A DNA stretch of 64,000 nt from Lysobacter capsici (lineage in GTDB: Bacteria; Pseudomonadota; Gammaproteobacteria; Xanthomonadales; Xanthomonadaceae): the NCBI RefSeq assembly GCF_014779555.2, contig NZ_CP094357.1:4836001-4900000 (forward strand), in the 5' to 3' direction. A program made the translations under genes and the position numbers. Under the pieces are notes generated by a model. The model was not told the origin of the DNA, did not search any database, and worked only from the letters and a program-made list of their open reading frames with translations. Of the stretch, positions 1-64,000 are shown in pieces (within the stretch, counting starts at the first letter, position 1; every line of letters starts with the position of its first letter).

Positions 1-1205
1 CTCTTGCCGATGTCGGCGCTGGAGGTGCCGCTGCCGTTGTCGCGCAGTTCGGTCGACTCCAGCCCCGGCATCAGCGAGGGCGCGCCTTCGCCGCCGGAGC
101 TGCCGCCGCTGCCGCGTCCGCCGAACACTTCCGACAACCGGTCGGCCAGGTCCTTGGCCTTGATGTACTTGAGTTCCATCGTGTACAGCTGGACGTTGTC
201 GCCGGCGCTGTCGATGCGGTCGAGCCAGTCCTTGATGTCGTCGAGGTAATCGGCCTGCGGGGTGATCACCATGACCGCGTTGGCGCCTTCCAGCGGCATG
301 AAGCGGAACATGCCCGAGACCGGCGACTTGCTCTGCTCGCCGAACACTTTCTCCAGATCGGCCACGACCTTGGTCGCCTTGCCCGACTGCAGCGGGAACA
401 CGCCGACCGACATGCCCGACAGCCAGTCGACGTCGAACACCTCGACCGTGCGCAGGTAGTTCTCGAGCTCGGCGCGGGTGCCGCCGACGGTGATGATGTT
501 GCGCGAGTTGTCGACGTTGACGATCGCGTTCGGGCGCGCGTACGGCTTGAGGATCTTTTCCATCTCGGTGGCCGAGATGAACTTCAACGGCACCGTGCGC
601 ACTTCGAAGCCGCGCGCGGAGGCGGCCGAATTGGTGCTCGGCGCGACGTTGCCGGCCAGCGCCTGATCGGCCGGCACGACGTTGTAGCGGCCGCCGGTGT
701 AGACCAGGCGGGCGTTGTTCCAGCTCAGCACCATCTCCAGCAGGTTCAGCGCTTCGGCCGAACTGACTTCCTTCGGCGTGGCCAGGGTGACCGTGCCCTG
801 CACGCCCGGCGCGATCACGTAGTTCTGCCCGAGCATGTCGCCGAGGATGGCCTTGACCACCGCGTGCACCGACTCGCCCTCGAAGTTGAAGCTGGCCGTG
901 CCGGTGGTCGCCGGCAAGCCCGGCGGCGGCCGCGAGGCGGCGCCGCGGTTGATGGTCTGGCCGGTGCCGCGACGGATCTGCGCCTTGGGACCCCCCTCGT
1001 CGGCCTTGCTTTCCAGGGGCTCCTGCTCGACGCCGTTATGGGTCAGGCGCGCGCCCGCCTGCTCGGTCTGCGGGCCCTTGAGCGCGGCGGGATCGCCTTC
1101 GCGCTTCACGCGCGGCGACACCACGCTGGCGCACGAGGCCAACTGCGTGGCGATGATCGCCGCGACCAGGGCATGGGTGGCGTATTGCTGAGAACGTAGC
1201 TTCAT
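1..1205 (-). CDS. xpsD: Type II secretion secretin GspD/XpsD (partial, C-terminus outside window)
   Basis: Outer-membrane secretin, the gated ring through which folded exoproteins leave the periplasm. About 401 codons are visible; the secretin barrel lies beyond the window edge. The ATG at 1205 begins a lipoprotein signal with lipobox LASC (Cys25), as expected for Xanthomonas-type XpsD. After a linker come the periplasmic N0 region (roughly residues 105-185) and repeated N1-N3 ring domains. N3 carries a Gly/Ser-rich loop (GGRGSGGSSGG). It is the last gene of the xps operon, 9 nt after xpsN. Family assignment is firm; the XpsD name rests on gene order. Confidence 0.93.
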   Translation of the reverse strand, partial: MKLRSQQYATHALVAAIIATQLASCASVVSPRVKREGDPAALKGPQTEQAGARLTHNGVEQEPLESKADEGGPKAQIRRGTGQTINRGAASRPPPGLPATTGTASFNFEGESVHAVVKAILGDMLGQNYVIAPGVQGTVTLATPKEVSSAEALNLLEMVLSWNNARLVYTGGRYNVVPADQALAGNVAPSTNSAASARGFEVRTVPLKFISATEMEKILKPYARPNAIVNVDNSRNIITVGGTRAELENYLRTVEVFDVDWLSGMSVGVFPLQSGKATKVVADLEKVFGEQSKSPVSGMFRFMPLEGANAVMVITPQADYLDDIKDWLDRIDSAGDNVQLYTMELKYIKAKDLADRLSEVFGGRGSGGSSGGEGAPSLMPGLESTELRDNGSGTSSADIGK

Positions 1206-1214
1206 GCGTTCACT

Positions 1215-2030
1215 CTACGGCGTGTTGGCCGGGGGTTGAGCGGCTTGCTGCTGCCGCAGTTGCGCGCGTCGCGCCTCGATCCGCTTGCGGATGGCTTCCA
1301 TCTGCGCCTGCTCGGTGAGCGGCGCGGAGGTATTGCTGTCGGTCGGTGCTGCGCTCGGTGACGGTGAGGGTTGCGACGGCGGTGGCGGGGTCTGCGACAT
1401 CTGCGGCGAGCGATTGGCCGGCGGCGGCGGCGCGATCGGCCCGGCCGGCGGCACGGTGCGTCCGATCGGCTGCGCGCCCGGGCTGCCCGGCGGCGGCGAA
1501 GCGACCGCGGTCGGCGGCTGCCCGCCCTGGCCGTTGAAGATGCGCAGGTCGAGTTCGCGCCGGCCCTCGGGGCCTTCGAACACCGCCCGGCGCGGCTCCA
1601 GCGAGGTCAGGCGCCAGGCCGGGTGCGACTCGGGCACTTCGCCGAGCTTGACCCGCACCGACTCGCTGCCGTCGGCCGGCTGCAAAAACGCCATCGACAA
1701 CTGCGGGGTGATCAGCACGCTGGTCAGCAGGTAGTCGAACGTGGCCGCCTGGTTCTCGCCCTCGCCCTTGCCCTGCATGAAGAACGGCTTGGGCCGGCGG
1801 TCGTCCACGAACAACGGGCGCGAGGCGATCTCGCCGTACTGGCTCAGCGGGCCGAGCGTGTCGGTCGGACTCTTCTGCACCTGCGGCAAGGGTTTGACCA
1901 GGGCCGGGTCTTCGGCCAGCGGATCGACCTGGCGCCCCATGCCGGCCAGGGCCAACACCCAGGTCAGCAAGGCCCAGCCGGCCGCGGTGGCCAGCAACCA
2001 GGTGCGCGGGCTGGCGTCGTCAAGGCGCAT
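1215..2030 (-). CDS. xpsN: Type II secretion protein XpsN (GspC-like)
   Basis: Inner-membrane anchored periplasmic component that links the inner-membrane platform to the secretin, filling the GspC role in Xanthomonas-type systems. The 271-aa product has one N-terminal membrane segment (about residues 10-30), a homology region near the sequence SRPLFVDDRRP, and a long Pro/Ser/Thr-rich tail ending in a Gln/Arg-rich helix. I chose the ATG at 2030 because GGAG lies 6 nt upstream; an ATG at 2066 is also in frame but has no such site. It overlaps gspM by 11 nt and sits between M and D, the order that distinguishes the xps cluster. Confidence 0.85.
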   Translation of the reverse strand: MRLDDASPRTWLLATAAGWALLTWVLALAGMGRQVDPLAEDPALVKPLPQVQKSPTDTLGPLSQYGEIASRPLFVDDRRPKPFFMQGKGEGENQAATFDYLLTSVLITPQLSMAFLQPADGSESVRVKLGEVPESHPAWRLTSLEPRRAVFEGPEGRRELDLRIFNGQGGQPPTAVASPPPGSPGAQPIGRTVPPAGPIAPPPPANRSPQMSQTPPPPSQPSPSPSAAPTDSNTSAPLTEQAQMEAIRKRIEARRAQLRQQQAAQPPANTP

Positions 2031-2754
2031 CGGTGGCTCCGGCGGCGGGTTCGGGACGATCGGCATCAGCCGCGCCAGCGCTCGCGGGCGCCGCGGCGGC
2101 CGGCGCGGGCGCCGGGGTCGGACGCAGGTAGCCGTACAGATCGAAGCTCACGTCCAGGCCGCCGTCGTTGGCCGGGCCGGCGGTGCCGGGCACGAAATAG
2201 CCGCGCGTCGACAACAGATTGAGATTGCCGACGAACAGCCGCGGCGAACCGCTTTCCAGCGAATGCAGCACCGCCGCGGTTTCCGGCGCGCCGCAGCGCA
2301 GGCGCACCTGCACGACCACGCGCGCGTAGCGGTCGCGGCGCGGTTCGGCCAAGGGCGAACGGTTGACGATGCCGCAGCTGCGATTGCCGGGGCTGGCCTG
2401 CAGCACCACGGTCTCCAGGCGCTGGACCAGGCCGGCGGTGGCCAGTTCGGCGGTCGCCTCGGGCAGGAAGCCCGGGCGGGTTTCCTGCTGCTTGCGCACC
2501 AGTTCCAGGCGCTGCTTGATCTGCGGCGCCTGCTTGAGCTCCATGCGCTGGCGCAGTTCGCGTTCGCGCAGGCTTTCGAGCGAATCACCGGCTTCCATCA
2601 TCGGCACCGTCCACCACGGGTGGATCAGCACCGCATAGGCGATGGCGAGCGCGCCCAGCAGCAGGCCCAGGGCCAGCCAGCGGTCGCGGTCGGCGGTCAA
2701 TGCGCGCAGACGGTTCATGCCCGACGCGGCGGCCACGGTCGACTTAGGGGCCAC
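2020..2754 (-). CDS. xpsM: Type II secretion protein GspM
   Basis: Bitopic inner-membrane protein of the assembly platform that pairs with GspL. The 244-aa product has a short cytoplasmic start, a membrane segment near residues 27-45, a charged coiled-coil stretch (about 60-95, rich in Arg/Glu/Gln) and a periplasmic ferredoxin-like domain, then an Ala/Pro-rich tail. The chosen GTG start at 2754 has GGAGG 7 nt upstream and overlaps the gspL stop by 11 nt. An internal ATG at 2718 is possible but has a poor ribosome site. Confidence 0.87.
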   Translation of the reverse strand: MAPKSTVAAASGMNRLRALTADRDRWLALGLLLGALAIAYAVLIHPWWTVPMMEAGDSLESLRERELRQRMELKQAPQIKQRLELVRKQQETRPGFLPEATAELATAGLVQRLETVVLQASPGNRSCGIVNRSPLAEPRRDRYARVVVQVRLRCGAPETAAVLHSLESGSPRLFVGNLNLLSTRGYFVPGTAGPANDGGLDVSFDLYGYLRPTPAPAPAAAAPASAGAADADRPEPAAGATDAP

Positions 2755-3928
2755 GCGCGGCCTCCGGGGTCTGCGGTTTCGGCGGGCCGATCTCGGCGGT
2801 CAGGGTGAAGCGGTCGCGATTGGTCGCGGGGTCCGGCTGGACCGCGCCGGTCAACGCCGGCGAACGCCACAGCTTGGTGCCCTGCAACTTGCCGATCAGC
2901 GAGGACGCCTCGCGGCTCAGGCCGATCATCAGCAGGCTCTCGTCTTCGATCGCGAGTTTTTCCAGATACGTGGTGTCGGGCATGCGCCGGCTGAGTTCGT
3001 CGATGATTTCCACGGTGCTCGGGCGCGCGGCGCGGGTGCGGTCGAGGAAGGCCTGGCCTTCGATCAGATCCACCAGCTGCTGGCGCTGGGTCGAGGCCTG
3101 ACGCGCGGCGGCGGCGTTCTTGGCGATGGTCTGCTGCAGGTCGTCGATCGCGGCGCGGCGGTTTTCCAGCACCTGCCACATCGCCGCGGCCAGCGCGAAC
3201 AGCGCCACCGCGGCCAGGGCCAGGTTCCAGAAACGGAACGGGTCGCTGCGGGTGCGCCGCTGCGACGGCGGCAGCAGGTTGACGCCGAGCGGCACGCCGT
3301 CGGCGCCGGCCACTTCGATGCCCGACAGGGTCGAGGCCAGCGGGCCGATCTTGGCCAGCTGCGGATCCAGCGCCTGGCGCGGCACCGCGACCAGTTCGGC
3401 GTCGAGCTGGCCGTCGCCGTCGCGGCGCGCGAGCACGCGCGCGTCGTAGGCGACCGCGTCGGCGGTGAACGGGGTCTGCCGGTCGATTTCGAAACCCACC
3501 ACATCGCGCAGCCGATCGGCCGCGGCCGCCGGCAAGGTCAAGCGCCGACGCAGGCTGGCGGCGGGCGGCAACAACAGCCACCGCGGCAGATCGCCGATGC
3601 GTGGCGGCAGCAACGGCGCCAGCGGGTCGGCCACGATCGTCCCGGCGCCGGCCTCGGCCGGCGCATTGAGATCGGCCAGGCTCGGCAGCACCGCCAGATC
3701 GCGCACTTCGCTGCCCTGCTGCAGGCGCAGATGCACGCTGTCGCCGTCGACCTGCAACAGCAGGCGACCGCGATCCACGCCCAGCGCCTGACGCGCGCGC
3801 AGCGGCAACCACGAGGCGAGGGTGCGTCCCCACCACGAGAAAAAGCCGCCCGCTCCCGGTGCAAGCCGCGCGCTCAGACTTCTCAACCGGTTGGCGCCCA
3901 ACCGGCTTTCGGCAACTTGCGAGTTCAT
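2744..3928 (-). CDS. xpsL: Type II secretion protein GspL
   Basis: Inner-membrane protein whose cytoplasmic actin-like domain recruits the ATPase GspE and whose periplasmic domain binds GspM. The 394-aa product has a long cytoplasmic N-terminal part, a single membrane helix near residues 230-250 and a periplasmic coiled-coil followed by a PilN-like domain. The ATG at 3928 overlaps the gspK stop as ATGA; a purine-rich GGAGGAGGGAG lies about 12 nt upstream. A TTG at 3952 could extend the frame, but ATG is preferred. Confidence 0.88.
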   Translation of the reverse strand: MNSQVAESRLGANRLRSLSARLAPGAGGFFSWWGRTLASWLPLRARQALGVDRGRLLLQVDGDSVHLRLQQGSEVRDLAVLPSLADLNAPAEAGAGTIVADPLAPLLPPRIGDLPRWLLLPPAASLRRRLTLPAAAADRLRDVVGFEIDRQTPFTADAVAYDARVLARRDGDGQLDAELVAVPRQALDPQLAKIGPLASTLSGIEVAGADGVPLGVNLLPPSQRRTRSDPFRFWNLALAAVALFALAAAMWQVLENRRAAIDDLQQTIAKNAAAARQASTQRQQLVDLIEGQAFLDRTRAARPSTVEIIDELSRRMPDTTYLEKLAIEDESLLMIGLSREASSLIGKLQGTKLWRSPALTGAVQPDPATNRDRFTLTAEIGPPKPQTPEAARGP

Positions 3929-4848
3929 CGTGATGAAGCTCCCTCCTCCCAACGCAGCGGTGTGTAGGTCATTCCCGGTAAGGGACTCCCCCCCGCTCGC
4001 ACGACCACCCGCAACACCGATTCGCGGCCATCCGCCAGCCGTGCACGGCTGTCGATACTATAGGTTCCGCTGCGTTCGCCGACGAGGCCGGCGAGTTCGC
4101 CACCGCCCCCCGCACCCGGCAACTGTGATCCGGGCTGCGTTCTGCGCCGCTGCTCGACAAGCTGGGCGCCATTCATCCCCATAGCATTGAGCACTTCGAC
4201 CGATGCGAACGCAGGCTCGGGCCGGGTCCGGCCGCTGTAAACCGTGACGTGCGGCTCGATCCTGGCATACAGCGCCGGAGTGATGCCCAGCACCTGCTCC
4301 AGTTCGGCCACGCTTTCGAATTCGGCATCCTTGGCCCCATAAGGTCGTCCCGCCGACGCGTAGTCGGCATCTTCCGCGCCACCGGCCGGCTGCGTCAGGG
4401 TATCGGCATCGCGCCAGTCGATGATCGCCGCGGCCAGTCGCGCCGCCTCGGATTGCTCGAGCTTGCCCGCGCCCTGGATCAACGCGGTCAGCAGCGCCGC
4501 GTCGGCCTGGTTGAGATCGATCTTGCCGTTCTCGTCGACGATGGTGATCTCCAGCTTGGCATCGCCATATGTCCAGCGATGCGGGCGCCCGTCGGGCTGC
4601 CACTGCAATTTCTGATCGGTCATCGCCACCCGGGTCATCGCGTACTCCAGCCCGGCGCGCGCCGCGTTCTGCGCGACCAGGCCGCGCACCATCACCCGGC
4701 CCTGCAGGTTCTCGGTGCGCGCGCTCAGCGCGAACGCGCCGATCAGCGCGGTCAGCAGCGCGATCATCCACATCACGAGCAGCAACGCCGCGCCGCGCGC
4801 GCCGCGGCGAGCCGCGAGAGAGACTGCGACGACGGCGCGCGGACCCAT
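3925..4848 (-). CDS. xpsK: Type II secretion minor pseudopilin GspK
   Basis: Large minor pseudopilin that caps the pseudopilus tip together with GspI and GspJ. The 307-aa product begins with a short leader ending in Gly, then AALLLVMWMIALLTALIGAF, the hydrophobic prepilin helix. It lacks the Glu at position +5 that the other pseudopilins have, as is usual for GspK. A large soluble domain follows with helix-hairpin-helix-like segments (DLNQADAALLTALI). The start overlaps the gspJ stop by one base (TGATG). Confidence 0.9.
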   Translation of the reverse strand: MGPRAVVAVSLAARRGARGAALLLVMWMIALLTALIGAFALSARTENLQGRVMVRGLVAQNAARAGLEYAMTRVAMTDQKLQWQPDGRPHRWTYGDAKLEITIVDENGKIDLNQADAALLTALIQGAGKLEQSEAARLAAAIIDWRDADTLTQPAGGAEDADYASAGRPYGAKDAEFESVAELEQVLGITPALYARIEPHVTVYSGRTRPEPAFASVEVLNAMGMNGAQLVEQRRRTQPGSQLPGAGGGGELAGLVGERSGTYSIDSRARLADGRESVLRVVVRAGGSPLPGMTYTPLRWEEGASSR

Positions 4849-5528
4849 CACAGCTCCGGCACGAAACCGCCGGCCGAGGCGGTGGCCAGCGGCAGCGAGA
4901 CGATCAGCGGCGGCCAATCGCGGCCATCGCGATCGGTAAGCGTGACTTCGACGAACAACGGCAGCTGATCCGGGGTTTGCCAACGTTCCTGCCATTCGCC
5001 CAACTGGCCGCGCTGGGGATCGATCGCGCGATAACGAAAACGCGCCGACTTCAAGCCATCGACCAACAGCTCCGGCGGACGCTCGCGCGCTTCCTTGATC
5101 GTCTCGCCGGCCAGCACCATCGACAGCGACAGCACCATGCGGGTCTGGTCGCCGTCGGTCTCGATCGCGAAATCGTGCAGATAGGGGCCGCCCTGGCCGA
5201 GGTAATCGGGCAGGTCGGCGACGAAACGCAGGCGATCGGGTTCGCCGACGAAACGCTGCGGCACCGCGGTGCTCTGGTCGAACGCGAACGGAATCGGCCG
5301 GGTCGCGGCGATGCGCTTGCGCAGGAAGCCTTCGACCGCGCGTTCGCGCTCGCTGCGCTGGGCGAGCACTTCGCCGCGGGTGGCGGTCTTGGTCGCCGCC
5401 GACAAGGTCGCGAACGCCAGGGTCAGGCCGGCGACCAGCAACACCATCGCCAGCAACACCTCGATCAGGGTGAAGCCGCGCGCCTGCGCCGTCGGCCGCG
5501 ATCGCGCGAACCGCCGCGCGCGCCTCAC
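4848..5528 (-). CDS. xpsJ: Type II secretion minor pseudopilin GspJ
   Basis: Minor pseudopilin of the pseudopilus tip complex. The 226-aa product has a leader ending RG, then FTLIEVLLAMVLLVAGLTL, the classic class III cleavage site and helix with Glu at +5. A GTG start at 5528 is inferred because it overlaps the gspI stop as GTGA and gives a normal leader of about 17 residues. The frame is open further upstream, but that would read through most of gspI and give an unusual Arg-rich leader. Confidence 0.87.
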   Translation of the reverse strand: MRRARRFARSRPTAQARGFTLIEVLLAMVLLVAGLTLAFATLSAATKTATRGEVLAQRSERERAVEGFLRKRIAATRPIPFAFDQSTAVPQRFVGEPDRLRFVADLPDYLGQGGPYLHDFAIETDGDQTRMVLSLSMVLAGETIKEARERPPELLVDGLKSARFRYRAIDPQRGQLGEWQERWQTPDQLPLFVEVTLTDRDGRDWPPLIVSLPLATASAGGFVPEL

Positions 5529-6028
5529 AACGACACCTCGTTCGACGCCGCGCTGCTGCGCAACGAGCGCAGGAACAGACGCCGGCCGGCTCCACCGTCG
5601 CCCCACTCCACCGCGAGCTGCACTTCGAACAGGCGCGGCGCATTGGGATCGATCGGCTGCGACGACGACGCCGGCAGCGGGTCGCGCCATTGGGCGACGC
5701 CGAGCGTCCAGCGATAACGGCCGTTTTCGAAATCGCCGCTGCGCTGGCCCGGCTTGAGCGGTTGCCCGACCCCGACCTGATCCATCAGCGACTGCGCGTA
5801 CAACGCGGCGCGGCCGGCGTCGCTGGACCAGCGCACCTGCTTGGCCGCCCCCGACAAGGTGCCCAGCAATAAGGTCAGCGCCATCGCCAGCAAGGCGAAC
5901 GCAACGATCACTTCGAGCAAGGTGTAGCCATGCTGGCGCAGCGATGTTGCGCGATGCACGCCGCGCGCCGCACGCGAGGATCGCGCCGACCGCACCGAAT
6001 CGGGCGACGACGGCCGCCGCGCGTTCAT
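5525..6028 (-). CDS. xpsI: Type II secretion minor pseudopilin GspI
   Basis: Minor pseudopilin that nucleates the tip complex with GspJ and GspK. The 167-aa product begins MNARRPSSPD, has a longish basic leader ending HG, then YTLLEVIVAFALLAMALTLL. The start ATG overlaps the gspH stop as ATGA, which fixes it in preference to an ATG 63 nt upstream. The rest is a compact beta-rich domain (NGRYRWTLGVAQW). Conserved position between H and J supports the call. Confidence 0.88.
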   Translation of the reverse strand: MNARRPSSPDSVRSARSSRAARGVHRATSLRQHGYTLLEVIVAFALLAMALTLLLGTLSGAAKQVRWSSDAGRAALYAQSLMDQVGVGQPLKPGQRSGDFENGRYRWTLGVAQWRDPLPASSSQPIDPNAPRLFEVQLAVEWGDGGAGRRLFLRSLRSSAASNEVSL

Positions 6029-6591
6029 CGCGGCGCCTCGCCGCGCTTGAGTTTGACTTCGCCGGTCAGCCAGGCCACGTCGACATTCCACGCCGCCTGC
6101 TTGGCGCTGAGCTTGACCCGGCCGCCGGTGGACGCGCCGTCGGCGAAGAACATGATCGCGCCTTCGCCGCGGCGCGGCTGGACTTCGCGCGCACCGGTGA
6201 AAACGATGCCGAGCGCCTTGGGAATATCGCCGCTGCGCCCGTTCGGCGCGGTCCAGGTATGCGCGGCCGGATCGATGGTGAACTTCTGCGAGCGCCCGGT
6301 CGCGATCGCCTGGCTGCGCGTGTAACGCAGCTGCGAGGCGATTTCCTTGGACGCCGAACGCAACTGCATGCCGGCCATGCCGCCGTTCATCATGCCCACC
6401 GTCAGCACGCCGATGCCGGCGATCAACGCGATCACCAGCAGCATTTCCAGCAGCGACATGCCGCCTTGGCGACGGGCCGCGCGCGCCGGCATCGGCAGGC
6501 GCGCGCGCGAACCCGCGCGTGCGCTGTGCGCCGCGGCCGGGTCCCCTCGCCCTCCTCGGGCGGAGGGACTGTGCCGCGGGCGGATGCTCAT
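6025..6591 (-). CDS. xpsH: Type II secretion minor pseudopilin GspH
   Basis: Minor pseudopilin thought to join the tip to the GspG shaft. The 188-aa reading has a very long basic leader before the cleavage site GG/MSLLEMLLVIALIAGIGVL. An internal ATG at 6492 (MPARAARRQGG) would give an 11-residue leader that is more typical, and I see no clear ribosome site for either. The first 33 residues should be treated as uncertain. Position +1 is Met rather than Phe, as in the gspG product here. Confidence 0.84.
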   Translation of the reverse strand: MSIRPRHSPSARGGRGDPAAAHSARAGSRARLPMPARAARRQGGMSLLEMLLVIALIAGIGVLTVGMMNGGMAGMQLRSASKEIASQLRYTRSQAIATGRSQKFTIDPAAHTWTAPNGRSGDIPKALGIVFTGAREVQPRRGEGAIMFFADGASTGGRVKLSAKQAAWNVDVAWLTGEVKLKRGEAPR

Positions 6592-6613
6592 TGGATGCGC
6601 AGTCGGTGACTAC

Positions 6614-7069
6614 TCAGTTGTTCTTGATGTCGCCGTCGACGCTGGTGCCGCCGGCCTTGCCGTCCTTGCCGTAGCTGACCAGGTCGTAGGGGCCGCTTTC
6701 GCCCGGCGCTCGGTATTCGATCGGATGGCCCCACGGATCCTTGAGCTCGGCGTCCTTCGCGTACGGACCCAGCCAGCCGTTGGCGTCGGCCGGCGCCTTG
6801 ACCAGTTCCTCGAGCGAGGACGGCAGGCGGCCGGTGTCCATCTGGAACGAATCGATCTTGCCGGCCAGGGTCTGCACCTGGCCCTTGGCGAGGTTGTAGT
6901 CGCCGCGGTCCTTGCCGCCGAGCACGCGGTTGCCGACGAACGCCAGCACCGCGCCGATCAGCACGATCACGATGATGATCTCGATCAGGCTCATGCCGCG
7001 CTGGCCGGCCGGAGACGGGGAACGGGTGAGGCGGCGGCTGTTCGAACGGGATTTGCGCATGTCGGTCAT
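6614..7069 (-). CDS. xpsG: Type II secretion major pseudopilin GspG
   Basis: Major pseudopilin that forms the shaft of the pseudopilus. The 151-aa product has a basic leader ending QRG, then MSLIEIIIVIVLIGAVLAF with Glu at +5, a long helix, and the conserved C-terminal calcium-binding loop style ending (KDPWGHPIEY, then GPYDLVSYGKDGKAGGTSVDGDI). The MSLIE start of the mature protein replaces the usual FTLIE. It is separated from gspF by 317 bp, the only large gap in the operon. Confidence 0.93.
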   Translation of the reverse strand: MTDMRKSRSNSRRLTRSPSPAGQRGMSLIEIIIVIVLIGAVLAFVGNRVLGGKDRGDYNLAKGQVQTLAGKIDSFQMDTGRLPSSLEELVKAPADANGWLGPYAKDAELKDPWGHPIEYRAPGESGPYDLVSYGKDGKAGGTSVDGDIKNN

Positions 7070-7386
7070 CCGTTAGGAGGGGATTCGGGCTAATGCTGGA
7101 CTGGTAACGTCTCGCGGACGCGGACGGGGTTGAGCCTTGCTCAGGAATTCTGTTCCGCGACGATTTGCAAAGTTCACCGGCCGCCGCCGCGCGGTCGCGT
7201 CGGTACAGCCTGCGTTCAACGCCGGCACATGAACAGGCGGCGAAGCGTGACCGGTAGCGACCTTTGCATGACGGGAACGCAGACTTTCGGACACGGTCGC
7301 GGCAAGCCGGTGCTCAACTTCGGAAGGCGCACGCGGGCGCTGGCGGTTCTTCGCGACGAAGGCGTCAGGGCGCGAGTCGGTCATGG
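7070..7386. other. 317-bp gap between gspF and gspG
   Basis: No convincing gene is present; the open frames here are extensions of shadows of gspF. The stretch around 7141-7175 is locally AT-richer (GGAATTCTG, GATTTGCAAAG in plus orientation) than its surroundings, which would suit a promoter for the G-to-D part of the operon. No good -35/-10 pair could be matched. Confidence 0.5.
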
Positions 7387-8604
7387 TCAACCGATCGAGT
7401 TGGTGAGGTCGTACAGCGGCAGCAGCACCGCCATCACCACCGTGCCGACGATGCCGGCCAGCACCACGGTCACGATCGGCACCAGCGCCGCGAGCATCCG
7501 GTCCAGGGCCATGCCGGTGTCTTGCTCGAAGGTCTCGGCGGTCTTCATCAGCATCGCGTCGAGCGCGCCGGATTCCTCGCCGACCTGGATCATCTGCAGC
7601 GCCAGCCGCGGGAACCGCTTGCCCTTGGACAAGGCGGTCGACAGCGACACGCCGTTCTTGACCTCTTCGGCGGCGGCGTCGACGTCGGCGGCCAGCACCC
7701 GGTTGTTGAGCACGTTGCGGCCGATGCCGATCGCGGTCATCAGCGGCACGCCGTTGCGCACCAGGGTGCCCAGGGTGCGGGTCAGGCGCGCGGTCTCGAT
7801 CTTGCCGATCAGCGCGCCGACGAACTTGCGCTTGAGCAGCCAGCCGTCGAGCGCCTCGCGGAACGCCGGGTCGCGGCGCTTGCGATCGAACCACAGCACC
7901 GCCAGCGCCGGCACCGCGATCAGCACGATCCACCAATTGCGCACGAACAGGCCCAGCCACAGGATCACCTGGGTGAACATCGGCAGCTCGGCGTCGAGGC
8001 TTTCGTACATCTGGCCGAACTGCGGCACCACGTAACCGAGCAGGAACATCAGGCTGGCGCCGACCATGCACAGCAGGATCGCCGGATAGATCAGCGCATT
8101 GATCACCCGGCCCTGCATGACCCGGCTGCGCTCGAGATAATCGTCGAGCCGGGACAGGGTTTCGTGCAGATTGCCGCCGGCCTCGCCGGCCCGGACCATG
8201 TTGATGTACAGGCGCGAAAAGGTGCCGTGCTGGCGCTCGAGCGCCACCGACAGCGACGTGCCGCCGCGCACCGCGTCGCGGATGTCGGCGACCGTGCTCT
8301 TGGCCGCCTCGTCCTCGGGCAGGTCGAGCAGGATGGTCAGCGCGCGATCCAGCGGCTGGCCCGCGCCGAGCAGGGTCGACAACTGCTGGGTGAACTGCAC
8401 CAGCCGCGCGCCGGTGAACGCCTTGGGCTTGAACAGCCCCTTCCACGACGACGACGCCCCGGCCTCGGAGGCGAGCTTGGCCTCCACCGGCAGATGCCCC
8501 TGTTCCTGCAGGCGCTGCACGACCTCGACGTTGCTGGCGGCCTCCATCTGGCCATCCAGCATTTCGCCGCGCGCGTTCAGGGCTTTGTAGTGGAACAGAG
8601 GCAT
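7387..8604 (-). CDS. xpsF: Type II secretion inner-membrane protein GspF
   Basis: Polytopic core of the assembly platform around which GspE works. The 405-aa length matches the family. It has two repeated cytoplasmic helical domains, each starting with the FTRQLA-like motif (here FTQQLSTLLGAGQPLDRAL, then a second copy around LTRTLGTLVRNGVPL), and three membrane helices near residues 170-190, 220-240 and the C-terminus. The ATG at 8604 is the natural start (MPLFHYKALNARGE). It lies downstream of gspE, separated by an inverted pair of GGGAATC repeats. Confidence 0.93.
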   Translation of the reverse strand: MPLFHYKALNARGEMLDGQMEAASNVEVVQRLQEQGHLPVEAKLASEAGASSSWKGLFKPKAFTGARLVQFTQQLSTLLGAGQPLDRALTILLDLPEDEAAKSTVADIRDAVRGGTSLSVALERQHGTFSRLYINMVRAGEAGGNLHETLSRLDDYLERSRVMQGRVINALIYPAILLCMVGASLMFLLGYVVPQFGQMYESLDAELPMFTQVILWLGLFVRNWWIVLIAVPALAVLWFDRKRRDPAFREALDGWLLKRKFVGALIGKIETARLTRTLGTLVRNGVPLMTAIGIGRNVLNNRVLAADVDAAAEEVKNGVSLSTALSKGKRFPRLALQMIQVGEESGALDAMLMKTAETFEQDTGMALDRMLAALVPIVTVVLAGIVGTVVMAVLLPLYDLTNSIG

Positions 8605-8608
8605 AGAC

Positions 8609-8717
8609 GGGAATCGGGAATGGAGAGTCGGGAATCGGTCAGAGCGAAAGCGTCAGCGTGCGGGATGACAGCGAGTCGGGACGACCACGATTCCCGATTC
8701 CCCATTTCCGATTCCCG
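8609..8717. repeat. Inverted pair of (GGGAATC)n repeats between gspE and gspF
   Basis: Arm 1 at about 8609-8638 reads GGGAATC-type units on the plus strand; arm 2 at about 8689-8717 reads the same on the minus strand. The pair could form a long cruciform or hairpin in the E-F mRNA. Members of the same family recur at many gene boundaries in this window. Confidence 0.8.
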
Positions 8718-8720
8718 GCA

Positions 8721-10478
8721 TCACGCATCCTCAGTCACCCGCAGCACTTCCTCGATCGTGGTCTGGCCGGCCATCGCCTTGATGATGCCGTCCTCGTACA
8801 TTGTGCGCATGCCGGCGCTCTCGCGCGCGATCTGTTCGATCTCGCCCATGCCGGCGTGACGCATCACCGCGCGGCGCAGGTCGTCGTTCATGACCAGGAA
8901 TTCCATGATCGTGGTGCGGCCGTGGTAGCCGCTCGGCGCCAGCGCCGACGGCTTCGGCCGGTACAGGCAGATCTCGCCCTGCGGCTGATAGCGGCGCAGA
9001 TTGAATTTCTCGATTTCCTCCGGCGAGGCCGGGTAGCGCTCGGCGTGGGTCGGTTCGAGCTTGCGCACCAGGCGCTGGGCCAGGATGCCGTTGATGGTCG
9101 AGGTCAGCAGATAGTCCTCGACGCCCATGTCGAGCAATCGGGTGATGCCGCCGGCGGCGTTGTTGGTGTGCAGGGTGCTGAGCACCAGGTGGCCGGTCAG
9201 CGCCGACTGGATCGCGATCTTGCACGTCTCCAGATCGCGCATTTCGCCGATCATGATGATGTCCGGGTCCTGACGCACGATCGAGCGCAGGGCGTGCGAG
9301 AAATCCAGGCCGATCTGCGGCTTGGCCTGGATCTGGTTGATGCCCTCGATCTGGTATTCGACCGGGTCCTCGACCGTGATGATCTTGACGTCGCTGGTGT
9401 TGAGCTTGCTCAGCGCGGTGTACAGCGTGGTGGTCTTGCCCGAGCCGGTCGGGCCGGTCACCAGCATGATCCCGTGCGGCTGGTCGAGCACCTTCTGGAA
9501 CTGCGGCAGGAATTCGTCGGTGAAGCCGAGCTTGTAGAAGTCGAACACCACCGTTTCGCGATCGAGCAGACGCATCACCACCGACTCGCCGTGCGCGGTC
9601 GGCACCGTGCTCACGCGCAGGTCGAGTTCCTTGCCCTGCACCCGCAGCATGATCCGGCCGTCCTGCGGCAGGCGGCGCTCGGCGATGTTGAGCTTGGCCA
9701 TGATCTTGATGCGGCTGATCACCGCGGCGGTGAGGTTGGCCGGCGGGCTTTCGCCCTCGGTCAGCACGCCGTCGATGCGGTAGCGCACCTTCAAGCGGTT
9801 TTCGAACGGCTCGATGTGGATGTCGGACGCGCGCAGCTCGACCGCGCGCTGGATCACCAGGTTCACCAGCCGGATCACTGGCGCTTCCGAGGCCAGGTCG
9901 CGCAGATGCTCGACATCGTCGAGATCGCCCGCGCCCTCGCCCTCGGCGGTTTCCACGATCGCGCCCATCGCGCTGCGGCCCTGGCCGTGCCAGCGCTCGA
10001 TCAGGTCGCCGATCTCCGAGCGCAGCGCCACGAACGGGCGGACCTCGCGCTGGGTGGCCAGACGCAGCGCGTCGACCTGATAGGCGTCCTGCGGATCGGC
10101 CATCAGCACCTCGACGTGGCTTTCGCCTTCGCCGACCGGGCAGATCGCGAACTGCTTCATGAACTTGAGGGTCAGCGTCACGCCCTCGGGCGGCAGCTCG
10201 GGCGCGTCCTTGATGCTGACCAGCGGCAGGTCCAGCGCGGCCGCGACGGTCTCGGCGTGGTCGCGCTCGGACACCAGACCCAGCCGCGCCAGCAAGGCCA
10301 GCAGGCTGCCCCCGGTTTCCTCCTGCAGCCGTCGCGCCCGCGACAGATCGGGTTCCTTGAGGCGGCCCTTGGCCACCAGCGCATCGACGATGCGTGCGTC
10401 CACCGCCAACTGGATGTCGCCGCCGCTCAAGGCGGCGGTATTGGCGGACGGATCGATGGTGCCGGCTACTGCGTTCAA
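8721..10478 (-). CDS. xpsE: Type II secretion ATPase GspE
   Basis: Cytoplasmic secretion ATPase that powers pseudopilus assembly. The 585-aa reading starts at TTG 10478 because AGGAGG lies 5 nt upstream; the frame stays open for 45 more codons without a good start. It has N1/N2 domains, the Walker A motif GPTGSGKTTTLY (near residue 340), Asp box, Walker B (IIMIGEMRD) and His box (LSTLHTNN). The tetracysteine zinc motif of typical GspE proteins is absent: the region VRKLEPTHAERYP...GEICLYRPKPSALAPSGYHGRT holds only one Cys. It is the first gene of the operon. Confidence 0.93.
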   Translation of the reverse strand: MNAVAGTIDPSANTAALSGGDIQLAVDARIVDALVAKGRLKEPDLSRARRLQEETGGSLLALLARLGLVSERDHAETVAAALDLPLVSIKDAPELPPEGVTLTLKFMKQFAICPVGEGESHVEVLMADPQDAYQVDALRLATQREVRPFVALRSEIGDLIERWHGQGRSAMGAIVETAEGEGAGDLDDVEHLRDLASEAPVIRLVNLVIQRAVELRASDIHIEPFENRLKVRYRIDGVLTEGESPPANLTAAVISRIKIMAKLNIAERRLPQDGRIMLRVQGKELDLRVSTVPTAHGESVVMRLLDRETVVFDFYKLGFTDEFLPQFQKVLDQPHGIMLVTGPTGSGKTTTLYTALSKLNTSDVKIITVEDPVEYQIEGINQIQAKPQIGLDFSHALRSIVRQDPDIIMIGEMRDLETCKIAIQSALTGHLVLSTLHTNNAAGGITRLLDMGVEDYLLTSTINGILAQRLVRKLEPTHAERYPASPEEIEKFNLRRYQPQGEICLYRPKPSALAPSGYHGRTTIMEFLVMNDDLRRAVMRHAGMGEIEQIARESAGMRTMYEDGIIKAMAGQTTIEEVLRVTEDA

Positions 10479-10621
10479 GTCACCCTCCTGCGCGTGAAAC
10501 TCCCTAGCGCGTGAACCCTGGACTTTAGCAGTTTCGTTCGCGGTCTCTACTACCCGCGGACCCCTGACGAAAACCCGTCGTTGTGATGACGGTCGCAGCT
10601 GCCGCGCCGGCACTGGCGGCC

Positions 10622-12859
10622 CTATTCAGACTCCACCGAGATACGCCTGCGATAGATGTCGTTGATCTGTCCCGTCGGCGTCCATTCGATTTCGGGATGC
10701 TGGTAATACAGGTAGTAATGGCCGTTGAGCTTGCTCAGATGCGGATAGGAGATCCAGCAAGTGCCGCTGTTGATGGCCTTGAGCCAGGGATTGAGCGAGG
10801 ACTTCTCCCAGGCGCCGGGATCGGCGAGCGTCGCTTCGCTGTTGCGCGCCATGCCGATTCCCCAATTGCCTTCGCAGAACGGATGGTTCGCGCCTTCGTA
10901 AGCCATGTAATAGATGCCGTCCTCGAACAGCACGCTGCCGGAGCCGAAGTTCTTGTCGTCCCACGACCCGGCCGCCGCTTGCGGCAGCTGGCCGAAGTCG
11001 GTGTCGGTGAACACCGCTGCCGGCTGTGGCCATACCGCGCCGGGATTCCACGTAGTCAGGTAACTCAACGACGCCTGATGCCGGCTGGTCAGAAGCGAGA
11101 ACTCATGTACGTTCACCCATTGCAGATACAACTCGCCCGAGTCGGCGCGCCGGATCAGGTTCGGGGTGCTGGCGCTACCATTGGATTGAGCCGACTTGAC
11201 CAGCGGCCCGCGCACGTCCCAGCCGTTGAGTCCATCGGCCGAGTGCGCCAGAAGCGAAGATACGCGCTGTTGCGGCCCAGACGCTTCGAACACCATCTGG
11301 TAGCCGTCGCTCGTCCGGATCACCGAGGGATCGTAAGCGTTGTCCATCACACCATAGCCGGGCACATTCAACGTCGTCGACGTATCGATCACCGGCTGTG
11401 CGCGCACTTCGAAATTCAGGCCCGCGTCCGTCGATGTCCCGACCATGACCTTGTAACGATCGGTGCTCCCGTTGTCGCGGAAATACGCATAGGTGGTTTG
11501 AGCATTCACCGGCACGATCGATACGCGCGCCGCGGTTTCGGTGATCCCCGGCGCGGAAGGATTGCCTTGGGCGAAGAAGCCGACGCGCCGATAGCCGTCG
11601 CCCGAGGTCTCCACGGCGGTACGGGTCAGGCGAATCGAATCGATCGCCAGGCCGGGGTCGGACCAATCGCCCAAGGTCAAAGCGCCGCCGTCATAGACGA
11701 ACGAATTCAACGCTTTGTACCAGCCATAGACCGAGCTGCCGATGGCCGAGGATTTCTCGGCCAGCACATTCCCGTTGGACCTGGCGACCATGCCGAAGCT
11801 GTGCGTGCCGCCGTCCAGCGAACGTGCGCGCACGTCGACCGTATAGCTCTGGCCGACCACCAGTTGCGATGCCGCGGGTGTCCAATAGGTATAGATGCCG
11901 ACCGAATCGCGCGACACCGCGCGCGCATCGTCGGCGAGTTCGTCGTCGAACACCGAACCGCCGGCGACCGCTTCGGCCTGCTGGGTGTGGATGCCGGCCA
12001 GATGCGCATTGCCGTACCACAGGTGATACAGGCTCAAGGTCTCGTCCTTCGGCTTGGACTGGACCAGGGCGACCCGATCCACCGCCAGCCCCGGCGAGGA
12101 ATAGTCCGACAGCCGCAGATTCGAACCGGTGTATTCGAAGTCCGCGGCGCGTACCCAGCGGTAATTCGAATCGCCGATCTCCGTCGCCTTCACCGCAACG
12201 GTCTTGCCGTTGACTACGACGTGCTGGGTGAACGTGGTCGCCGCGCCCAACGCCCGCGCCCGCACATAAACCGAGTAATTACCGTGCGGCGGAGACACCG
12301 AATGCACATACCAGGTGTAAGGCCCGGCCGTCTGCCTGACGATCGCCTGCCCGGTACTGGCGCCGGAATCGGCGACCAGGTTTCCGCCCGCGATGTCGGC
12401 GCCGGCGGCGGAGACGATCGGCTCGATGATGAGCTTGTCCACCTGCAGCGACGGGCTCGACCAGTCCGCCAACAGCAGCGTCTGGCCATTGGCGAAATCG
12501 AAGAAACCCAATCGGTACCAGCGATAGGCGCTATGGTCGACGGTCGCCGACAAGGTGTCGACCAATTGCCCATCGATCTTGACGCTCTCGGAGAACGAAC
12601 GCGCCTGACCGTCCAGTGAGCGAGCACGCACATAAATCGCGTAACGCCCGTGACTGAGCTCCGCGGTATCGAGCGTCCACCAGGTATAGATGCCGGCATC
12701 GGCGCGGGTGACCGCTTGCGCGTTGCTGGCGTCCTCATCGGCGACCACCTGGCCGCCCGAGACGACTTCGGCCTCCTTCGCCCACTGGCTTGCCGCCAGC
12801 GACTGCAGCGGCATCAGCAGCGTCAGCACCATCAACCAGATGCAGTTGGAATGTTTCAT
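10622..12859 (-). CDS. Secreted protein with three repeated N-terminal domains and a GH43-like beta-propeller
   Basis: The 745-aa product begins with a signal peptide (MKHSNCIWLMVLTLLMPLQSLAA). Three homologous domains of about 110-120 residues follow. Each starts with an EAE/GG-V-DD style segment, contains a [YT]W or YTYWT motif, a V[YD]VRAR strand and ends L.DWS.P.L..D, which looks like a carbohydrate-binding jelly roll. The C-terminal ~300 residues resemble a five-bladed propeller of GH43/DUF377 type (DPSVIRTSDGYQMVFEAS, then SGSVLFEDGIYYMAYEG). An enzymatic role on polysaccharide is inference. Its place directly after the xps operon suggests, but does not prove, export by that system. Confidence 0.75.
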   Translation of the reverse strand: MKHSNCIWLMVLTLLMPLQSLAASQWAKEAEVVSGGQVVADEDASNAQAVTRADAGIYTWWTLDTAELSHGRYAIYVRARSLDGQARSFSESVKIDGQLVDTLSATVDHSAYRWYRLGFFDFANGQTLLLADWSSPSLQVDKLIIEPIVSAAGADIAGGNLVADSGASTGQAIVRQTAGPYTWYVHSVSPPHGNYSVYVRARALGAATTFTQHVVVNGKTVAVKATEIGDSNYRWVRAADFEYTGSNLRLSDYSSPGLAVDRVALVQSKPKDETLSLYHLWYGNAHLAGIHTQQAEAVAGGSVFDDELADDARAVSRDSVGIYTYWTPAASQLVVGQSYTVDVRARSLDGGTHSFGMVARSNGNVLAEKSSAIGSSVYGWYKALNSFVYDGGALTLGDWSDPGLAIDSIRLTRTAVETSGDGYRRVGFFAQGNPSAPGITETAARVSIVPVNAQTTYAYFRDNGSTDRYKVMVGTSTDAGLNFEVRAQPVIDTSTTLNVPGYGVMDNAYDPSVIRTSDGYQMVFEASGPQQRVSSLLAHSADGLNGWDVRGPLVKSAQSNGSASTPNLIRRADSGELYLQWVNVHEFSLLTSRHQASLSYLTTWNPGAVWPQPAAVFTDTDFGQLPQAAAGSWDDKNFGSGSVLFEDGIYYMAYEGANHPFCEGNWGIGMARNSEATLADPGAWEKSSLNPWLKAINSGTCWISYPHLSKLNGHYYLYYQHPEIEWTPTGQINDIYRRRISVESE

Positions 12860-13005
12860 CGTCGAAGTCCATATCAAGAAGGCGGGCATAGTATGCGGCC
12901 GCCGATTCTCAATTCCTGCGTCGGTCGACGACCGACGCTGCACGCGACGAAGTCACCACGCCCCGAAGGGCGCGATGATTCAGTCCGTCCGATCCCGCGA
13001 ACGAA

Positions 13006-16000
13006 TCAGCCCACCCACACCCGCGCATTGCGGAACATGCGCAGCCACGGCGAGTCGCCGGCCCAGTCCTTCGGCGACCAGCTGAAATTGGCGCTGCGCA
13101 GGGTGCGTTCGGGGTGCGGCATCAGCAAGGTCGCGCGGCCGTCGCGGCTGGTCAGGCCGGCGATGCCGTCGGGCGAGCCGTTCGGGTTGAGCGGGTACTG
13201 CTCGGCCACCCGGCCTTCGCCGTCGATATAGCGCAGCGCGATGTCGGCGGCGCCGCGGTCGAGGTTGTTGGCGAAGCTGGCGCGGCCTTCGCCATGGGCG
13301 ACCGCGACCGGAATGCGCGAACCGGCCATGCCGCGCAGGAACAGCGACGGCGATTCGACCACTTCCAGCAGGCCCAGGCGCGCTTCGAACTGCTCGCTGC
13401 GATTGCGCAGGAACACCGGCCAATGCTCGGCGCCCGGCACGATCGGCTTGAGCTGGGCGAGCATCTGGCAGCCGTTGCACACGCCCAACGAGAAGCTGTC
13501 TTCGCGGGCGAAGAACGCGGCGAAGGCATCGCGCAGCGCGCTGCGCTCGAGAATGCTGGTGGCCCAGCCGCGACCGGCGCCGAGCACGTCGCCGTAGCTG
13601 AAACCGCCGCAGGCGGCGAAGCCCTTGAAGTCCTGCAGCGCGAAGCGGCCGCTGATCAGGTCGCTCATGTGCACGTCGAAGGCTTCGAAGCCGGCGCGGT
13701 CGAACGCGGCGGCCATTTCGATCTGGCCGTTGACGCCCTGCTCGCGCAGGATCGCGACCTTCGGCCGCGCGCCGGTGTTGATGAACGGCGCGGCGATGTC
13801 GTCGTTCGGGTCGAAGTTCAACTTCGGCTTCAGGCCCGGCGCGGCGAAATCGCGCGCGATCGCGCGCTCCTCGTCGGCGCAGTCGGGGTTGTCGCGCAGC
13901 TTCTGCAAGGCATGGCTGGTCGACCACCACGCGTCGAACAATTCGTCCCAGCGCCATTCCATCAGCACCTTGCCGTCGTCCTTGACCCGGATCGACGGCG
14001 CCGTGGTCGGCTTGGCGATGCGCTGCGCGCAGTCGATCAGACCATGGCGCGAAATCAGGTCGGCGAATTCGGCGCGGTCGTCGTTGTGGATCTGCACGAT
14101 CGCGCCGAGTTCTTCGTTGAACAAGGTGCGGAACGGGTCCTCGCCCCAGCCGTCGAGGCTGATGTCCAGGCCCAGGCGCGAGCAGAACGCCATTTCTGCC
14201 AGGGTCGCGAACGCGCCGCCGTCGCTGCGGTCGTGATAGGCCAGCAGCAGGCCGGCTTCGCGCGCGTCGCGGATGAGTTCGAAGAAATCGCGCAGACGCT
14301 GCGGGCTGTTGAGATCGGGCACGCCGCTTTCATGCCGCGCGCCGTCGCCGGTCTGGCCGGCGAATGCGGGCAGGCCGCTGTGCGAATGCTTCGAGACCGC
14401 CTGCGGATGCACCTGCGCCAGCACCGAACCACCCAAACGCTGCTTGCCCGCGCCCAAGCCGATCAGCCACAACTCGGTATCGCCTTCGCGCGACAACAGC
14501 GGGGTGAGTTGCTGACGCACATCGACCACCGGCGCGAACGCGCTGACGATCAGCGAAACCGGCGATACGGACTTATGCGCGACCGGCGACGATCCGCCTT
14601 CGCGATTCCCAATTCCCGATTCCCGATTCCCAGCCCACTGCGCCTGCATCGACAGCGAATCCTTGCCGACCGGGATGCTCAGTTCGAGTTCCGGGCACAG
14701 CTCCAGGCCGACCGCCTTGACCGCGTCGAACAGCAGCGCGTCTTCGCCCGGATGCGAGGCCGCCGCCATCCAGTTCGCCGACAGCTTGATCCGGTTGAGC
14801 GATTCGACCGGCGCGGCGCACAGGTTGGTGATCGCTTCGCCGACCGCCATGCGCGCGGCCGCGGCCGCGTCCAGCAGCGCCAGCGGGGTGCGTTCGCCGA
14901 CCGCCATCGCTTCGCCGACGAAGCCGTCGAAGTCGCTCAAGGTGATCGCGCAATCGGCCATCGGCAACTGCCACGGGCCGATCATCTGATCGCGCGCGAC
15001 CAGGCCGCCGACGGTGCGATCGCCGATGGTGATGAGGAAGTTCTTCGCCGCGACGGTCGGGTGCGCGAGCACGCGCAGGCCGGCTTCGCGCAGATCCAGC
15101 CCGTCCCAGTCCAGCGCCGGCCACGGCGCGGCCGCGGGATGGCGGGTGTCGCGGTGCATCTTCGGCGGTTTGCCGAACAGCACGTCCATCGGGAAATCGA
15201 TGGGCCAGTCCTGAGCTTGAGCCCCTCTCTCGCTTGCGGGAGAGGGGTTGGGGTGAGGGTTCGTCGGCGACGTCGTGCCCTCATCCGCCCTTCGGGCACC
15301 TTCTCCCGTAGGCGGGAGAAGGGAATGCTCGGAGCCGTACACGCTTTCGATCGTCGCGCCATAACCGACCACGAGGCGTTCTTCCGCCGTCGCGTAACCG
15401 ACCACCGCGAACGGGCAACGCTCGCGCTCGCAGATCGCGGCGAAATCGGCCACGCGATCGGCCGGCAAACCCAGCACGTAGCGTTCCTGCGATTCGTTGC
15501 ACCACAGCTGCATCGGCGACAAGGAGGGATCGTCGCTGGGCACTTTCGCCAGATCGATCACGCCGCCGAGGCCCGAGTCGTGCAGCAGTTCGGGAATCGC
15601 GTTGGACAGACCGCCGGCGCCGACGTCGTGGGCACTGTCGATCGGGTTGTTTTCGCCGAGCGCGACGCAGCGGTCGATCACTTCCTGGCAGCGGCGTTCC
15701 ATCTCCGGGTTGTCGCGCTGCACGCTGGCGAAATCCAGGTCCTCGGCGCTGTCGCCGGAGGCGACCGAACTGGCCGCGCCGCCGCCCAGGCCGATCAGCA
15801 TCGCCGGGCCGCCGAGCACGATCACCGCATGGCCGGGTTTCAGGCCCAGCTTGGCCACCTGCACGCGATCGATCGCGCCCAGACCGCCGGCGAGCATGAT
15901 CGGCTTGTCGTAGGCGCGGGTCAGCGTGCCGTTGGCGGTTTCGCCTTCGGACAATTCGAAGCTGCGGAAATAACCGACCAGGTTCGGCCGGCCGAATTCG

Positions 16001-17112
16001 TTGTTGAACGCGGCCGCGCCGATCGGGCCGTCGAGCATGATCTCCAGCGCCGGCGCCATGCGCGGATTGAGCGAACGTTCGCTTTCCCACGGCTGCGGCA
16101 AGGTCGGGATGCGCAGGTGCGACACGCTGAAACCGCACAGACCGGCCTTGGGCCGTCCGCCGCGGCCGGTCGCGCCTTCGTCGCGGATTTCGCCGCCGTT
16201 GCCGGTGCTGGCGCCGGGGAACGGCGCGATCGCGGTCGGGTGGTTATGGGTTTCGACCTTGATGCAGAACGCCGACGGGATCTGCGCCTCGGCGCTGTAG
16301 GCCTGGCTGCCCGGCTGCGGCCGGAACCGGCGCGCCGGATAACCCTCGACCACCGCGGCGTTGTCGCTGTACGCCGACAAGGTGTTTTCCGGGGTCTGCG
16401 CGTGGGTGTGCTTGATCATCTTGAACAGCGAGTACTGCTGTTCGCGACCGTCGAGCGTCCACGAGGCATTGAAGATCTTGTGCCGGCAATGCTCGGAATT
16501 GGCCTGCGCGAACATCATCAGTTCGACGTCGGACGGCATCCGGCCCAGCGCGGTGTAGCGTTCGCGCAGGTAGCCGATTTCGTCGTCGGCCAGGGCCAGG
16601 CCCAGGCGCGAATTGGCCGATTCCAGCTCGTCCAGGGCGATGCGTTCGAGCTCGCCGCGCGCCGGCACCGAGAACAGCGCGGCCGCGTCGTCGCTCGTGT
16701 CGAGCAGCGACTGGGTCATCGGGTCGTGCAGGACCTTGGCCAGCGCGCCCTGGGTGGCGGCATCGCTCGGCCAGCCGCTCAGGTCGTAGCGGGTGCCGCG
16801 TTCGACCCGCTTGACCGGCTGGCCGGCGCCGCGCAGCAGCTCGGTGGCCTTGCTGGCCCAGGGCGAGAGCGTGCCCAGGCGCGGGGTTACGTAACGCGAA
16901 ATGGATTCGCTTTCGCGCACCGCTTCGGTTGGCTCGGCCTGCAGGATGCGGCGCAGGGTCGCGTCGTCGGGCGAGGCGCCGGCTTCGGGTTCGACCCAGT
17001 ACACGGGCCAGGCGTCTAACAGGCGGACGCTGGAATGAAGGGCGGACAGGCGAGCTTGGAGACGCTCGCGGCGGAACGAAGACAGGGCCGAGGGGCCCTC
17101 GAGGACGATCAT
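13006..17112 (-). CDS. purL: Phosphoribosylformylglycinamidine synthase PurL (large single-chain form) with repeat-derived insertions
   Basis: Converts FGAR, glutamine and ATP to FGAM in purine synthesis. The 1368-aa product has the N-terminal PurS-like domain, two ATPase halves and the C-terminal glutaminase domain (nucleophile region [11 protein letters not shown], then HGEG and PHPERTLR). The start ATG at 17112 gives [13 protein letters not shown], matching the family. It is about 70 residues longer than the E. coli enzyme. The excess falls in three in-frame stretches that translate dispersed genomic repeats (near 15211-15345, 14577-14640 and 14325-14400). All motifs around them are intact, so the gene is very likely functional. 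Confidence 0.96.
14325..14400 (-). repeat. Diverged PAFAG-type repeat inside purL
   Basis: This stretch translates in purL as a segment containing [19 protein letters not shown], absent from the E. coli enzyme at the same point. The core resembles the dispersed repeat whose translation gives PAFAGMT, intact copies of which lie at 45434-45545. The match is partial, so this is a likely degenerate copy rather than a certain one. Confidence 0.5.
14603..14632 (-). repeat. (GGGAATC)n repeat inside purL coding sequence
   Basis: Three to four GGGAATC-type units on the minus strand are translated in purL as [13 protein letters not shown] between the conserved segments SMQAQW and [12 protein letters not shown]. 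The same repeat is intergenic elsewhere in the window. Confidence 0.85.
15221..15323. repeat. Two-hairpin dispersed repeat inside purL coding sequence
   Basis: Contains two palindromic modules: CCCCTCTC...GGAGAGGGG followed by TTGGGGTGAGGG (15222-15260), and CCCTCATCCGCCC...CCTTCTCCCG...CGGGAGAAGG (15278-15323). This is a mobile-looking repeat type familiar from Xanthomonadaceae intergenic DNA. In purL it reads as [18 protein letters not shown] and [13 protein letters not shown], about 40 residues between the VYGSE and [14 protein letters not shown] segments. Confidence 0.85.
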
Positions 17113-17261
17113 GTCCGGGGAACCGTGCAACGCAGGGCCCGGTATTGTAACCAAAACCAGGGCCGGGCTTCGGACCGCGAGCCCGGCCGCTGCCACGACG
17201 GCGTCGCGGACCGCCGGGCGGGCCGATCAGGCGCCCTGCCCACGCCGGCCGGCCGCGGGCC

Positions 17262-17891
17262 TCAACCAGCGGAGCCGAACACCCGCTCGCGCGCCTGGAC
17301 GATCGAGGCCGGGGTGAAACCCCAGAACTTCTTCGCCTTCGCCCTGGCCACGAACTCGGCGAAGTCCGCTTCCCGACCTTGCGCCTTGAACGCGAGCGCG
17401 GCGGTGGCGGCCGGAAAGGCGTAGTCGGCCGGATAGCGCAGGATGTCGTCGGGCAACCGCGGCGACAGCGCCAGGAAATCGGCGATCCGGCGCAGGTGGA
17501 AGGCCTTGAGCTTGTCCACCAGCGTGGCGCAGGTCGCCTGCAGGTCCATCGCCGGGTACAGCCGCACGGTGCCGCCGACCTCGTCGCCGAACTGCTTGCC
17601 GTCTTCCGACAGCGAACTGATCAGCAGCAGGTCCTGCGACAGGACGATGTTCAGCGGCGACAGGTCCAGCGCCCTGAGCGCGCGACAGGTGGCGCCGTCG
17701 AACACCCGGGCCAGCAGATACACGCCGTCGGCGCGGGCGAGATGGACGAAGCTCAGCTCGGCGACGGCCTCGCCCTGCGCCGACACCCGCAGCTTGCGCT
17801 TGCCGGCCTTGAACGCCAGGCCTTCGAACGACAACTCCTGCAACGCTGCTTGCAGGGTCTGATCGAATCGGTTTCTGAGGTCCGTGCTCAC
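17262..17891 (-). CDS. Conserved-looking protein of unknown function, 209 aa
   Basis: I do not recognise a family. The GTG start at 17891 (VSTDLRNRFDQTL) has GGGAG about 7 nt upstream and is preferred over an Arg-rich extension to 17966. The product is soluble, with no signal or membrane segment. A beta-rich centre (AVAELSFVHLARADGVYLLARVF) is followed by helical segments and a basic C-terminal part (RAKAKKFWGFTPASIVQARERVF). It lies between dsbC and purL on the same strand but is probably separate from dsbC, which ends in a terminator. Confidence 0.65.
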   Translation of the reverse strand: MSTDLRNRFDQTLQAALQELSFEGLAFKAGKRKLRVSAQGEAVAELSFVHLARADGVYLLARVFDGATCRALRALDLSPLNIVLSQDLLLISSLSEDGKQFGDEVGGTVRLYPAMDLQATCATLVDKLKAFHLRRIADFLALSPRLPDDILRYPADYAFPAATAALAFKAQGREADFAEFVARAKAKKFWGFTPASIVQARERVFGSAG

Positions 17892-17976
17892 TTCGAACTC
17901 CCGGCGCGAGGCCGCTCGCGTCACTCGTTGCTGCGAGTTCCGATGCGTGCGCCGAATGTCGCTCACACCCGCCCGC

Positions 17977-18012
17977 GAAAACGAACAGGCCGCGCAATGC
18001 GCGGCCTGTTCG
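17977..18012 (-). terminator. Rho-independent terminator after dsbC
   Basis: A perfect 14-bp stem (17982-17995 with 17999-18012) and a 3-nt loop, followed on the minus strand by TTTTCGC. It lies about 40 nt past the dsbC stop, pointing leftward. Confidence 0.85.
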
Positions 18013-18054
18013 CGGTACGAACCGGATCGCTCCGGCTTACAGCAGCGGCTCGGC

Positions 18055-18939
18055 TTACAGCCCGCCCACCGGAGCGGCCACCGCCGCGGTCGGCTTGGCC
18101 GCGCCGGCCGGCTTCTTCGACTCGGCCGCCAGCTTGTCCAGCGCCTCGCGCAGCTGCGCCGGCGGGACGTAACCGCCGAGCTGCACGCCGTCGGCGGTCA
18201 GGATCATCGGGGTGCCGGTCAGGCCGGCGCGCTGGCCGACGTTGTACTGCTGGGTGACGGTGTTCTTGCAGTCCTTGCTGGCGACCGAGCCGTGATCGCT
18301 CTTGGCGTCGGTCAGCGCCTTGCGGCGGTCCGCGGCGCACCACACCGAGACCATCTTCTTGTAGTCGTCGCTGCCGATGCCCATGCGCGGGAACGCCAGG
18401 TATTCGATCGCGATGCCCTGACGGTTGTATTCGGCGATCTCGCTGTGCAGCTTGCGGCAGTAGCCGCATTCCACGTCGGTGAACACGGTGACGGTGTGCT
18501 TGGGATTGGCCGGCGCGAACACGATGCGCTCGCTCGCCGGAATGGTCTTGACCAGATCCTTGCGCATCGCCGCCAAGCTGTCTTCGCTGAGGTTCTTCTT
18601 GACCTGGGTGTCGAACAGCGCGCCGCCGGAACCGGGCAGGAACAGGTAACGGCCGTCGTCGCTGACGTACACCACCTGGCCCTGGGCCAGCGCTTCGCGG
18701 AAGCCCGGCATCGGCGCCGGGCCGACCTTGTCGATGGTGACGTTGGGGTTGAGGGTGCGGATGGCGTCGACCGCGCGCGCGTCGGCGCTGCCGGCCTCGA
18801 CCTTCGGCGCGGCGCCCTTCGACGCTTCCGCGGCGGGCTTGGCCGGATCGGTCTTGGCGGCCGCGGCGGCACCCTGCGGCGCCTGCGCGCAGGCAGACAG
18901 GCTGATCGCGCCGATCAGGGCAAATAGGATGCGCTTCAT
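18055..18939 (-). CDS. dsbC: Thiol:disulfide interchange protein DsbC family
   Basis: Periplasmic disulfide isomerase that reshuffles wrong disulfides. The 294-aa product starts at ATG 18939, with AAGGA 8 nt upstream. It has a signal ending LSAC, which would make it a lipoprotein if processed by LspA. An Ala/Pro/Lys linker is followed by the DsbC dimerisation domain (about residues 55-110) and a thioredoxin fold with active site CGYC in VFTDVECGYCRKLH. A cis-Pro region (GTPMI) and an extra Cys pair (VWCAAD, SKDCKN) fit DsbC. A poly-Ala/Pro/Lys tail follows the domain. Confidence 0.9.
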   Translation of the reverse strand: MKRILFALIGAISLSACAQAPQGAAAAAKTDPAKPAAEASKGAAPKVEAGSADARAVDAIRTLNPNVTIDKVGPAPMPGFREALAQGQVVYVSDDGRYLFLPGSGGALFDTQVKKNLSEDSLAAMRKDLVKTIPASERIVFAPANPKHTVTVFTDVECGYCRKLHSEIAEYNRQGIAIEYLAFPRMGIGSDDYKKMVSVWCAADRRKALTDAKSDHGSVASKDCKNTVTQQYNVGQRAGLTGTPMILTADGVQLGGYVPPAQLREALDKLAAESKKPAGAAKPTAAVAAPVGGL

Positions 18940-19222
18940 CAATCGATTCCTTGGCGTTCTGGGGTCGGGGCTTGGACCCCCCGACGGGGAATAGGTTCGA
19001 CCGATTGTGGCACGGGCGGGGGCGGGATCGTGGTTCCGCGATGGGTATCACGTGGCCAAGGGGCGATGGGGGTCGCGGTTTGGGTCGCACCGGGCATCGG
19101 AAGCGTGCGTGTAGGCGTGCTGGCGCCACGCAGGATCGCGATTGCGGCGGAATGGGCTGGGTGCCCGGTGCCGGGTGCAGGAGCTGTTCGAACTACGTTT
19201 GCGACCTCAGGCCGGCGACGCC

Positions 19223-19390
19223 AGTGTGTTGACGCGGTCGCGGCTCGCGCCGCTCCTACAGGGGCTGCGGCGCTGATTCGGCCGCTCGTTACGCACTCCC
19301 TCCTCGGATCGAGTGCGGGGCGCACCTGCAAACCGCGATGAAACCCGGATCCACCCTGTAGGAGCGGCGCGAGCCGCGACCGCGACATGC
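19223..19390. repeat. REP-like inverted pair (GTAGGAGCGGCGCGAGCCGCGACC type)
   Basis: The left copy (about 19230-19264) reads GGTCGCGGCTCGCGCCGCTCCTACAGG-like sequence and the right copy (about 19354-19388) is its reverse complement. About 90 bp lie between. This is the bacterial-interspersed-mosaic arrangement of REP elements common in pseudomonads and Xanthomonadaceae. A partial third copy (CATGTCGCGGTCGCGGC) follows at 19408-19430. Confidence 0.8.
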
Positions 19391-19520
19391 GGGTTACGAC
19401 GCAACCGCCATGTCGCGGTCGCGGCTGTGCCGCTCTGAGATGGCCGCGGTTATCGGCTTTACGGGCTGTCCTGAGCGGCAGCCAGCGACATGATTTCTTC
19501 GCGGTGCTCGCGAGTCCGAT

Positions 19521-19844
19521 CCTTGCGAATCCGGCCCGGCGCAGTGCGCCGGGCGTTCAAGCAGGCACGCGGCAGTGGCGAAACTTCGTTGTAAAACCTG
19601 CGAACTGGTCCTTGCGAACCCGGCCCGGCGCAGTGCGCCGGGCGTTCAAGCAGGCACGCGGCAGTGGCGAAACTTCGTTGTAAAACCTGCGAACTGGTCC
19701 TTGCGAATCCGGCCCGGCGCAGTGCGCCGGGCGTTCAAGCAGGCACGCGGCAGTGGCGAAACTTCGTTGTAAAACCTGCGAACTGGTCCTTGCGAATCCG
19801 GCCCGGCGCAGTGCGCCGGGCGTTCAAGCAGGCACGCGGCAGTG
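19521..19844. repeat. 89-bp tandem repeat array, about 3.6 copies
   Basis: Unit starts (CTTGCGAA) fall at 19522, 19611, 19700 and 19789, giving an exact 89-bp period. The copies are nearly identical; the second differs by one base near its start (GAACC for GAATC). Each unit contains a perfect palindrome GCCCGGCGCA-G-TGCGCCGGGC with 10-bp arms. The last unit is cut short after GGCAGTG. The array ends about 18 bp before the 3' end of xerD. Confidence 0.95.
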
Positions 19845-19862
19845 CCGCGTTAGCGCCTGCTT

Positions 19863-20810
19863 TCACCCACGCGGATGATGCCGCGCGTGCAGCTTTTTCA
19901 AGTGTTCGCGCGCGACCAAGGTGTAGATCTGGGTAGTCGACAGAGAACTGTGCCCCAGCAGCATCTGCAGCGCGCGCAGGTCGGCGCCGTGGTTGAGCAG
20001 GTGGGTGGCGAAGCTGTGGCGCAGGCCGTGCGGGCTGATCTTGGCCGGGTCGATTCCGGCCAGCACCGCGTAACGCTTGACCAGATGCCAGAAGGCCTGC
20101 CGGGTCGGGGCTTCGCCGCTGGCTTCGATGAACAACGGCGCGCGCGCGCGCTTGCCGGCCAGTTGCGGCCGCGATTGGGCGAGGTAGCGCTCCAGCCAGT
20201 GCTGGGCCTCCTCGCCCAGCGGCACCAGCCGCTCCTTGCTGCCCTTGCCCATCACCCGCAGCACGCCCTGACGCAGGTTGAGCGCGGTCGCCGGCAGGTT
20301 GACCAGCTCGCTCACGCGCAGGCCGGCGGCGTACATCAACTCGAGCATGGCGCGGTCGCGCAGGCCCAGCGGCGTGTCCAGGTCGGGCGTGTTCAACAGC
20401 GCGTCGATCTGGCTTTCGGCCAGCGCCTTGGGCAGCGAGCGCGGCAGTTTCGGCGGCGCCAGCAATGCGGTGGGATCGTCCTGGCGCTGGCCGCGCCGCA
20501 CCCGGAAGGCATAGAACGCGCGCAAGGCCGACAGCAGGCGGGCGTTGCTGCGCGGCGAATAGCCTTCGCGGGCGCGCCAGGCCAGATAGTCGTACAGCGC
20601 GGTGCGATCGGCGTCGGCCAGGCCGGCGCCGTCGCGCCAGCGCGCCAGGCCCTCCAGGTCGCGGCGGTAGCTGTCCAGGGTCTGCTGCGCGAGTCCGTTC
20701 TCGGCCCAGATCGTGTCGAGGAACGCAGTGATGGCGATGGCGTCGGCGTCGTCCAGCGGCGGCAGCGACATGGCCTGGACGCGGCGTTCGGCGGGGGTGG
20801 TGGAACTCAT
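19863..20810 (-). CDS. xerD: Tyrosine recombinase XerD
   Basis: Site-specific recombinase that with XerC resolves chromosome dimers at dif. The 315-aa reading from ATG 20810 includes a short variable leader; an ATG at 20771 would give 302 residues, close to the E. coli length. The SAM-like N-terminal domain ([23 protein letters not shown]) is followed by the catalytic domain, with Arg in [12 protein letters not shown], HxxR in [12 protein letters not shown], the later His in [12 protein letters not shown] and the nucleophile Tyr in QIYT. Divergent from the RDD gene. Confidence 0.93.
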
Positions 20811-20955
20811 GCCGGCATGATCGGCCCGCGACCGCGGAATGGCAAAGACGCTAGGCGCGAGAAAGCCGCGGGCGAACGCCGCGACGACGAGTGCAACGCC
20901 CATGCCGCAAGCCCGCGCGGGTGGTTCCCGACCCGACCTCGCTTATCCTGACGCG

Positions 20956-21444
20956 ATGACTTCGCCCGACCCGACCGCCCCCGACACCGCGCCCGCCCGC
21001 CCCGCCGCCCTGATCGGCTGGCGGCTGCTGTCGATGTTCTACGACTTCTGGCCGGTGCTGGCCTTGTGGATGCTGGCCGGCGCTGCGTTCGTGCTGGCGT
21101 TCACCCTGGCCGGGCACGACACCCACGAAAACATCCGTCCCTACACGCTGTGGTGGTCGCTGCAGTGGACGGTGTGCTGGCTGCTCGCGGGCGCCTATAC
21201 GACGGTGAGCTGGCGCCGCGGCGGCCAGACCCTGGGCATGCGGCCGTGGCGCCTGAAGGTGACCGGCGCGGGCGATCAGGCCCCCGGCTGGAAAGCGCTG
21301 TGGTTGCGCTACGCCGTCGGCACCGTGTCGCTGGCCGCGGCGGGATTGGGCTTCTGGTGGGCCTGGTTCGACCGCGACCACCTGACCTGGCACGACCGCG
21401 CGAGCGGGACCCGCACGGTCCGCTTGCCCAAGCGCAAAAAGTAA
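20956..21444 (+). CDS. RDD family membrane protein
   Basis: Small inner-membrane protein of the RDD family, whose function is generally unknown. The 162-aa product starts at ATG 20956 after a Pro-rich tail of about 15 residues, which precedes the family motif region GWRLLSMFYDFWPVLALWMLAG. Three membrane helices follow (about 20-45, 60-85 and 120-140). The conserved Arg/Asp pair is present in FYDFW and WHDRASGTRTV. Divergent from xerD with about 145 bp between starts. Confidence 0.82.
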   Translation: MTSPDPTAPDTAPARPAALIGWRLLSMFYDFWPVLALWMLAGAAFVLAFTLAGHDTHENIRPYTLWWSLQWTVCWLLAGAYTTVSWRRGGQTLGMRPWRLKVTGAGDQAPGWKALWLRYAVGTVSLAAAGLGFWWAWFDRDHLTWHDRASGTRTVRLPKRKK

Positions 21445-21610
21445 GCGTGTCGCCAGCGGCGGCATAAACCGCGAGACCCGGGCCGGTGGAGCTTTCAGCC
21501 CCGGCTCGTCGCAATCGCCGCGCGCGTTCTTGCGGCGGTCCCGCCTCGACCGCGAGGGCCGAAAACCACACTCACAGTTCGCGGCTGACGCCCCGTTCCG
21601 ACCGCTCTCG

Positions 21611-22711
21611 CTAACCCGATCTTCGTCTGAACAACAGCGCCGACACCACCAGCATCACCACCGTCGGCGCCAGATAGGCCAGGCGGAAGTCGAAGCGGAA
21701 CACCTTGGCCAGCTCGACGAACTGGGTCTGCAGCAGCCAGAACACCAGCGCGAACACGATGCCGATGAACAAGCGCTTGCCCATGCCGCCGCTGCGCAGG
21801 CTGCCGAACGCGAACGGTACCGCCGCCAGGCACAGCGCCAGCACATTCAGCGGATAGAACCAGCGGCCCCAGTAGTGCGCCTCGAATTCGCCGGCATCGA
21901 GCTGATTGCGCTGACGGTCCTCGATCGCCTTGTGCAGCGCCTTGGCGGTCAGATAACGCGGCCGGTTGGTGCCGCTCATCAAGGCCGAGCTGTCGAGCTT
22001 GGACTCCCAGCGCTCCTCGGGAATCTGCACCTTCTCGGCCGACTTGGCATGGAAGGTGGTGCGGGTGACGTTGCGCAGCAGCCAGCCGCCCGGACGGTGC
22101 TCGGCGATGCCGGCGACCGCGATCGAGACCAGACGGCCGTCGGTACCGAACTGGTACAGGCTGACGTCGCGCAGCTCCAGCCAGCGGTCGTTGCCGGCGC
22201 TGCGTTCCTGGCCCTGGCTCGCGCTGAGGATCACGTCGCCCTCGCGCGCCCACAGCCCGGAGTACTCGGCCACAACTTGGTTGTTGGACTTGGCCGCGGC
22301 CTTGAGCGATTCGGCGCGGCGCTGCCCTTCGGGCGCGACGGTCTCGCCGTTGATCACCATCAGCACGGTCAGGATCGCCAGCGAACCGGCCACCGCGATG
22401 CTCAGGCGCCGCCGCGACAGGCCGATCGCGCGCAGCACAGTCAGTTCGGAGGTCGACGCCAACTGCCCCAGCGCCATCAGCGAACCGACCACCGAGGCGT
22501 AGGGGAACAACGCATAGGCGCGGCGCGGCACGGTCAGCAGCATGTAGGCCAATGCCTGGACCACGCCGTAGCGACCCTTGCCGACATCGCCGAACTCGTT
22601 GACGAAGCTGAGCATGAAATCCAGGCCCAGCAGCACCGCCCAGGTCAGCAGCACCGTGCTGAGCACGACCTTGGCGACATAGACGTCGTGGATCTTCGGA
22701 AACGGCTTCAT
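21611..22711 (-). CDS. lptG: LPS export permease LptG
   Basis: Inner-membrane half of the LptB2FG transporter that extracts lipopolysaccharide for delivery to the outer membrane. The 366-aa product has the YjgP/YjgQ layout: three N-terminal membrane helices (with a coupling segment at ELTVLRAIGLS), a periplasmic beta-jellyroll domain (about 130-260), then three C-terminal helices ending in a short basic tail. Its start overlaps the lptF stop by 4 nt (22708-22711), so the two are co-translated. Confidence 0.94.
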   Translation of the reverse strand: MKPFPKIHDVYVAKVVLSTVLLTWAVLLGLDFMLSFVNEFGDVGKGRYGVVQALAYMLLTVPRRAYALFPYASVVGSLMALGQLASTSELTVLRAIGLSRRRLSIAVAGSLAILTVLMVINGETVAPEGQRRAESLKAAAKSNNQVVAEYSGLWAREGDVILSASQGQERSAGNDRWLELRDVSLYQFGTDGRLVSIAVAGIAEHRPGGWLLRNVTRTTFHAKSAEKVQIPEERWESKLDSSALMSGTNRPRYLTAKALHKAIEDRQRNQLDAGEFEAHYWGRWFYPLNVLALCLAAVPFAFGSLRSGGMGKRLFIGIVFALVFWLLQTQFVELAKVFRFDFRLAYLAPTVVMLVVSALLFRRRSG

Positions 22712-23790
22712 ACGATCGCCCTGCGCCGGCCGACCCGGCCGTCACGGAAATACATCCAGGACGTCACCGCCAGCATCGGCAAGGTCAGCCACCACAGGCC
22801 CAGCGCGGCCGGGGTCTTGCCGTCCTCGATCCAGCCGGTGCCCATCATCATGAAATTGTTGCCGATCAGATAAGCCAGAAAGCCGATCAGCATGGTCCCG
22901 TAACGGGCTTGGCGCGGCGTGCTGCGCGCCAGCGGCACCGCCAGCAGCGCGAACGCCAGCGCCAGCAGCGGCGGCGCGATCCGGTAATGCAGCTGGGCCG
23001 CGGCCTCGCGGCGCGGATCGCCGATCAGCTGGACGGTGTTGAGCATTTCCGGCGATTTGGGGTCGTAGCGGTTCTCGCTGGCCGGCAGCAGCACGTCGTT
23101 GCTGACATAGCGCATCAGGCGGAAGTTCAGGCTGCCGTCGACCGGGCCTTCGACCTCGAAACCGTCGTCGAGGGTCAGGTAGCGGTCGCCGTTGGCGTCC
23201 ACGGTCAGGCGGCCGCTCTTGGACGTGGTCACGTCCTGGCGGCCGGGCTTGTGGCGGTAGATGAAGATGCGCTCGAATCGGGTGCCGTCGTCGGACATCG
23301 CGCCCACGTAGATCACGCCGTTGTCGCCCGGCAGGCCGGTGAAGGCGCCCGGCTCCAGGCCGGCCACGACCAGGCTGCGATTGGCCTCGTTGATCATCTG
23401 CCGCGAGGCCCGGTCGGCCCAGGGCCCCAGCCACAGCGAGCAGGCGCCGACCAGCAGGATGATCGGCCCGGCCACCAGCAGCAGCGGCTTGAGCAGCCGG
23501 CGCGGGCCCACGCCGATCGACGAGATCACCGGCATTTCCGAATCGCGATAGAGCCGGCCGATACCGAGCATCAGCCCCAGCATCAGCGCCAGCGGCAGGA
23601 TCAGCGGCAGCCACTTGATCAGCACCAGGCCCAGCTGGATCAGCATCATCCCGGCCGGGACCTTGCCCTTGGCGATGTCCTCGAGCACGTCGGTGAAGGC
23701 GCCGCCGACGCTTACGATCAGCAGCACCACCAGGGTGGCGAAGATCGCCTGGGCGAATTCGCCGGAGAGGTATCGGTCAAGCTTGAGCAT
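22708..23790 (-). CDS. lptF: LPS export permease LptF
   Basis: Partner of LptG in the LPS exporter. The 360-aa product starts MLKLDRYLSGEFAQAIFATL and shows the same six-helix plus periplasmic jellyroll design. The coupling segment near the second and third helices reads MPVISSIGVGPRRLLKPL. It is the first gene of the lptFG operon, divergent from pepA as is common in gamma-proteobacteria. No strong Shine-Dalgarno is visible before the ATG. Confidence 0.94.
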   Translation of the reverse strand: MLKLDRYLSGEFAQAIFATLVVLLIVSVGGAFTDVLEDIAKGKVPAGMMLIQLGLVLIKWLPLILPLALMLGLMLGIGRLYRDSEMPVISSIGVGPRRLLKPLLLVAGPIILLVGACSLWLGPWADRASRQMINEANRSLVVAGLEPGAFTGLPGDNGVIYVGAMSDDGTRFERIFIYRHKPGRQDVTTSKSGRLTVDANGDRYLTLDDGFEVEGPVDGSLNFRLMRYVSNDVLLPASENRYDPKSPEMLNTVQLIGDPRREAAAQLHYRIAPPLLALAFALLAVPLARSTPRQARYGTMLIGFLAYLIGNNFMMMGTGWIEDGKTPAALGLWWLTLPMLAVTSWMYFRDGRVGRRRAIV

Positions 23791-24099
23791 CGGGTAGGAA
23801 GGCGCGCTTCGGGTTGGGCTTCGGCATCGGGCGGGCTTGCTTTAAACTCGGGAGTTCGTTCGACGGCCGGCCGGACCGCGATCGCCCCGGGTTGGGGTTG
23901 CGCGGCACAGGCCCCAGATTTACCGCTGGTGCCAGCGTTACCACTGCGGGTGCATCGCTGGCGCCAGAGTCACCTCTGACGCGATCACCGGTGCGATATG
24001 GGCGATGCGGGTTCCGCGGCTTCCGCCCCGGTTCACCGCATCGCGCAAAGCCGATCGATTGTACGTACACAACCTCTTATCTGCTCGGGAATCTGTTGG
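23791..24099. promoter_or_regulatory. Divergent control region of lptF and pepA
   Basis: 309 bp without a gene. It holds an AT-rich spot (TTTAAA, about 23842-23847) suitable for a promoter in a GC-rich genome and a 10-bp palindrome TGTACGTACA at 24060-24069, 31 bp before pepA. Short dyads CGCTGG-TG-CCAGCG (about 23923-23936) and a related CGCTGGCGCCAG follow. Which of these bind a regulator cannot be told from sequence. Confidence 0.4.
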
Positions 24100-25572
24100 A
24101 TGACCCTCGAATTCGACCTGAACCGCGACGCGTCCGCCGCCGCTCAAACCGACTGCGTCGTGGTAGGCGCCTTTGCCGACAAGACCCTGACGGCTACCGC
24201 GCGAACGCTGGATGAAGCCAGCGGCGGACGCCTGACCGCGCTGCTGGAGCGCGGCGACATCAGCGGCAAGACCGGCAAGACCTCGCTGCTGCACGACCTG
24301 CCCGGCGTGGCCTCGCCGCGCGTGCTGGTGGTCGGCCTGGGCGAGGCCGGCAAGTTCGGCGTCGCCCAGTACCTCAAGGCGGTCGGCGACGCCGCCCGCG
24401 CGCTCAAGGCCGGTCCGGTCGCGCACGCGATCTTCACCATCAGCGAAGAGCCGGTCGCCGGCCGCGATGCCGCCTGGGCGATCCGTCAGGCCGCGATCGC
24501 CGCCGATCACGCCTGCTACCGCTACACCGCCACCCTGGGCAAGAAGAAGGACGAGCCCGGTCTGCGCACGCTGTCGATCAGCGGCTCGGACGCGACCGCG
24601 CTGGCCCAGGGCCAGGCGATCGCCGCCGGTGTGCAGTTCGCGCGCGAACTGGGCAACCTGCCGCCGAACGTGTGCAACCCGGCCTATCTGGCCCAGCAGG
24701 CGCAGGAGTTCGCCGCCCGCTTCGACAGCACCGACTGCGAAGTGCTCGATCGCGAGCAGATGCAGGAACTGGGCATGGGCTCGCTGCTCGCGGTCGCGCG
24801 CGGCTCGGCCAATCCGCCCAAGCTGATCGTGCTCAAGTACAGCAACGGCGGCGACGCCAAGCCCTACGTGATGGTCGGCAAGGGCATCACCTTCGACACC
24901 GGCGGCATCAACCTGAAGGTCCAGGGCGGCATCGAGGAAATGAAGTTCGACATGTGCGGCGCCGCCAGCGTGATGGGCGCGTTCGTGTCGGCGGTCGGCA
25001 TGCAATTGCCGATCAACCTGGTGGTGATCGTGCCGGCGGTGGAGAACATGCCCGACGCCGACGCCTACCGCCCCTCCGACGTGCTCACCAGCATGTCCGG
25101 CAAGACCATCGAAGTCGGCAACACCGATGCCGAGGGCCGCCTGATCCTGTGCGACGCGCTGACCTACGCGCAACGGTTCGAACCGCAGGCGCTGCTCGAC
25201 GTGGCGACCCTGACCGGCGCCTGCGTGGTCGCGCTGGGCAAGTTCGCCACCGGCCTGATGAGCAAGGACGACGACCTGTCGGCCGAACTGCTCAGCGCCG
25301 GCGAGGAAGTGTTCGACCGCGCCTGGCGCCTGCCGCTGTGGGACGAATACCAGACCCAGCTCGAATCGGCCTTCGCCGACGTCTACAACATCGGCGGCCG
25401 CTGGGCCGGCGCGATCACCGCCGGCTGCTTCCTGGCGCGCTTCACCGAAGGCCAGCGCTGGGCGCATCTGGACATCGCCGGCGTATCCAACGAAGAAGGC
25501 AAGCGCGGCCTGGCGACCGGCCGGCCGGTGGGCTTGCTGTCGCAGTGGTTGCTGGAAAGAACCGGGAATTGA
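24100..25572 (+). CDS. pepA: Leucyl aminopeptidase PepA
   Basis: Hexameric dizinc aminopeptidase of family M17; in E. coli it also acts as a DNA-binding accessory factor for Xer recombination. The 490-aa product starts at ATG 24100 ([10 protein letters not shown]). Metal and active-site motifs are intact: [15 protein letters not shown], the catalytic Arg region and [14 protein letters not shown]. The last residues (RTGN) and the stop codon are supplied by a GGGAATT-GA unit of the downstream repeat. The gene stands alone as a transcript head, divergent from lptF. Confidence 0.95.
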
Positions 25573-25747
25573 GAATCGGGAATCGGGAATCGGTAGAGCG
25601 CTTGCGTCGCGACCGGCTCCCAAGAGCCGGGAATCGGGAGTCGGCAGTGCGCCTACCCGGCGACCGGTTTCCGTCTCACGCTTCCCGCTTCCCGTCTCCC
25701 GCTTTTCGCTTCGACCGATTCCCTATTCCCCATTCCCGATTCCCGGC
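25563..25747. repeat. (GGGAATC)n repeat cluster between pepA and holC
   Basis: Plus-oriented units at about 25564-25592 and 25629-25645 face minus-oriented units (GATTCCC and CTTCCCG types) at about 25676-25747. The first unit overlaps the pepA stop codon; the last ends 9 bp before the holC ATG. Confidence 0.85.
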
Positions 25748-25755
25748 CGCCCCTC

Positions 25756-26181
25756 ATGCCCCGCGCTGACTTCTACCTGATCCAATCGCCGCGCTTCAAA
25801 CAAGAACCGCTTCGGTTGGTCTGCGAGCTGACGCGCAAGGCGCACGACGCCGGGCTGTCGACGCTGATCCTGGCGCGCAGCGCCGAGCAGGCCGAACAGC
25901 TCGACGACATGCTGTGGGACATGGGCGAGGACGCCTACATCCCGCACCAGATCGCCGGCATGGACGAGGACGAGGACGAAGCCGACGTGCTGATCGCCAC
26001 GCCCGACTCGCAAGCCGCATTGCGCGCCCTGGTCATCAACCTGCGCGATGCCGCGGTCGCCGACGGCTTCGAGCGCGTGCTCGAAGTGGTCCCCGCCGAC
26101 GACTCCGCGCGCGGCCCGCTGCGCGAGCGCTGGAAGCAGTACCAGGCGCGCGGGTTGGCTTTGAATAAGCACGATATGTGA
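25756..26181 (+). CDS. holC: DNA polymerase III chi subunit HolC
   Basis: Clamp-loader accessory subunit that binds SSB and, through psi (HolD), the clamp loader. The 141-aa product matches the family throughout: FYLIQSPRFKQEPLRLVCELTRKA, LDDMLWDMGEDAYIPHQIAG, VLIATPD and a C-terminal VVPADDSARGPLRERWKQYQ. The holC-valS order after pepA is conserved in gamma-proteobacteria. No Shine-Dalgarno is visible because the repeat cluster ends just upstream. The partner psi gene appears to be present at 32796-33221. Confidence 0.93.
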   Translation: MPRADFYLIQSPRFKQEPLRLVCELTRKAHDAGLSTLILARSAEQAEQLDDMLWDMGEDAYIPHQIAGMDEDEDEADVLIATPDSQAALRALVINLRDAAVADGFERVLEVVPADDSARGPLRERWKQYQARGLALNKHDM

Positions 26182-26330
26182 GGGCCGGGAATCGGGAATG
26201 GGGAATCGGGAGTCGTAAAAGCCTTCCGCCCATTCTTCGCCCGCCCCATCTGATCGCTGCCGCTGTTGCTTTCTCGATTCCCGATTCCCGGCTTCTCGAT
26301 TCCCCATTCCCCATTCCCGATTCTCGCCCC
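26182..26330. repeat. (GGGAATC)n inverted repeat pair between holC and valS
   Basis: Plus units at about 26187-26215 (four G-tracts) and minus units at about 26276-26326. The pair begins right at the holC stop and ends about 5 bp before the valS ATG, leaving no room for a normal ribosome site. Confidence 0.85.
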
Positions 26331-26331
26331 T

Positions 26332-29097
26332 ATGTCCCTCGCCCCCAGCTACGACCCCAAACAGTTCGAAACCCGCCTGTACGAACAGTGGGAAAGCAGC
26401 GGCGTATTCAAGCCGCGCGGCGAGGGCGAGCCCTATTCCATCCTGCTGCCGCCGCCGAACGTCACCGGCACCCTGCACATGGGTCATGCGTTTCAGCACA
26501 CCCTGCAGGACGCGCTGATCCGCTACTACCGCATGCGCGGCTACGACACGCTGTGGCAGATGGGCACCGACCACGCCGGCATCGCCACCGAGATGGTGGT
26601 GGCGCGCAATCTCGGCGCCGACGGCCTGACCCGCGATGGCCTGGGCCGCGACGGTTTCATCGAGAAAGTGTGGGAATGGAAGGGCCAGTCCGGCGACACC
26701 ATCGAACGGCAGATGCGCCGACTGGGCACCTCCGGCGACTGGTCGCGCTCGATGTTCACCATGGACCCGATCGCGTCGAACGCGGTGATCGAAGCGTTCG
26801 TGCGCATGCACGAGCAAGGCCTGATCTACCGCGGCCAGCGCCTGGTCAACTGGGACCCGGTGCTGAAGACCGCGATCTCCGACCTGGAAGTGATCAACGA
26901 AGAAGAAGACGGCTTCCTGTGGTCGATCGCCTACCCGCTCAGCGACGGCAGCGCCACGCTGGTGGTCGCGACCACGCGCCCGGAAACCATGCTCGGCGAC
27001 ACCGCGGTCATGGTCCATCCGGACGATGAGCGCTATCAGCACCTGATCGGCAAGACCGTCACGCTGCCGCTGAGCGCGCGCGAGATTCCGATCATCGCCG
27101 ACAGCTACGTCGACCGCGAATTCGGCACCGGCGTGGTCAAGGTCACGCCCGCGCACGACTTCAACGACTACGCGGTCGGCCAGCGCCACGGCCTGCCGAT
27201 GATCAACATCTTCACCCCCGACGCGGCGGTCAACGACAACGCGCCGGCGAAGTACGTCGGCCTGGATCGTTACGAAGCGCGCAAGGTCGTGCTCGCCGAT
27301 CTGGAAGCCGAAGGCATCCTCGTCGAAACCAAGCCGCACAAGCTGCAGGTGCCGCGCGGCGACCGCACCAACCAGGTGATCGAACCGTATCTGACCGACC
27401 AGTGGTTCGTGCAGATGGACGGCCTGGCCAAGCGCGGCCTGGAACTGGTCGAGAAGGGCGACATCCGTTTCGTCCCGCCGAACTGGATCAACACCTATCG
27501 CCACTGGATGGAGAACATCCAGGATTGGTGCATCAGCCGCCAGCTGTGGTGGGGCCATCGCATTCCGGCGTGGTACGACGCCGACGGCAAGATCTATGTC
27601 GGCCGCGACGAGGCCGATGCGCGCGCGCGCGGCGGCATCGGCGCCGACGTCGCCCTGCATCAGGACAACGATGTGCTGGAGACCTGGTTCTCCTCGGGCC
27701 TGTGGCCGTTCAGCACGATGGGCTGGCCGGATGAGGCGACGATGGGCGCGCGCGGGTTCGAGCGCTTCGTGCCGTCGTCGGTGCTGGTCACCGGTTTCGA
27801 CATCATCTTCTTCTGGGTCGCCCGCATGATCATGCTGACCGACCACTTCACCGGGCAGATCCCGTTCAAGGACGTGTACATCACCGGCCTGGTGCGCGAT
27901 CAGTTCGGCCAGAAGATGGCGAAATCGAAGGGCAATGTGCTCGACCCGATCGACCTGATCGACGGTATTTCGCTTGAAAACCTGGTCGCCAAGCGCACCA
28001 CCGGCCTGATGAATCCCAAGCACGCCGAGAAGATCGAGAAAGCCACGCGCAAGGAATTCCCCGAAGGCATTCCCGCGTTCGGCACCGACGCGCTGCGCTT
28101 CACCATCGCCGCGCTGGCGACGCATGGCCGCGACATCAAGTTCGATCTGAGCCGCGCCGAAGGCTACAAGAATTTCTGCAACAAGCTGTGGAACGCCACG
28201 CGCTTCGTGCTGATGAACACCGAAGGCGCGAGCTTCAGCGGCGCGCCGCAGCCGAAGACGGACGCCGAGCGCTGGATCCTGGCGCAACTGGCCAAGGCTT
28301 CGGCCGAAGCGGAAACGCATTTCGCCGCGTACCGCTTCGACCTGCTCTCGCAGTCGCTGTACGAATTCGCCTGGAACGCGTTCTGCGACTGGTTCGTCGA
28401 ACTGTCTAAGCCGGCGCTGCAGGGCGAAGACGCCGCGGCCGCCGACAGCACCCGCCACACCCTGCTGTACGTGCTCGAGCGCCTGCTATCGCTGCTGCAC
28501 CCGCTGATCCCGTTCGTGACCGAGGAACTGTGGCAGCAGGTCGCGCCGAAGCTCGGCATCGCCGAAACCACGGTGATGCTGCGCCCGTATCCGCAGGCGT
28601 CGCAGTTCGACGGCGATTACGCCCAGGCCGAAAGCGACATCGAATGGCTCAAGGCGATGGTGTCGGCGCTGCGCAAGGTGCGCAGCGAGCTGAACGTCAA
28701 GCCGTCGGATCTGGTGACGCTGCTGCTGACCAAGGGCGACGCCCGCGATCGCGCGCGCGGCGAGCGGTTCGCTTCGCAGCTCAAGTTCCTCAACAAGCTC
28801 GACCGGATCGAATTCGTCGACGACGCCGCATCGGCGCCGCCGGCCGCGCCCGCGGTGGTCGGCGAACTGACCTTGCTGGTGCCGCTGCCGGCCGACAAGC
28901 TCGATGCCGAGCGCGTGCGCCTGGACAAGGAAATCAAGCGCGTCGACGGCGAGATCGGCAAGAGCCGGGGCAAGCTGTCCAGCGAGACCTTCGTGCAGAA
29001 CGCGCCGGCGGCGGTGGTCGAACAGGAGCGCAAGCGTCTGGTCGACTGGAACGTACAGCTCGAGGGGCTGACCGCGCAGCGCGCGAAGCTGGACTGA
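26332..29097 (+). CDS. valS: Valine-tRNA ligase ValS
   Basis: Class I aminoacyl-tRNA synthetase charging tRNA-Val, with an editing domain. The 921-aa product starts at ATG 26332 ([13 protein letters not shown]). It shows the HIGH-type motif [15 protein letters not shown] (about residue 45), the CP1 editing domain ([17 protein letters not shown]), the KMSKS-type motif [15 protein letters not shown] and a C-terminal coiled-coil arm ([22 protein letters not shown]). The motif reads KMAKS rather than KMSKS, a known variant. Length is usual for bacteria. Confidence 0.97.
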
Positions 29098-29104
29098 GCC
29101 ACGC

Positions 29105-29635
29105 GTGCCGCGACGTCTGCTGGCTCGGTTCAAGGGTCCTGGCGGTAACGGGCGCGGCGACGGCCCGCTGCCGCCGCTCGCGCTGACCCCCGAACTCGTC
29201 GCGGCGGCCATCGAGGTGTTCGGCCAGGGCGAACGCCCGGACAACGCGATCGAAGCCGACATGCTCGCGCTGGCTGGGCATCCGCTGACCGCGCGCCGGT
29301 TGGTCGACGTGATCCCCGAGGCCTTCGGCCTAGTGCTGGTCGCGCATATACCAAGCTGCGCCGGCATGGAGATGGCGCAGACGTTTTCGGCGCGAAGCGC
29401 CGACGGCGAATGGCGCTCGATTCCAAGCGAACGCGAACCGTTGTTCGCTTTGGCCGCGACCACGGCGATGCGCATGTACCACGACGGCCCGCGCGATCGT
29501 TTTCGCGCCATCGCCACCCGCGCGTCGACCGTCAATGCGGTCAGCCAGGCGCTCGATCAGGTCGACTCGCTCGAAGGCGCGTCGATGGCCGGACCGGCGT
29601 TCAATGGCATTCCGGCCGAACTCTATTCGGCGTGA
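29105..29635 (+). CDS. Uncharacterised protein downstream of valS, 176 aa
   Basis: Not recognised. The frame begins with GTG 7 nt after the valS stop, so it is probably translated from the same message. The product is soluble, with a basic Gly-rich N-terminus (FKGPGGNGRGDG), a helical segment (LTPELVAAAIEVFGQ) and a conserved-looking centre (RLVDVIPEAFGLVLVAHIP). Codon use looks like the neighbours, and no frame on the other strand is better. It could be a conserved hypothetical of the family. Confidence 0.6.
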   Translation: MPRRLLARFKGPGGNGRGDGPLPPLALTPELVAAAIEVFGQGERPDNAIEADMLALAGHPLTARRLVDVIPEAFGLVLVAHIPSCAGMEMAQTFSARSADGEWRSIPSEREPLFALAATTAMRMYHDGPRDRFRAIATRASTVNAVSQALDQVDSLEGASMAGPAFNGIPAELYSA

Positions 29636-29663
29636 CGGGCACGGAGGCATCCAACGCGACGGA

Positions 29664-29686
29664 TACCGATTCCCGATTCCCGGACT
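29664..29686 (-). repeat. Short (GGGAATC)n repeat next to the ankB stop
   Basis: Two to three GATTCCC units in plus orientation, ending 1-2 bp from the stop codon of the ankyrin gene read on the minus strand. Confidence 0.75.
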
Positions 29687-29687
29687 T

Positions 29688-30404
29688 TCAGCCGCCCCGC
29701 CCGCGACTCAACACCGCCAATCGATCCGCCAGCGCCGCATTGCGCTGCGCGCGCGCCAGCGTTTCGGCGGTGGCGCCGCTGGCATCGGTGAGGGCGAAGT
29801 CGGCCTGACGCGCGGCCAAGGCTTCGACCAGATCGGCGCGGCCGAACAAGGCCGCGAACATCGCCGCGGTCTGGCCGGCGGCGTTGCGCGCGTTCACGTC
29901 GGTGCGCGGATCGGCGAGCAAGCGCCGCGCGCTTTCGATCTCGCCCTTGAACAACGCGCCCATCAGCGCGGTATTGCCGCGCGCACTGTCGCCCAGGTTC
30001 GGCGAGGCGCCGGCTTCCAGCAACGCCCGCACCGCATCGGTCTTGCCGTAGTACGCGGCGAGGATCAACGCGGTCGAACCACGTTCGTCGCGCGCATCGA
30101 CCCGCACCCCGCGCGCCAGCAGCGACTTGAGCACGTCGACATCGCCGGCGCGGGCGGCGTCGAACAGGTAACGACTCAGGTCCTGGCTCGCGAGCGTGGA
30201 CGAATCAATCGCTGTCGCGTTATGCGCCGTGGGCGCGGCGTGGCCGTGATCGGGCTGCGACGCGGCATGCGGGTTCGCTTGCGCGTGTGCGCCAGGAGCC
30301 GCGGCTTGAGTCGGCCCCGTTGGATCGTGCGCGAATGCGGGTGCCGCGACGATCGCAAACACAAACAGCCCGCTAACCGAAAATTTCAACAGCGTGGAAT
30401 TCAT
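29688..30404 (-). CDS. ankB: Periplasmic ankyrin-repeat protein, AnkB-like catalase partner
   Basis: The 238-aa product has a signal peptide (SVSGLFVFAIVAAPAFA), a low-complexity Ala/His/Pro stretch and then four or five ankyrin repeats (for example ARDERGSTALILAAYYGKTDAVRALLEAGASPNLGD). The ATG at 30404 has GGAG 7 nt upstream. It lies just downstream of a secreted catalase, the same pairing as katB-ankB of Pseudomonas aeruginosa, where AnkB supports full KatB activity in the periplasm. Function here is inferred from that pairing. Confidence 0.82.
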   Translation of the reverse strand: MNSTLLKFSVSGLFVFAIVAAPAFAHDPTGPTQAAAPGAHAQANPHAASQPDHGHAAPTAHNATAIDSSTLASQDLSRYLFDAARAGDVDVLKSLLARGVRVDARDERGSTALILAAYYGKTDAVRALLEAGASPNLGDSARGNTALMGALFKGEIESARRLLADPRTDVNARNAAGQTAAMFAALFGRADLVEALAARQADFALTDASGATAETLARAQRNAALADRLAVLSRGRGG

Positions 30405-30449
30405 AGAAAGTCTCCAGGCGCTCGGCCATCGCGGCCGCGCCGGTACGAT

Positions 30450-30475
30450 GCGCCGCATCCCGAAGGATGCGGCGC
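30450..30475. repeat. 11-bp stem hairpin between katB and ankB
   Basis: GCGCCGCATCC-CGAA-GGATGCGGCGC forms a strong tetraloop hairpin, without a U-run on either side. Its GCCGCATCC core recurs in the hairpin at 48086-48109. It may stabilise or attenuate the katB message before ankB. Confidence 0.6.
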
Positions 30476-30573
30476 CGGGGAAGTGACGTAAGCGCGTAAG
30501 CAACGCGCGCAACCTGAAGCGATGAATCGATACGCGCGCTGCGACCGATCCTCGCGCCGGATGCCGCCAACGA

Positions 30574-32112
30574 TCATTCGCTCAACGCATCCGACAAGCT
30601 CTTCACCTTCGCCACATCGCGCTTGAGCGCCTGCGCCAGGCGCGTGCCGTAATCGGCGTCGGCCTTATGGAAGTACGAGAGCATCGTGTACATCGTGGTC
30701 TCGTCGCGCACCTGACCCAGGTCGCCGGCCAGATTCGCGATCAGACTCTTGCGTTCGTCGGCCGACAACGAGCGATAGAACTCGCCGGCCTGACGGAAGT
30801 TCAGGGTCTTGGCGATGCGCGCCTGCTGGGTCGCGCCGCTCAGCGGCAACGCGCTGTAGCGCGCGGCGTCGGACTGCGGCTTGGGCTGGATGCGCGAGGG
30901 TTCGTAGTTGACCTTGCCGGTGCGCACGCCGCTGTTGTGTTCGCCGTCCTGGTTGTTGCTGTTGACCGCGACCTTCGGCGCGTTGATCGGCAACTGATTG
31001 ACGTTGGTGCCGACGCGATACAGCTGGGTATCGGCGTAGGAGAACATGCGCCCCTGCAGCAGCCGATCCTCCGACGGCTCGATGCCCGGCACCAGATTGG
31101 CCGGCGCGAACGCGGCCTGTTCGGTTTCCTGGAAGATGTTGGCCGGGTTGCGGTCCAGGGTCATGGTGCCGACCTTGACCTCGGGCACGCCGGTCCAGAC
31201 CTTGGTCGCGTCGAGCGGGTTGAACGCGAACTGGTCGAGCTGATCGGGCTTGAGGATCTGCACGTACAGGTCCCACTTGGGGTAGTCGCCGCGCTCGATC
31301 GCTTTCATCAAGTCGTTGGACAGATGATTGAAATCGCGCCCCTGCACCGAGGCGATCTGCGCGCCGGACAGGTTGTGCTCGCCCTGGCGGCTGTCCCAGT
31401 GGAATTTGACGTAGACATAGCCGCCCTGGTCGTCGACCAGCTTGTAGGCGTGCACGCCGTTGCCGTCCATTTCGCGATAGCTGCGCGGAGTGCCGTAGTC
31501 GGAATACACCCGGGTGAGCATCTGCGTGGCTTCGGGCACGTGCGAGAAGAAATCGAACACCCGCGCCGGATCCTGCACATTGGTGTCGGGGCTGGGCTTG
31601 AGCGAATGCACCATGTCCGGAAACTTGATCGCGTCGCGGATGAAGAACACCGGCAGGTTGTTGCCGACCAGGTCCCAGTTGCCTTCGCTGGTGTAGAACT
31701 TGGTGGCGAAACCGCGCGGATCGCGCAGGGTTTCCGGCGAGTGGTTGCCGTGGATCACGGTGGAGAAGCGCACGAACACCGGCGTGGTGGTGCCGGGCTG
31801 GAACACTTTCGCGCGGGTGTATCGCGAGATGTCGCCGGTGACCACGAAGCTGCCGTGCGCGCCGGTGCCGCGCGCATGCACCACGCGCTCGGGGATGCGT
31901 TCGCGGTCGAAGCGCTGCAGCTTCTGGATCAGATGCACGTCCTGCAGCAGGACCGGGCCGTCGGCGCCGGCGGTCTGCGAGTTCTGGTTATCGCCGACCG
32001 CCGCGCCGTTGTCGCGCGTCAGGGGCGGCGCGGCCTGGGCGAAGGCGACGCCGGACAGAAGCAACTGCGCGGAAACGAAGGCCGCGATCAAACTGCGATG
32101 GGGCATGGGCAT
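30574..32112 (-). CDS. katB: Secreted (periplasmic) catalase KatB
   Basis: Small-subunit haem catalase converting hydrogen peroxide to water and oxygen. The 512-aa product has a signal peptide ending near VAFAQA. The distal His79 lies in RVVHARGTGAHG, the Asn region in the segment around NNLPVFFIRDAIKFPD, and the proximal haem Tyr in RMFSYADTQLYR. Length equals P. aeruginosa KatB, and an ankyrin gene follows, so katB is the best name. An OxyR-like site lies 74 bp upstream. ATG codons at 32112 and 32106 are both possible starts. Confidence 0.93.
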   Translation of the reverse strand: MPMPHRSLIAAFVSAQLLLSGVAFAQAAPPLTRDNGAAVGDNQNSQTAGADGPVLLQDVHLIQKLQRFDRERIPERVVHARGTGAHGSFVVTGDISRYTRAKVFQPGTTTPVFVRFSTVIHGNHSPETLRDPRGFATKFYTSEGNWDLVGNNLPVFFIRDAIKFPDMVHSLKPSPDTNVQDPARVFDFFSHVPEATQMLTRVYSDYGTPRSYREMDGNGVHAYKLVDDQGGYVYVKFHWDSRQGEHNLSGAQIASVQGRDFNHLSNDLMKAIERGDYPKWDLYVQILKPDQLDQFAFNPLDATKVWTGVPEVKVGTMTLDRNPANIFQETEQAAFAPANLVPGIEPSEDRLLQGRMFSYADTQLYRVGTNVNQLPINAPKVAVNSNNQDGEHNSGVRTGKVNYEPSRIQPKPQSDAARYSALPLSGATQQARIAKTLNFRQAGEFYRSLSADERKSLIANLAGDLGQVRDETTMYTMLSYFHKADADYGTRLAQALKRDVAKVKSLSDALSE

Positions 32113-32185
32113 GGCTCTGTGGGGACTGCGCGGCAGCGTCCTACAGGCATGCGATCGGGGAAAATCGTTTGTTTGGATGGCAGCG

Positions 32186-32200
32186 ATAGCCGTCGGCTAT
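32186..32200. promoter_or_regulatory. OxyR-like site upstream of katB
   Basis: ATAG-N7-CTAT (ATAGCCGTCGGCTAT) matches the outer tetranucleotides of the OxyR half-site and is a palindrome. A further CTAT follows at 32204-32207. Its place upstream of a catalase gene makes peroxide induction likely; binding is inferred. Confidence 0.5.
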
Positions 32201-32307
32201 TCACTATGCGTCATTGCGCGAACCCGATCACCGTTCGCATGCCATCGGCATTCACCGCGCGGATCGAAGCATGACCGCGCGCACGTTCGAGCGCGGATCG
32301 AACCGGC

Positions 32308-32799
32308 TCACTCGCTGGGCAATAGTTCGATCGCCATCACCAAAGCGTCTTCGCGTCCGCCGCGCGCCGGGTAGTAGCGCGGACGCCGCCCGATCTCGTT
32401 GAAGCCTTCGCTGTGGTACAGCGCGATCGCGCCGGGATTGGACGGCCGCACTTCCAGGAACACGCGCTCGGCGCCGCGGCCGCGCGCGACGTGCAGCAAC
32501 GCGCGCAGCAGTTTGCGGCCGAAGCCGTGGCCGTGCGCTTCGGGCGCGACGCAGACGTTGAGCACGTGCGCTTCGCCGGCGGCCAGGCTCATCAGGAAGT
32601 AGCCGACGATGCGCTCGTTTTCGGTCAACACCCAGGCCGGGTAATCGGCGCGCAGGCAGTCGCGGAAGATGCCCGGGGTCCAGGGGAATTCGTAGGCGCG
32701 AATCTCGATGGCGTGGACGAGTTCGAGATCGTCCTCGCGCATTGGCCGCAACGCGCGGGGCGCGGCGGCGGGATCGAACTGCGACGCCTGCGCGCTCAT
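32308..32799 (-). CDS. rimI: Ribosomal protein bS18-alanine N-acetyltransferase RimI
   Basis: GNAT acetyltransferase that modifies the N-terminus of ribosomal protein S18. The 163-aa product starts at ATG 32799, overlapping the holD stop as ATGA. It shows the RimI pattern: IEIRAYEFPWTPGIFRDCL, then the acetyl-CoA loop VAPEAHGHGFGRKLLRALL and the C-terminal FLEVRPSNPGAIALYHSEGFNEIGRRPRYYPA. The holD-rimI order is the same as in E. coli. Confidence 0.93.
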   Translation of the reverse strand: MSAQASQFDPAAAPRALRPMREDDLELVHAIEIRAYEFPWTPGIFRDCLRADYPAWVLTENERIVGYFLMSLAAGEAHVLNVCVAPEAHGHGFGRKLLRALLHVARGRGAERVFLEVRPSNPGAIALYHSEGFNEIGRRPRYYPARGGREDALVMAIELLPSE

Positions 32800-33221
32800 C
32801 CGCGCTGACCCGTGCGCCGCAGCGTGCGCAGTTGCGGCCACAGCGCGCGCTTGGCCGCGGGATTGCCGCGCAAGGCGGCGGCATCGAACAGCGCCAGCAC
32901 CTGCGCGTCGCCGGCGGCGCGGCGCGCGGCGCGCAGCAGGTTGCGCAGCAAAGGCGGCGTGTCGTCGCCACGGGCGGCGGCGCGCGACGCGGTTTGCGCG
33001 GGTTCGGGCGCGGCACGTTCGAGCGCGGCGGATTCAGACGCAGTGCGCTCGCGCATCGGCTGCGGCGCTCGCGCGGGCGGCTCGGCGTTGCGGGCCGCAT
33101 CGATAGGCGCGGCATTCGCCATCGGCGCCTCGGCCGGCGGCTCGCTGCCGGCCAGGCTCATCACCGTATGCCCCATCGCCTGCAGCCATTCGCGCTGCTG
33201 CGCGCTCCACAGCCCGCTCAT
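32796..33221 (-). CDS. holD: Probable DNA polymerase III psi subunit HolD
   Basis: The 141-aa product is poorly conserved overall. Its N-terminus (WSAQQREWLQAMGHTVMSL) parallels the chi-binding start of HolD, and its C-terminus (LRGNPAAKRALWPQLRTLRR) matches the E. coli psi ending LRANPTARAALWQQI. An Ala/Arg-rich linker (about 35-80) separates them. The gene overlaps both pssA and rimI by 4 nt, and holD-rimI is the E. coli order. Psi bridges chi (HolC, 25756-26181) to the clamp loader. The assignment rests on motifs and context. Confidence 0.75.
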   Translation of the reverse strand: MSGLWSAQQREWLQAMGHTVMSLAGSEPPAEAPMANAAPIDAARNAEPPARAPQPMRERTASESAALERAAPEPAQTASRAAARGDDTPPLLRNLLRAARRAAGDAQVLALFDAAALRGNPAAKRALWPQLRTLRRTGQRG

Positions 33222-34009
33222 GGCGCACCGGTCTGGCTGGGCGGCGGCGGCTCCTGCGGCGTGCGACGCATGCGGCGCCACAGCGCCTGGACCGGGCCGG
33301 ACAAGGCGTACGGCGCGAAGATCGCCAGCAACACGCGCGGCGGATCGATCGCGATCGCGACCACCACCACCACCACGATCAGCACCGCCAGGAACGGCAC
33401 CCGGTCGTTGCGCGGGCCGCTGCCCTTGAAGCTGACATAGCGCAGCCGGCTCACCATCAGCAGCCCGGCGATCACGGTCAGGGCCAGCGCGGCGTAGCGC
33501 AATCGCTCGCCGTCCAGGTCAAAGCTGTGGCAGGTCCACACGAAACTGGCGACCAGTCCGGCCGCGGCCGGGCTGGCCAGGCCGATGAACCAGCGTTTGT
33601 CGACCTGGCCGACCTGGGAATTGAAGCGCGCCAGCCGCAGCGCGGCGCAGGCGGCGTACACGAACGCGCCGACCCAGCCGATCTTGCCGGGGATCACCCC
33701 GTCGAGCTTGGTCGAGATCAGCGCCCAGTGGTACATGACCATGGCCGGCGCCAGGCCGAAGCTGATCAGGTCGGCCAGCGAGTCGTACTGGACCCCGAAT
33801 TCGCTCTGGGTGTTGGTCAGCCGGGCGACCCGGCCGTCGACGCCGTCCAGGATCGCGGCGATGAAGATCGCCATGCAGGCCTCGTCGAAACGGCCCTGGG
33901 TGGCGGCGATGATCGCGTAGAAACCGGCGAACAGGCCGCCGGTGGTGAACAAATTAGGCAGCAAATAGATGCCGCGTCCGCGCGGGCGGGGCGTGGGTTG
34001 AGGTTCCAT
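33218..34009 (-). CDS. pssA: CDP-diacylglycerol-serine O-phosphatidyltransferase PssA
   Basis: Membrane CDP-alcohol phosphotransferase making phosphatidylserine for phosphatidylethanolamine. The 263-aa product starts at ATG 34009 (MEPQPTPRPRGRGIYLLPN). The full signature is present: D55GVDGRVAR, Gly72, Asp76 and Asp80, matching D-x2-DG-x2-AR-x8-G-x3-D-x3-D. Several membrane helices follow, ending in a Pro-rich tail. This is the membrane-embedded type II enzyme, not the soluble E. coli type. First gene of pssA-holD-rimI. Confidence 0.94.
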   Translation of the reverse strand: MEPQPTPRPRGRGIYLLPNLFTTGGLFAGFYAIIAATQGRFDEACMAIFIAAILDGVDGRVARLTNTQSEFGVQYDSLADLISFGLAPAMVMYHWALISTKLDGVIPGKIGWVGAFVYAACAALRLARFNSQVGQVDKRWFIGLASPAAAGLVASFVWTCHSFDLDGERLRYAALALTVIAGLLMVSRLRYVSFKGSGPRNDRVPFLAVLIVVVVVVAIAIDPPRVLLAIFAPYALSGPVQALWRRMRRTPQEPPPPSQTGAP

Positions 34010-34119
34010 AACTGGGAAGTGTAGCGCTTGCCTGCGCCCGAGCAGGATGCTGCAATCTCGCATCCCCCGCTGTAACGTAGTTTCCGCTCGTTCCGCCTGC
34101 CCCGTTCCGGAGCCTCGTC

Positions 34120-34638
34120 ATGTCCTGCACCTCCCGTTATTCCGCCCGCCGCGCCTTGTCGGCGCTGGGCTTGCGCGCCGTCCCGACCGCTTTGCTGGTC
34201 CTGCTGGCCGCCGCGCCGGCCGCCGCCACCGAGCTGTACCAATGGAAGGACGCCAAGGGCGTCACCCATTACTCCGACTCGCCGCCGCCCGAACAGGGCC
34301 AGGCCGGGGTCAAGAACCGGGTGATCCAGAACCGCACCGGCACCCCGGCCCAGACCGCCACGGCCGCCGCGCCGAGCGAGAACGCGCAATGCACCGGCGC
34401 GCGCGCCAACCTCAAGCAACTCGAGAGCGCGGCCGCGGTCGGCATGGACAGCAACGGCGACGGCAAGGCCGACGGCGTGCTCGACGCGCAGCAGCGCGCC
34501 GCCCAGGTCGAACTCGCCAAGGCCCAGATCCGGGTCAATTGCACCGCCGCGGCTCCGGCCACGCCCGGCGCCGCCCCCGCGGCCAGTTCCTCGCCGCCGC
34601 GGCCGGCCACCACGCCGCAGAAGCAGGCGGAGAGCTGA
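34120..34638 (+). CDS. DUF4124 domain periplasmic protein
   Basis: The 172-aa product has a signal peptide (VPTALLVLLAAAPAAA) followed by the DUF4124 motif ELYQWKDAKGVTHYSDSPPPEQ, common in Xanthomonadaceae envelope proteins of unknown role. A Cys pair (ENAQCTGARA and RVNCTAA) flanks a helical region; the tail is Ala/Pro/Ser-rich. CGGAG lies about 8 nt before the ATG. Divergent from pssA, with about 110 bp between starts. Confidence 0.82.
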   Translation: MSCTSRYSARRALSALGLRAVPTALLVLLAAAPAAATELYQWKDAKGVTHYSDSPPPEQGQAGVKNRVIQNRTGTPAQTATAAAPSENAQCTGARANLKQLESAAAVGMDSNGDGKADGVLDAQQRAAQVELAKAQIRVNCTAAAPATPGAAPAASSSPPRPATTPQKQAES

Positions 34639-34640
34639 AG

Positions 34641-34672
34641 CGCCGGGAATTGGGATTGGGGATTCGGGATTG
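34641..34672 (+). repeat. GGGATT/GGGAATT variant repeat after the DUF4124 gene
   Basis: Four G-tracts spaced by four-base loops (GGGAATT, GGGATTG, GGGATTC, GGGATT). Opposed by a minus-oriented set at 34878-34911 upstream of proS. Confidence 0.75.
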
Positions 34673-34734
34673 GTCGCGGCGGGTTTCGCTGGCGACCGGT
34701 CCGGATCGATGATCTTGCAGGTTCGATGATTACG

Positions 34735-34768
34735 CGCCGGGCCGCTCGAAAGGGCGGTCCGGCGTTTT
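34735..34768 (+). terminator. Rho-independent terminator upstream of proS
   Basis: Stem CGCCGGGCCGC with GCGGTCCGGCG (one mismatch), loop of about 8 nt, then TTTTC. It would end transcripts of the DUF4124 gene. Confidence 0.75.
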
Positions 34769-34803
34769 CGTCTGGGTCAAAAGCCTAAAGAGCGAAAGCG
34801 AAT

Positions 34804-34839
34804 CCCCCCTGCCCCCCCCCTTTTCCAAAGGGGGGAAAA
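34804..34839. repeat. C-rich/G-rich hairpin repeat upstream of proS
   Basis: CCCCCCTTT-TCC-AAAGGGGGG stem preceded by a second C-tract (CCCCCCTG). Looks like another dispersed repeat type of this genome. Confidence 0.65.
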
Positions 34840-34877
34840 GCGATAGCTGCGTGGCGTGTGGCCCAGTCGCGGATCGC

Positions 34878-34911
34878 CAATCCCGAATCCCAAATCCCGA
34901 ATCCCGGCCCC
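34878..34911 (-). repeat. GGGATT-type repeat upstream of proS
   Basis: CCCGAATCCCAAATCCCGAATCCC-style units on the plus strand, the inverted partner of the copy at 34641-34672. Confidence 0.75.
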
Positions 34912-34954
34912 AACTGGCAAACTGTTCGCTTTCCCCATCCGCGAACCCCTGCCG

Positions 34955-36676
34955 ATGCGCCTGTCGCACTTCCATCTCCACACCAGCAAGGAAACCCCCG
35001 CCGAAGCCGAAATCATCAGCCACAAGCTGATGCTCAAGGCCGGCATGATCCGCAAGCTCGCCGCCGGCCTGTACACCTGGTCGCCGCTGGGCCTGCGCGT
35101 GCTGCGCAAGGTCGAGCGCGCGGTGCGCGAGGAGATGAATGCCGCGGGCGCGATCGAGGTGCTGATGCCGGCGGTGCAGCCCAAGGAGCTGTGGGAGGAA
35201 ACCGGGCGCTGGGAGAAATTCGGTGGCCAGTTGCTCAAGATCAAGGACCGCAAGGAAGCGTGGTACTGCTTCGGCCCGACCCACGAGGAGGTCATCACCG
35301 ACTTCGCCCGCAACGAACTGGCCAGCTACAAGCAGCTGCCGGTCAATTTCTATCAGATCCAGACCAAGTTCCGCGACGAGATCCGCCCGCGCTTCGGGGT
35401 GATGCGCGCGCGCGAGTTCCTGATGAAGGACGCCTACTCGTTCCACGTCACCGACGCGGACCTGGGCCGCGAATACCAGAACATGTACGACACCTACGGC
35501 CGCATCTTCACCCGCCTGGGTCTGAAGTTCCGCGCCGTGTTCGCCGACACCGGCGCGATCGGCGGCAGCGCCTCGCACGAATTCCACGTGCTCGCCGATT
35601 CGGGCGAGGACGCGATCGCGTTCTCCGACGGTTCCGATTACGCCGCCAACGTCGAGCTGGCCGAAGCGGTGTCGCCGGGCCCGCGCGCGGCCGCGGCCGA
35701 GGAACTGCGCAAGGTCGACACGCCCACCCAGAAAACCTGCGAGGACGTCGCCGCGCTGCTGGGCATCGCCCTGACCCGCACGGTCAAGTCGATCGCGATC
35801 GTCGGCAATGACGCCGACGGCAAGCCGCAGTTCGCGCTGGCCCTGATCCGCGGCGACCATGCGGTCAACGAGATCAAGCTGTCCAAGCTCGCCGGCCTGG
35901 CCGAGTATCGCCTCGCCACCGAGGCCGAGATCGTCGAACACCTCGGCGCGCAGCCGGGCTTCCTGGGTCCGGTCAAGCCGGTGAAGAACGTCCGCGTGAT
36001 CGCCGACCGCAGCGTCGCGGCGATGGCCGACTTCGTGGTCGGCGCCAACGAAAACGGCTATCACCTCGCCGGCGTCAACTGGGGCCGCGATCTGGCCGAA
36101 CCGGCCGAGGTCGCCGACATCCGCAACGCGGTCGCCGGCGATCCCTCGCCCGACGGCCAGGGCCGTCTGGGCATCGCGCGCGGGATCGAGGTCGGCCACG
36201 TGTTCCAGCTCGGCCGCAAGTACGCCGAGGCGATGAAGCTGACCGTGCTCGACGACACCGGCAAGGCCACCACCCCGGCGATGGGCTGCTACGGCATCGG
36301 CGTGTCGCGCATCGTCGCCGCGGCGATCGAGCAGAACCACGACGACGCCGGCATCGCCTGGCCCGAGGCGATGGCGCCGTGGCAGGCGGTGGTGTGCGTG
36401 ATCAATCCCAAGAACGACCCGGCCGTGGCCGAGGCCGCGCTGGCGCTGTACCAGGACCTGGTCAAGGCCGGCGTCGACGCCGCGCTCGACGACCGCGGCC
36501 TGCGTCCGGGCGCGATGTTCGCCGACATCGAGCTGATCGGCGTGCCGCACCGCGTGGTGGTGTCCGAACGCGGCCTGGCCGCGGGCAGTTTCGAATACCG
36601 CCACCGCCGCGCCAGCGAAGCGGAGAATCTCGACCGCGGCGCGGTCCTGGCCCGGATCGGCGGCCTGTCCCAGTAA
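34955..36676 (+). CDS. proS: Proline-tRNA ligase ProS
   Basis: Class II synthetase charging tRNA-Pro. The 573-aa product starts at ATG 34955 ([19 protein letters not shown]) and matches the bacterial type in length. Motif 2 region [21 protein letters not shown], the inserted editing domain (about residues 230-390, starting at the segment [11 protein letters not shown]), motif 3 ([17 protein letters not shown]) and the anticodon-binding domain ([23 protein letters not shown]) are all visible. Confidence 0.96.
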
Positions 36677-36725
36677 ACCCGGCGGCGGTTTCGATACCGC
36701 CGGCGAACGCGGCGACGACAGGTCC

Positions 36726-36755
36726 GATTACCCCGCCCGCGGCGGCGGGGTAATC
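36726..36755. terminator. Hairpin after proS, possible terminator
   Basis: GATTACCCCGCC-CGCGGC-GGCGGGGTAATC, a perfect 12-bp stem about 50 bp past the proS stop. There is no U-run, so it may act as an mRNA 3' end stabiliser rather than a classic terminator. Confidence 0.55.
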
Positions 36756-37103
36756 GCGACGGCCCCGGATTCGCGCCGCCCCAAGCAGGTTTCGTGCCTG
36801 GTTCGAAAAACCTCGGTATATCGGCTCGATATCTCCGTCTCGCCGCTCGATAACGCGGCCTTCGATAACCCTTTTCGACAGGCCGTTTCAAACAGCGCCG
36901 GTAATCCGGCGCGCCCGATCGGCGAGTCCAAAGCGCGCCCGCCGGCCTCGCGCAATCCACTCAAACCCGCGCCGTGCAAGCCCCGGCGGCGGGTCGCGAC
37001 GCCCCGACCGCGCCTGTTTGTTTAAACCGTTTGCGCGGCCACAAATTCCCACGCGCGCGCCACTGGCTAGGGCGGTCGATATTCGTGTATATCTTCCGGC
37101 GCA

Positions 37104-37132
37104 TTTACGGCAGACTTCACTGCCTTTACTAT
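37104..37132 (+). promoter_or_regulatory. Sigma-70-type promoter of the H-NS-like gene
   Basis: TTTACG and TACTAT with an exact 17-bp spacer. The predicted start of transcription is near 37139, giving a leader of about 50 nt. Confidence 0.65.
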
Positions 37133-37187
37133 GCTGCCGCGCGCCAGGGACTGGCCGTCATTCCCGACCATACTCCCCGGAGGCTAC

Positions 37188-37571
37188 ATGTCGATCGATC
37201 TCTCCACGTTGTCCGCGAAAGAACTCGAATCCCTGATCAGCCAGGCCAAGAAGCGCAAGACCACCTTGAACAAGCGCAAGCCGCTGGCGGCCGTGCGCAA
37301 GAAAATCAGCACCCTGCTCAAGACCGAGGGTTACACCCTGGAAGAGCTGTTCGGCAACGCCGCTCCGGCGACCCGCGGACCGAAAGCCAGCAAGGCCGCC
37401 AAGGCCGCTCCGGCCGCGCGCAAGGCGCGCAAGCCGCTGGGCAAGGTCGCGCCGAAATACCAGAACCCGGCCAACACCGGCGAAACCTGGACCGGCCGCG
37501 GCAAGCAGCCGCGCTGGCTGGCCGCGTACACCGCGCAGGGCAAGAAGCTGGAAGATTTCCTGATCAAGTAA
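37188..37571 (+). CDS. H-NS family nucleoid-associated protein
   Basis: The 127-aa product starts at ATG 37188 with GGAGG upstream. The N-terminal helical oligomerisation part (LSTLSAKELESLISQAKKRKTT) is followed by an Ala/Lys-rich linker (KASKAAKAAPAARKARK) and the C-terminal DNA-binding motif around TWTGRGKQPRWL. It is therefore probably a xenogeneic-silencing or nucleoid protein of the Xanthomonadaceae H-NS type. It has its own promoter and terminator. Confidence 0.88.
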   Translation: MSIDLSTLSAKELESLISQAKKRKTTLNKRKPLAAVRKKISTLLKTEGYTLEELFGNAAPATRGPKASKAAKAAPAARKARKPLGKVAPKYQNPANTGETWTGRGKQPRWLAAYTAQGKKLEDFLIK

Positions 37572-37600
37572 CGGGACTAAAAAGTAAAATCCCCCGAAAC

Positions 37601-37625
37601 CGCCGGCCTTAAGCCGGCGTTTTCA
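37601..37625 (+). terminator. Rho-independent terminator of the H-NS-like gene
   Basis: CGCCGGC-CTTAA-GCCGGCG followed by TTTTC, 30 nt past the stop codon. Confidence 0.88.
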
Positions 37626-37632
37626 TTAGGGC

Positions 37633-37661
37633 CGGGATTGGGGATTAGGGATTAGGGATTC
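37633..37661 (+). repeat. GGGATT-type quadruplex repeat
   Basis: Four G-tracts with four-base loops (GGGATTG, GGGATTA, GGGATTA, GGGATTC) right after the terminator and before the 3' end of the exporter gene. Confidence 0.75.
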
Positions 37662-37724
37662 GCAAAAACCAAGTCAAACGCAAAAGCCCAAAAAGCCGCG
37701 ATCGCTTTTACCAATCCGCGCCCC

Positions 37725-38975
37725 TCACAAATTCCGCCGAGCCGGCAACAGCAAATTCCCGAATATCAGCCCCGCGATCAGCGCCAGCAGGATATTGAGC
37801 ACCGCCAGCACCGCGTCCTGGCCGACGTTGACGTCCTGCTGCTGGATCATCGTCAACAGCCCGCGCAGGCTGACGCTGCCGGGCACCAGCAGAATGATCC
37901 CGGGCACGCGGATGATCGCGCCGGGCCGGTTGCCCCAGCGCGCGTAGGCATTGCCGATCGCGGTCATGACCAGGGCGGCGAGGAATATCCCCGCCGGACT
38001 GCCCCAGGCCAGGCCGACGAAACGCGAAATCAGATAACCGCTCGCGGCCGCGGCCATGACCTTGAGGTAATCGCCGCGGTGGGCGCGGAACAGCACCGCG
38101 AAGGCGTACGACGCCACCGCCAGCCCGCCCCATTCGACCCACGGCGCCTGCGGACGCGACGCGCGCACCACCGGCTCCAGCCCGACCAGATCGGCCAGAT
38201 ACAGCCCGATCACCGTGCCGACCGCCAGTTTCACCACCGTGGTCACCGCGCCGGCGAAGCGCGCCGTGCCCGAGACCAGATGCTGGCTGGTCAGCTCGTT
38301 GACCGCATTGGTCAGCGCCAGACCGGGCAGCAGCACGATCAGCGAGGCGATGATCACCGTGTTCTGGTTCAGCGGGGCGATGAAATTGGCGACCAGCAAC
38401 ACGGTCAGCGCGGCGAACATGCCGGCGATCGCTTCCAGCGCCTCGCGCAGCCGCGGCCGGCGGCCGGAGATGTCGACCAGCAGGCCGATCATCAGGCCGT
38501 TGATCGCGGCCACGCCGATGTCCAGCCACGGCAGCCGCAGCAGGCTGGCGACCGCGCCCGCGGCCAGGCCGTAGGCGATCACCTGCATCGAGCGCCAGCG
38601 CAGGCTGCGTGGGCGGTCGAGGGTCTCCAGCGCGGCGTGACCGGCGGCCAAGTCGAGCCGCCCGGCCATCACCTCCTCGGCGATGCGATCGGTTTCGCTG
38701 AGCCGGTACAGGTCGTTTTCGCCGGGCGGCAGCCGGATCACCCGGGTGGTGTCGCTGTCGCCGAGCGGCCGGTTGGGATCGCTGAAGGTGAGGATCAGGC
38801 CGGTCGGGTTCGACCACGGCTCGCACTCCAGGCGCAATTTCTGCGCCACCGAACTCACCGCGCCCTCCAGCCGCTGCGCGGTGGTGCCGTAGCTGTGCAG
38901 ACGCTCGGCCAACTCGACCACGAACGCGATGCGGGCGGCGTAACTGGCGGCGCTGAGCGGATGCGGGGTCGACAT
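37725..38975 (-). CDS. ThrE-type threonine/serine exporter family protein
   Basis: The 416-aa product combines the ThrE N-terminal domain (about 1-260) and C-terminal ThrE_2 domain, joined in one chain. The N-terminus (AARIAFVVELAERLHSYGTTAQRLEGAVSSVAQKL) is the typical cytoplasmic start. Around ten membrane helices follow, with PGLALTNAVNEL and VPGIILLVPGS as conserved family segments. Export of small amino acids is known for the family; the substrate here is unknown. The ATG at 38975 is preferred over an upstream extension that would translate repeat DNA. Confidence 0.87.
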   Translation of the reverse strand: MSTPHPLSAASYAARIAFVVELAERLHSYGTTAQRLEGAVSSVAQKLRLECEPWSNPTGLILTFSDPNRPLGDSDTTRVIRLPPGENDLYRLSETDRIAEEVMAGRLDLAAGHAALETLDRPRSLRWRSMQVIAYGLAAGAVASLLRLPWLDIGVAAINGLMIGLLVDISGRRPRLREALEAIAGMFAALTVLLVANFIAPLNQNTVIIASLIVLLPGLALTNAVNELTSQHLVSGTARFAGAVTTVVKLAVGTVIGLYLADLVGLEPVVRASRPQAPWVEWGGLAVASYAFAVLFRAHRGDYLKVMAAAASGYLISRFVGLAWGSPAGIFLAALVMTAIGNAYARWGNRPGAIIRVPGIILLVPGSVSLRGLLTMIQQQDVNVGQDAVLAVLNILLALIAGLIFGNLLLPARRNL

Positions 38976-39004
38976 AGTCGGAAAGCATGGCACGCGTTTG
39001 AGTT

Positions 39005-39103
39005 GCCGGGAATCGGGAATCGGGAATGGGGAATCGGAAGTGCCGAGAAACCGACACGGTGAGGGCCTTGCCGATTCCCGATTCCCCATTCCCGATTCCC
39101 GCT
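39005..39103. repeat. (GGGAATC)n inverted repeat pair
   Basis: Plus units at 39007-39037 (four G-tracts) and minus units at 39070-39103 lie in the divergent region between the exporter and the mlaE-like gene. They would form a hairpin with about 30 bp between arms. Confidence 0.85.
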
Positions 39104-39162
39104 CCTAAGTGACACAGCCCTCACCTCGTCATCCCTAGCCTGTATCCTCCCGCCGAGGCTCT

Positions 39163-40284
39163 ATGACCCTATCGACCACGCACGCACCGGAACTCACCGC
39201 CGATGGCTCCACGCCTTCGCGGCTACGCCTTTCCGGATGCTGGACCCTCGAACATGCGGTCGCCATCGGCGAGGCGCTCAAGCAGGCGCCCGAGGGCACC
39301 ACGGAAATCGACGCGAGCGGGGTCGAACGGCTCGATTCGGTCGGCGTGCTGCAGTTGATGCGCTATGCGCGCCGCCACGATCTCGATTTCGACGCCGCGT
39401 TCAATTTCCACGAAAGCCATCGCGCGCTGGTCAGCGCGATCGAGGACGTGGCCGACGAGCGGCCGAAGAAGAAACGCGAATACGGTTTCGAAGCCGCGCT
39501 CGCGCGACTGGGCTACGCGGTCACCGACAACTGGAAGGAAGTGCTGGCCCTGGTCGCCTTCTTCGGCGAAACCCTGGTCAAGATGCTGCGGCTGTTCAAG
39601 AACCCGGGCCGCTTCCGCCCGACCGCGACCGTGCACCACATGGAACAGGTCGGCCTCGACGCGGTGCCGCTGATCGCGCTGCTGTGCTATCTGGTCGGCG
39701 CGGTGGTGGCGTTCCTGGGCTCGACCATCCTCAAGGATTTCGGCGCGACCATCTTCGTGGTCGAACTGGTCAGCATCGCGTTCCTGCGCGAATTCGGCGT
39801 GCTGCTGACCGCGATCGTGCTCGCCGGCCGCACCGCCAGCGCGTTCACCGCGCAGATCGGCGCGATGGTCAGCCGCGAGGAGGTCGATGCGATCCGCACC
39901 CTGGGCATGGACCCGATCGACCTGCTGGTGATCCCACGCGTGCTGGCGCTGCTGGTGATGCTGCCGCTGCTGACTTTCGTGGCGATGATCGCCGGCCTGC
40001 TCGGCGGCTTGACCGTCGGCGCCTACGGCCTGGACATCCCGCCGCAGCAATACCTCGCGCGCATGCACGAGACCATGCAGTTGCGTCACTTCCTGGTCGG
40101 CATGTCCAAGGCGCCGATCTTCGCCCTGCTGATCAGCCTGATCGGCTGCCTGGAAGGGCTGCAGGTCAAGGGCACCGCGCAGTCGGTCGGCGAGCGCACC
40201 ACCTCCAGCGTGGTCCAGTCGATCTCGCTGGTGATCGTGCTCGATGCGTTCTTCGCCATCTGGTTCATGGAGATGGGCTGGTGA
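39163..40284 (+). CDS. MlaE-family lipid ABC permease with fused N-terminal STAS domain
   Basis: Permease of an MCE-type phospholipid transport system. The 373-aa product starts with a STAS domain (about 15-95; TEIDASGVERLDSVGVLQLM), the role played by separate MlaB in E. coli. The MlaE permease follows: HMEQVGLDAVPLIALLCYLVGAVVAF, AGRTASAFTAQIGAM, EVDAIRTLGMDPIDLLVIPRV and a closing LIGCLEGLQVKGTAQSVG. STAS-MlaE fusions are known. It heads a five-gene operon. Confidence 0.9.
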   Translation: MTLSTTHAPELTADGSTPSRLRLSGCWTLEHAVAIGEALKQAPEGTTEIDASGVERLDSVGVLQLMRYARRHDLDFDAAFNFHESHRALVSAIEDVADERPKKKREYGFEAALARLGYAVTDNWKEVLALVAFFGETLVKMLRLFKNPGRFRPTATVHHMEQVGLDAVPLIALLCYLVGAVVAFLGSTILKDFGATIFVVELVSIAFLREFGVLLTAIVLAGRTASAFTAQIGAMVSREEVDAIRTLGMDPIDLLVIPRVLALLVMLPLLTFVAMIAGLLGGLTVGAYGLDIPPQQYLARMHETMQLRHFLVGMSKAPIFALLISLIGCLEGLQVKGTAQSVGERTTSSVVQSISLVIVLDAFFAIWFMEMGW

Positions 40285-40291
40285 TCGCTAC

Positions 40292-40404
40292 GGGAATCGG
40301 GAATCGGGAATCGGGAATCGCTGAAAAGCGGTCTGCGCTGGTGGCCGCCAAGTTCGCGGGGAAACCGCTTTGACGACTCCCGATTCCCGACTCCCGATTC
40401 CCGA
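40292..40404. repeat. (GGGAATC)n inverted repeat pair around the mlaF start
   Basis: Four perfect GGGAATC units at 40292-40319 form a textbook quadruplex motif. The opposed units (GATTCCC, GACTCCC types) at about 40377-40404 lie inside the mlaF reading frame just after its start codon. Confidence 0.88.
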
Positions 40405-41239
40405 TGAGGGCGACGCCAACGGCGACGACCTCATCATCCGCATCCGCGGCCTGGTCAATCACTTCGGCGAGCAAGTCGTTCACGACGGACTCGACCTGGA
40501 CGTCAAGCGCGGCGAGATCATCGGCGTGGTCGGCGGCTCGGGCACCGGCAAGTCGGTGATGATGCGGTCGATCCTGGGCCTGCGTAAGCCCAACGCCGGC
40601 GAGATCGAAGTGCTCGGCATCGACGCGCGCAATCCCGATCCGCGCATGCGCCGCGAGATCGAACGCAACACCGGCGTGCTGTTCCAGGACGGCGCCTTGT
40701 TCTCGTCGCTGACCGTGGGCGAGAACGTGCAGGTGCCGCTCAAGGAGTACCACGGCGACCTGCCCGATTCGCTGCGCTACGAACTGGCGCTGCTCAAGGT
40801 CAAGCTGTCGGGCCTGCCGGCCGATGCGATCAACAAGCTGCCTTCGCAGTTGTCCGGCGGCATGCGCAAGCGCGCCGGCCTGGCGCGCGCGCTGGCGCTG
40901 GACCCGCCGCTGCTGTTTCTCGACGAACCCACCGCCGGCCTGGATCCGATCGGCGCGGCCGCGTTCGACCGCTTGATCCGCACCCTGCAACAGGCGCTGG
41001 GCCTGACCGTGTTCCTGATCACCCACGACCTGGACACGCTGTATGCGATCTGCGATCGCATCGCGGTGCTCGCCGACAAGAAGGTGATCGCCTGCGCGCC
41101 GATCGAGGAGGTCGAGAAAATCGATCATCCGTGGGTGCAGGAATACTTCCACGGCCCGCGCGCGCGCGCCGCGCAGGTCGCGCGCGACAAGAACGTGGCG
41201 GGCCACGCGGCCGCACCGCCCGATGCGCAGGCGCGATGA
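40370..41239 (+). CDS. MlaF-type ABC ATPase
   Basis: ATP-binding subunit of the MCE lipid transporter. The 289-aa product has Walker A GGSGTGKSVMM, Q-loop (VLFQDGALFSSLTV), signature LSGGMRKRAGLARALAL and Walker B LLFLDEPTAGLDP. The only plausible start in frame is TTG 40370, so the first 12 residues (MTTPDSRLPIPD) are translated from the GGGAATC-type repeat. No better ATG occurs before Walker A. The 3' end overlaps the CPBP gene by 4 nt. Confidence 0.9.
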   Translation: MTTPDSRLPIPDEGDANGDDLIIRIRGLVNHFGEQVVHDGLDLDVKRGEIIGVVGGSGTGKSVMMRSILGLRKPNAGEIEVLGIDARNPDPRMRREIERNTGVLFQDGALFSSLTVGENVQVPLKEYHGDLPDSLRYELALLKVKLSGLPADAINKLPSQLSGGMRKRAGLARALALDPPLLFLDEPTAGLDPIGAAAFDRLIRTLQQALGLTVFLITHDLDTLYAICDRIAVLADKKVIACAPIEEVEKIDHPWVQEYFHGPRARAAQVARDKNVAGHAAAPPDAQAR

Positions 41240-42126
41240 ACGCCGTGTTCGCCCATCCCGATACGCTGTGGAGCGTGTCGATCTGGGCGGTGCTGTGTCT
41301 GGCCGCGGCACTGTTGTGGTGGCCCAAAGCGCGTTCGGCGGTGTACGTGCTGCTCGGCGCGGTCGCCGTCGCGGGACTGATCCGCGGCCTGTTCGATCCG
41401 CCCGCGCTGCTGTCGTTCGCCCTGCTCGGCCTGGCCGCGTGGATGGTGTTGCCGGCGCGGGCCAAGGGCGCGCGCATCGCCGGGCATGGCCTGTTCGTGG
41501 TGGTCGCGTTCGCGCTCGGGCTGCATCTGATGCCCGGGTTCAACAATCCGCAACTGATCAGCGATCTGCGGCTGACGACCGACGCGGCGCCGATGTCGCT
41601 GTACCTGAATTTCGACAAGCCGCTGGCCGGGTTCTGGCTGCTGCTGTGCTGGCCGCTGCTGCGCCGCTTTGGCGAGGGCGACGGCACGCGTCCGGTCGCG
41701 GCCTCGCTGGCCGCCGGCCTGATCGGCGCGCTGCTCGCCGCGGCGCTGTGCCTGAGTCTGGCCCTGGCGCTGAACGCGGTCGCCTGGGCACCAAAATGGC
41801 CGGCGTTCGGCGCGCTGTGGGCACTCAACAATCTGCTGCTGGTGGCATTGACCGAAGAGGCGATGTTCCGCGGCTATCTGCAACAAGCCCTGCAGCGGCG
41901 CTGGAGCGAGGTCCGGCACGGCCCGATCTACGCGACCTTCGTGGCCGCGCTCGCGTTCGGCCTGGTGCATGCCGGCGGCGGCTGGCGCTGGGTGCTGATG
42001 GCCACCTTGGCCGGATTGTTCTACGGCTGGGCCTACCGCAAGGGCGGCCTGCTCGGCGCGGTGCTCGCCCACTTCGGCCTCAACCTGATTCATTTCACCG
42101 CGTTTACCTACCCCATGCTGGCATGA
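41236..42126 (+). CDS. CPBP family intramembrane metalloprotease inside the MCE operon
   Basis: The 296-aa product has about eight membrane helices and the CPBP/CAAX-protease motifs: TEEAMFRGYLQQAL (EExxxR), AALAFGLVHAGGG and a final AHFGLNLIHF. Known members are intramembrane proteases or cut prenylated peptides. The start at ATG 41236 overlaps mlaF as ATGA, and the MCE gene follows 34 nt later, so it belongs to the operon. A link between this protease and lipid transport is inference only. Confidence 0.85.
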   Translation: MNAVFAHPDTLWSVSIWAVLCLAAALLWWPKARSAVYVLLGAVAVAGLIRGLFDPPALLSFALLGLAAWMVLPARAKGARIAGHGLFVVVAFALGLHLMPGFNNPQLISDLRLTTDAAPMSLYLNFDKPLAGFWLLLCWPLLRRFGEGDGTRPVAASLAAGLIGALLAAALCLSLALALNAVAWAPKWPAFGALWALNNLLLVALTEEAMFRGYLQQALQRRWSEVRHGPIYATFVAALAFGLVHAGGGWRWVLMATLAGLFYGWAYRKGGLLGAVLAHFGLNLIHFTAFTYPMLA

Positions 42127-42160
42127 TGCCGGCTGCCGCTTCATCGCTCGAAGGTGCCTG

Positions 42161-43090
42161 ATGGAAACCAAGGCCAATTACGTCCTCATCGGTGCGTTCA
42201 CGATCATCGTGACGCTGTTCCTGCTGCTGTTCGCGCTGTGGGCGGCCAAGTATTCCTCGGAGAAGAGCTGGCGCGAATACGCGGTGATCTTCAACGAGCC
42301 GGTCACCGGCCTGTCGGAAGGCAGCACCGTGCAGTACAACGGCATCTCGGTCGGCACCGTGCAGCAGCTGAGCCTGGCGCCAGACGACCCGCGCCGCGTC
42401 ATCGCCAAGCTGCGCCTGCAGGCCGATGCGCCGATCAAGACCGACACCCGCGCCAAGCTGTCGCTGACCGGCATCACCGGCAGCCCGATCATCCAGCTCA
42501 CCGGCGGCAGCCCCAACAGCCCGGCGCTGGCCGATGCCGAGCGCAGCAGCGACATCCCGATCATCCAGACCGAGGCCTCGGCGCTGCAGAACATCGCCGA
42601 CACCGCCAACCGCCTGGTCGCGCGCCTGGACCAAGTGCTCAGCGACGACAACGTCAAGCACGTGTCCAACACCCTGGCCAATATCGAATCGCTGACCAGT
42701 TCGATCGCCGATCAGCGCGGCGACCTGCGCGAGCTGATAGCCAACGCCAAGAAATCCAGCGAGCAACTCAGCCAGACCCTGGCCACCACCAACAAGGCGG
42801 TGGAGACGGTCGATCGCGAACTCGCCGGCAAGCTGCCGGGCATCATCAACAAGCTCGACAGCACCCTGACCAAGCTCGACTCGGCCGCCACCGGCGCCAA
42901 CGGCATTCTCAACGACAACCGCGCCGCGATCGGCAGCTTCGCCAACGACGGTCTGGCCCAGCTCGGCCCGACCTTGAGCGAGCTGCGTTCGCTGGTGCGC
43001 GATCTGCGCCGGATCAGCGATCGCCTGGACAACAACCCGACGCGGTATCTGCTGGGACGCGATGCGACCAAGGAGTTCGAGCCGAAATGA
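42161..43090 (+). CDS. MCE-domain substrate-binding protein (MlaD-like)
   Basis: Periplasmic lipid-binding ring subunit anchored in the inner membrane. The 309-aa product has an N-terminal membrane helix (YVLIGAFTIIVTLFLLLFALW), an MCE domain (about 38-120; VTGLSEGSTVQYNGISVGTV and LTGITGSPIIQLTGG) and a long helical tail (about 150-290) rich in Asn/Leu/Ser heptads (LIANAKKSSEQLSQTLATTN). The tail is longer than in MlaD and nearer PqiB/YebT tails. GAAGG lies upstream of the ATG. Confidence 0.92.
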   Translation: METKANYVLIGAFTIIVTLFLLLFALWAAKYSSEKSWREYAVIFNEPVTGLSEGSTVQYNGISVGTVQQLSLAPDDPRRVIAKLRLQADAPIKTDTRAKLSLTGITGSPIIQLTGGSPNSPALADAERSSDIPIIQTEASALQNIADTANRLVARLDQVLSDDNVKHVSNTLANIESLTSSIADQRGDLRELIANAKKSSEQLSQTLATTNKAVETVDRELAGKLPGIINKLDSTLTKLDSAATGANGILNDNRAAIGSFANDGLAQLGPTLSELRSLVRDLRRISDRLDNNPTRYLLGRDATKEFEPK

Positions 43091-43869
43091 AGCGGGTTAT
43101 CGACTTATCGGCGCGCGCCGCTCACGGCAACGCCCACGACACGATTATCGGCATGACGGACATGAACCAGAATCTGGATTGCGCGCGTTCGGCTCGGGGC
43201 GATTTCGCTTCCAGGCATTCCGCTCGCCTACGTCGCTTCGAGTGGTTGTCCGCCGCTCTGCTGGCCGCGCTCGCATTGAGCGGCTGCTCGTCGATCCTCG
43301 GCGAAAAACCCAAGGCGCCGACCGTGCAGTACGCGCCCGATCCGCGCGTGCCGGCCGATCCGAGCTGGCCGAGCGCGAACTGGCAGTTGTCGCTGAGCGC
43401 GCCCAACGCCGCGCGCATGATCGACAGCCTGCGCATCGCGGTGCGTCCGAGCGGCGACGAGATCCAGGTGTACAAGGGCGCGGCCTGGGCCAAGCTGCCG
43501 AGCAGCATGATCGAGGATTCGCTGCTGCGCACGCTGGAGGACTCCGGCAAGATCGCCGCGGTCGCGCGCCAGGGCAGCGGCATCGGCGCGGACTACAAGC
43601 TCGTGCTCGACCTGCGCCGGTTCGAATCCGACTACGGCCAGGGCGCGGCATTGCCGTCGGCGACGATCGAGATCAACGCCAAGCTGATGCATAACGCGGA
43701 TCAGAAAGTGGTCGCCTCGCGCACCTTCCTGCAGGCGCAACCGGCCGCGACCACCGCGGTGCCGGACGTGGTCAACGCGTTCGCACGCGCGCTGGAAACG
43801 GTCACCGGCGAGATCGCCGGATGGACGTTGACCTCGGGCGACGTGCACGAGAAGACGCACAAGCGCTGA
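43087..43869 (+). CDS. ABC-type transport auxiliary lipoprotein (PqiC-like)
   Basis: The 260-aa reading starts at ATG 43087, overlapping the MCE stop as ATGA. A long N-terminal region precedes the membrane signal WLSAALLAALALSGC with lipobox LSGC, so a later start (for example at MNQNLDC) is possible. The mature part (VQYAPDPRVPADPSWPSANWQLSL, then RRFESDYGQGAALPSATIEI) fits the PF03886 type of lipoprotein found with MCE systems. Probably outer-membrane anchored. Confidence 0.85.
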   Translation: MKRVIDLSARAAHGNAHDTIIGMTDMNQNLDCARSARGDFASRHSARLRRFEWLSAALLAALALSGCSSILGEKPKAPTVQYAPDPRVPADPSWPSANWQLSLSAPNAARMIDSLRIAVRPSGDEIQVYKGAAWAKLPSSMIEDSLLRTLEDSGKIAAVARQGSGIGADYKLVLDLRRFESDYGQGAALPSATIEINAKLMHNADQKVVASRTFLQAQPAATTAVPDVVNAFARALETVTGEIAGWTLTSGDVHEKTHKR

Positions 43870-44066
43870 GTGCGTACGCACGCGCGCATGGACAATCCCT
43901 GTGCGCCCTGCCCCATCGACACCACGACCACCGCGTCGCGCGCTTCATGGCCTGGATGACAGGTTAGCGACAGCGTTGTATTAGCTTGACCGACAACACA
44001 AGCGGCCCCGCGCCGCGCTCCTAGACTGCGCGCCCAACTACTTAGCGCGCCTCTGGGAGGCTGTCC

Positions 44067-45254
44067 ATGACCGTCCCGTTCTCGCAACGCCGCCGCGCAT
44101 CGGCGCGACGCACCCTGCTCGCCCTCGCACTGGGCGCCGAACTGATCGCCTGCATCGGCCTGGCCCAGGCCACGCCTCCGGGCACGATCGACTACGAAAC
44201 CGTCGACACCACGCCGCTGCGCGCGATCGGCCGCGACATCGTCGCGCCCGATGCAAACACCACACTGCTGTTCGGCGCGCGCCTGTCGAGCCCGACGCCG
44301 ACGACCTACGAGCAGATCGTCTTCGCGGTGCGCGATGCCAACGACGCCAATTTCGACCTGGGCCACCAAAGCGCTTACCGCGTGGATGCGAGCGTGCGCG
44401 AACTCACCGCCAGCGCCACGTTTCCTCCCGGGCAGTACCGTTACTGGCTGTCGTATTACCTCGACGGCCGCTGGACCAACCTCGCGCCGGAGCGCAGTTT
44501 CAGCGTCAGCGCCGCGCCGAACGGCGACCCGGCGTCAACGCGGCCGCTCGGCGCGGGCAGCAACTGGGTCTACACCTTCGGCGACGAGTTCGACGGCGCC
44601 GCGGTGGATTGGAACAAGTGGGCCGACACCTCGTCGGCCGAATCCGACAACGGCCGCGGCAACCCCGGCAATCAGCAGTTGGAGTGGAACCAGGGCAAGA
44701 ACTGCGCGGTCGCCGCGGGCGTGCTGACCCTGACCGCCAAGCGCGAACGCGTGCGTTCGCCGTCGGGCCGCACTTACGACTGGACCTCGTGCCTGCTGTC
44801 CTCGCACAAGCGTTACAACTTCCGTTACGGCTTCATCGAAGCGCGCATGAAATTGCCGGCGCTGGCCGGTTTCTGGCCCGCGTTCTGGACCTTCCAGGCG
44901 CCCGGCGCGCAGCAGTGGAACGAAACCGATGTGTTCGAGTACTACTCCGACAACAAGAGCCGGCTGTACTTGAACCAGTACGTGATCAAGAACGGCGCCG
45001 AGCAACTGGACAGCTATATCCTCAGCATCGGCTTCGATCCCAGCGCCGGCTATCACGTGTACGGCGCCGACATCGCGCCCGACGCGACGCGTTTCTACGT
45101 CGACGGCAAACTGGTGCGCACCACCGCCAACGTCAGCCAGATCGACAGCTCGATTTTGGTCGATCATTTCGTCTACGCGGGCAAACCGCCGGCCGCGAGC
45201 ACGCAGTCGGCGATCACGCAGGTGGATTACATTCGGGCTTGGAAGCGGCCTTGA
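44067..45254 (+). CDS. Secreted GH16 family glycoside hydrolase (laminarinase-like)
   Basis: The 395-aa product has a twin-Arg-looking basic start (RRRASARRTLL) and a signal ending GLAQA. An Ig-like or CBM-like domain of about 110 residues (about 40-150) comes before the GH16 domain. Catalytic residues E286, D288 and E291 lie in WNETDVFEYY, the E-x-D-x-x-E motif. Trp-rich substrate strands (GFWPAFWTFQAPG) support a beta-1,3-glucanase or related role, suited to attacking fungal or algal walls. Substrate is inferred. Confidence 0.87.
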   Translation: MTVPFSQRRRASARRTLLALALGAELIACIGLAQATPPGTIDYETVDTTPLRAIGRDIVAPDANTTLLFGARLSSPTPTTYEQIVFAVRDANDANFDLGHQSAYRVDASVRELTASATFPPGQYRYWLSYYLDGRWTNLAPERSFSVSAAPNGDPASTRPLGAGSNWVYTFGDEFDGAAVDWNKWADTSSAESDNGRGNPGNQQLEWNQGKNCAVAAGVLTLTAKRERVRSPSGRTYDWTSCLLSSHKRYNFRYGFIEARMKLPALAGFWPAFWTFQAPGAQQWNETDVFEYYSDNKSRLYLNQYVIKNGAEQLDSYILSIGFDPSAGYHVYGADIAPDATRFYVDGKLVRTTANVSQIDSSILVDHFVYAGKPPAASTQSAITQVDYIRAWKRP

Positions 45255-45342
45255 GTCAGGTTCGCTGGCGATAACGCGAGACTTTTTGCAGGAAGGTTTG
45301 CTTTCACCACGATGGGTTTGGCGCGATCCGAACGAAAAGCAT

Positions 45343-45412
45343 CGGGGTTGAAACCCCTTCCACAAAAGACTTCGAGGCAACCAGGTCTTTTGTGGGAAAG
45401 GTTTCAACCCCG
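45343..45412. repeat. 28-bp inverted repeat (GGGGTTGAAACC...CACAAAAGAC type)
   Basis: Arms 45343-45370 and 45385-45412 match at 26 of 28 positions with a 14-nt loop. Looks like another dispersed hairpin repeat and may act as a terminator for the GH16 gene. Confidence 0.8.
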
Positions 45413-45433
45413 AGTGCTCGGGCTGTATCAGCT

Positions 45434-45545
45434 CGTCATTCCCGCGAAGGCGGGCTCTGCCTTACTTCGGCGGAGCCGAACATCCACAGACTTCAGAGTC
45501 ATGACGCGGTGAAGCCCTGGATTCCCGCCTTCGCGGAAATGACGG
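45434..45545. repeat. Inverted PAFAG-type repeat (GTCATTCCCGCGAAGGCGGG)
   Basis: Arm 45434-45454 reads CGTCATTCCCGCGAAGGCGGG and arm 45521-45545 is its reverse complement with small changes. About 65 bp separate them. The translated core WIPAFAEMTD resembles the segment inserted in purL. Confidence 0.8.
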
Positions 45546-45587
45546 ACTGGAAGATTCGGCGCGTCGTCTTAGAGATGTAGCCGCCCC

Positions 45588-46178
45588 TCACCTCCGCCCA
45601 ATCACCCGAAACGTCAGATTGATCCGCTCCCCCACCGGCTTGGCCGTGCGCGGCAAGGCGTGCCGGTAATTGGCCTGGGTCGGCCCCGACATCAGCAGCA
45701 CGCTGCCATGGCTGAGCGCCAGCTCGCCCTTGAGGCCCTCGCGGCGGCGATGCTTGAAGGTGAAGCGCCGGGTCGCACCCAGGCTCAACGAGGCGATCAA
45801 CGGCGCGCGGCCGAGCTCGGGTTCGTCGTCGCTGTGCCAGCCCATCGCATCGCGGCCGTCGCGGTAGCGATTGGCCAGCACGCTGTTGAACGGCGCTCCC
45901 AGTTCCTCGGCCAAGCGCTGCCTCACCGGTTGCAGCGCCCGCGGCCACGGATGCGGCTGGAAGTCGGCGCCCGAATAGCGGTAATGCGCGTCGGCGTCGC
46001 CGATCCAGCTGCTCAGCCGCGGCGAATCGTGTTCGCGACCGAACAGGCGGATGCGATGCACCTCCCACGGCACCTGCTGCAACAAGGCCGCGTACAGCGC
46101 GTCGGCGGCCTCGCCGTCCAGCCAGTGCGGGTCGTAGGCCAGTTCGGCGTCTTCCAGCGGCAGTCGGGTCCAGGGCAT
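45588..46178 (-). CDS. alkB: AlkB-type alpha-ketoglutarate-dependent dioxygenase
   Basis: Fe(II)/2-oxoglutarate enzyme that removes methyl groups from alkylated bases. The 196-aa product shows iron ligands His115 and Asp117 in GWHSDDEPE, His173 in YRHALPR and the closing 2-oxoglutarate Arg pair in GERINLTFRVIGRR. RYSG and PFNSVLANRYRDG are family segments. It looks like the AlkB-homologue group of 190-200 residues rather than the E. coli Ada-operon enzyme. Divergent from the ETF-QO gene. Confidence 0.9.
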   Translation of the reverse strand: MPWTRLPLEDAELAYDPHWLDGEAADALYAALLQQVPWEVHRIRLFGREHDSPRLSSWIGDADAHYRYSGADFQPHPWPRALQPVRQRLAEELGAPFNSVLANRYRDGRDAMGWHSDDEPELGRAPLIASLSLGATRRFTFKHRRREGLKGELALSHGSVLLMSGPTQANYRHALPRTAKPVGERINLTFRVIGRR

Positions 46179-46416
46179 GGGCGGACGCTAGCACGCGTCC
46201 GGCGCGCGCCGCGATCCGATTCCTGCGCCAGCCGCGGAGCCCGTCGACCGTGCCGGGCCCGACCGAAATCCGGCCGCCAACGGCCCAGGTCCGGCACAAA
46301 ACACCGGCCGCGGTCCGTTTAAAACAGCCCAGTCGTTCACCGTGCCGGCGTTTGAAATGGCGCCGCTCGCGCAAACCCGCGACAATGACGCAATTGCACG
46401 CACGAGTACCGCCAGC

Positions 46417-48069
46417 ATGAGCGAACAGCCGATCGATACGGTCCAGCCGTCCGACACGCCAGCCATCGAGATCGAACGCGACGTCATGGAATACGACGTC
46501 GTCACCGTCGGCGCAGGTCCCGCCGGCCTGTCGTTCGCGATTCGGCTCAAGCAGCTCAATCCGGAGATCTCGGTCTGCGTGATCGAGAAGTCCAGCACCA
46601 TCGGCGCCCACATCCTGTCCGGCGCGGTGATCGAGACCGGCCCGCTCGACGCGCTGCTGCCGAACTGGCGCGACAACCCGCCGCCGATCTGCGTGCCGGC
46701 CACCGACGACGAGTTCTGGCTGCTGACCAAGACCGGCGGGCGCAAGCTGCCGGTGCCACCGGGCATGAACAACCACGGCAACGTGATCGTCAGCCTCGGC
46801 GCGATGTGCGCGTGGCTGGCGCCGCAGGCCGAAGCGCTGGGCGTTGAGATCTACCCCGGCTTCGCCGCCGCCGAAACCCTGCACGACCCCGACGGCCGCG
46901 TCGCCGGCGTGCGCATCGGCGACATGGGCATCTCCAAGGACGGCACCCCGAAGGACGGCTTCACCGCCGGCATCGATATCCGCGCCAAGGTCACCGTGTT
47001 CGCCGAAGGCGCGCGCGGGCATCTGACCAAGCGCCTGATCAAGCGCTTCAAGCTCGACGCCGACAGCGACCCGCAGGGTTATTCGATCGGCATCAAGGAA
47101 CTGTGGCAGGTGCCCGAGGATCGCGTCAGTCCCGGCAAGATCGTCCACAGCTTCGGCTGGCCGGCCGACAGCCACACCTACGGCGGCAGCTTCCTGTATC
47201 ACCTCGACAAGGGCCGCATCGCCCTGGGCTACGTCAGCGGCCTGGATTACCGCGACCCGGACTACAAGCCATGGGAGGCCTTCCAGCAATGGAAGAACCA
47301 CCCGATGGTCAAGCCGCTGCTGGAAGGTGGCAACCTGGTCTCGGCCGGCGCGCGCGCGATCGTCACCGGCGGTTATCAATCGCTGCCCAAGGTCGAGATG
47401 CCCGGCGCGCTGCTGATCGGCGACACCGCCGGCCTGCTCAACGTGCCCAAGGTCAAGGGCACCCATCAGGCGATCCGCAGCGGCATGCTCGCCGCCGAGC
47501 ACCTGGTCGCGGCCGAACTCGCCGCGGAAGGCTTCGACGCCAAGCTGCGCGCGTCGGACGCGATGGCCGAACTCAAGAAAGTCCGCAACATCAAGCCCGC
47601 GTTCAAGAAGGGCCTGTGGTTCGGCATGCTCAACGCCGCCTGGGAAACCGTCACCGGCGGGCTGTCGCCGTGGACCTTGAAGAACAAGCCGGACTGGTCG
47701 TCGCTGCAGAAACTCGGCGAAGCCGAAAAGCCCAAGCGCGATTACCTCGACCGCACCCTGGCGCCGCGCGACCGCCTGGCCTCGGTGTACTTCGCCGCGA
47801 CCGAGCACGACGAAGACCAGCCGGTGCATCTGAAGGTCGCCGACACCAACATCTGCATCACCCAGTGCGCCGAGGAATACGGCAACCCCTGCACCCGCTT
47901 CTGCCCGGCCGGCGTGTACGAGATCGTCGAGGAAGAAGGCGCCAAGCGCCTGCAGATCAACTCGGCCAACTGCGTCCACTGCAAGACCTGCGACATCAAG
48001 GACCCATACGAGATCATCAACTGGGTCACGCCGGAGGGTGGCTCGGGGCCGAATTACCAGAACTTGTGA
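46417..48069 (+). CDS. Electron transfer flavoprotein-ubiquinone oxidoreductase
   Basis: Inner-membrane flavoprotein passing electrons from reduced ETF to ubiquinone. The 550-aa product starts at ATG 46417 (MSEQPIDTVQPSD). It has the FAD-binding GAGPAGLSFAIRLKQ, the GD motif LLIGDTAGLLNVPKVKGTHQA and a C-terminal 4Fe-4S site (ITQCAEEY, GNPCTRFCPAG, CVHCKTCDIKDP). Its partner EtfBA is encoded at 59581-61268. Length and motifs match the family. Confidence 0.95.
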   Translation: MSEQPIDTVQPSDTPAIEIERDVMEYDVVTVGAGPAGLSFAIRLKQLNPEISVCVIEKSSTIGAHILSGAVIETGPLDALLPNWRDNPPPICVPATDDEFWLLTKTGGRKLPVPPGMNNHGNVIVSLGAMCAWLAPQAEALGVEIYPGFAAAETLHDPDGRVAGVRIGDMGISKDGTPKDGFTAGIDIRAKVTVFAEGARGHLTKRLIKRFKLDADSDPQGYSIGIKELWQVPEDRVSPGKIVHSFGWPADSHTYGGSFLYHLDKGRIALGYVSGLDYRDPDYKPWEAFQQWKNHPMVKPLLEGGNLVSAGARAIVTGGYQSLPKVEMPGALLIGDTAGLLNVPKVKGTHQAIRSGMLAAEHLVAAELAAEGFDAKLRASDAMAELKKVRNIKPAFKKGLWFGMLNAAWETVTGGLSPWTLKNKPDWSSLQKLGEAEKPKRDYLDRTLAPRDRLASVYFAATEHDEDQPVHLKVADTNICITQCAEEYGNPCTRFCPAGVYEIVEEEGAKRLQINSANCVHCKTCDIKDPYEIINWVTPEGGSGPNYQNL

Positions 48070-48085
48070 TCGACACTATCGAACG

Positions 48086-48109
48086 GCCGCATCCGGTGAA
48101 GGATGCGGC
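48086..48109 (+). terminator. Hairpin after the ETF-QO gene
   Basis: GCCGCATCC-GGTGAA-GGATGCGGC, 9-bp stem, 17 nt past the stop; no U-run. The core equals the hairpin at 30450-30475, so it may be a repeat element used as a 3' end. Confidence 0.55.
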
Positions 48110-48158
48110 TGTCGACCGGCAGCAGTCCCGCGGTTTCATCGAACCTTCGGTTGCGCCG

Positions 48159-50519
48159 TCAGTTCATGGTCCAGGCGCTGTCGTAGCCGCCAAAATCGTT
48201 CTGGCTCAAACCACCGGCGCCATCACCCAGCCAGATCTTGGCGAAGTAGCCGTTGCTCCACAAAATATCGCTGTTGCCGTCGCCGTTGAAATCCGCCGTC
48301 TTGAGGATGCGGAAACCAGAGCCCGCGCCACCTGGGCAACTGGAAGAGCTCAGCGTTCCGCCGTTCATGAACAACAGGCACACGACGCCGTCTTTCGCCA
48401 TCAAGATGTCGGCCTTGCCGTCTGAATTCATGTCGGCCGCGGTCGACATGGTCCAACTGCCGTCGTAACCGCCGATATCCTGCATCGACGAGAACGTTCC
48501 CGCGCCGTTGCCGAACCAAAGCTTCAGATAATTGCCATTGGTCCACAGCAGGTCGACGCGGCCATCGCCGTTGAAATCGGCGGCGGCGAGAATCCGGAAG
48601 CCAGCTCCCGCACCGCCGGGGCAACTCGCAGAAGCCAGCGAATTCCCGCTCATGAAATAAATGCACAGCACGCCGTTCTTGGTCGCGAGCAAGTCGGTCT
48701 TGCCGTCGGAGTTCATGTCCGCGGACTTCTCGATGGACCACGAGCTATCGTAAGTGAACGCCGATTGCTGCGTGGCGGTACCGCCAGCTCCGTTACCGGT
48801 CCACAGCCTAAGCTCGTAACCGTTACTCCACATGACATCGGGCAAGCGGTCGCCATTGAAATCGCCCGTGGATATGATTCGGTAGCCGTTGCCGATGCCG
48901 CCAGGACATTGGTTGGACGCCAGGGTCGGGCCGTTCATGAAGAAGTAGCACAACACCCCGTCGCTGTTCCTGACCATCAACAGATCCGATTTACCGTCGC
49001 TGTTGTAATCGTCCTTGCCGCTGAGAGGCACGACCGTTGCCCTGAATGTGGCCGCCACCGGCATGGTCTGAGTAAGTGTTCGCGCATTGTCGGCCTGATT
49101 TTCGACGCCGCAGGCGCGTCCGCCGCACAGGGTGACGCGCGGATTGGAGAAAACCCGGTAGCCGGTCTGACCTTGATCGCCATAGGCCATGATGTCGTAA
49201 AAATTGCCGCCGGTGGCGTCGGCCTTGTAACCGAACGAATACGCGAACGCGCCGTACTTGAGGGTGCCGTCGGTGGTCGCGGTCGCGCGATCGTGCTGCG
49301 CCCCCATGTTGTGGCCGAGTTCGTGAGCGAAGGATTCGTCGCGGCAGAAGTAAGTAGTGTTGCCGTCCTGCTGGCGTCCGTCGCTGACCACCGAGTAGCC
49401 GTTGCCGGCCGATCCAACGGCGTAGGGCTGCTGGCCGCCGCCAATCAACCAAGCAATGCCGCAACCGTTCTGGCTCGTGCGATCGTACTTGCGCACCAGC
49501 GAAACCAGATCCGCGCCGTATTGGTCGCGTGCCGCGCGCAAGGCGTTGAACGCCGGATCCACCGGTACGTCGCGGGTGCCGGTGAGCTTTTCCAGCGTAT
49601 CGCCGTTGTCGTTGTTGTCCGGGTAGTTCACCTGCATCGCATGGACCAGGCGAATACGCGCGTCGATCTGGCTGTTGCTATAGGCCTGATTGGTGATATC
49701 GACCAGATTGTTGATCCGTGTCAGCGCCTGCGACGTTCCGCCCAGACCGGCAGCGTAACCATTGCTGTAACCGACCAGCACATCGACCGTGGTCGCCGCC
49801 TTAGTCGCGGCGATGTCCGCTGCCGCGACCGGGCGGCTGGAGTCCCCAGCGGCGCTCGCGCCGATCGCGGCGTTGGGAATCAGAAAATCGTCCTGATGGT
49901 CAGCGCCGAACCGCTGCTCGACCAGCGCCAGCTTGAGCGGATCGGTCTCCACCAGCCAAGCCTTGCCGTCGCGCATGGTCAGCTTCAACGACGGCTTGCC
50001 GTCCTGATCGATGGCGCCGAACACGGCGTGTTCGCCGAAGGTGATGATCGCTTGCTGGATGGTGCCACTGCGGTCGACTCGGCCAAGCCAGGTCCAATCC
50101 CCCGACGCATGTTCGACATGGCGCTCGTAACGGAAATCGAGCTTCTCGCCCGAAGGCGCGGTAAGGCTCAGGTGGCCGCCGACGATCGAGGCTATCGCGT
50201 GGGCCTCGCTCAGATCGGCGCGATGCCAGGTGTAGGCGCCTTCGCGCAGGATCTGCGCTTTGGCCGGGTAGGCGACCAGATCGCCGCGATCGGGCGCGAG
50301 CGCGAATCCACCACCGGTGGCGCGATGCGGCAAGGCCGGCGCACGCATCGCGAGAGCGCGCGGCACGGATGCTTGCGCCGCGGCCGTAAGGCCGGGCGCG
50401 GCTGCGCTGGAGCGCGACTGCGATGCCGAGGCGTTCCGACCTGCTTCATTCCCTGAATCGGACGACGAACAACCGGCCAGCACCACGGCCAGGACACTGA
50501 ATAAAACCAAGGAGCGCAT
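48159..50519 (-). CDS. Lipoprotein metalloprotease (reprolysin/M12B-like) with C-terminal VCBS/FG-GAP repeats
   Basis: The 786-aa product starts at ATG 50519 and has lipobox LAGC (Cys17). A propeptide-like region (about 60-240) is followed by a zinc protease domain with HELGHNMGAQH at residues 399-409 and the Met-turn YDIMAYG. The C-terminal ~260 residues form three repeats of about 80-90 residues, each with DxNxDGKxD and DFNGDxxxD calcium-binding sequences, as in VCBS/FG-GAP propellers. Probably an exported or surface-held protease with a binding propeller; the target is unknown. Confidence 0.85.
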   Translation of the reverse strand: MRSLVLFSVLAVVLAGCSSSDSGNEAGRNASASQSRSSAAAPGLTAAAQASVPRALAMRAPALPHRATGGGFALAPDRGDLVAYPAKAQILREGAYTWHRADLSEAHAIASIVGGHLSLTAPSGEKLDFRYERHVEHASGDWTWLGRVDRSGTIQQAIITFGEHAVFGAIDQDGKPSLKLTMRDGKAWLVETDPLKLALVEQRFGADHQDDFLIPNAAIGASAAGDSSRPVAAADIAATKAATTVDVLVGYSNGYAAGLGGTSQALTRINNLVDITNQAYSNSQIDARIRLVHAMQVNYPDNNDNGDTLEKLTGTRDVPVDPAFNALRAARDQYGADLVSLVRKYDRTSQNGCGIAWLIGGGQQPYAVGSAGNGYSVVSDGRQQDGNTTYFCRDESFAHELGHNMGAQHDRATATTDGTLKYGAFAYSFGYKADATGGNFYDIMAYGDQGQTGYRVFSNPRVTLCGGRACGVENQADNARTLTQTMPVAATFRATVVPLSGKDDYNSDGKSDLLMVRNSDGVLCYFFMNGPTLASNQCPGGIGNGYRIISTGDFNGDRLPDVMWSNGYELRLWTGNGAGGTATQQSAFTYDSSWSIEKSADMNSDGKTDLLATKNGVLCIYFMSGNSLASASCPGGAGAGFRILAAADFNGDGRVDLLWTNGNYLKLWFGNGAGTFSSMQDIGGYDGSWTMSTAADMNSDGKADILMAKDGVVCLLFMNGGTLSSSSCPGGAGSGFRILKTADFNGDGNSDILWSNGYFAKIWLGDGAGGLSQNDFGGYDSAWTMN

Positions 50520-50680
50520 GACGAATCGACCGACAGGGAAACAAGCGGCTGCATCGTGCATCCGCCACGGTCAGACTTCAATGCCTCTGACGCAATTCCG
50601 ACCTAACGCTTTGGTCTGATTCTCACATTTCGTGTAGACAGGCCATTCATTGAATGACCCATCCGTGCCCAGCCGGCCGT

Positions 50681-51313
50681 TCAGGATTTACTGAACGGCA
50701 CGCCGGTCTTTTCCCGCAATTCCTCGTCGCTTACGCCCGGCGCGGTTTCCACCAGCACCAGCCCCTGCTCGGTCACGTCCATCACCGCCAGCTCGGTGAT
50801 GATGCGGTTGACCACGCCCAGGCCGGTCAGCGGCAAGGTGCATTCGGGCAGGATCTTGTGTTCGCCGTTCTTGGCACTGTGCTCCATCAGCACGACCACG
50901 CGCTTGACCCCGGCGACCAGGTCCATCGCGCCGCCCATGCCCTTGACCATCTTGCCGGGCACCATCCAGTTGGCCAGATCGCCCTTGTCGGTGACCTGCA
51001 TGGCGCCGAGGATCGCCAGGTCGATATGGCCGCCGCGGATCATCGCGAAGCTGTCGTGGCTGCCGAAGTAGCTGGCGCCCGAACGCGCGGTCACGGTCTG
51101 CTTGCCGGCGTTGATCAGGTCGGCGTCGACTTCGTCCTCGGTCGGGAACGGGCCGATGCCGAGCAGGCCGTTTTCGGACTGCAACCAGACGTCGATGCCG
51201 TCGGGAATGAAATTGGCCACCAGGGTCGGCAAGCCGATGCCGAGGTTTACATAGGCGCCGTCGGTGAGTTCCTGCGCGGCGCGTTGCGCCATTTCGTCGC
51301 GGGTCCAAGCCAT
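50681..51313 (-). CDS. 3-oxoacid CoA-transferase subunit B
   Basis: Small subunit of a succinyl-CoA:3-oxoacid CoA-transferase type enzyme. The 210-aa product shows [16 protein letters not shown] and the catalytic Glu segment [14 protein letters not shown], then [19 protein letters not shown]. In Xanthomonas relatives these subunits are often annotated lpsI/lpsJ because they lie near the LPS genes, but the family role is CoA transfer in ketone-body or short-chain acid use. It is downstream of subunit A, with a 182-bp gap. Confidence 0.92.
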
Positions 51314-51495
51314 GAGAGTGGTTCCTTTGATTCGAGAGTGGCTGCCAAGGCAACCACGAGAAAGAGAGTCGGCAACAACGATGGCTCTGACTTCAGCGAG
51401 CCAGGCGGGAGAGCCGCGACGACCGTTTCGACTTCAGCGCGGCGGCGATCGCCACAAGCAGGAGACGAAAACGATCGGCCCTACCCTCGCCTGAC

Positions 51496-52233
51496 TCAAC
51501 CAGCCCGCACCGTCCGCTGCTCGATGCGCTTCTCCGGCGCGGCATTGACCACGATGCGATCAACATAGATGCCCGGCAGATGCACGTGATCGGGATCGAT
51601 CGCGCCGACCTCAACCAGTTCCTCGACCTCGACCACGCAGGTCTTGCCGGCCATCGCGCAGGCCGGATTGAAATTGCGCGCGGTCTTGCGGAACACCAGG
51701 TTGCCGGCGGTGTCGGCCTTCCACGCCTTGACCAGCGACACGTCGGCCTTGAGCGCGGTCTCCATCACGTAATGATGGCCGTCGAACTCGCGCGTCTCCT
51801 TGCCGTCGGCCACGACCGTGCCGTAACCGGTGCGGGTGAAGAACGCCGGGATGCCGGCGCCGCCGGCGCGCAGACGCTCGGCCAGGGTGCCTTGCGGGTT
51901 GAACTCGAGTTCGAGTTCGCCCGACAGGAACTGGCGCTCGAATTCCTTGTTCTCGCCGACGTAGGACGAAATCATTTTCTTGATCTGGCGCGTTTCCAGC
52001 AGCAGGCCCAGGCCGAAACCGTCGACGCCGGCATTGTTGGAGATCGCGGTCAGGCCCTTGACGCCGCTGTCGCGCAGCGCGCCGATCAGGGCCTCGGGAA
52101 TGCCGCACAGGCCGAAACCGCCGACGGCCAGGGTCTGCCCGTCCGCCACCACGCCTTGCAACGCTTCTTTCGCATTGGGATACAGCTTGCTCTTCGCGGC
52201 GCCGGTGGGCGTCGCGGCGATGGCCTGCGCCAT
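51496..52233 (-). CDS. 3-oxoacid CoA-transferase subunit A
   Basis: Large partner of the enzyme above. The 245-aa product has the CoA-transferase family I signature [19 protein letters not shown] and [17 protein letters not shown], then [23 protein letters not shown]. It carries an N-terminal tail of about 20 residues before the domain. The gap to subunit B (51314-51495) holds no gene. Confidence 0.92.
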
Positions 52234-52350
52234 GGGACAACTCCTTTACGGGATGCGCGCAGTTTAGCCTGCGGCCGGGCCGGGACGTAGCGGACTTTCG
52301 GGCAATACCGCGACAATGCCCCGATTGTGTGCCGACGCTAGACTGCCGCC

Positions 52351-53262
52351 ATGAGTTCAATCGCCCTGGTCACCGCCATCGCCGCCGCCGGACAGGATGA
52401 CGACCTGTCGCCGCTGCTCGCCGCCTGCACCGCGCACGGCCTGCGCGCGGAGATCCGCGCCTGGGACGACCCCAGCGTGGCCTGGGCGCGATACGACGCC
52501 GTATTGCTGCGCTCGCCCTGGGACTACACCGAGCGCCTCGACGAATTCCTGGCCTGGTGCGAACGCGTCGACGCGAGCAGCCGCCTGCTCAACCCCTGGC
52601 CGGTGCTGCGCTGGAACACCGACAAGCACTACCTGGCCGACCTGGCCGCGCGCGGCGTGCCGGTGGTGCCGACCGTCTTCGTCGAACCGGACATGGACGC
52701 GATGCCGGCGTTGCAGGAGTTCCTGCTCGCGTATCCGCAGGCCGAGGAGTTCGTGGTCAAGCCGGCGGTGAGCGCGGGCTCGCGCGACACCTTGCGTTAC
52801 GCGCGGGTGCAGGAATTCGCCGCCGCCAACCACATCGCGCGACTGCTCGACGAAGGCCGCAGCGCGATGCTGCAACCGTACCTGGCCTCGGTCGATCGCG
52901 ACGGCGAAACCGCGCTGATCCATTTCAACGGCGTGTTCAGTCATGCCATCCGCAAGGGCGCGATGCTGCAACGCGAGGATGCGCTGAACCTGCGCGCGAT
53001 CGAGCGCATCAACCCGCGCGAAGCCGGCGACGACGAACGCACCGTCGCGCTGCATGCGCTGACCGCGATGACCGCGCGGCTGGATCTGGAAGAGCCGCTG
53101 CCGTATGCGCGGGTGGACCTGATCCGCGACGCCGAGGGTCACCCGCAATTGCTGGAACTGGAGCTGTGCGAGCCTTCGCTGTTCTTCGACCATGCGCCGG
53201 GCAGCGCGGATCGGTTCGCGCAGGTGTTGGTGGAGTTGCTGGCGGTCGATGCTTCGGATTGA
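52351..53262 (+). CDS. ATP-grasp domain protein (RimK/DcsG-like)
   Basis: The 303-aa product has an N-terminal Rossmann-like part (YDAVLLRSPWDYTERLDEFLAWC) and an ATP-grasp fold with EEFVVKPAVSAGSRDT and the metal site region RVDLIRDAEGHPQLLELELCEPS. The nearest characterised type I recall is the O-ureido-serine cyclo-ligase/glutathione-synthetase-like group. The substrate cannot be told. It is convergent with xanB, sharing the terminator between them. A TAGACT box lies 7 bp before the ATG, suggesting a short or absent leader. Confidence 0.75.
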   Translation: MSSIALVTAIAAAGQDDDLSPLLAACTAHGLRAEIRAWDDPSVAWARYDAVLLRSPWDYTERLDEFLAWCERVDASSRLLNPWPVLRWNTDKHYLADLAARGVPVVPTVFVEPDMDAMPALQEFLLAYPQAEEFVVKPAVSAGSRDTLRYARVQEFAAANHIARLLDEGRSAMLQPYLASVDRDGETALIHFNGVFSHAIRKGAMLQREDALNLRAIERINPREAGDDERTVALHALTAMTARLDLEEPLPYARVDLIRDAEGHPQLLELELCEPSLFFDHAPGSADRFAQVLVELLAVDASD

Positions 53263-53390
53263 CGCGCGCATGGCGCCGCGCGAATGCCGGCTCGGCCCGC
53301 TTAGGGACTGAAGCGCCACGCCACGAAGCGATGATCCAGCCGCCGCGCAGCGACCGAAGCCCGGCACGCAAGATCGCCAGCCGCAAAAAC

Positions 53391-53415
53391 AAAGACCGGC
53401 CATCGGCCGGTCTTT
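53391..53415. terminator. Bidirectional terminator between the ATP-grasp gene and xanB
   Basis: Perfect stem AAAGACCGGCC-ATC-GGCCGGTCTTT. On the minus strand it is followed by TTTGTTTTTG, giving a strong terminator for xanB; on the plus strand the stem ends in TTT. Confidence 0.88.
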
Positions 53416-53439
53416 GCGGAACCACTCAATCCACGCCAA

Positions 53440-54852
53440 TCACGAACGGCCGTACACATCCTCGAGCCGGACGATATCGTCCTCGCCCAGGTAGCTGCCC
53501 GACTGCACCTCGATCAACTCGACCGGTTCGCTGCCGTTGTTGCGCAGCCGATGCACGCTGCCCAGCGGGATGTAGGTGCTCTGGTTTTCGTGCAGATCGA
53601 ACACCTTGTCGTCACAGGTCACCTCGGCCACGCCGGACACCACGATCCAGTGCTCGGCGCGCTTGTGGTGCTTCTGCAGGCTCAGCACGCCGCCGGGCTT
53701 GACCACGATGCGCTTGACCTGGAAACGCTCGCCCATGTCGATCGAATCGTAATTGCCCCACGGCCGATAGACCTTGCGGTGGAACAGGTGTTCCTGACGA
53801 CCGGCCTGCTTGAGCTTGTCGACGATCATCTTGACATCCTGCACGCGATCCTTGCGCGCGACCAGGGTCGCGTCGGGCGTGTCGATGATCACCAGATCCT
53901 CCACGCCGATCGTCGCGATCATGCGCCGGTCGGACGCGCGCACCAGACTGCCGCGGGTATCGACCGAGATCACGTCGCCTTCGTGGCGGTTGTCGTCGTC
54001 GTCGCGCTCGGCCACCGCCCACAGCGACGACCACGAGCCGATATCGCTCCATCCGCAGCTGACCGGCACCACCGCGGCGCGGTCGGTTTTCTCCATCACC
54101 GCATAGTCGATCGAATCGTTCGGGCTGGCGGCGAACGCCTCCTTGCCCAGGCGGATGAAGTCCAGATCGGTGCTGGCCTGCGCATACGCGGCGCGCGCGG
54201 CCTCGAGGATCTTCGGCGCCAGGCGCGCCAGTTCGTCGAGGTAGCGCTGGGCCTTGAACAGGAACATGCCCGAGTTCCAGGCATAGGTGCCGGCGGCGAC
54301 ATAGCCTTCGGCGGTGGCCAGATCGGGCTTCTCTACGAAGCGGCCGACCTTGAAGCCGCCCTCGCCCAAGGCATCGCCGCGGTCGATGTAGCCGTAACCG
54401 GTCTCCGGATAATCCGGATGGATGCCGAAGGTCACCAGCCAGTCCTGATCGGCCAGCACCGCCGCGCGCGCGACCGCGTCGCGGAAGGCCTCGACGTCTT
54501 CGATCAGATGGTCGGCCGGCAGCACCAGCATGGTCGCGTCGGGTTCGCTGGCGACCAGGTGCAGCGCCGCCAGCGCGATCGCCGGCGCGGTGTTGCGGGC
54601 GACCGGTTCGAGCAGAATCGCGCCGTTGGCCACGCCGATGGCCTGCAATTGCTCGCCGACCATGAAACGGTGGTCGTCGGCGCAGACCGTGACCGGGGCC
54701 CCGGTATCGGGTAGCGCGCTGGCGCGCAGAATGGTTTCCTGGAACAGCGAGTGGTCGCCGATCAGCGAAAGGAACTGCTTGGGCTGATTCTGACGCGAGA
54801 GCGGCCACAAGCGTGAACCACTGCCGCCACTGAGAACGACGGGATGAAGCAT
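53440..54852 (-). CDS. xanB: Mannose-1-phosphate guanylyltransferase / mannose-6-phosphate isomerase XanB
   Basis: Bifunctional enzyme supplying GDP-mannose for surface polysaccharide. The 470-aa product starts at ATG 54852 (MLHPVVLSGGSGSRLWPLSR). The nucleotidyltransferase domain has the segment beginning PKQFLSLIG, and the C-terminal cupin isomerase domain has YRPWGNYDSIDMGERFQVKRI and QKHHKRAEHWIVVSG. In Xanthomonas the homologue feeds xanthan and LPS. It lies at the left edge of the glycan region and is divergent from the mutarotase gene. Confidence 0.94.
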   Translation of the reverse strand: MLHPVVLSGGSGSRLWPLSRQNQPKQFLSLIGDHSLFQETILRASALPDTGAPVTVCADDHRFMVGEQLQAIGVANGAILLEPVARNTAPAIALAALHLVASEPDATMLVLPADHLIEDVEAFRDAVARAAVLADQDWLVTFGIHPDYPETGYGYIDRGDALGEGGFKVGRFVEKPDLATAEGYVAAGTYAWNSGMFLFKAQRYLDELARLAPKILEAARAAYAQASTDLDFIRLGKEAFAASPNDSIDYAVMEKTDRAAVVPVSCGWSDIGSWSSLWAVAERDDDDNRHEGDVISVDTRGSLVRASDRRMIATIGVEDLVIIDTPDATLVARKDRVQDVKMIVDKLKQAGRQEHLFHRKVYRPWGNYDSIDMGERFQVKRIVVKPGGVLSLQKHHKRAEHWIVVSGVAEVTCDDKVFDLHENQSTYIPLGSVHRLRNNGSEPVELIEVQSGSYLGEDDIVRLEDVYGRS

Positions 54853-55000
54853 CCTGGCTCCAGATATCGGAACGGAAAAGGGACGCAAGGATAGCCGAAG
54901 CTCCGTGCGGCCGGCTTCACGGCACTTAACCGGCGTTGTCCGCCGCGACCGATAAAATACGCCCACCCCGCGCCCCGTACGCCCTCCAAGGACGGAAGCC

Positions 55001-55828
55001 ATGACCCTCGCCCCACCGCTGCAACTGGACGTCGGCGACGCCAGCCGGATCGAAGCCAGCCCGTTCGGCGCCCACGCCCTGTCCTGGCGCTGCCAAGGCC
55101 GTGAGCGCCTGTACCTGAGCCCGCGCGCCAGCTTCGGCGAGGGCAAGGCGATCCGCGGCGGCGTCCCGGTGATCTTTCCGCAGTTCGGCGAGCGCGGCGA
55201 CGGCCCGCGCCACGGCTTCGCCCGCACCGCCGCCTGGGAGCCGCTGGACGGCCCCGGCACGGGCGCGGCGCGCCTGGCCTTCCGCCTTCGCGACGACGAG
55301 CACACGCGCCGCCACTGGCCGCACCGGTTCGAGGCCGAGCTGGCCCTGGAACCGGGCGAAAACCGCCTGCGCATCGCCCTGAGCGTGCGCAATCTCGACG
55401 AAGCCCCGTTCGAATTCAGCGCCGCGCTGCACACCTACCTGCGGGTCGCCGATATCGCCGGCACCTTGGTCCATGGGCTGGAGGATCGACCGTACTTCGA
55501 TTCCGCGCGCGGCGGCGAGCAGGTGGAACCGACCGACGCGCCGGTGCGCTTCGAAGGCGAGGTCGATCGCATTTACCCCGGTACGCGCCGGGTGCTGCGG
55601 GTGACCGACGGGGAACAGATGCTGCGCGTGGAAAGCGAGGGTTTCGCCGACACCGTGGTGTGGAATCCCGGCGCCGAACTGGCCGCCGGTCTGGCCGACC
55701 TGGGCGCGGGCGAGCACCGCCATTTCATCTGCGTGGAAGCCGCGCGGATTATCGAACCGGTCCGGCTGGAACCGGGCGGCGAATGGACCGGCGCGCAACA
55801 CTTGATCGTCGAAGAGACGCTGCGCTGA
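55001..55828 (+). CDS. D-hexose-6-phosphate mutarotase (YeaD-like)
   Basis: Aldose-1-epimerase family enzyme acting on hexose 6-phosphates. The 275-aa product starts at ATG 55001 with AAGGA/CGGAAG upstream. Family segments GGVPVIFPQFGERGDGPRHGFART, ALHTYLRVADI and VVWNPGAELAAGLADLG are present, with catalytic His and Glu in RHGFAR and HFICVEAAR. Its last 55 residues are duplicated, in diverged form, in the pseudogene at 57268-57441. Confidence 0.9.
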   Translation: MTLAPPLQLDVGDASRIEASPFGAHALSWRCQGRERLYLSPRASFGEGKAIRGGVPVIFPQFGERGDGPRHGFARTAAWEPLDGPGTGAARLAFRLRDDEHTRRHWPHRFEAELALEPGENRLRIALSVRNLDEAPFEFSAALHTYLRVADIAGTLVHGLEDRPYFDSARGGEQVEPTDAPVRFEGEVDRIYPGTRRVLRVTDGEQMLRVESEGFADTVVWNPGAELAAGLADLGAGEHRHFICVEAARIIEPVRLEPGGEWTGAQHLIVEETLR

Positions 55829-55861
55829 CGAGCCGCGCCAGCCGCGTCGCGCGTGCCGGCC

Positions 55862-56458
55862 TCAACCGCAACGGTAATTCACTTCGCTGACGCTGTTGCG
55901 GAACGGATCGGTCAGATCGTCGGAATATTCGCCCATCAGCAGACGCTGCTTAGGCAACAGATTGCCGCGGAAAAACCGGCTGAAACGGGCCAGATTGTGG
56001 CCGCGCCCGGTCAGGCGCACGCAGCGTTCGTCGATCACGATCGTGCCCGACTGCAGTTGCTCGGTGAGGCGCACGTCGACCAGGCGATGCTCGATCATGT
56101 ACTCCTTGGCCAGCACGTCGTGCAGATGATCGGCGTGGATGCCGCCGCCGCGTTGCTGAATCTTTTCCAGGATGTAGAACGACAGCGAACGGTCGATCAC
56201 CGTCGGCACCGAGATCGCGAACGCGTAGCCGCCCAGCATCCACAGGCAGATCAACTGCACCTTCTCGAAGCGGTTGAAGTCGCCGAACGCCTTGAGCACG
56301 AACACGCCGATGCCGACCACGACCGCGGCGATGCCGGCGTCCAGGATCGCGCTGTACAGCACCACGTTGACCTTGCCGTAGCGCACATGCAGGGCGTACA
56401 CCCCCAACAGCACGATCACGAACGCGAACGTGGCCAACAATGCCTTGAGATATTTCAT
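55862..56458 (-). CDS. Membrane protein of unknown function, 198 aa
   Basis: Not recognised. The ATG at 56458 begins MKYLKALLATFAFVIVLLGVY, a first membrane helix. Two more helices follow (about 38-60 and 72-92), then a soluble C-terminal domain of about 105 residues (HLHDVLAKEYMIEHRLVDVRLTEQL and RGNLLPKQRLLMGEYSD). Frames upstream of the ATG are Arg-rich and not credible. It lies between the mutarotase gene and the duplicated etfB and so may belong to the glycan locus. Confidence 0.7.
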   Translation of the reverse strand: MKYLKALLATFAFVIVLLGVYALHVRYGKVNVVLYSAILDAGIAAVVVGIGVFVLKAFGDFNRFEKVQLICLWMLGGYAFAISVPTVIDRSLSFYILEKIQQRGGGIHADHLHDVLAKEYMIEHRLVDVRLTEQLQSGTIVIDERCVRLTGRGHNLARFSRFFRGNLLPKQRLLMGEYSDDLTDPFRNSVSEVNYRCG

Positions 56459-56802
56459 GAGCGCAGCCTCTTCATTAGCTTGCTTGGCCTGAATCGGTTG
56501 AAGAACCCTACGTCCGCCTCGGCTCGGCGCGGCACCCAGACTCCACGCCGGCGCCACCATACCGCGCCCGCGACGCGGACGGCCGCGCCCAGACTGAAGA
56601 CGCCGGCGCAGCCGTGAACGCGGTCGCGGTTTGCGGCCACCTCGCACGATCCGCGCGGCCCGGGACGGCCGACCTATCACCCCATCCACGCCCCTCCCGC
56701 CCACAACACGCGCTGAGCGGGCCATTGCGGCCAACCCTCGCCGGACGCGGCGAGGTATCCCGCGCCCTGCCCAACCCGCCGACCCGGCAACCTGCGCCCG
56801 CC
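56459..56802. other. Intergenic region left of the etfB fragment
   Basis: 344 bp very rich in GC. No gene or clear signal. It would hold the start region of the 198-aa membrane protein gene on the minus strand and the left boundary of the duplicated etfB leader on the plus strand. Confidence 0.5.
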
Positions 56803-57276
56803 GGCCGTCTCCGTTAGAATTGGCGGCTCTTGGCCGCTCCCGGCCGGACACCGCCCGCAAGAAATCCCCCGCACGATGAAGATCTTCGTCGGTTGCAAGC
56901 GCGTGGTGGACTACAACGTCCGCATTCAGGTCAAGCCGGATGGCTCCGGCCTGGTCACCGACGGCGTCAAGCTGTCGGCCAATCCGTTCGACGAAATCGC
57001 CCTGGAAGAGGCCCTCGCCTGCGCGACAAGGGCATCGCCACCGAGGTCGTGGTCGCCACGATCGCCCCCGCCGACGCCCAGCCGCACCTGCGCAACGGTC
57101 TGGCCCTGGGCGCCAACCGCGCCGTGCATATCGTCTGCGACCAGCCGATCCAGTCGCTGACCGCCGCGCTGCTCAAGCTGATCAAAAAGGAACGGCCCGA
57201 CCTCGTGATCCTGGGCAAGCAGGCGATCGACGACGACGCCAGCCAGACCGGCCAGATGCTGGCGACGCTATGGAAT
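56803..57276 (+). repeat. Direct repeat, left copy: etfB leader plus first ~400 bp of etfB
   Basis: Matches 59510-59992 from GGCCGTCTCCGTTAGAATTGG through the coding start to the codons for MLATLW. By eye there are about a dozen substitutions over the coding part, one 1-nt deletion and one 6-nt deletion. The Shine-Dalgarno AAGGAA of the intact copy is AAGAAA here. Homology ends at the junction with mutarotase-like sequence. Confidence 0.92.
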
Positions 57277-57441
57277 CCCGGTGCCGAACTCGCCGCGAGC
57301 CTGGCCGACCTCGACCCTGGCGACCACCGCCATTTCGTCTGCGTGGAGGCTGACAACGTGCTCAGCCCGGTGCGGCGGGAGCCGGGCTCGGCCTGGAGCG
57401 GCGCGCAGATTCTGACGGTCGAGCCGGCTTCGGGGCGTTGA
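56876..57441 (+). pseudogene. Chimeric remnant: frameshifted 5' part of etfB joined to 3' part of a mutarotase gene
   Basis: The ATG at 56876 starts an EtfB N-terminus ([19 protein letters not shown]). A 1-nt deletion near 57013 (GCCCTCGCC for GCCCTGCGCC) shifts the frame, after which EtfB continues in the next frame to MLATLW. At about 57272 the reading switches to NPGAELAASLADLDPGDHRHFVCVEA, the C-terminus of a YeaD-type mutarotase, and ends at 57441. The etfB part is nearly identical to the real gene, while the mutarotase part is only about 60-65 % identical in protein to the gene at 55001-55828. Not expected to make a working protein. Confidence 0.9.
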
Positions 57442-57459
57442 GCTGGAATGGGGCGGAGT

Positions 57460-59046
57460 TCAATACTCCGCCTTCCAATCGAACTTCACCTCTTTCGATA
57501 GCCACGGAGCGCCGGCTGAGTCGAAAAAACGGACCGTGAAGCTCGTGGCTTCGCGCGCGCGAACCGTATAGATCAGACCCACGCTGACGGATGGCGTCAC
57601 AAAAATCTTACGCGGCGTGATCGGACAATTGTGCATGACGATGACGTCGCCGGCTCCATTCGTGTTTGCAATGGATATACCCGTGCGCATTGGTACCGTG
57701 ATCTCGCCGGCTCCGGAAAACACCGCGGCGCCACCACCGCCGAAGAACTTTGGACGATCGCTGATTTCGATAACCGCCCCAGCAGCAGCCTGGACGCAAC
57801 CGAACCCAAGACCCGAACCGTTCCAGTTCCCGGCCTGAAGCTGACTGATGTTCAGCTCGACGTTGGCCGCGTTCGCGTCGAGACTCGCGCCGCGATGCTC
57901 GGCCAAATCGAGCCCGGCGAAATTCATCACGCAATTGTTCGCATTGACCGCAACGCCGGAGTTATTGGCGGTGAAAGTGGCGAGTGAGCCCACTTCGCCC
58001 TGGGCGGTCACATTCGTATACATCCCGGTGTGACCGGTCGCCGACGGCTCGACATAGATGCCGTATTGGCCGCGATCAAAGTCTGCATTGACCAACTTCA
58101 ATTTATTGGTGGTGCCGAAGCTATTGCCTACGATATGCAGGCCGATCTTGTAGAAGATACAGAACAAATTGACGATCAGCGGATTGTCGTTGCGCGCGGA
58201 CACGATCGCTCGCGAGTTATTGATCTGGTATTTCGCTACCTCCTCGGACTGCGACCAGAATGGCCAAAAGTGCGTGTCGCTGATCCGCACCACGTCGTAG
58301 GCCTGATCGATCAGGATACCGATGTTCAACGGTTGACCGCGCAGGTTCACCGTGGTCAGACGGCCCGCGTTTCCGTTGAGCACTTGAATACCGTTGTAGG
58401 CGTTCAACAGCGTGACGTTGTCGAACAACGCATCCGCGTCGTCCACTGTGAAGTCATAGTCGTACACCGTCGGAGTGAACGGCATTCCCGGGCCGCCGAC
58501 GGTATGTGTGCGGAATGTCCCAAGCCACGACACCGAAATGCCGCTGGCGCTGTTACCGAGCGACACGCGCTGAAGGATGAAGCCCTTGCCGGGATGATCA
58601 AGGAAAAACCAGGAGCCACCGCCACGCGGGTTAGGACCAGGACCGGGACTGAATCCCTCATTGGGCTCCACGCCGTCCCCGTCCAGCCAAAGGCTGCCGC
58701 TGATCGTGATGGGCGCGGTCAGGCGGTACACGCCCGCGGGAACAAACAGATGACGGATATTGTTGTCTAGCGCGAACGCCACCGCCGAGGCAACCGCGGC
58801 CGTGTCATCCGTCGTGCCATCGCCGACCGCGCCGAAGTCGGCGATGCTTACACGCTCGCGCAGCTTGGCCTGCACGGTCCGGACGGTCAGGCCCGTGCCT
58901 GGGAGGAATCCAACTGCAGCCGAGCCGGCGAGCGATGCGAAGCCGGCTATCGTTGATTCCAGAGCAGCCACTCTGGCATCGATGTCGGCTGCATTGAGGC
59001 TGTTGTTGAAGGCGGAAGTGTCTGGGCCGGCCGAGAGTGTGGTCAT
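57460..59046 (-). CDS. Phage tailspike-like right-handed beta-helix protein (pectate-lyase-3 type)
   Basis: The 528-aa product has no signal peptide. Its N-terminal ~65 residues contain a short helix (DARVAALESTIAGFASL) and a linker (TVRTVQAKLRERVSIADFGAVGDGTTDDTAAV) that is the hallmark entry to the beta-helix of phage tailspikes and capsule depolymerases. Residues about 70-430 carry parallel-beta-helix repeats (VPAGVYRLTAPITISGSLWLDG). A small beta domain ends the protein. No other phage gene is nearby. Codon use looks less GC-biased than the neighbours. Could be a captured depolymerase or a glycan-locus lyase; function is inferred. Confidence 0.72.
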   Translation of the reverse strand: MTTLSAGPDTSAFNNSLNAADIDARVAALESTIAGFASLAGSAAVGFLPGTGLTVRTVQAKLRERVSIADFGAVGDGTTDDTAAVASAVAFALDNNIRHLFVPAGVYRLTAPITISGSLWLDGDGVEPNEGFSPGPGPNPRGGGSWFFLDHPGKGFILQRVSLGNSASGISVSWLGTFRTHTVGGPGMPFTPTVYDYDFTVDDADALFDNVTLLNAYNGIQVLNGNAGRLTTVNLRGQPLNIGILIDQAYDVVRISDTHFWPFWSQSEEVAKYQINNSRAIVSARNDNPLIVNLFCIFYKIGLHIVGNSFGTTNKLKLVNADFDRGQYGIYVEPSATGHTGMYTNVTAQGEVGSLATFTANNSGVAVNANNCVMNFAGLDLAEHRGASLDANAANVELNISQLQAGNWNGSGLGFGCVQAAAGAVIEISDRPKFFGGGGAAVFSGAGEITVPMRTGISIANTNGAGDVIVMHNCPITPRKIFVTPSVSVGLIYTVRAREATSFTVRFFDSAGAPWLSKEVKFDWKAEY

Positions 59047-59509
59047 GCGTTTGCTCCAGCTTTTGAGTTACGACGAAGGCGTTCCCGCAAAGCTAAGGCA
59101 CGGCAAACGCACAGGCTGCGACGTGGCAAGGCGCTTGACGGGGCGGCGCCGACACGGCGATACCCGCCGCCCGAGCTGACCGCAAGAAAGTTGCCGATCG
59201 CCTGAGCCAGTTCACGCCCATCACGGCCCGGACCGACAACGACCGGAGGCCGCTACATCTCACTCCCGGCCAGGCGGCAACGTTCCAAGCCTGCAACGCC
59301 GCTGCCCCGATAGGCGCGCCGGGCCGAAGTCCCGATGCTGATTCGCCGCAGGGCGACTTCAGCGCAACGCGCGCGCGCGGCCCTAACCCGCGTCTCCCCT
59401 CGCTCCGACGCGGAGGTGCACGCCTCCACGAGCCCCCCCCCACCTCGCCACGCAAGCCCGGCGTTTAAAACGCCCGGGCGGCCAAAACCGCCCCACGCTG
59501 CCCCCGCCC
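59047..59509. other. 463-bp region between the tailspike-like gene and etfB
   Basis: No gene supported. The part next to 59047 would hold the tailspike gene's start signals (minus strand); GTTTAAAACG at about 59462-59471 is the only AT-rich spot. The right end grades into the etfB leader copy. Confidence 0.5.
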
Positions 59510-59992
59510 GGCCGTCTCCGTTAGAATTGGCGGCTCTTGGCCGCTCCCGGCCGGACACCCCCACAAGGAATCCCCGCACGATGAAGATCCTCGTCGGCTA
59601 CAAGCGCGTGGTGGACTACAACGTCCGCATTCAGGTCAAGCCGGATGGCTCCGGCGTGGTCACCGACGGCGTCAAGCTGTCGGCCAATCCGTTCGACGAA
59701 ATCGCCCTGGAAGAGGCCCTGCGCCTGCGCGACAAGGGCATCGCCACCGAGGTCGTGGTCGCCACGATCGCCCCCGCCGACGCCCAGCCGCACCTGCGCA
59801 ACGGCCTGGCCATGGGCGCCAACCGCGCCGTGCATATCGTCTGCGACCAGCCGATCCAGTCGCTGACCGCCGCGCGCGCGCTGCTCAAGCTGATCGAAAA
59901 GGAACAGCCCGACCTGGTGATCCTGGGCAAGCAGGCGATCGACGACGACGCCAGCCAGACCGGCCAGATGCTCGCCACCCTGTGGGGCCGCC
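59510..59992 (+). repeat. Direct repeat, right copy: etfB leader and 5' part of intact etfB
   Basis: Partner of 56803-57276. Includes a TAGAAT box at 59522-59527 and a GC-rich dyad (GGCCGCTCCCGGCC) before the Shine-Dalgarno AAGGAA and the ATG at 59581. Confidence 0.92.
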
Positions 59993-60327
59993 CGCAGGCG
60001 ACCTTCGCCTCCAAGCTCGAAGTAGCCGATGGCAAGGCCACGGTGACGCGCGAAGTCGACGCCGGCCTGGAAACGCTGGAAGTCGACCTGCCGGCCGTGG
60101 TGACCACCGACCTGCGCCTCAACGAGCCGCGCTTCATCAAGCTGCCCGACATCATGAAGGCCAAGAGCAAGCCGCTGGAGACGATCCAGTTCGCCGACCT
60201 CGGCGTGGACACCGGCGACACGCTCAAGACCACCCATTACGCACCGCCGCCCAAGCGCAGCAAGGGCGTGATGGTCAAGGATGCGGCCGAACTGGTCGCC
60301 GCACTGAAGCAGAAGGGGTTGCTGTGA
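59581..60327 (+). CDS. etfB: Electron transfer flavoprotein beta subunit EtfB
   Basis: AMP-binding subunit of the ETF heterodimer that collects electrons from acyl-CoA dehydrogenases. The 248-aa product has [53 protein letters not shown] and the recognition-loop region VDLPAVVTTDLRLNEPRF, all typical of group I EtfB. AAGGAA lies 10 nt upstream. The stop overlaps the etfA start by one base. Location beside LPS genes is the known Xanthomonas arrangement. Confidence 0.95.
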   Translation: MKILVGYKRVVDYNVRIQVKPDGSGVVTDGVKLSANPFDEIALEEALRLRDKGIATEVVVATIAPADAQPHLRNGLAMGANRAVHIVCDQPIQSLTAARALLKLIEKEQPDLVILGKQAIDDDASQTGQMLATLWGRPQATFASKLEVADGKATVTREVDAGLETLEVDLPAVVTTDLRLNEPRFIKLPDIMKAKSKPLETIQFADLGVDTGDTLKTTHYAPPPKRSKGVMVKDAAELVAALKQKGLL

Positions 60328-61268
60328 TGAGCAAGATTCTGATCGTCGCCGAACATCTCGATGGCAAGCTCAACGCCGCCACCGCCAAGTGCGTGTCCGC
60401 CGCGCAGGCGCTCAAGCCCGAATCGATCGACATCGTGGTGCTGGCCGCCGACCCGGCCGCCGTCGCCGCCGATGCCGCGCAGATCGCCGGTGTCGCCAAG
60501 GTGCTGACCGTGGCCAACGCCGCCAACGCCCAGCCGATCGCGCAGGTGCTCGCGCCGCAGATCGCCGCGCTGGCCCAGGGCTACAGCCACGTGTTCGGCC
60601 CCTCGACCACCTTCGGCAAGGACCTGATGCCCTGCGTCGCGGCCCTGCTCGGCGTGGCCCAGGTCTCCGACGTGATGGCGGTCGAAGGCAGCCACACCTT
60701 CAAGCGTCCGATCTACGCCGGCAACGCCATCGTCACCGTCGAAGCGCCGAGCGACCACACCGTCGTCGCCACCGTGCGCGCGGCCTCGTGGCCGGAAGCG
60801 GCCAAGGGCGGCAGCGCCACCGTCGAAGCCGCATCGGTCGACGCCGTGCTGCCGACCCACACGCGTTTCGTAGGCCTGGCCGCCGGCAAGTCCGACCGTC
60901 CCGACCTGCAAAGCGCCAAGCGCGTCGTCTCCGGCGGCCGCGGCGTGGGCTCGGCCGAGAACTTCAAGATCATCTACGACTTCGCCGACAAGCTCGGCGC
61001 CGCCGTGGGCGCCTCGCGCGCCGCGGTCGACGCCGGCTACGTCCCGAACGAGTTGCAGGTCGGCCAGACCGGCAAGATCATCGCCCCGGAGCTGTACGTC
61101 GCCGTCGGCATCAGCGGCGCGATCCAGCACCTGACCGGCATCAAGGACGCCGGCACCATCGTCGCGATCAACAAGGACGGCGAGGCGCCGATCTTCGAGA
61201 TCGCCGATATCGGGTTGGTGGGGGATTTGTTCAAGTTGTTGCCGGAGTTGGAAGCCGCGCTGGGCTAA
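60327..61268 (+). CDS. etfA: Electron transfer flavoprotein alpha subunit EtfA
   Basis: FAD-carrying subunit of ETF. The 313-aa product starts at ATG 60327 ([16 protein letters not shown]). The C-terminal FAD-binding domain shows [42 protein letters not shown], then [39 protein letters not shown]. Length matches the family. The partner quinone reductase is at 46417-48069. A terminator follows. Confidence 0.96.
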
Positions 61269-61308
61269 TCCGCCGGGCACGGCACTGCAAGGCCTCGCCC
61301 CCAACGCA

Positions 61309-61346
61309 AATCCCCGTCGGCAGTCTCGGGCCGGCGGGGATTTTTA
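61309..61346 (+). terminator. Rho-independent terminator of etfBA
   Basis: ATCCCCGTCGG with CCGGCGGGGAT (one G-T pair) around a loop of about 11 nt, followed by TTTTT; about 45 nt past the etfA stop. Confidence 0.85.
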
Positions 61347-61541
61347 GTGGCAATTGCCACTAAAAATGTGAAACTTATCCATACTAATTGCGACAAAATG
61401 GGGATAGCGTGCGACGCGGCAAGGTGATTTGACTCCTTGCCCGTTTACGTCCGCCTCTATATTTACGCGCAATAAAACACCCAATCGACTTAAAAACCCG
61501 GCGAACTTGCAGCCGGCAAGCTCGCCGACGATGGATCCAAA

Positions 61542-62231
61542 ATGATAGTGGGCAATGGTTTAATCGCCGAAGCATTCAAGGCGCGCTATGAACACGACCG
61601 GACGGTCGTTATTTTCGCCTCCGGCGTATCGAATTCCTCGGAGACATCGGAGCAAGCGTTCCTGCGCGAGCGCCAGCTGCTGCTTGAAACGCTTCGCGCG
61701 ACCGAGGGCAAATTCGTTTACTTCAGCACCTGCAGTCTGACCGACGCGGATCGGCGAGCGACGCCGTACGCGGTGCACAAATTAGAAATGGAATCGCTGG
61801 TGCTCGCTTACCGCGACGCCCTGGTGTTTCGCCTGCCCCAGGTAGTCGGCCATACGCCCAACCCACATACGCTGACCAATTTCATCGCATCGCGCATCGC
61901 CAACGCGGAACGTTTCTCGCTTTGGACGAAAGCGCTTCGTTCACTGATCGACGTCGACGACATCGCCAGCATCGCGACGGCGATGATCGACCGCGGCTTC
62001 AGCGGCCAGGTAATCGATCTTGCCGCGCCCGGCGCACTCACGATGATGGAGCTAGTGGAAACGATGGAGCGGATGCTCGGCGAGAAAGGCAACTACGACC
62101 TGGTGGACCGCGGTGGTGGAAGCATCCCGGACGCCACCTTGGCTGTGCAGTTCGCAAACGAACTCGGCATCGACCTTTGCGACGATTACCCTGAAAGGGT
62201 GCTCAGAAAATATTACGGAGTCCGGCGATGA
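61542..62231 (+). CDS. NAD-dependent epimerase/dehydratase-like sugar-nucleotide enzyme
   Basis: A short extended-SDR type protein of 229 aa. The start (MIVGNGLIAEAF) carries a reduced nucleotide-binding Gly motif (GNGLIA), the Ser/Thr of the catalytic set is in VYFSTCSL, and YAVHKLEME gives the YxxxK. FRLPQVVGHTPNPHTLTNF and LIDVDDIASIATAMID follow. It is shorter than most sugar epimerases (about 310-340 aa). The local DNA is less GC-rich than the average here. First gene of an operon with a GT2, GtrA and an FAD enzyme. Substrate unknown. Confidence 0.82.
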   Translation: MIVGNGLIAEAFKARYEHDRTVVIFASGVSNSSETSEQAFLRERQLLLETLRATEGKFVYFSTCSLTDADRRATPYAVHKLEMESLVLAYRDALVFRLPQVVGHTPNPHTLTNFIASRIANAERFSLWTKALRSLIDVDDIASIATAMIDRGFSGQVIDLAAPGALTMMELVETMERMLGEKGNYDLVDRGGGSIPDATLAVQFANELGIDLCDDYPERVLRKYYGVRR

Positions 62232-63187
62232 GCATCGAGACAAGCGTGGTCATCCCCGCGTACCGAAGCGCCAACATATTGCCGATGCTGGTGCAAAAGC
62301 TGCAGGAAGCGCTGGACGGCATGTATCCGGACGCCGGCAGCGAACGCTATCAGGTGATCCTGGTGAACGACTGCAGCCCAGACGACACCTGGGCGCGCAT
62401 CGAGGAGCTTTCTCGCGACCGCCCGTGGCTGAAGGGCATCAACCTGCGCAAGAACGCCGGACAACACAATTCCCTGCTGACCGGCTTGCGCTACGCGCGA
62501 GGCCAGTACGTGATCATGATGGACGATGATCTCCAGCACGATCCGGCCGATATTCCGAAGATTGTCGCGTCGCTCAAGGCCGGGAACGACGTGTGCTACG
62601 CCAAGTTCAAGTCCAAGCGCCACGCGATGTGGAAGCGCCTGGGCAGCCGCTTCAACAGCATGATCGCCGATCGCCTGCTGCGAAAGCCGAAAGAGCTCTA
62701 CCTCTCGCCGTTCAAGGGGGTAGTTCGCGGCGTTCGCGACCAGATGGTCCGCTTCGTCGGTCCGCACGTGTATCTGGACGGGCTAATACTCGCCAGCACG
62801 AACCGGGTGACGATGATCGAGCTCGATCATCACGAAAGACTCGACGGACAATCCGGCTATAGTCTCGGCAAATCGATATCGCTCTGGCTGAAAATGGCCA
62901 CGAGTTTCTCCATCGAACCTTTGCGCATCGCATCGCTCCTGGGCATCTTTTTCTCCGGCTTCGGCTTCCTCTCGGCTGTTGCCTTGATCGTCCAGCGCTT
63001 TACTCTCAACGCGATGCCCGTGGGCTGGTCTTCGCTGATCGTCTCGGTGCTGATTCTCGGGGGCATTCAGTTATTGGCCCTGGGCATCATCGGCGAGTAC
63101 GTCGGCCGGGTTCTGCTGCACGTAAATGGCACTCCGCAGGCGGTGATACACTCAGCGGTTAATCTGGAGGTCGGCGAGCATGATTGA
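62228..63187 (+). CDS. Family 2 glycosyltransferase, polyprenyl-phosphate type (GtrB/ArnC-like)
   Basis: Inner-membrane transferase loading a sugar on undecaprenyl phosphate. The 319-aa product has the GT2 start SVVIPAYRSANILPML, the metal site MDDDLQHDP and RKNAGQHNSLLTGLRYARG. Two C-terminal membrane helices (about 235-255 and 270-295) follow, ending IIGEYVGRVLLHVNG. GGAG lies 7 nt before the ATG, which overlaps the previous stop. Its partner GtrA-like flippase is next, so the pair probably decorates O-antigen or a related glycan. Confidence 0.92.
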   Translation: MSIETSVVIPAYRSANILPMLVQKLQEALDGMYPDAGSERYQVILVNDCSPDDTWARIEELSRDRPWLKGINLRKNAGQHNSLLTGLRYARGQYVIMMDDDLQHDPADIPKIVASLKAGNDVCYAKFKSKRHAMWKRLGSRFNSMIADRLLRKPKELYLSPFKGVVRGVRDQMVRFVGPHVYLDGLILASTNRVTMIELDHHERLDGQSGYSLGKSISLWLKMATSFSIEPLRIASLLGIFFSGFGFLSAVALIVQRFTLNAMPVGWSSLIVSVLILGGIQLLALGIIGEYVGRVLLHVNGTPQAVIHSAVNLEVGEHD

Positions 63188-63587
63188 CCGGCTCGGCAAG
63201 ATCCTTGCACATGAAGATGCACGGAAATTGCTTCTTTACGCGATCTGCGGCGGGTCCGGAGTCCTGTTGGACCTCGCCACCTATACGGTTCTGCTGGCGT
63301 TCGAAATCAACTACCAAGCAGCCAATGCATGCGGGTACGTGGCCGGCACGTTGTTGAGTTTCGCGTTGAACCGTCATTTCACCTTCCAGACCTATGACAA
63401 CACGTTGCGACGTCTGGCCATGTTCTGCGCCGCCGCCGGCGTCGGATATCTGATCTCGACCATCGTGCTGTGGCTGCTGGTCGACCGCATCGGACTGAAC
63501 CCGCTGCTCGCCAAGATCGCCACGTTGGGCGTGGTGCTGGTCGTCCAGTTCTCGCTGAACCGCGCAATCACGTTCCGGCAACGATAA
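63180..63587 (+). CDS. GtrA family membrane protein (putative lipid-linked sugar flippase)
   Basis: The 135-aa product has four membrane helices and the GtrA motif pattern (LLYAICGGSGVLLDLATYTVLLAFE, GTLLSFALNRHFTFQ, LNRAITFRQR at the end). GtrA proteins are thought to flip undecaprenyl-phosphate sugars made by GtrB-type enzymes. GGAGG lies 9 nt upstream. It overlaps the GT2 gene by 8 nt. Confidence 0.92.
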   Translation: MIDRLGKILAHEDARKLLLYAICGGSGVLLDLATYTVLLAFEINYQAANACGYVAGTLLSFALNRHFTFQTYDNTLRRLAMFCAAAGVGYLISTIVLWLLVDRIGLNPLLAKIATLGVVLVVQFSLNRAITFRQR

Positions 63588-63616
63588 AAGAACAACCACT
63601 TCAGCTAGGTATTCAC

Positions 63617-64000
63617 ATGCAGTTTGATACAGCCATCGTTGGCGGCGGATTCGCCGGACTTGCCGCGGCATACGAGCTGGCCCGCAACGGCAAGCGAGTC
63701 GTGGTTCTGGAACGCGACAGCGCCGTCGGCGGCCTCGCGGGCGGCTTCGACATCGGCGGGCACGTACTGGAAAAGTTCTACCATCACTGGTTCAACAACG
63801 ACCGGCACATTCTCGAACTGATCGAAGAGCTCGGCGAGAACGGAAACGTCCTGCTGCGCCCCACCCGCACCGGCATGTATTACGCCGACCAGTTTTTCCG
63901 TTTGAGCACGCCGCTCGACCTGCTGCGCTTCAAGGCGTTGCCATTCCTCGATCGCATTCGCCTCGGCATCGCGGTATTGCGCGCCCGTTCGGTGAAGGAC
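63617..64000 (+). CDS. FAD-dependent oxidoreductase, amine-oxidase/UDP-galactopyranose-mutase-like (partial)
   Basis: The first 128 codons are visible; the rest lies outside the window. The N-terminus has the dinucleotide-binding motif IVGGGFAGLAAAYELARNGKRVVVLERD and GGLAGGFDIGGHVLEKFYHHWF, the pattern of NAD(P)-binding Rossmann oxidoreductases often found in glycan clusters with GtrA. ATG 63617 follows gtrA by 29 nt. Its substrate cannot be judged from the fragment. Confidence 0.85.
   Translation, partial: MQFDTAIVGGGFAGLAAAYELARNGKRVVVLERDSAVGGLAGGFDIGGHVLEKFYHHWFNNDRHILELIEELGENGNVLLRPTRTGMYYADQFFRLSTPLDLLRFKALPFLDRIRLGIAVLRARSVKD

Follow-up and report, generated by a model that had tools for sequence, protein, structure and literature searches.

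Two loops of PurL are likely recurrent landing sites for dispersed palindromic repeats in Lysobacteraceae

The window (the whole 64-kb stretch of DNA analysed here) carries a purL gene whose product, at 1368 amino acids (aa), is longer than the annotated PurL of Klebsiella (1295 aa). Curated NCBIfam equivalog models match the protein over its whole length (TIGR01735, 1878 bits against a cut-off of 1123; NF003672, 1900 bits against a cut-off of 783), placing it among the large FGAM synthases. Relative to the commonest lengths outside the family, the extra residues fall in exactly three stretches, as the first-pass annotation of this DNA had described: S1 (69 versus 23 aa), S2 (38 versus 25 aa) and S3 (48 versus 26 aa). 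One full-length PurL copy was found in the genome, a 6.24-Mb single contig of which the window spans 4,836,001-4,900,000, and the second PurL match in that genome is a 37-residue stretch within the S1 insert. The features of the locus are as follows:

13006..17112, minus strand: purL, phosphoribosylformylglycinamidine synthase, 1368 aa (TIGR01735 and NF003672)
15211..15339, minus strand: site S1, residues ~592-634, an in-frame insertion into the linker that joins the Pfam domains AIRS_C (residues 425-583) and PurM_N-like (residues 690-861)
15278..15323, minus strand: first arm of a two-hairpin repeat, hairpin CTTCTCCCGC..GGGAGAAG plus GGTGCCCGAAGGGCGGATGAGGG, read as 15 residues
15222..15259, minus strand: second arm of the two-hairpin repeat (CCCTCACCCCAACCCCTCTCCCGC...), read as 13 residues
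14575..14634, minus strand: site S2, residues ~827-846, an in-frame insertion within one loop of the PurM_N-like domain
14604..14631, minus strand: four GGGAATC-type heptads, a single arm read as 11 residues, assigned to the heptad class of PMC4692102
14320..14412, minus strand: site S3 ('PAFAG' loop), judged by alignment and mismatch counts to be a loop of the family

PurL proteins were aligned from 82 family genomes (20 from the genus and 62 others) and Klebsiella, and 80 named loci were added later. The PurL search covered 149 genomes, 4 of which gave no match, and a subset of the matched genomes was used; the 62 family genomes outside the genus form a non-random set of 27 best unbroken matches and 35 hand-picked, mostly broken matches. 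Some rows are partial (G003 from residue 351, ten genus rows from residues 90-100 and G083 from residue 26), and all of them cover the three sites. In the G003 gene (L063), the part before residue 351 lies out of the open frame and its DNA is ~94% identical to that of the window; this N-terminal frame change is either a real break or a sequencing error.

Across 81 family rows, the three sites are the most length-variable in PurL, with standard deviations of 18.8 for S1, 11.5 for S2 and 7.5 for S3; the next most variable segment, another part of the S2 region, reaches 2.4. Among 59 PurL proteins from outside the family, S1 measures 23 aa in 53 (maximum 38), S2 measures 25 aa in 48 (range 21-30) and S3 measures 26 aa in 57. 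These 59 proteins contained no heptads at S1 or S2 and no hairpin motif at S1. The first-pass annotation had named, as the finding that would count against insertion, the same extra loops free of repeat-like DNA in distant gamma-proteobacteria; for S1 and S2 the comparison gave no such result. Repeats account for much of the difference in S1 and S2 length among Xanthomonas and Lysobacter relatives.

At S1, the translated two-hairpin repeat proposed from the sequence is borne out by copies elsewhere in the genome. The arm motifs were derived from this S1 and match it with zero mismatches by construction, so the evidence lies in copies outside purL. Across the 1.664 Mb sampled, and with purL excluded, exact copies number 16 for the 23-base arm motif, which also has 3 near copies and no reversed match, and 16 for the 22-base second-arm motif, for which the reversed control gave 0 exact matches and 17 at two mismatches. 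A looser form of the B2 pattern gave high reversed counts (10 and 12), so our counts use B1 and the hairpin; the zero-mismatch control was clean. As RNA, the S1 region (15204-15339) folds far better than shuffled sequences (z = -4.73). An AlphaFold2 model of PurL of moderate quality (mean pLDDT 67.6, with other low stretches besides S1 and S2), taken here as supporting evidence for tolerant loops, leaves S1 mostly without predicted structure, at pLDDT 35-54, and places the S2 loop between two predicted strands, at pLDDT about 50-60.

The reading of the second stretch as a translated (GGGAATC)n repeat also holds. Outside the three sites, heptad periodicity is close to absent from purL (1 of 289,542 windows in 83 sequences); across the genome the heptad triple gives 737 overlapping matches and its reversed pattern 0. 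The copy at S2 is one heptad arm rather than a palindrome, contains four G-tracts and folds poorly as RNA (z = +0.82). Reading six pure heptad units in their reading frames gave 0 stops in 36 readings; a heptad tract therefore cannot itself end a frame, and only its length must fit. S1 and S2 contain repeat DNA in frame within an open purL.

Both sites could in principle be low-complexity loops that evolve fast and look like repeats through their composition or through local slippage, a reading that draws on the loop character of all three variable sites and on the variation of S3 without a repeat. We regard it as extremely unlikely, given the exact 23- and 22-base matches to dispersed copies outside purL, the rarity of the heptad period in the rest of the gene and the match between inverted arms. 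For S1 and S2 of the window, the dispersed exact copies and the heptad-period count contradict it.

The heptads themselves have been described before. Rehm et al. 2015 reported GGGAATC/GGGNATC heptads of Xanthomonas that form quadruplexes and are mostly intergenic, with 7-11% of heptad repeats overlapping open reading frames at least partly (PMC4692102). The heptads in the present genome share with them the unit, the preference for four units, the frequent arrangement as convergent inverted pairs and the mostly intergenic location (PMC4692102). That class is defined by at least two tandem GGGANTN units including GGGAATC, and S2 has four; the class is also dispersed and intergenic with convergent pairs, and here 98 of 107 arms are intergenic, with 31 convergent pairs in 1.264 Mb. 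On sequence and distribution, the heptad parts of purL belong to the described Xanthomonas class. They differ from the heptads of that account in occupying the same two positions of a single enzyme in more than one genus, and in sharing these sites with unrelated repeats. The terms 'purL', 'in-frame' and 'amino acid' are absent from the main text of PMC4692102, whose supplementary repeat lists may hold purL.

The third stretch is a different matter. It had been read as a likely PAFAG-type repeat, and we compared it with an 18-base core that we take to represent the PAFAG repeat. The best match within S3 has 5 of 18 mismatches, as does the best match in the remainder of the gene; over 83 sequences the mismatches range from 4 to 9 in S3 and from 4 to 7 in the rest of purL. 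The same core recurs elsewhere, with 76 matches in the 1.664-Mb sample, all intergenic and 0 in genes (reversed control, 1 in 1.264 Mb), and two copies in the window at 45439-45539. As the S3 DNA matches no better than other purL DNA, the proposed third insertion looks like a chance resemblance, and we reject it. The PAF motif is carried by 72 of 82 family PurLs and by 0 of 59 non-family PurLs, and within the family it comes without repeat-like DNA. A very old, decayed PAFAG insertion would account for the protein-level resemblance (GLPAFAG) and for the confinement of the motif to family PurLs; with the S3 DNA no closer to the core than elsewhere in the gene and 0 interior PAFAG repeats in 1.66 Mb, we consider such an origin very unlikely.

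We next asked how S1 and S2 are occupied in other species, classifying S1 types by hand and scoring S1 as empty at 38 aa or less. Of the 82 family genomes, 36 have an occupied S1 (12 with the hairpin type, 12 with heptads, 6 and 1 with two further types, and 5 unassigned) and 46 an empty one; S1 is composite in G027 and G071. S2 carries heptads in 18 of the 82 PurLs and lacks them in 64, and the units differ by lineage (GGGAATC, GGGACTC, GGGATTC, GGGGACC, GTGATTC and GGGAACC). One of the further S1 types recurs clearly, at 12 other places with E <=0.002 in G004 and at one with 2e-8 in G027. The type beginning GPAQRAGRSDD... recurs at E <0.01 in 3 of its 6 carrier genomes (G038, G157 and G078); its weaker matches in two genomes that lack the insert carry little weight. 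Taken together, S1 and S2 contain heptads and the two-hairpin repeat, and probably two further kinds of dispersed repeat. Different repeat families and different heptad units occupy the same PurL sites in different species.

Close relatives illustrate this turnover. S2 heptads occur within the genus in three separate clades with differing units; they are common to G000 and G003, and the sister species G010 lacks exactly 21 nt, or three heptads. The S1 insert is of the hairpin type in G000 and G010 and of the heptad type in G003, and identity between G000 and G010 is 84.6% at S1 compared with 95.5% over the whole gene. The distribution across these three species and the genus indicates that both insertions of the window arose within the genus and that the one at S2 predates the split of the three species. 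Among named relatives, Pseudoxanthomonas sp. 3HH-4 and a Xanthomonas MAG have S2 inserts and Chiayiivirga flava and Luteimonas sp. RC10 have S1 inserts; the heptad inserts among them use other units. The earlier claim of independent in-frame repeat insertions in permissive loops agrees with these data for S1 and S2, which are still changing between close species.

On a PurL tree of 87 rows with S1, S2 and S3 removed, the fewest changes required are 20 for S1 type, 14 for S1 occupied or empty and 9 for S2 heptads. The tree was built by a quick method, with 20 of 84 inner branches open and long outgroup branches; the change counts rest on this single gene, take in losses, the 'unassigned' state and possible recombination, and score G010, which has an S2 remnant, as empty. 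Short-tract recombination would inflate counts from such a tree, and recombination in a housekeeping gene is plausible. A smaller number of insertions, in which a handful of insert-bearing purL alleles spread between species by homologous recombination and then decayed, nevertheless seems unlikely to us: heptad units at the same site differ between clades, S1 repeat families differ among G000, G010 and G003, and the G000-G010 identity at S1 falls well below that of the whole gene.

To place purL among other genes, we surveyed 1.664 Mb of the genome (26.7%, window included) with 1279 called genes, using our own codon-usage score trained on this genome as the gene caller; the same caller was applied to G081. 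Of 107 heptad arms, 98 are intergenic, 5 lie at a gene edge, 3 lie near gene ends and 1 is interior, in purL. The two-hairpin repeat is intergenic in 62 of 63 cases and motif B1 in 19 of 20, the single interior copy being in purL both times. The window was sampled because of purL; the other 1.6 Mb form an independent test and contain 0 interior heptad, hairpin, B1 or PAFAG copies. Scanning for period 7 independently of any pattern revealed one more interior run, in L248, whose sequence is not that of a GGGANTC repeat. In a 0.4-Mb sample from another genus, with 263 called genes and one stretch placed on purL, all 4 of the 4 interior heptad arms lie in purL; hairpin and PAFAG matches there are few and intergenic. 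Among the sampled genes, then, heptad and hairpin repeats are almost barred from genes, with purL the exception.

This exclusivity applies to heptads, hairpin/B1 and PAFAG. The pattern for a third S1 repeat type, D, is uninformative: its only matches in 1.264 Mb were in the interiors of two other genes, against 6 in the reversed control. Repeats of the GTAGGAGC type were dropped as a comparison for interior copies, as reversed matches outnumbered real ones (236 versus 198), leaving their 15 interior matches uninformative. Heptad arms also lie 30 codons or less from a gene end in three gene calls, at window 40370-41239, L244 13444-14742 and L303 3005-4918; the repeats may add a few residues to these protein ends, with starts taken from our own calls.

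The first-pass annotation had described the repeats as intergenic elsewhere in the window or the family. This is correct for heptads and the PAFAG core and, in the sampled part of the genome, for the hairpin repeat; within the 64-kb window the two-hairpin repeat has no other, intergenic copy. The same annotation took the purL inserts as a sign that the elements spread actively in general. The survey shows the reverse, a near-confinement to intergenic DNA in the samples of both genera, and we reject a general spread of these repeats through genes.

The layout of the heptads allows a rough expectation. In 1.264 Mb they form 31 convergent pairs and 28 single arms; 11 of the 31 paired elements have lengths that are multiples of three, and translation in six frames leaves 107 of 186 readings open. 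Random landing with purging of frame breaks only would lead to roughly twenty interior paired copies, and 0 were observed. It follows that the repeats avoid genes when they land or that most inserts are removed by selection, with two sites in purL exempt. Permissiveness alone leaves the absence of such inserts from other sampled genes unexplained.

This near-exclusive occurrence in samples of two genera raises the prospect that the inserts are selected, with a hairpin or G-rich tract in purL mRNA or DNA slowing interdomain translation or tuning expression, so that lineages re-acquire one. The position of S1 at a domain boundary, its strong RNA fold and the continued matching of insert arms to each other are compatible with such a role, which we nonetheless find quite improbable: S1 is empty in 46 of 82 family PurLs and S2 heptads are absent from 64 of 82, the S2 heptads here fold poorly as RNA, S1 is occupied by unrelated repeat types, and matching arms also follow from arrival as units. 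A PurL acting as a near-exclusive hotspot, in which lineages are driven to acquire interchangeable hairpin or G-rich repeats that serve purL expression or folding, is correspondingly doubtful. We favour the reading that short dispersed palindromic repeats, normally found between genes, have landed again and again at two tolerant PurL loops in Lysobacteraceae (Xanthomonadaceae), and we consider it likely; the tolerance of S1 and S2 for their inserts is something we infer.

The inserts seem to come from the repeat stock of each genome. Of 11 heptad-rich genomes, 6 have heptad inserts in PurL, as does 1 of 27 heptad-poor ones (Fisher p 0.001, with rows that are not independent), where the cut of 20 for heptad-rich is our own choice and the 38 genomes are those of 60 scored for abundance in which PurL was also examined. 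The underlying heptad protein search served for abundance only, as it cannot rank coding insertions in GC-rich genomes. A simple dose effect is hard to square with the 5 of 11 heptad-rich genomes without PurL heptads, and the heptad-rich genus members G001, G002 and G014 have neither an S1 nor an S2 insert; the heptad count of 4 for G006 comes from a pattern that omits its GGGATTC unit. Arms pair better within an insert than across inserts (17.4 versus 16.1 of 21; 28 inserts; 0 of 2000 permutations, with related rows pooled), which fits both the arrival of whole elements and the correction of one arm by the other.

These observations are compatible with a model in which copies of a genome's own repeats would enter purL by hairpin- or template-switch-prone copying, or through a transposase acting in trans. 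Copies landing elsewhere in proteins or out of frame would be purged, and an in-frame copy at the S1 interdomain linker or the S2 loop would be nearly neutral and could persist, steps of three heptads (21 nt) preserving the frame. A persisting insert might then change length, decay or give way to another repeat. None of the heptad, hairpin and PAFAG repeats lies in the flanks, each of about 1.5 kb, of the three Y1 transposases found in the genome, and with 0 of 3 loci so flanked we rejected a Y1 transposase as the obvious mobilizer.

Short palindromic repeats are usually termed extragenic, and the best-known protein-coding cases, in Rickettsia, are scattered over many genes. REP/BIME elements with their RAYT transposases are likewise short dispersed palindromes and mostly intergenic. 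This genome resembles that system in having GTAGGAGC-type repeats beside one of its three Y1 transposases, and differs from it in that heptad and hairpin repeats accompany none of the three. Rickettsia palindromic elements (Ogata et al. 2000, 2002) are, as reviewed in PMC10969869, short palindromes fused in frame inside metabolic genes. The purL inserts work in the same manner, with a palindromic repeat in frame inside a conserved enzyme, as both the reading frame and the fold of S1 indicate. The Rickettsia elements described there occur in many unrelated genes, whereas here one gene in the samples receives several repeat families at two sites, purL being the sole interior case among 1279 and 263 genes (the latter for heptads). 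Intragenic ERIC and other MITEs similarly fuse a small element in frame with a host reading frame (PMC10969869); the ERIC and MITE passages of that article describe no pair of loops used repeatedly by several repeat families. A target-site duplication is a mark of MITE insertion; the insert junctions in purL, inspected by eye, are too diverged for one to be read.

The titles and abstract openings of the mostly open-access literature searched contained no account of repeat inserts in purL. An essential-pathway enzyme that repeatedly receives at least three, and probably four, repeat families at two loops constitutes a natural experiment. It offers numerous insertions whose source is known, all in a protein that has solved homologues, and can show both how intergenic DNA becomes protein and how the repeats move.

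Several further repeat arrangements were observed. Another family genome has GGGAATC-type tandem tracts of >600 bases each at G034:C1:326874-327543 and G034:C8:89494-90272. Within the window, an intergenic, inverted pair of GTAGGAGC-type REP-like hairpins lies at 19230-19387, with 34-nt arms that are 97% complementary and 90 nt apart, and near this REP pair a tandem 89-bp direct repeat spans 19520-19847, its copies 99% alike. Two copies of ~0.5 kb at 56801-57273 and 59508-59985 lie ~2.7 kb apart and are 90-99% alike by segment.
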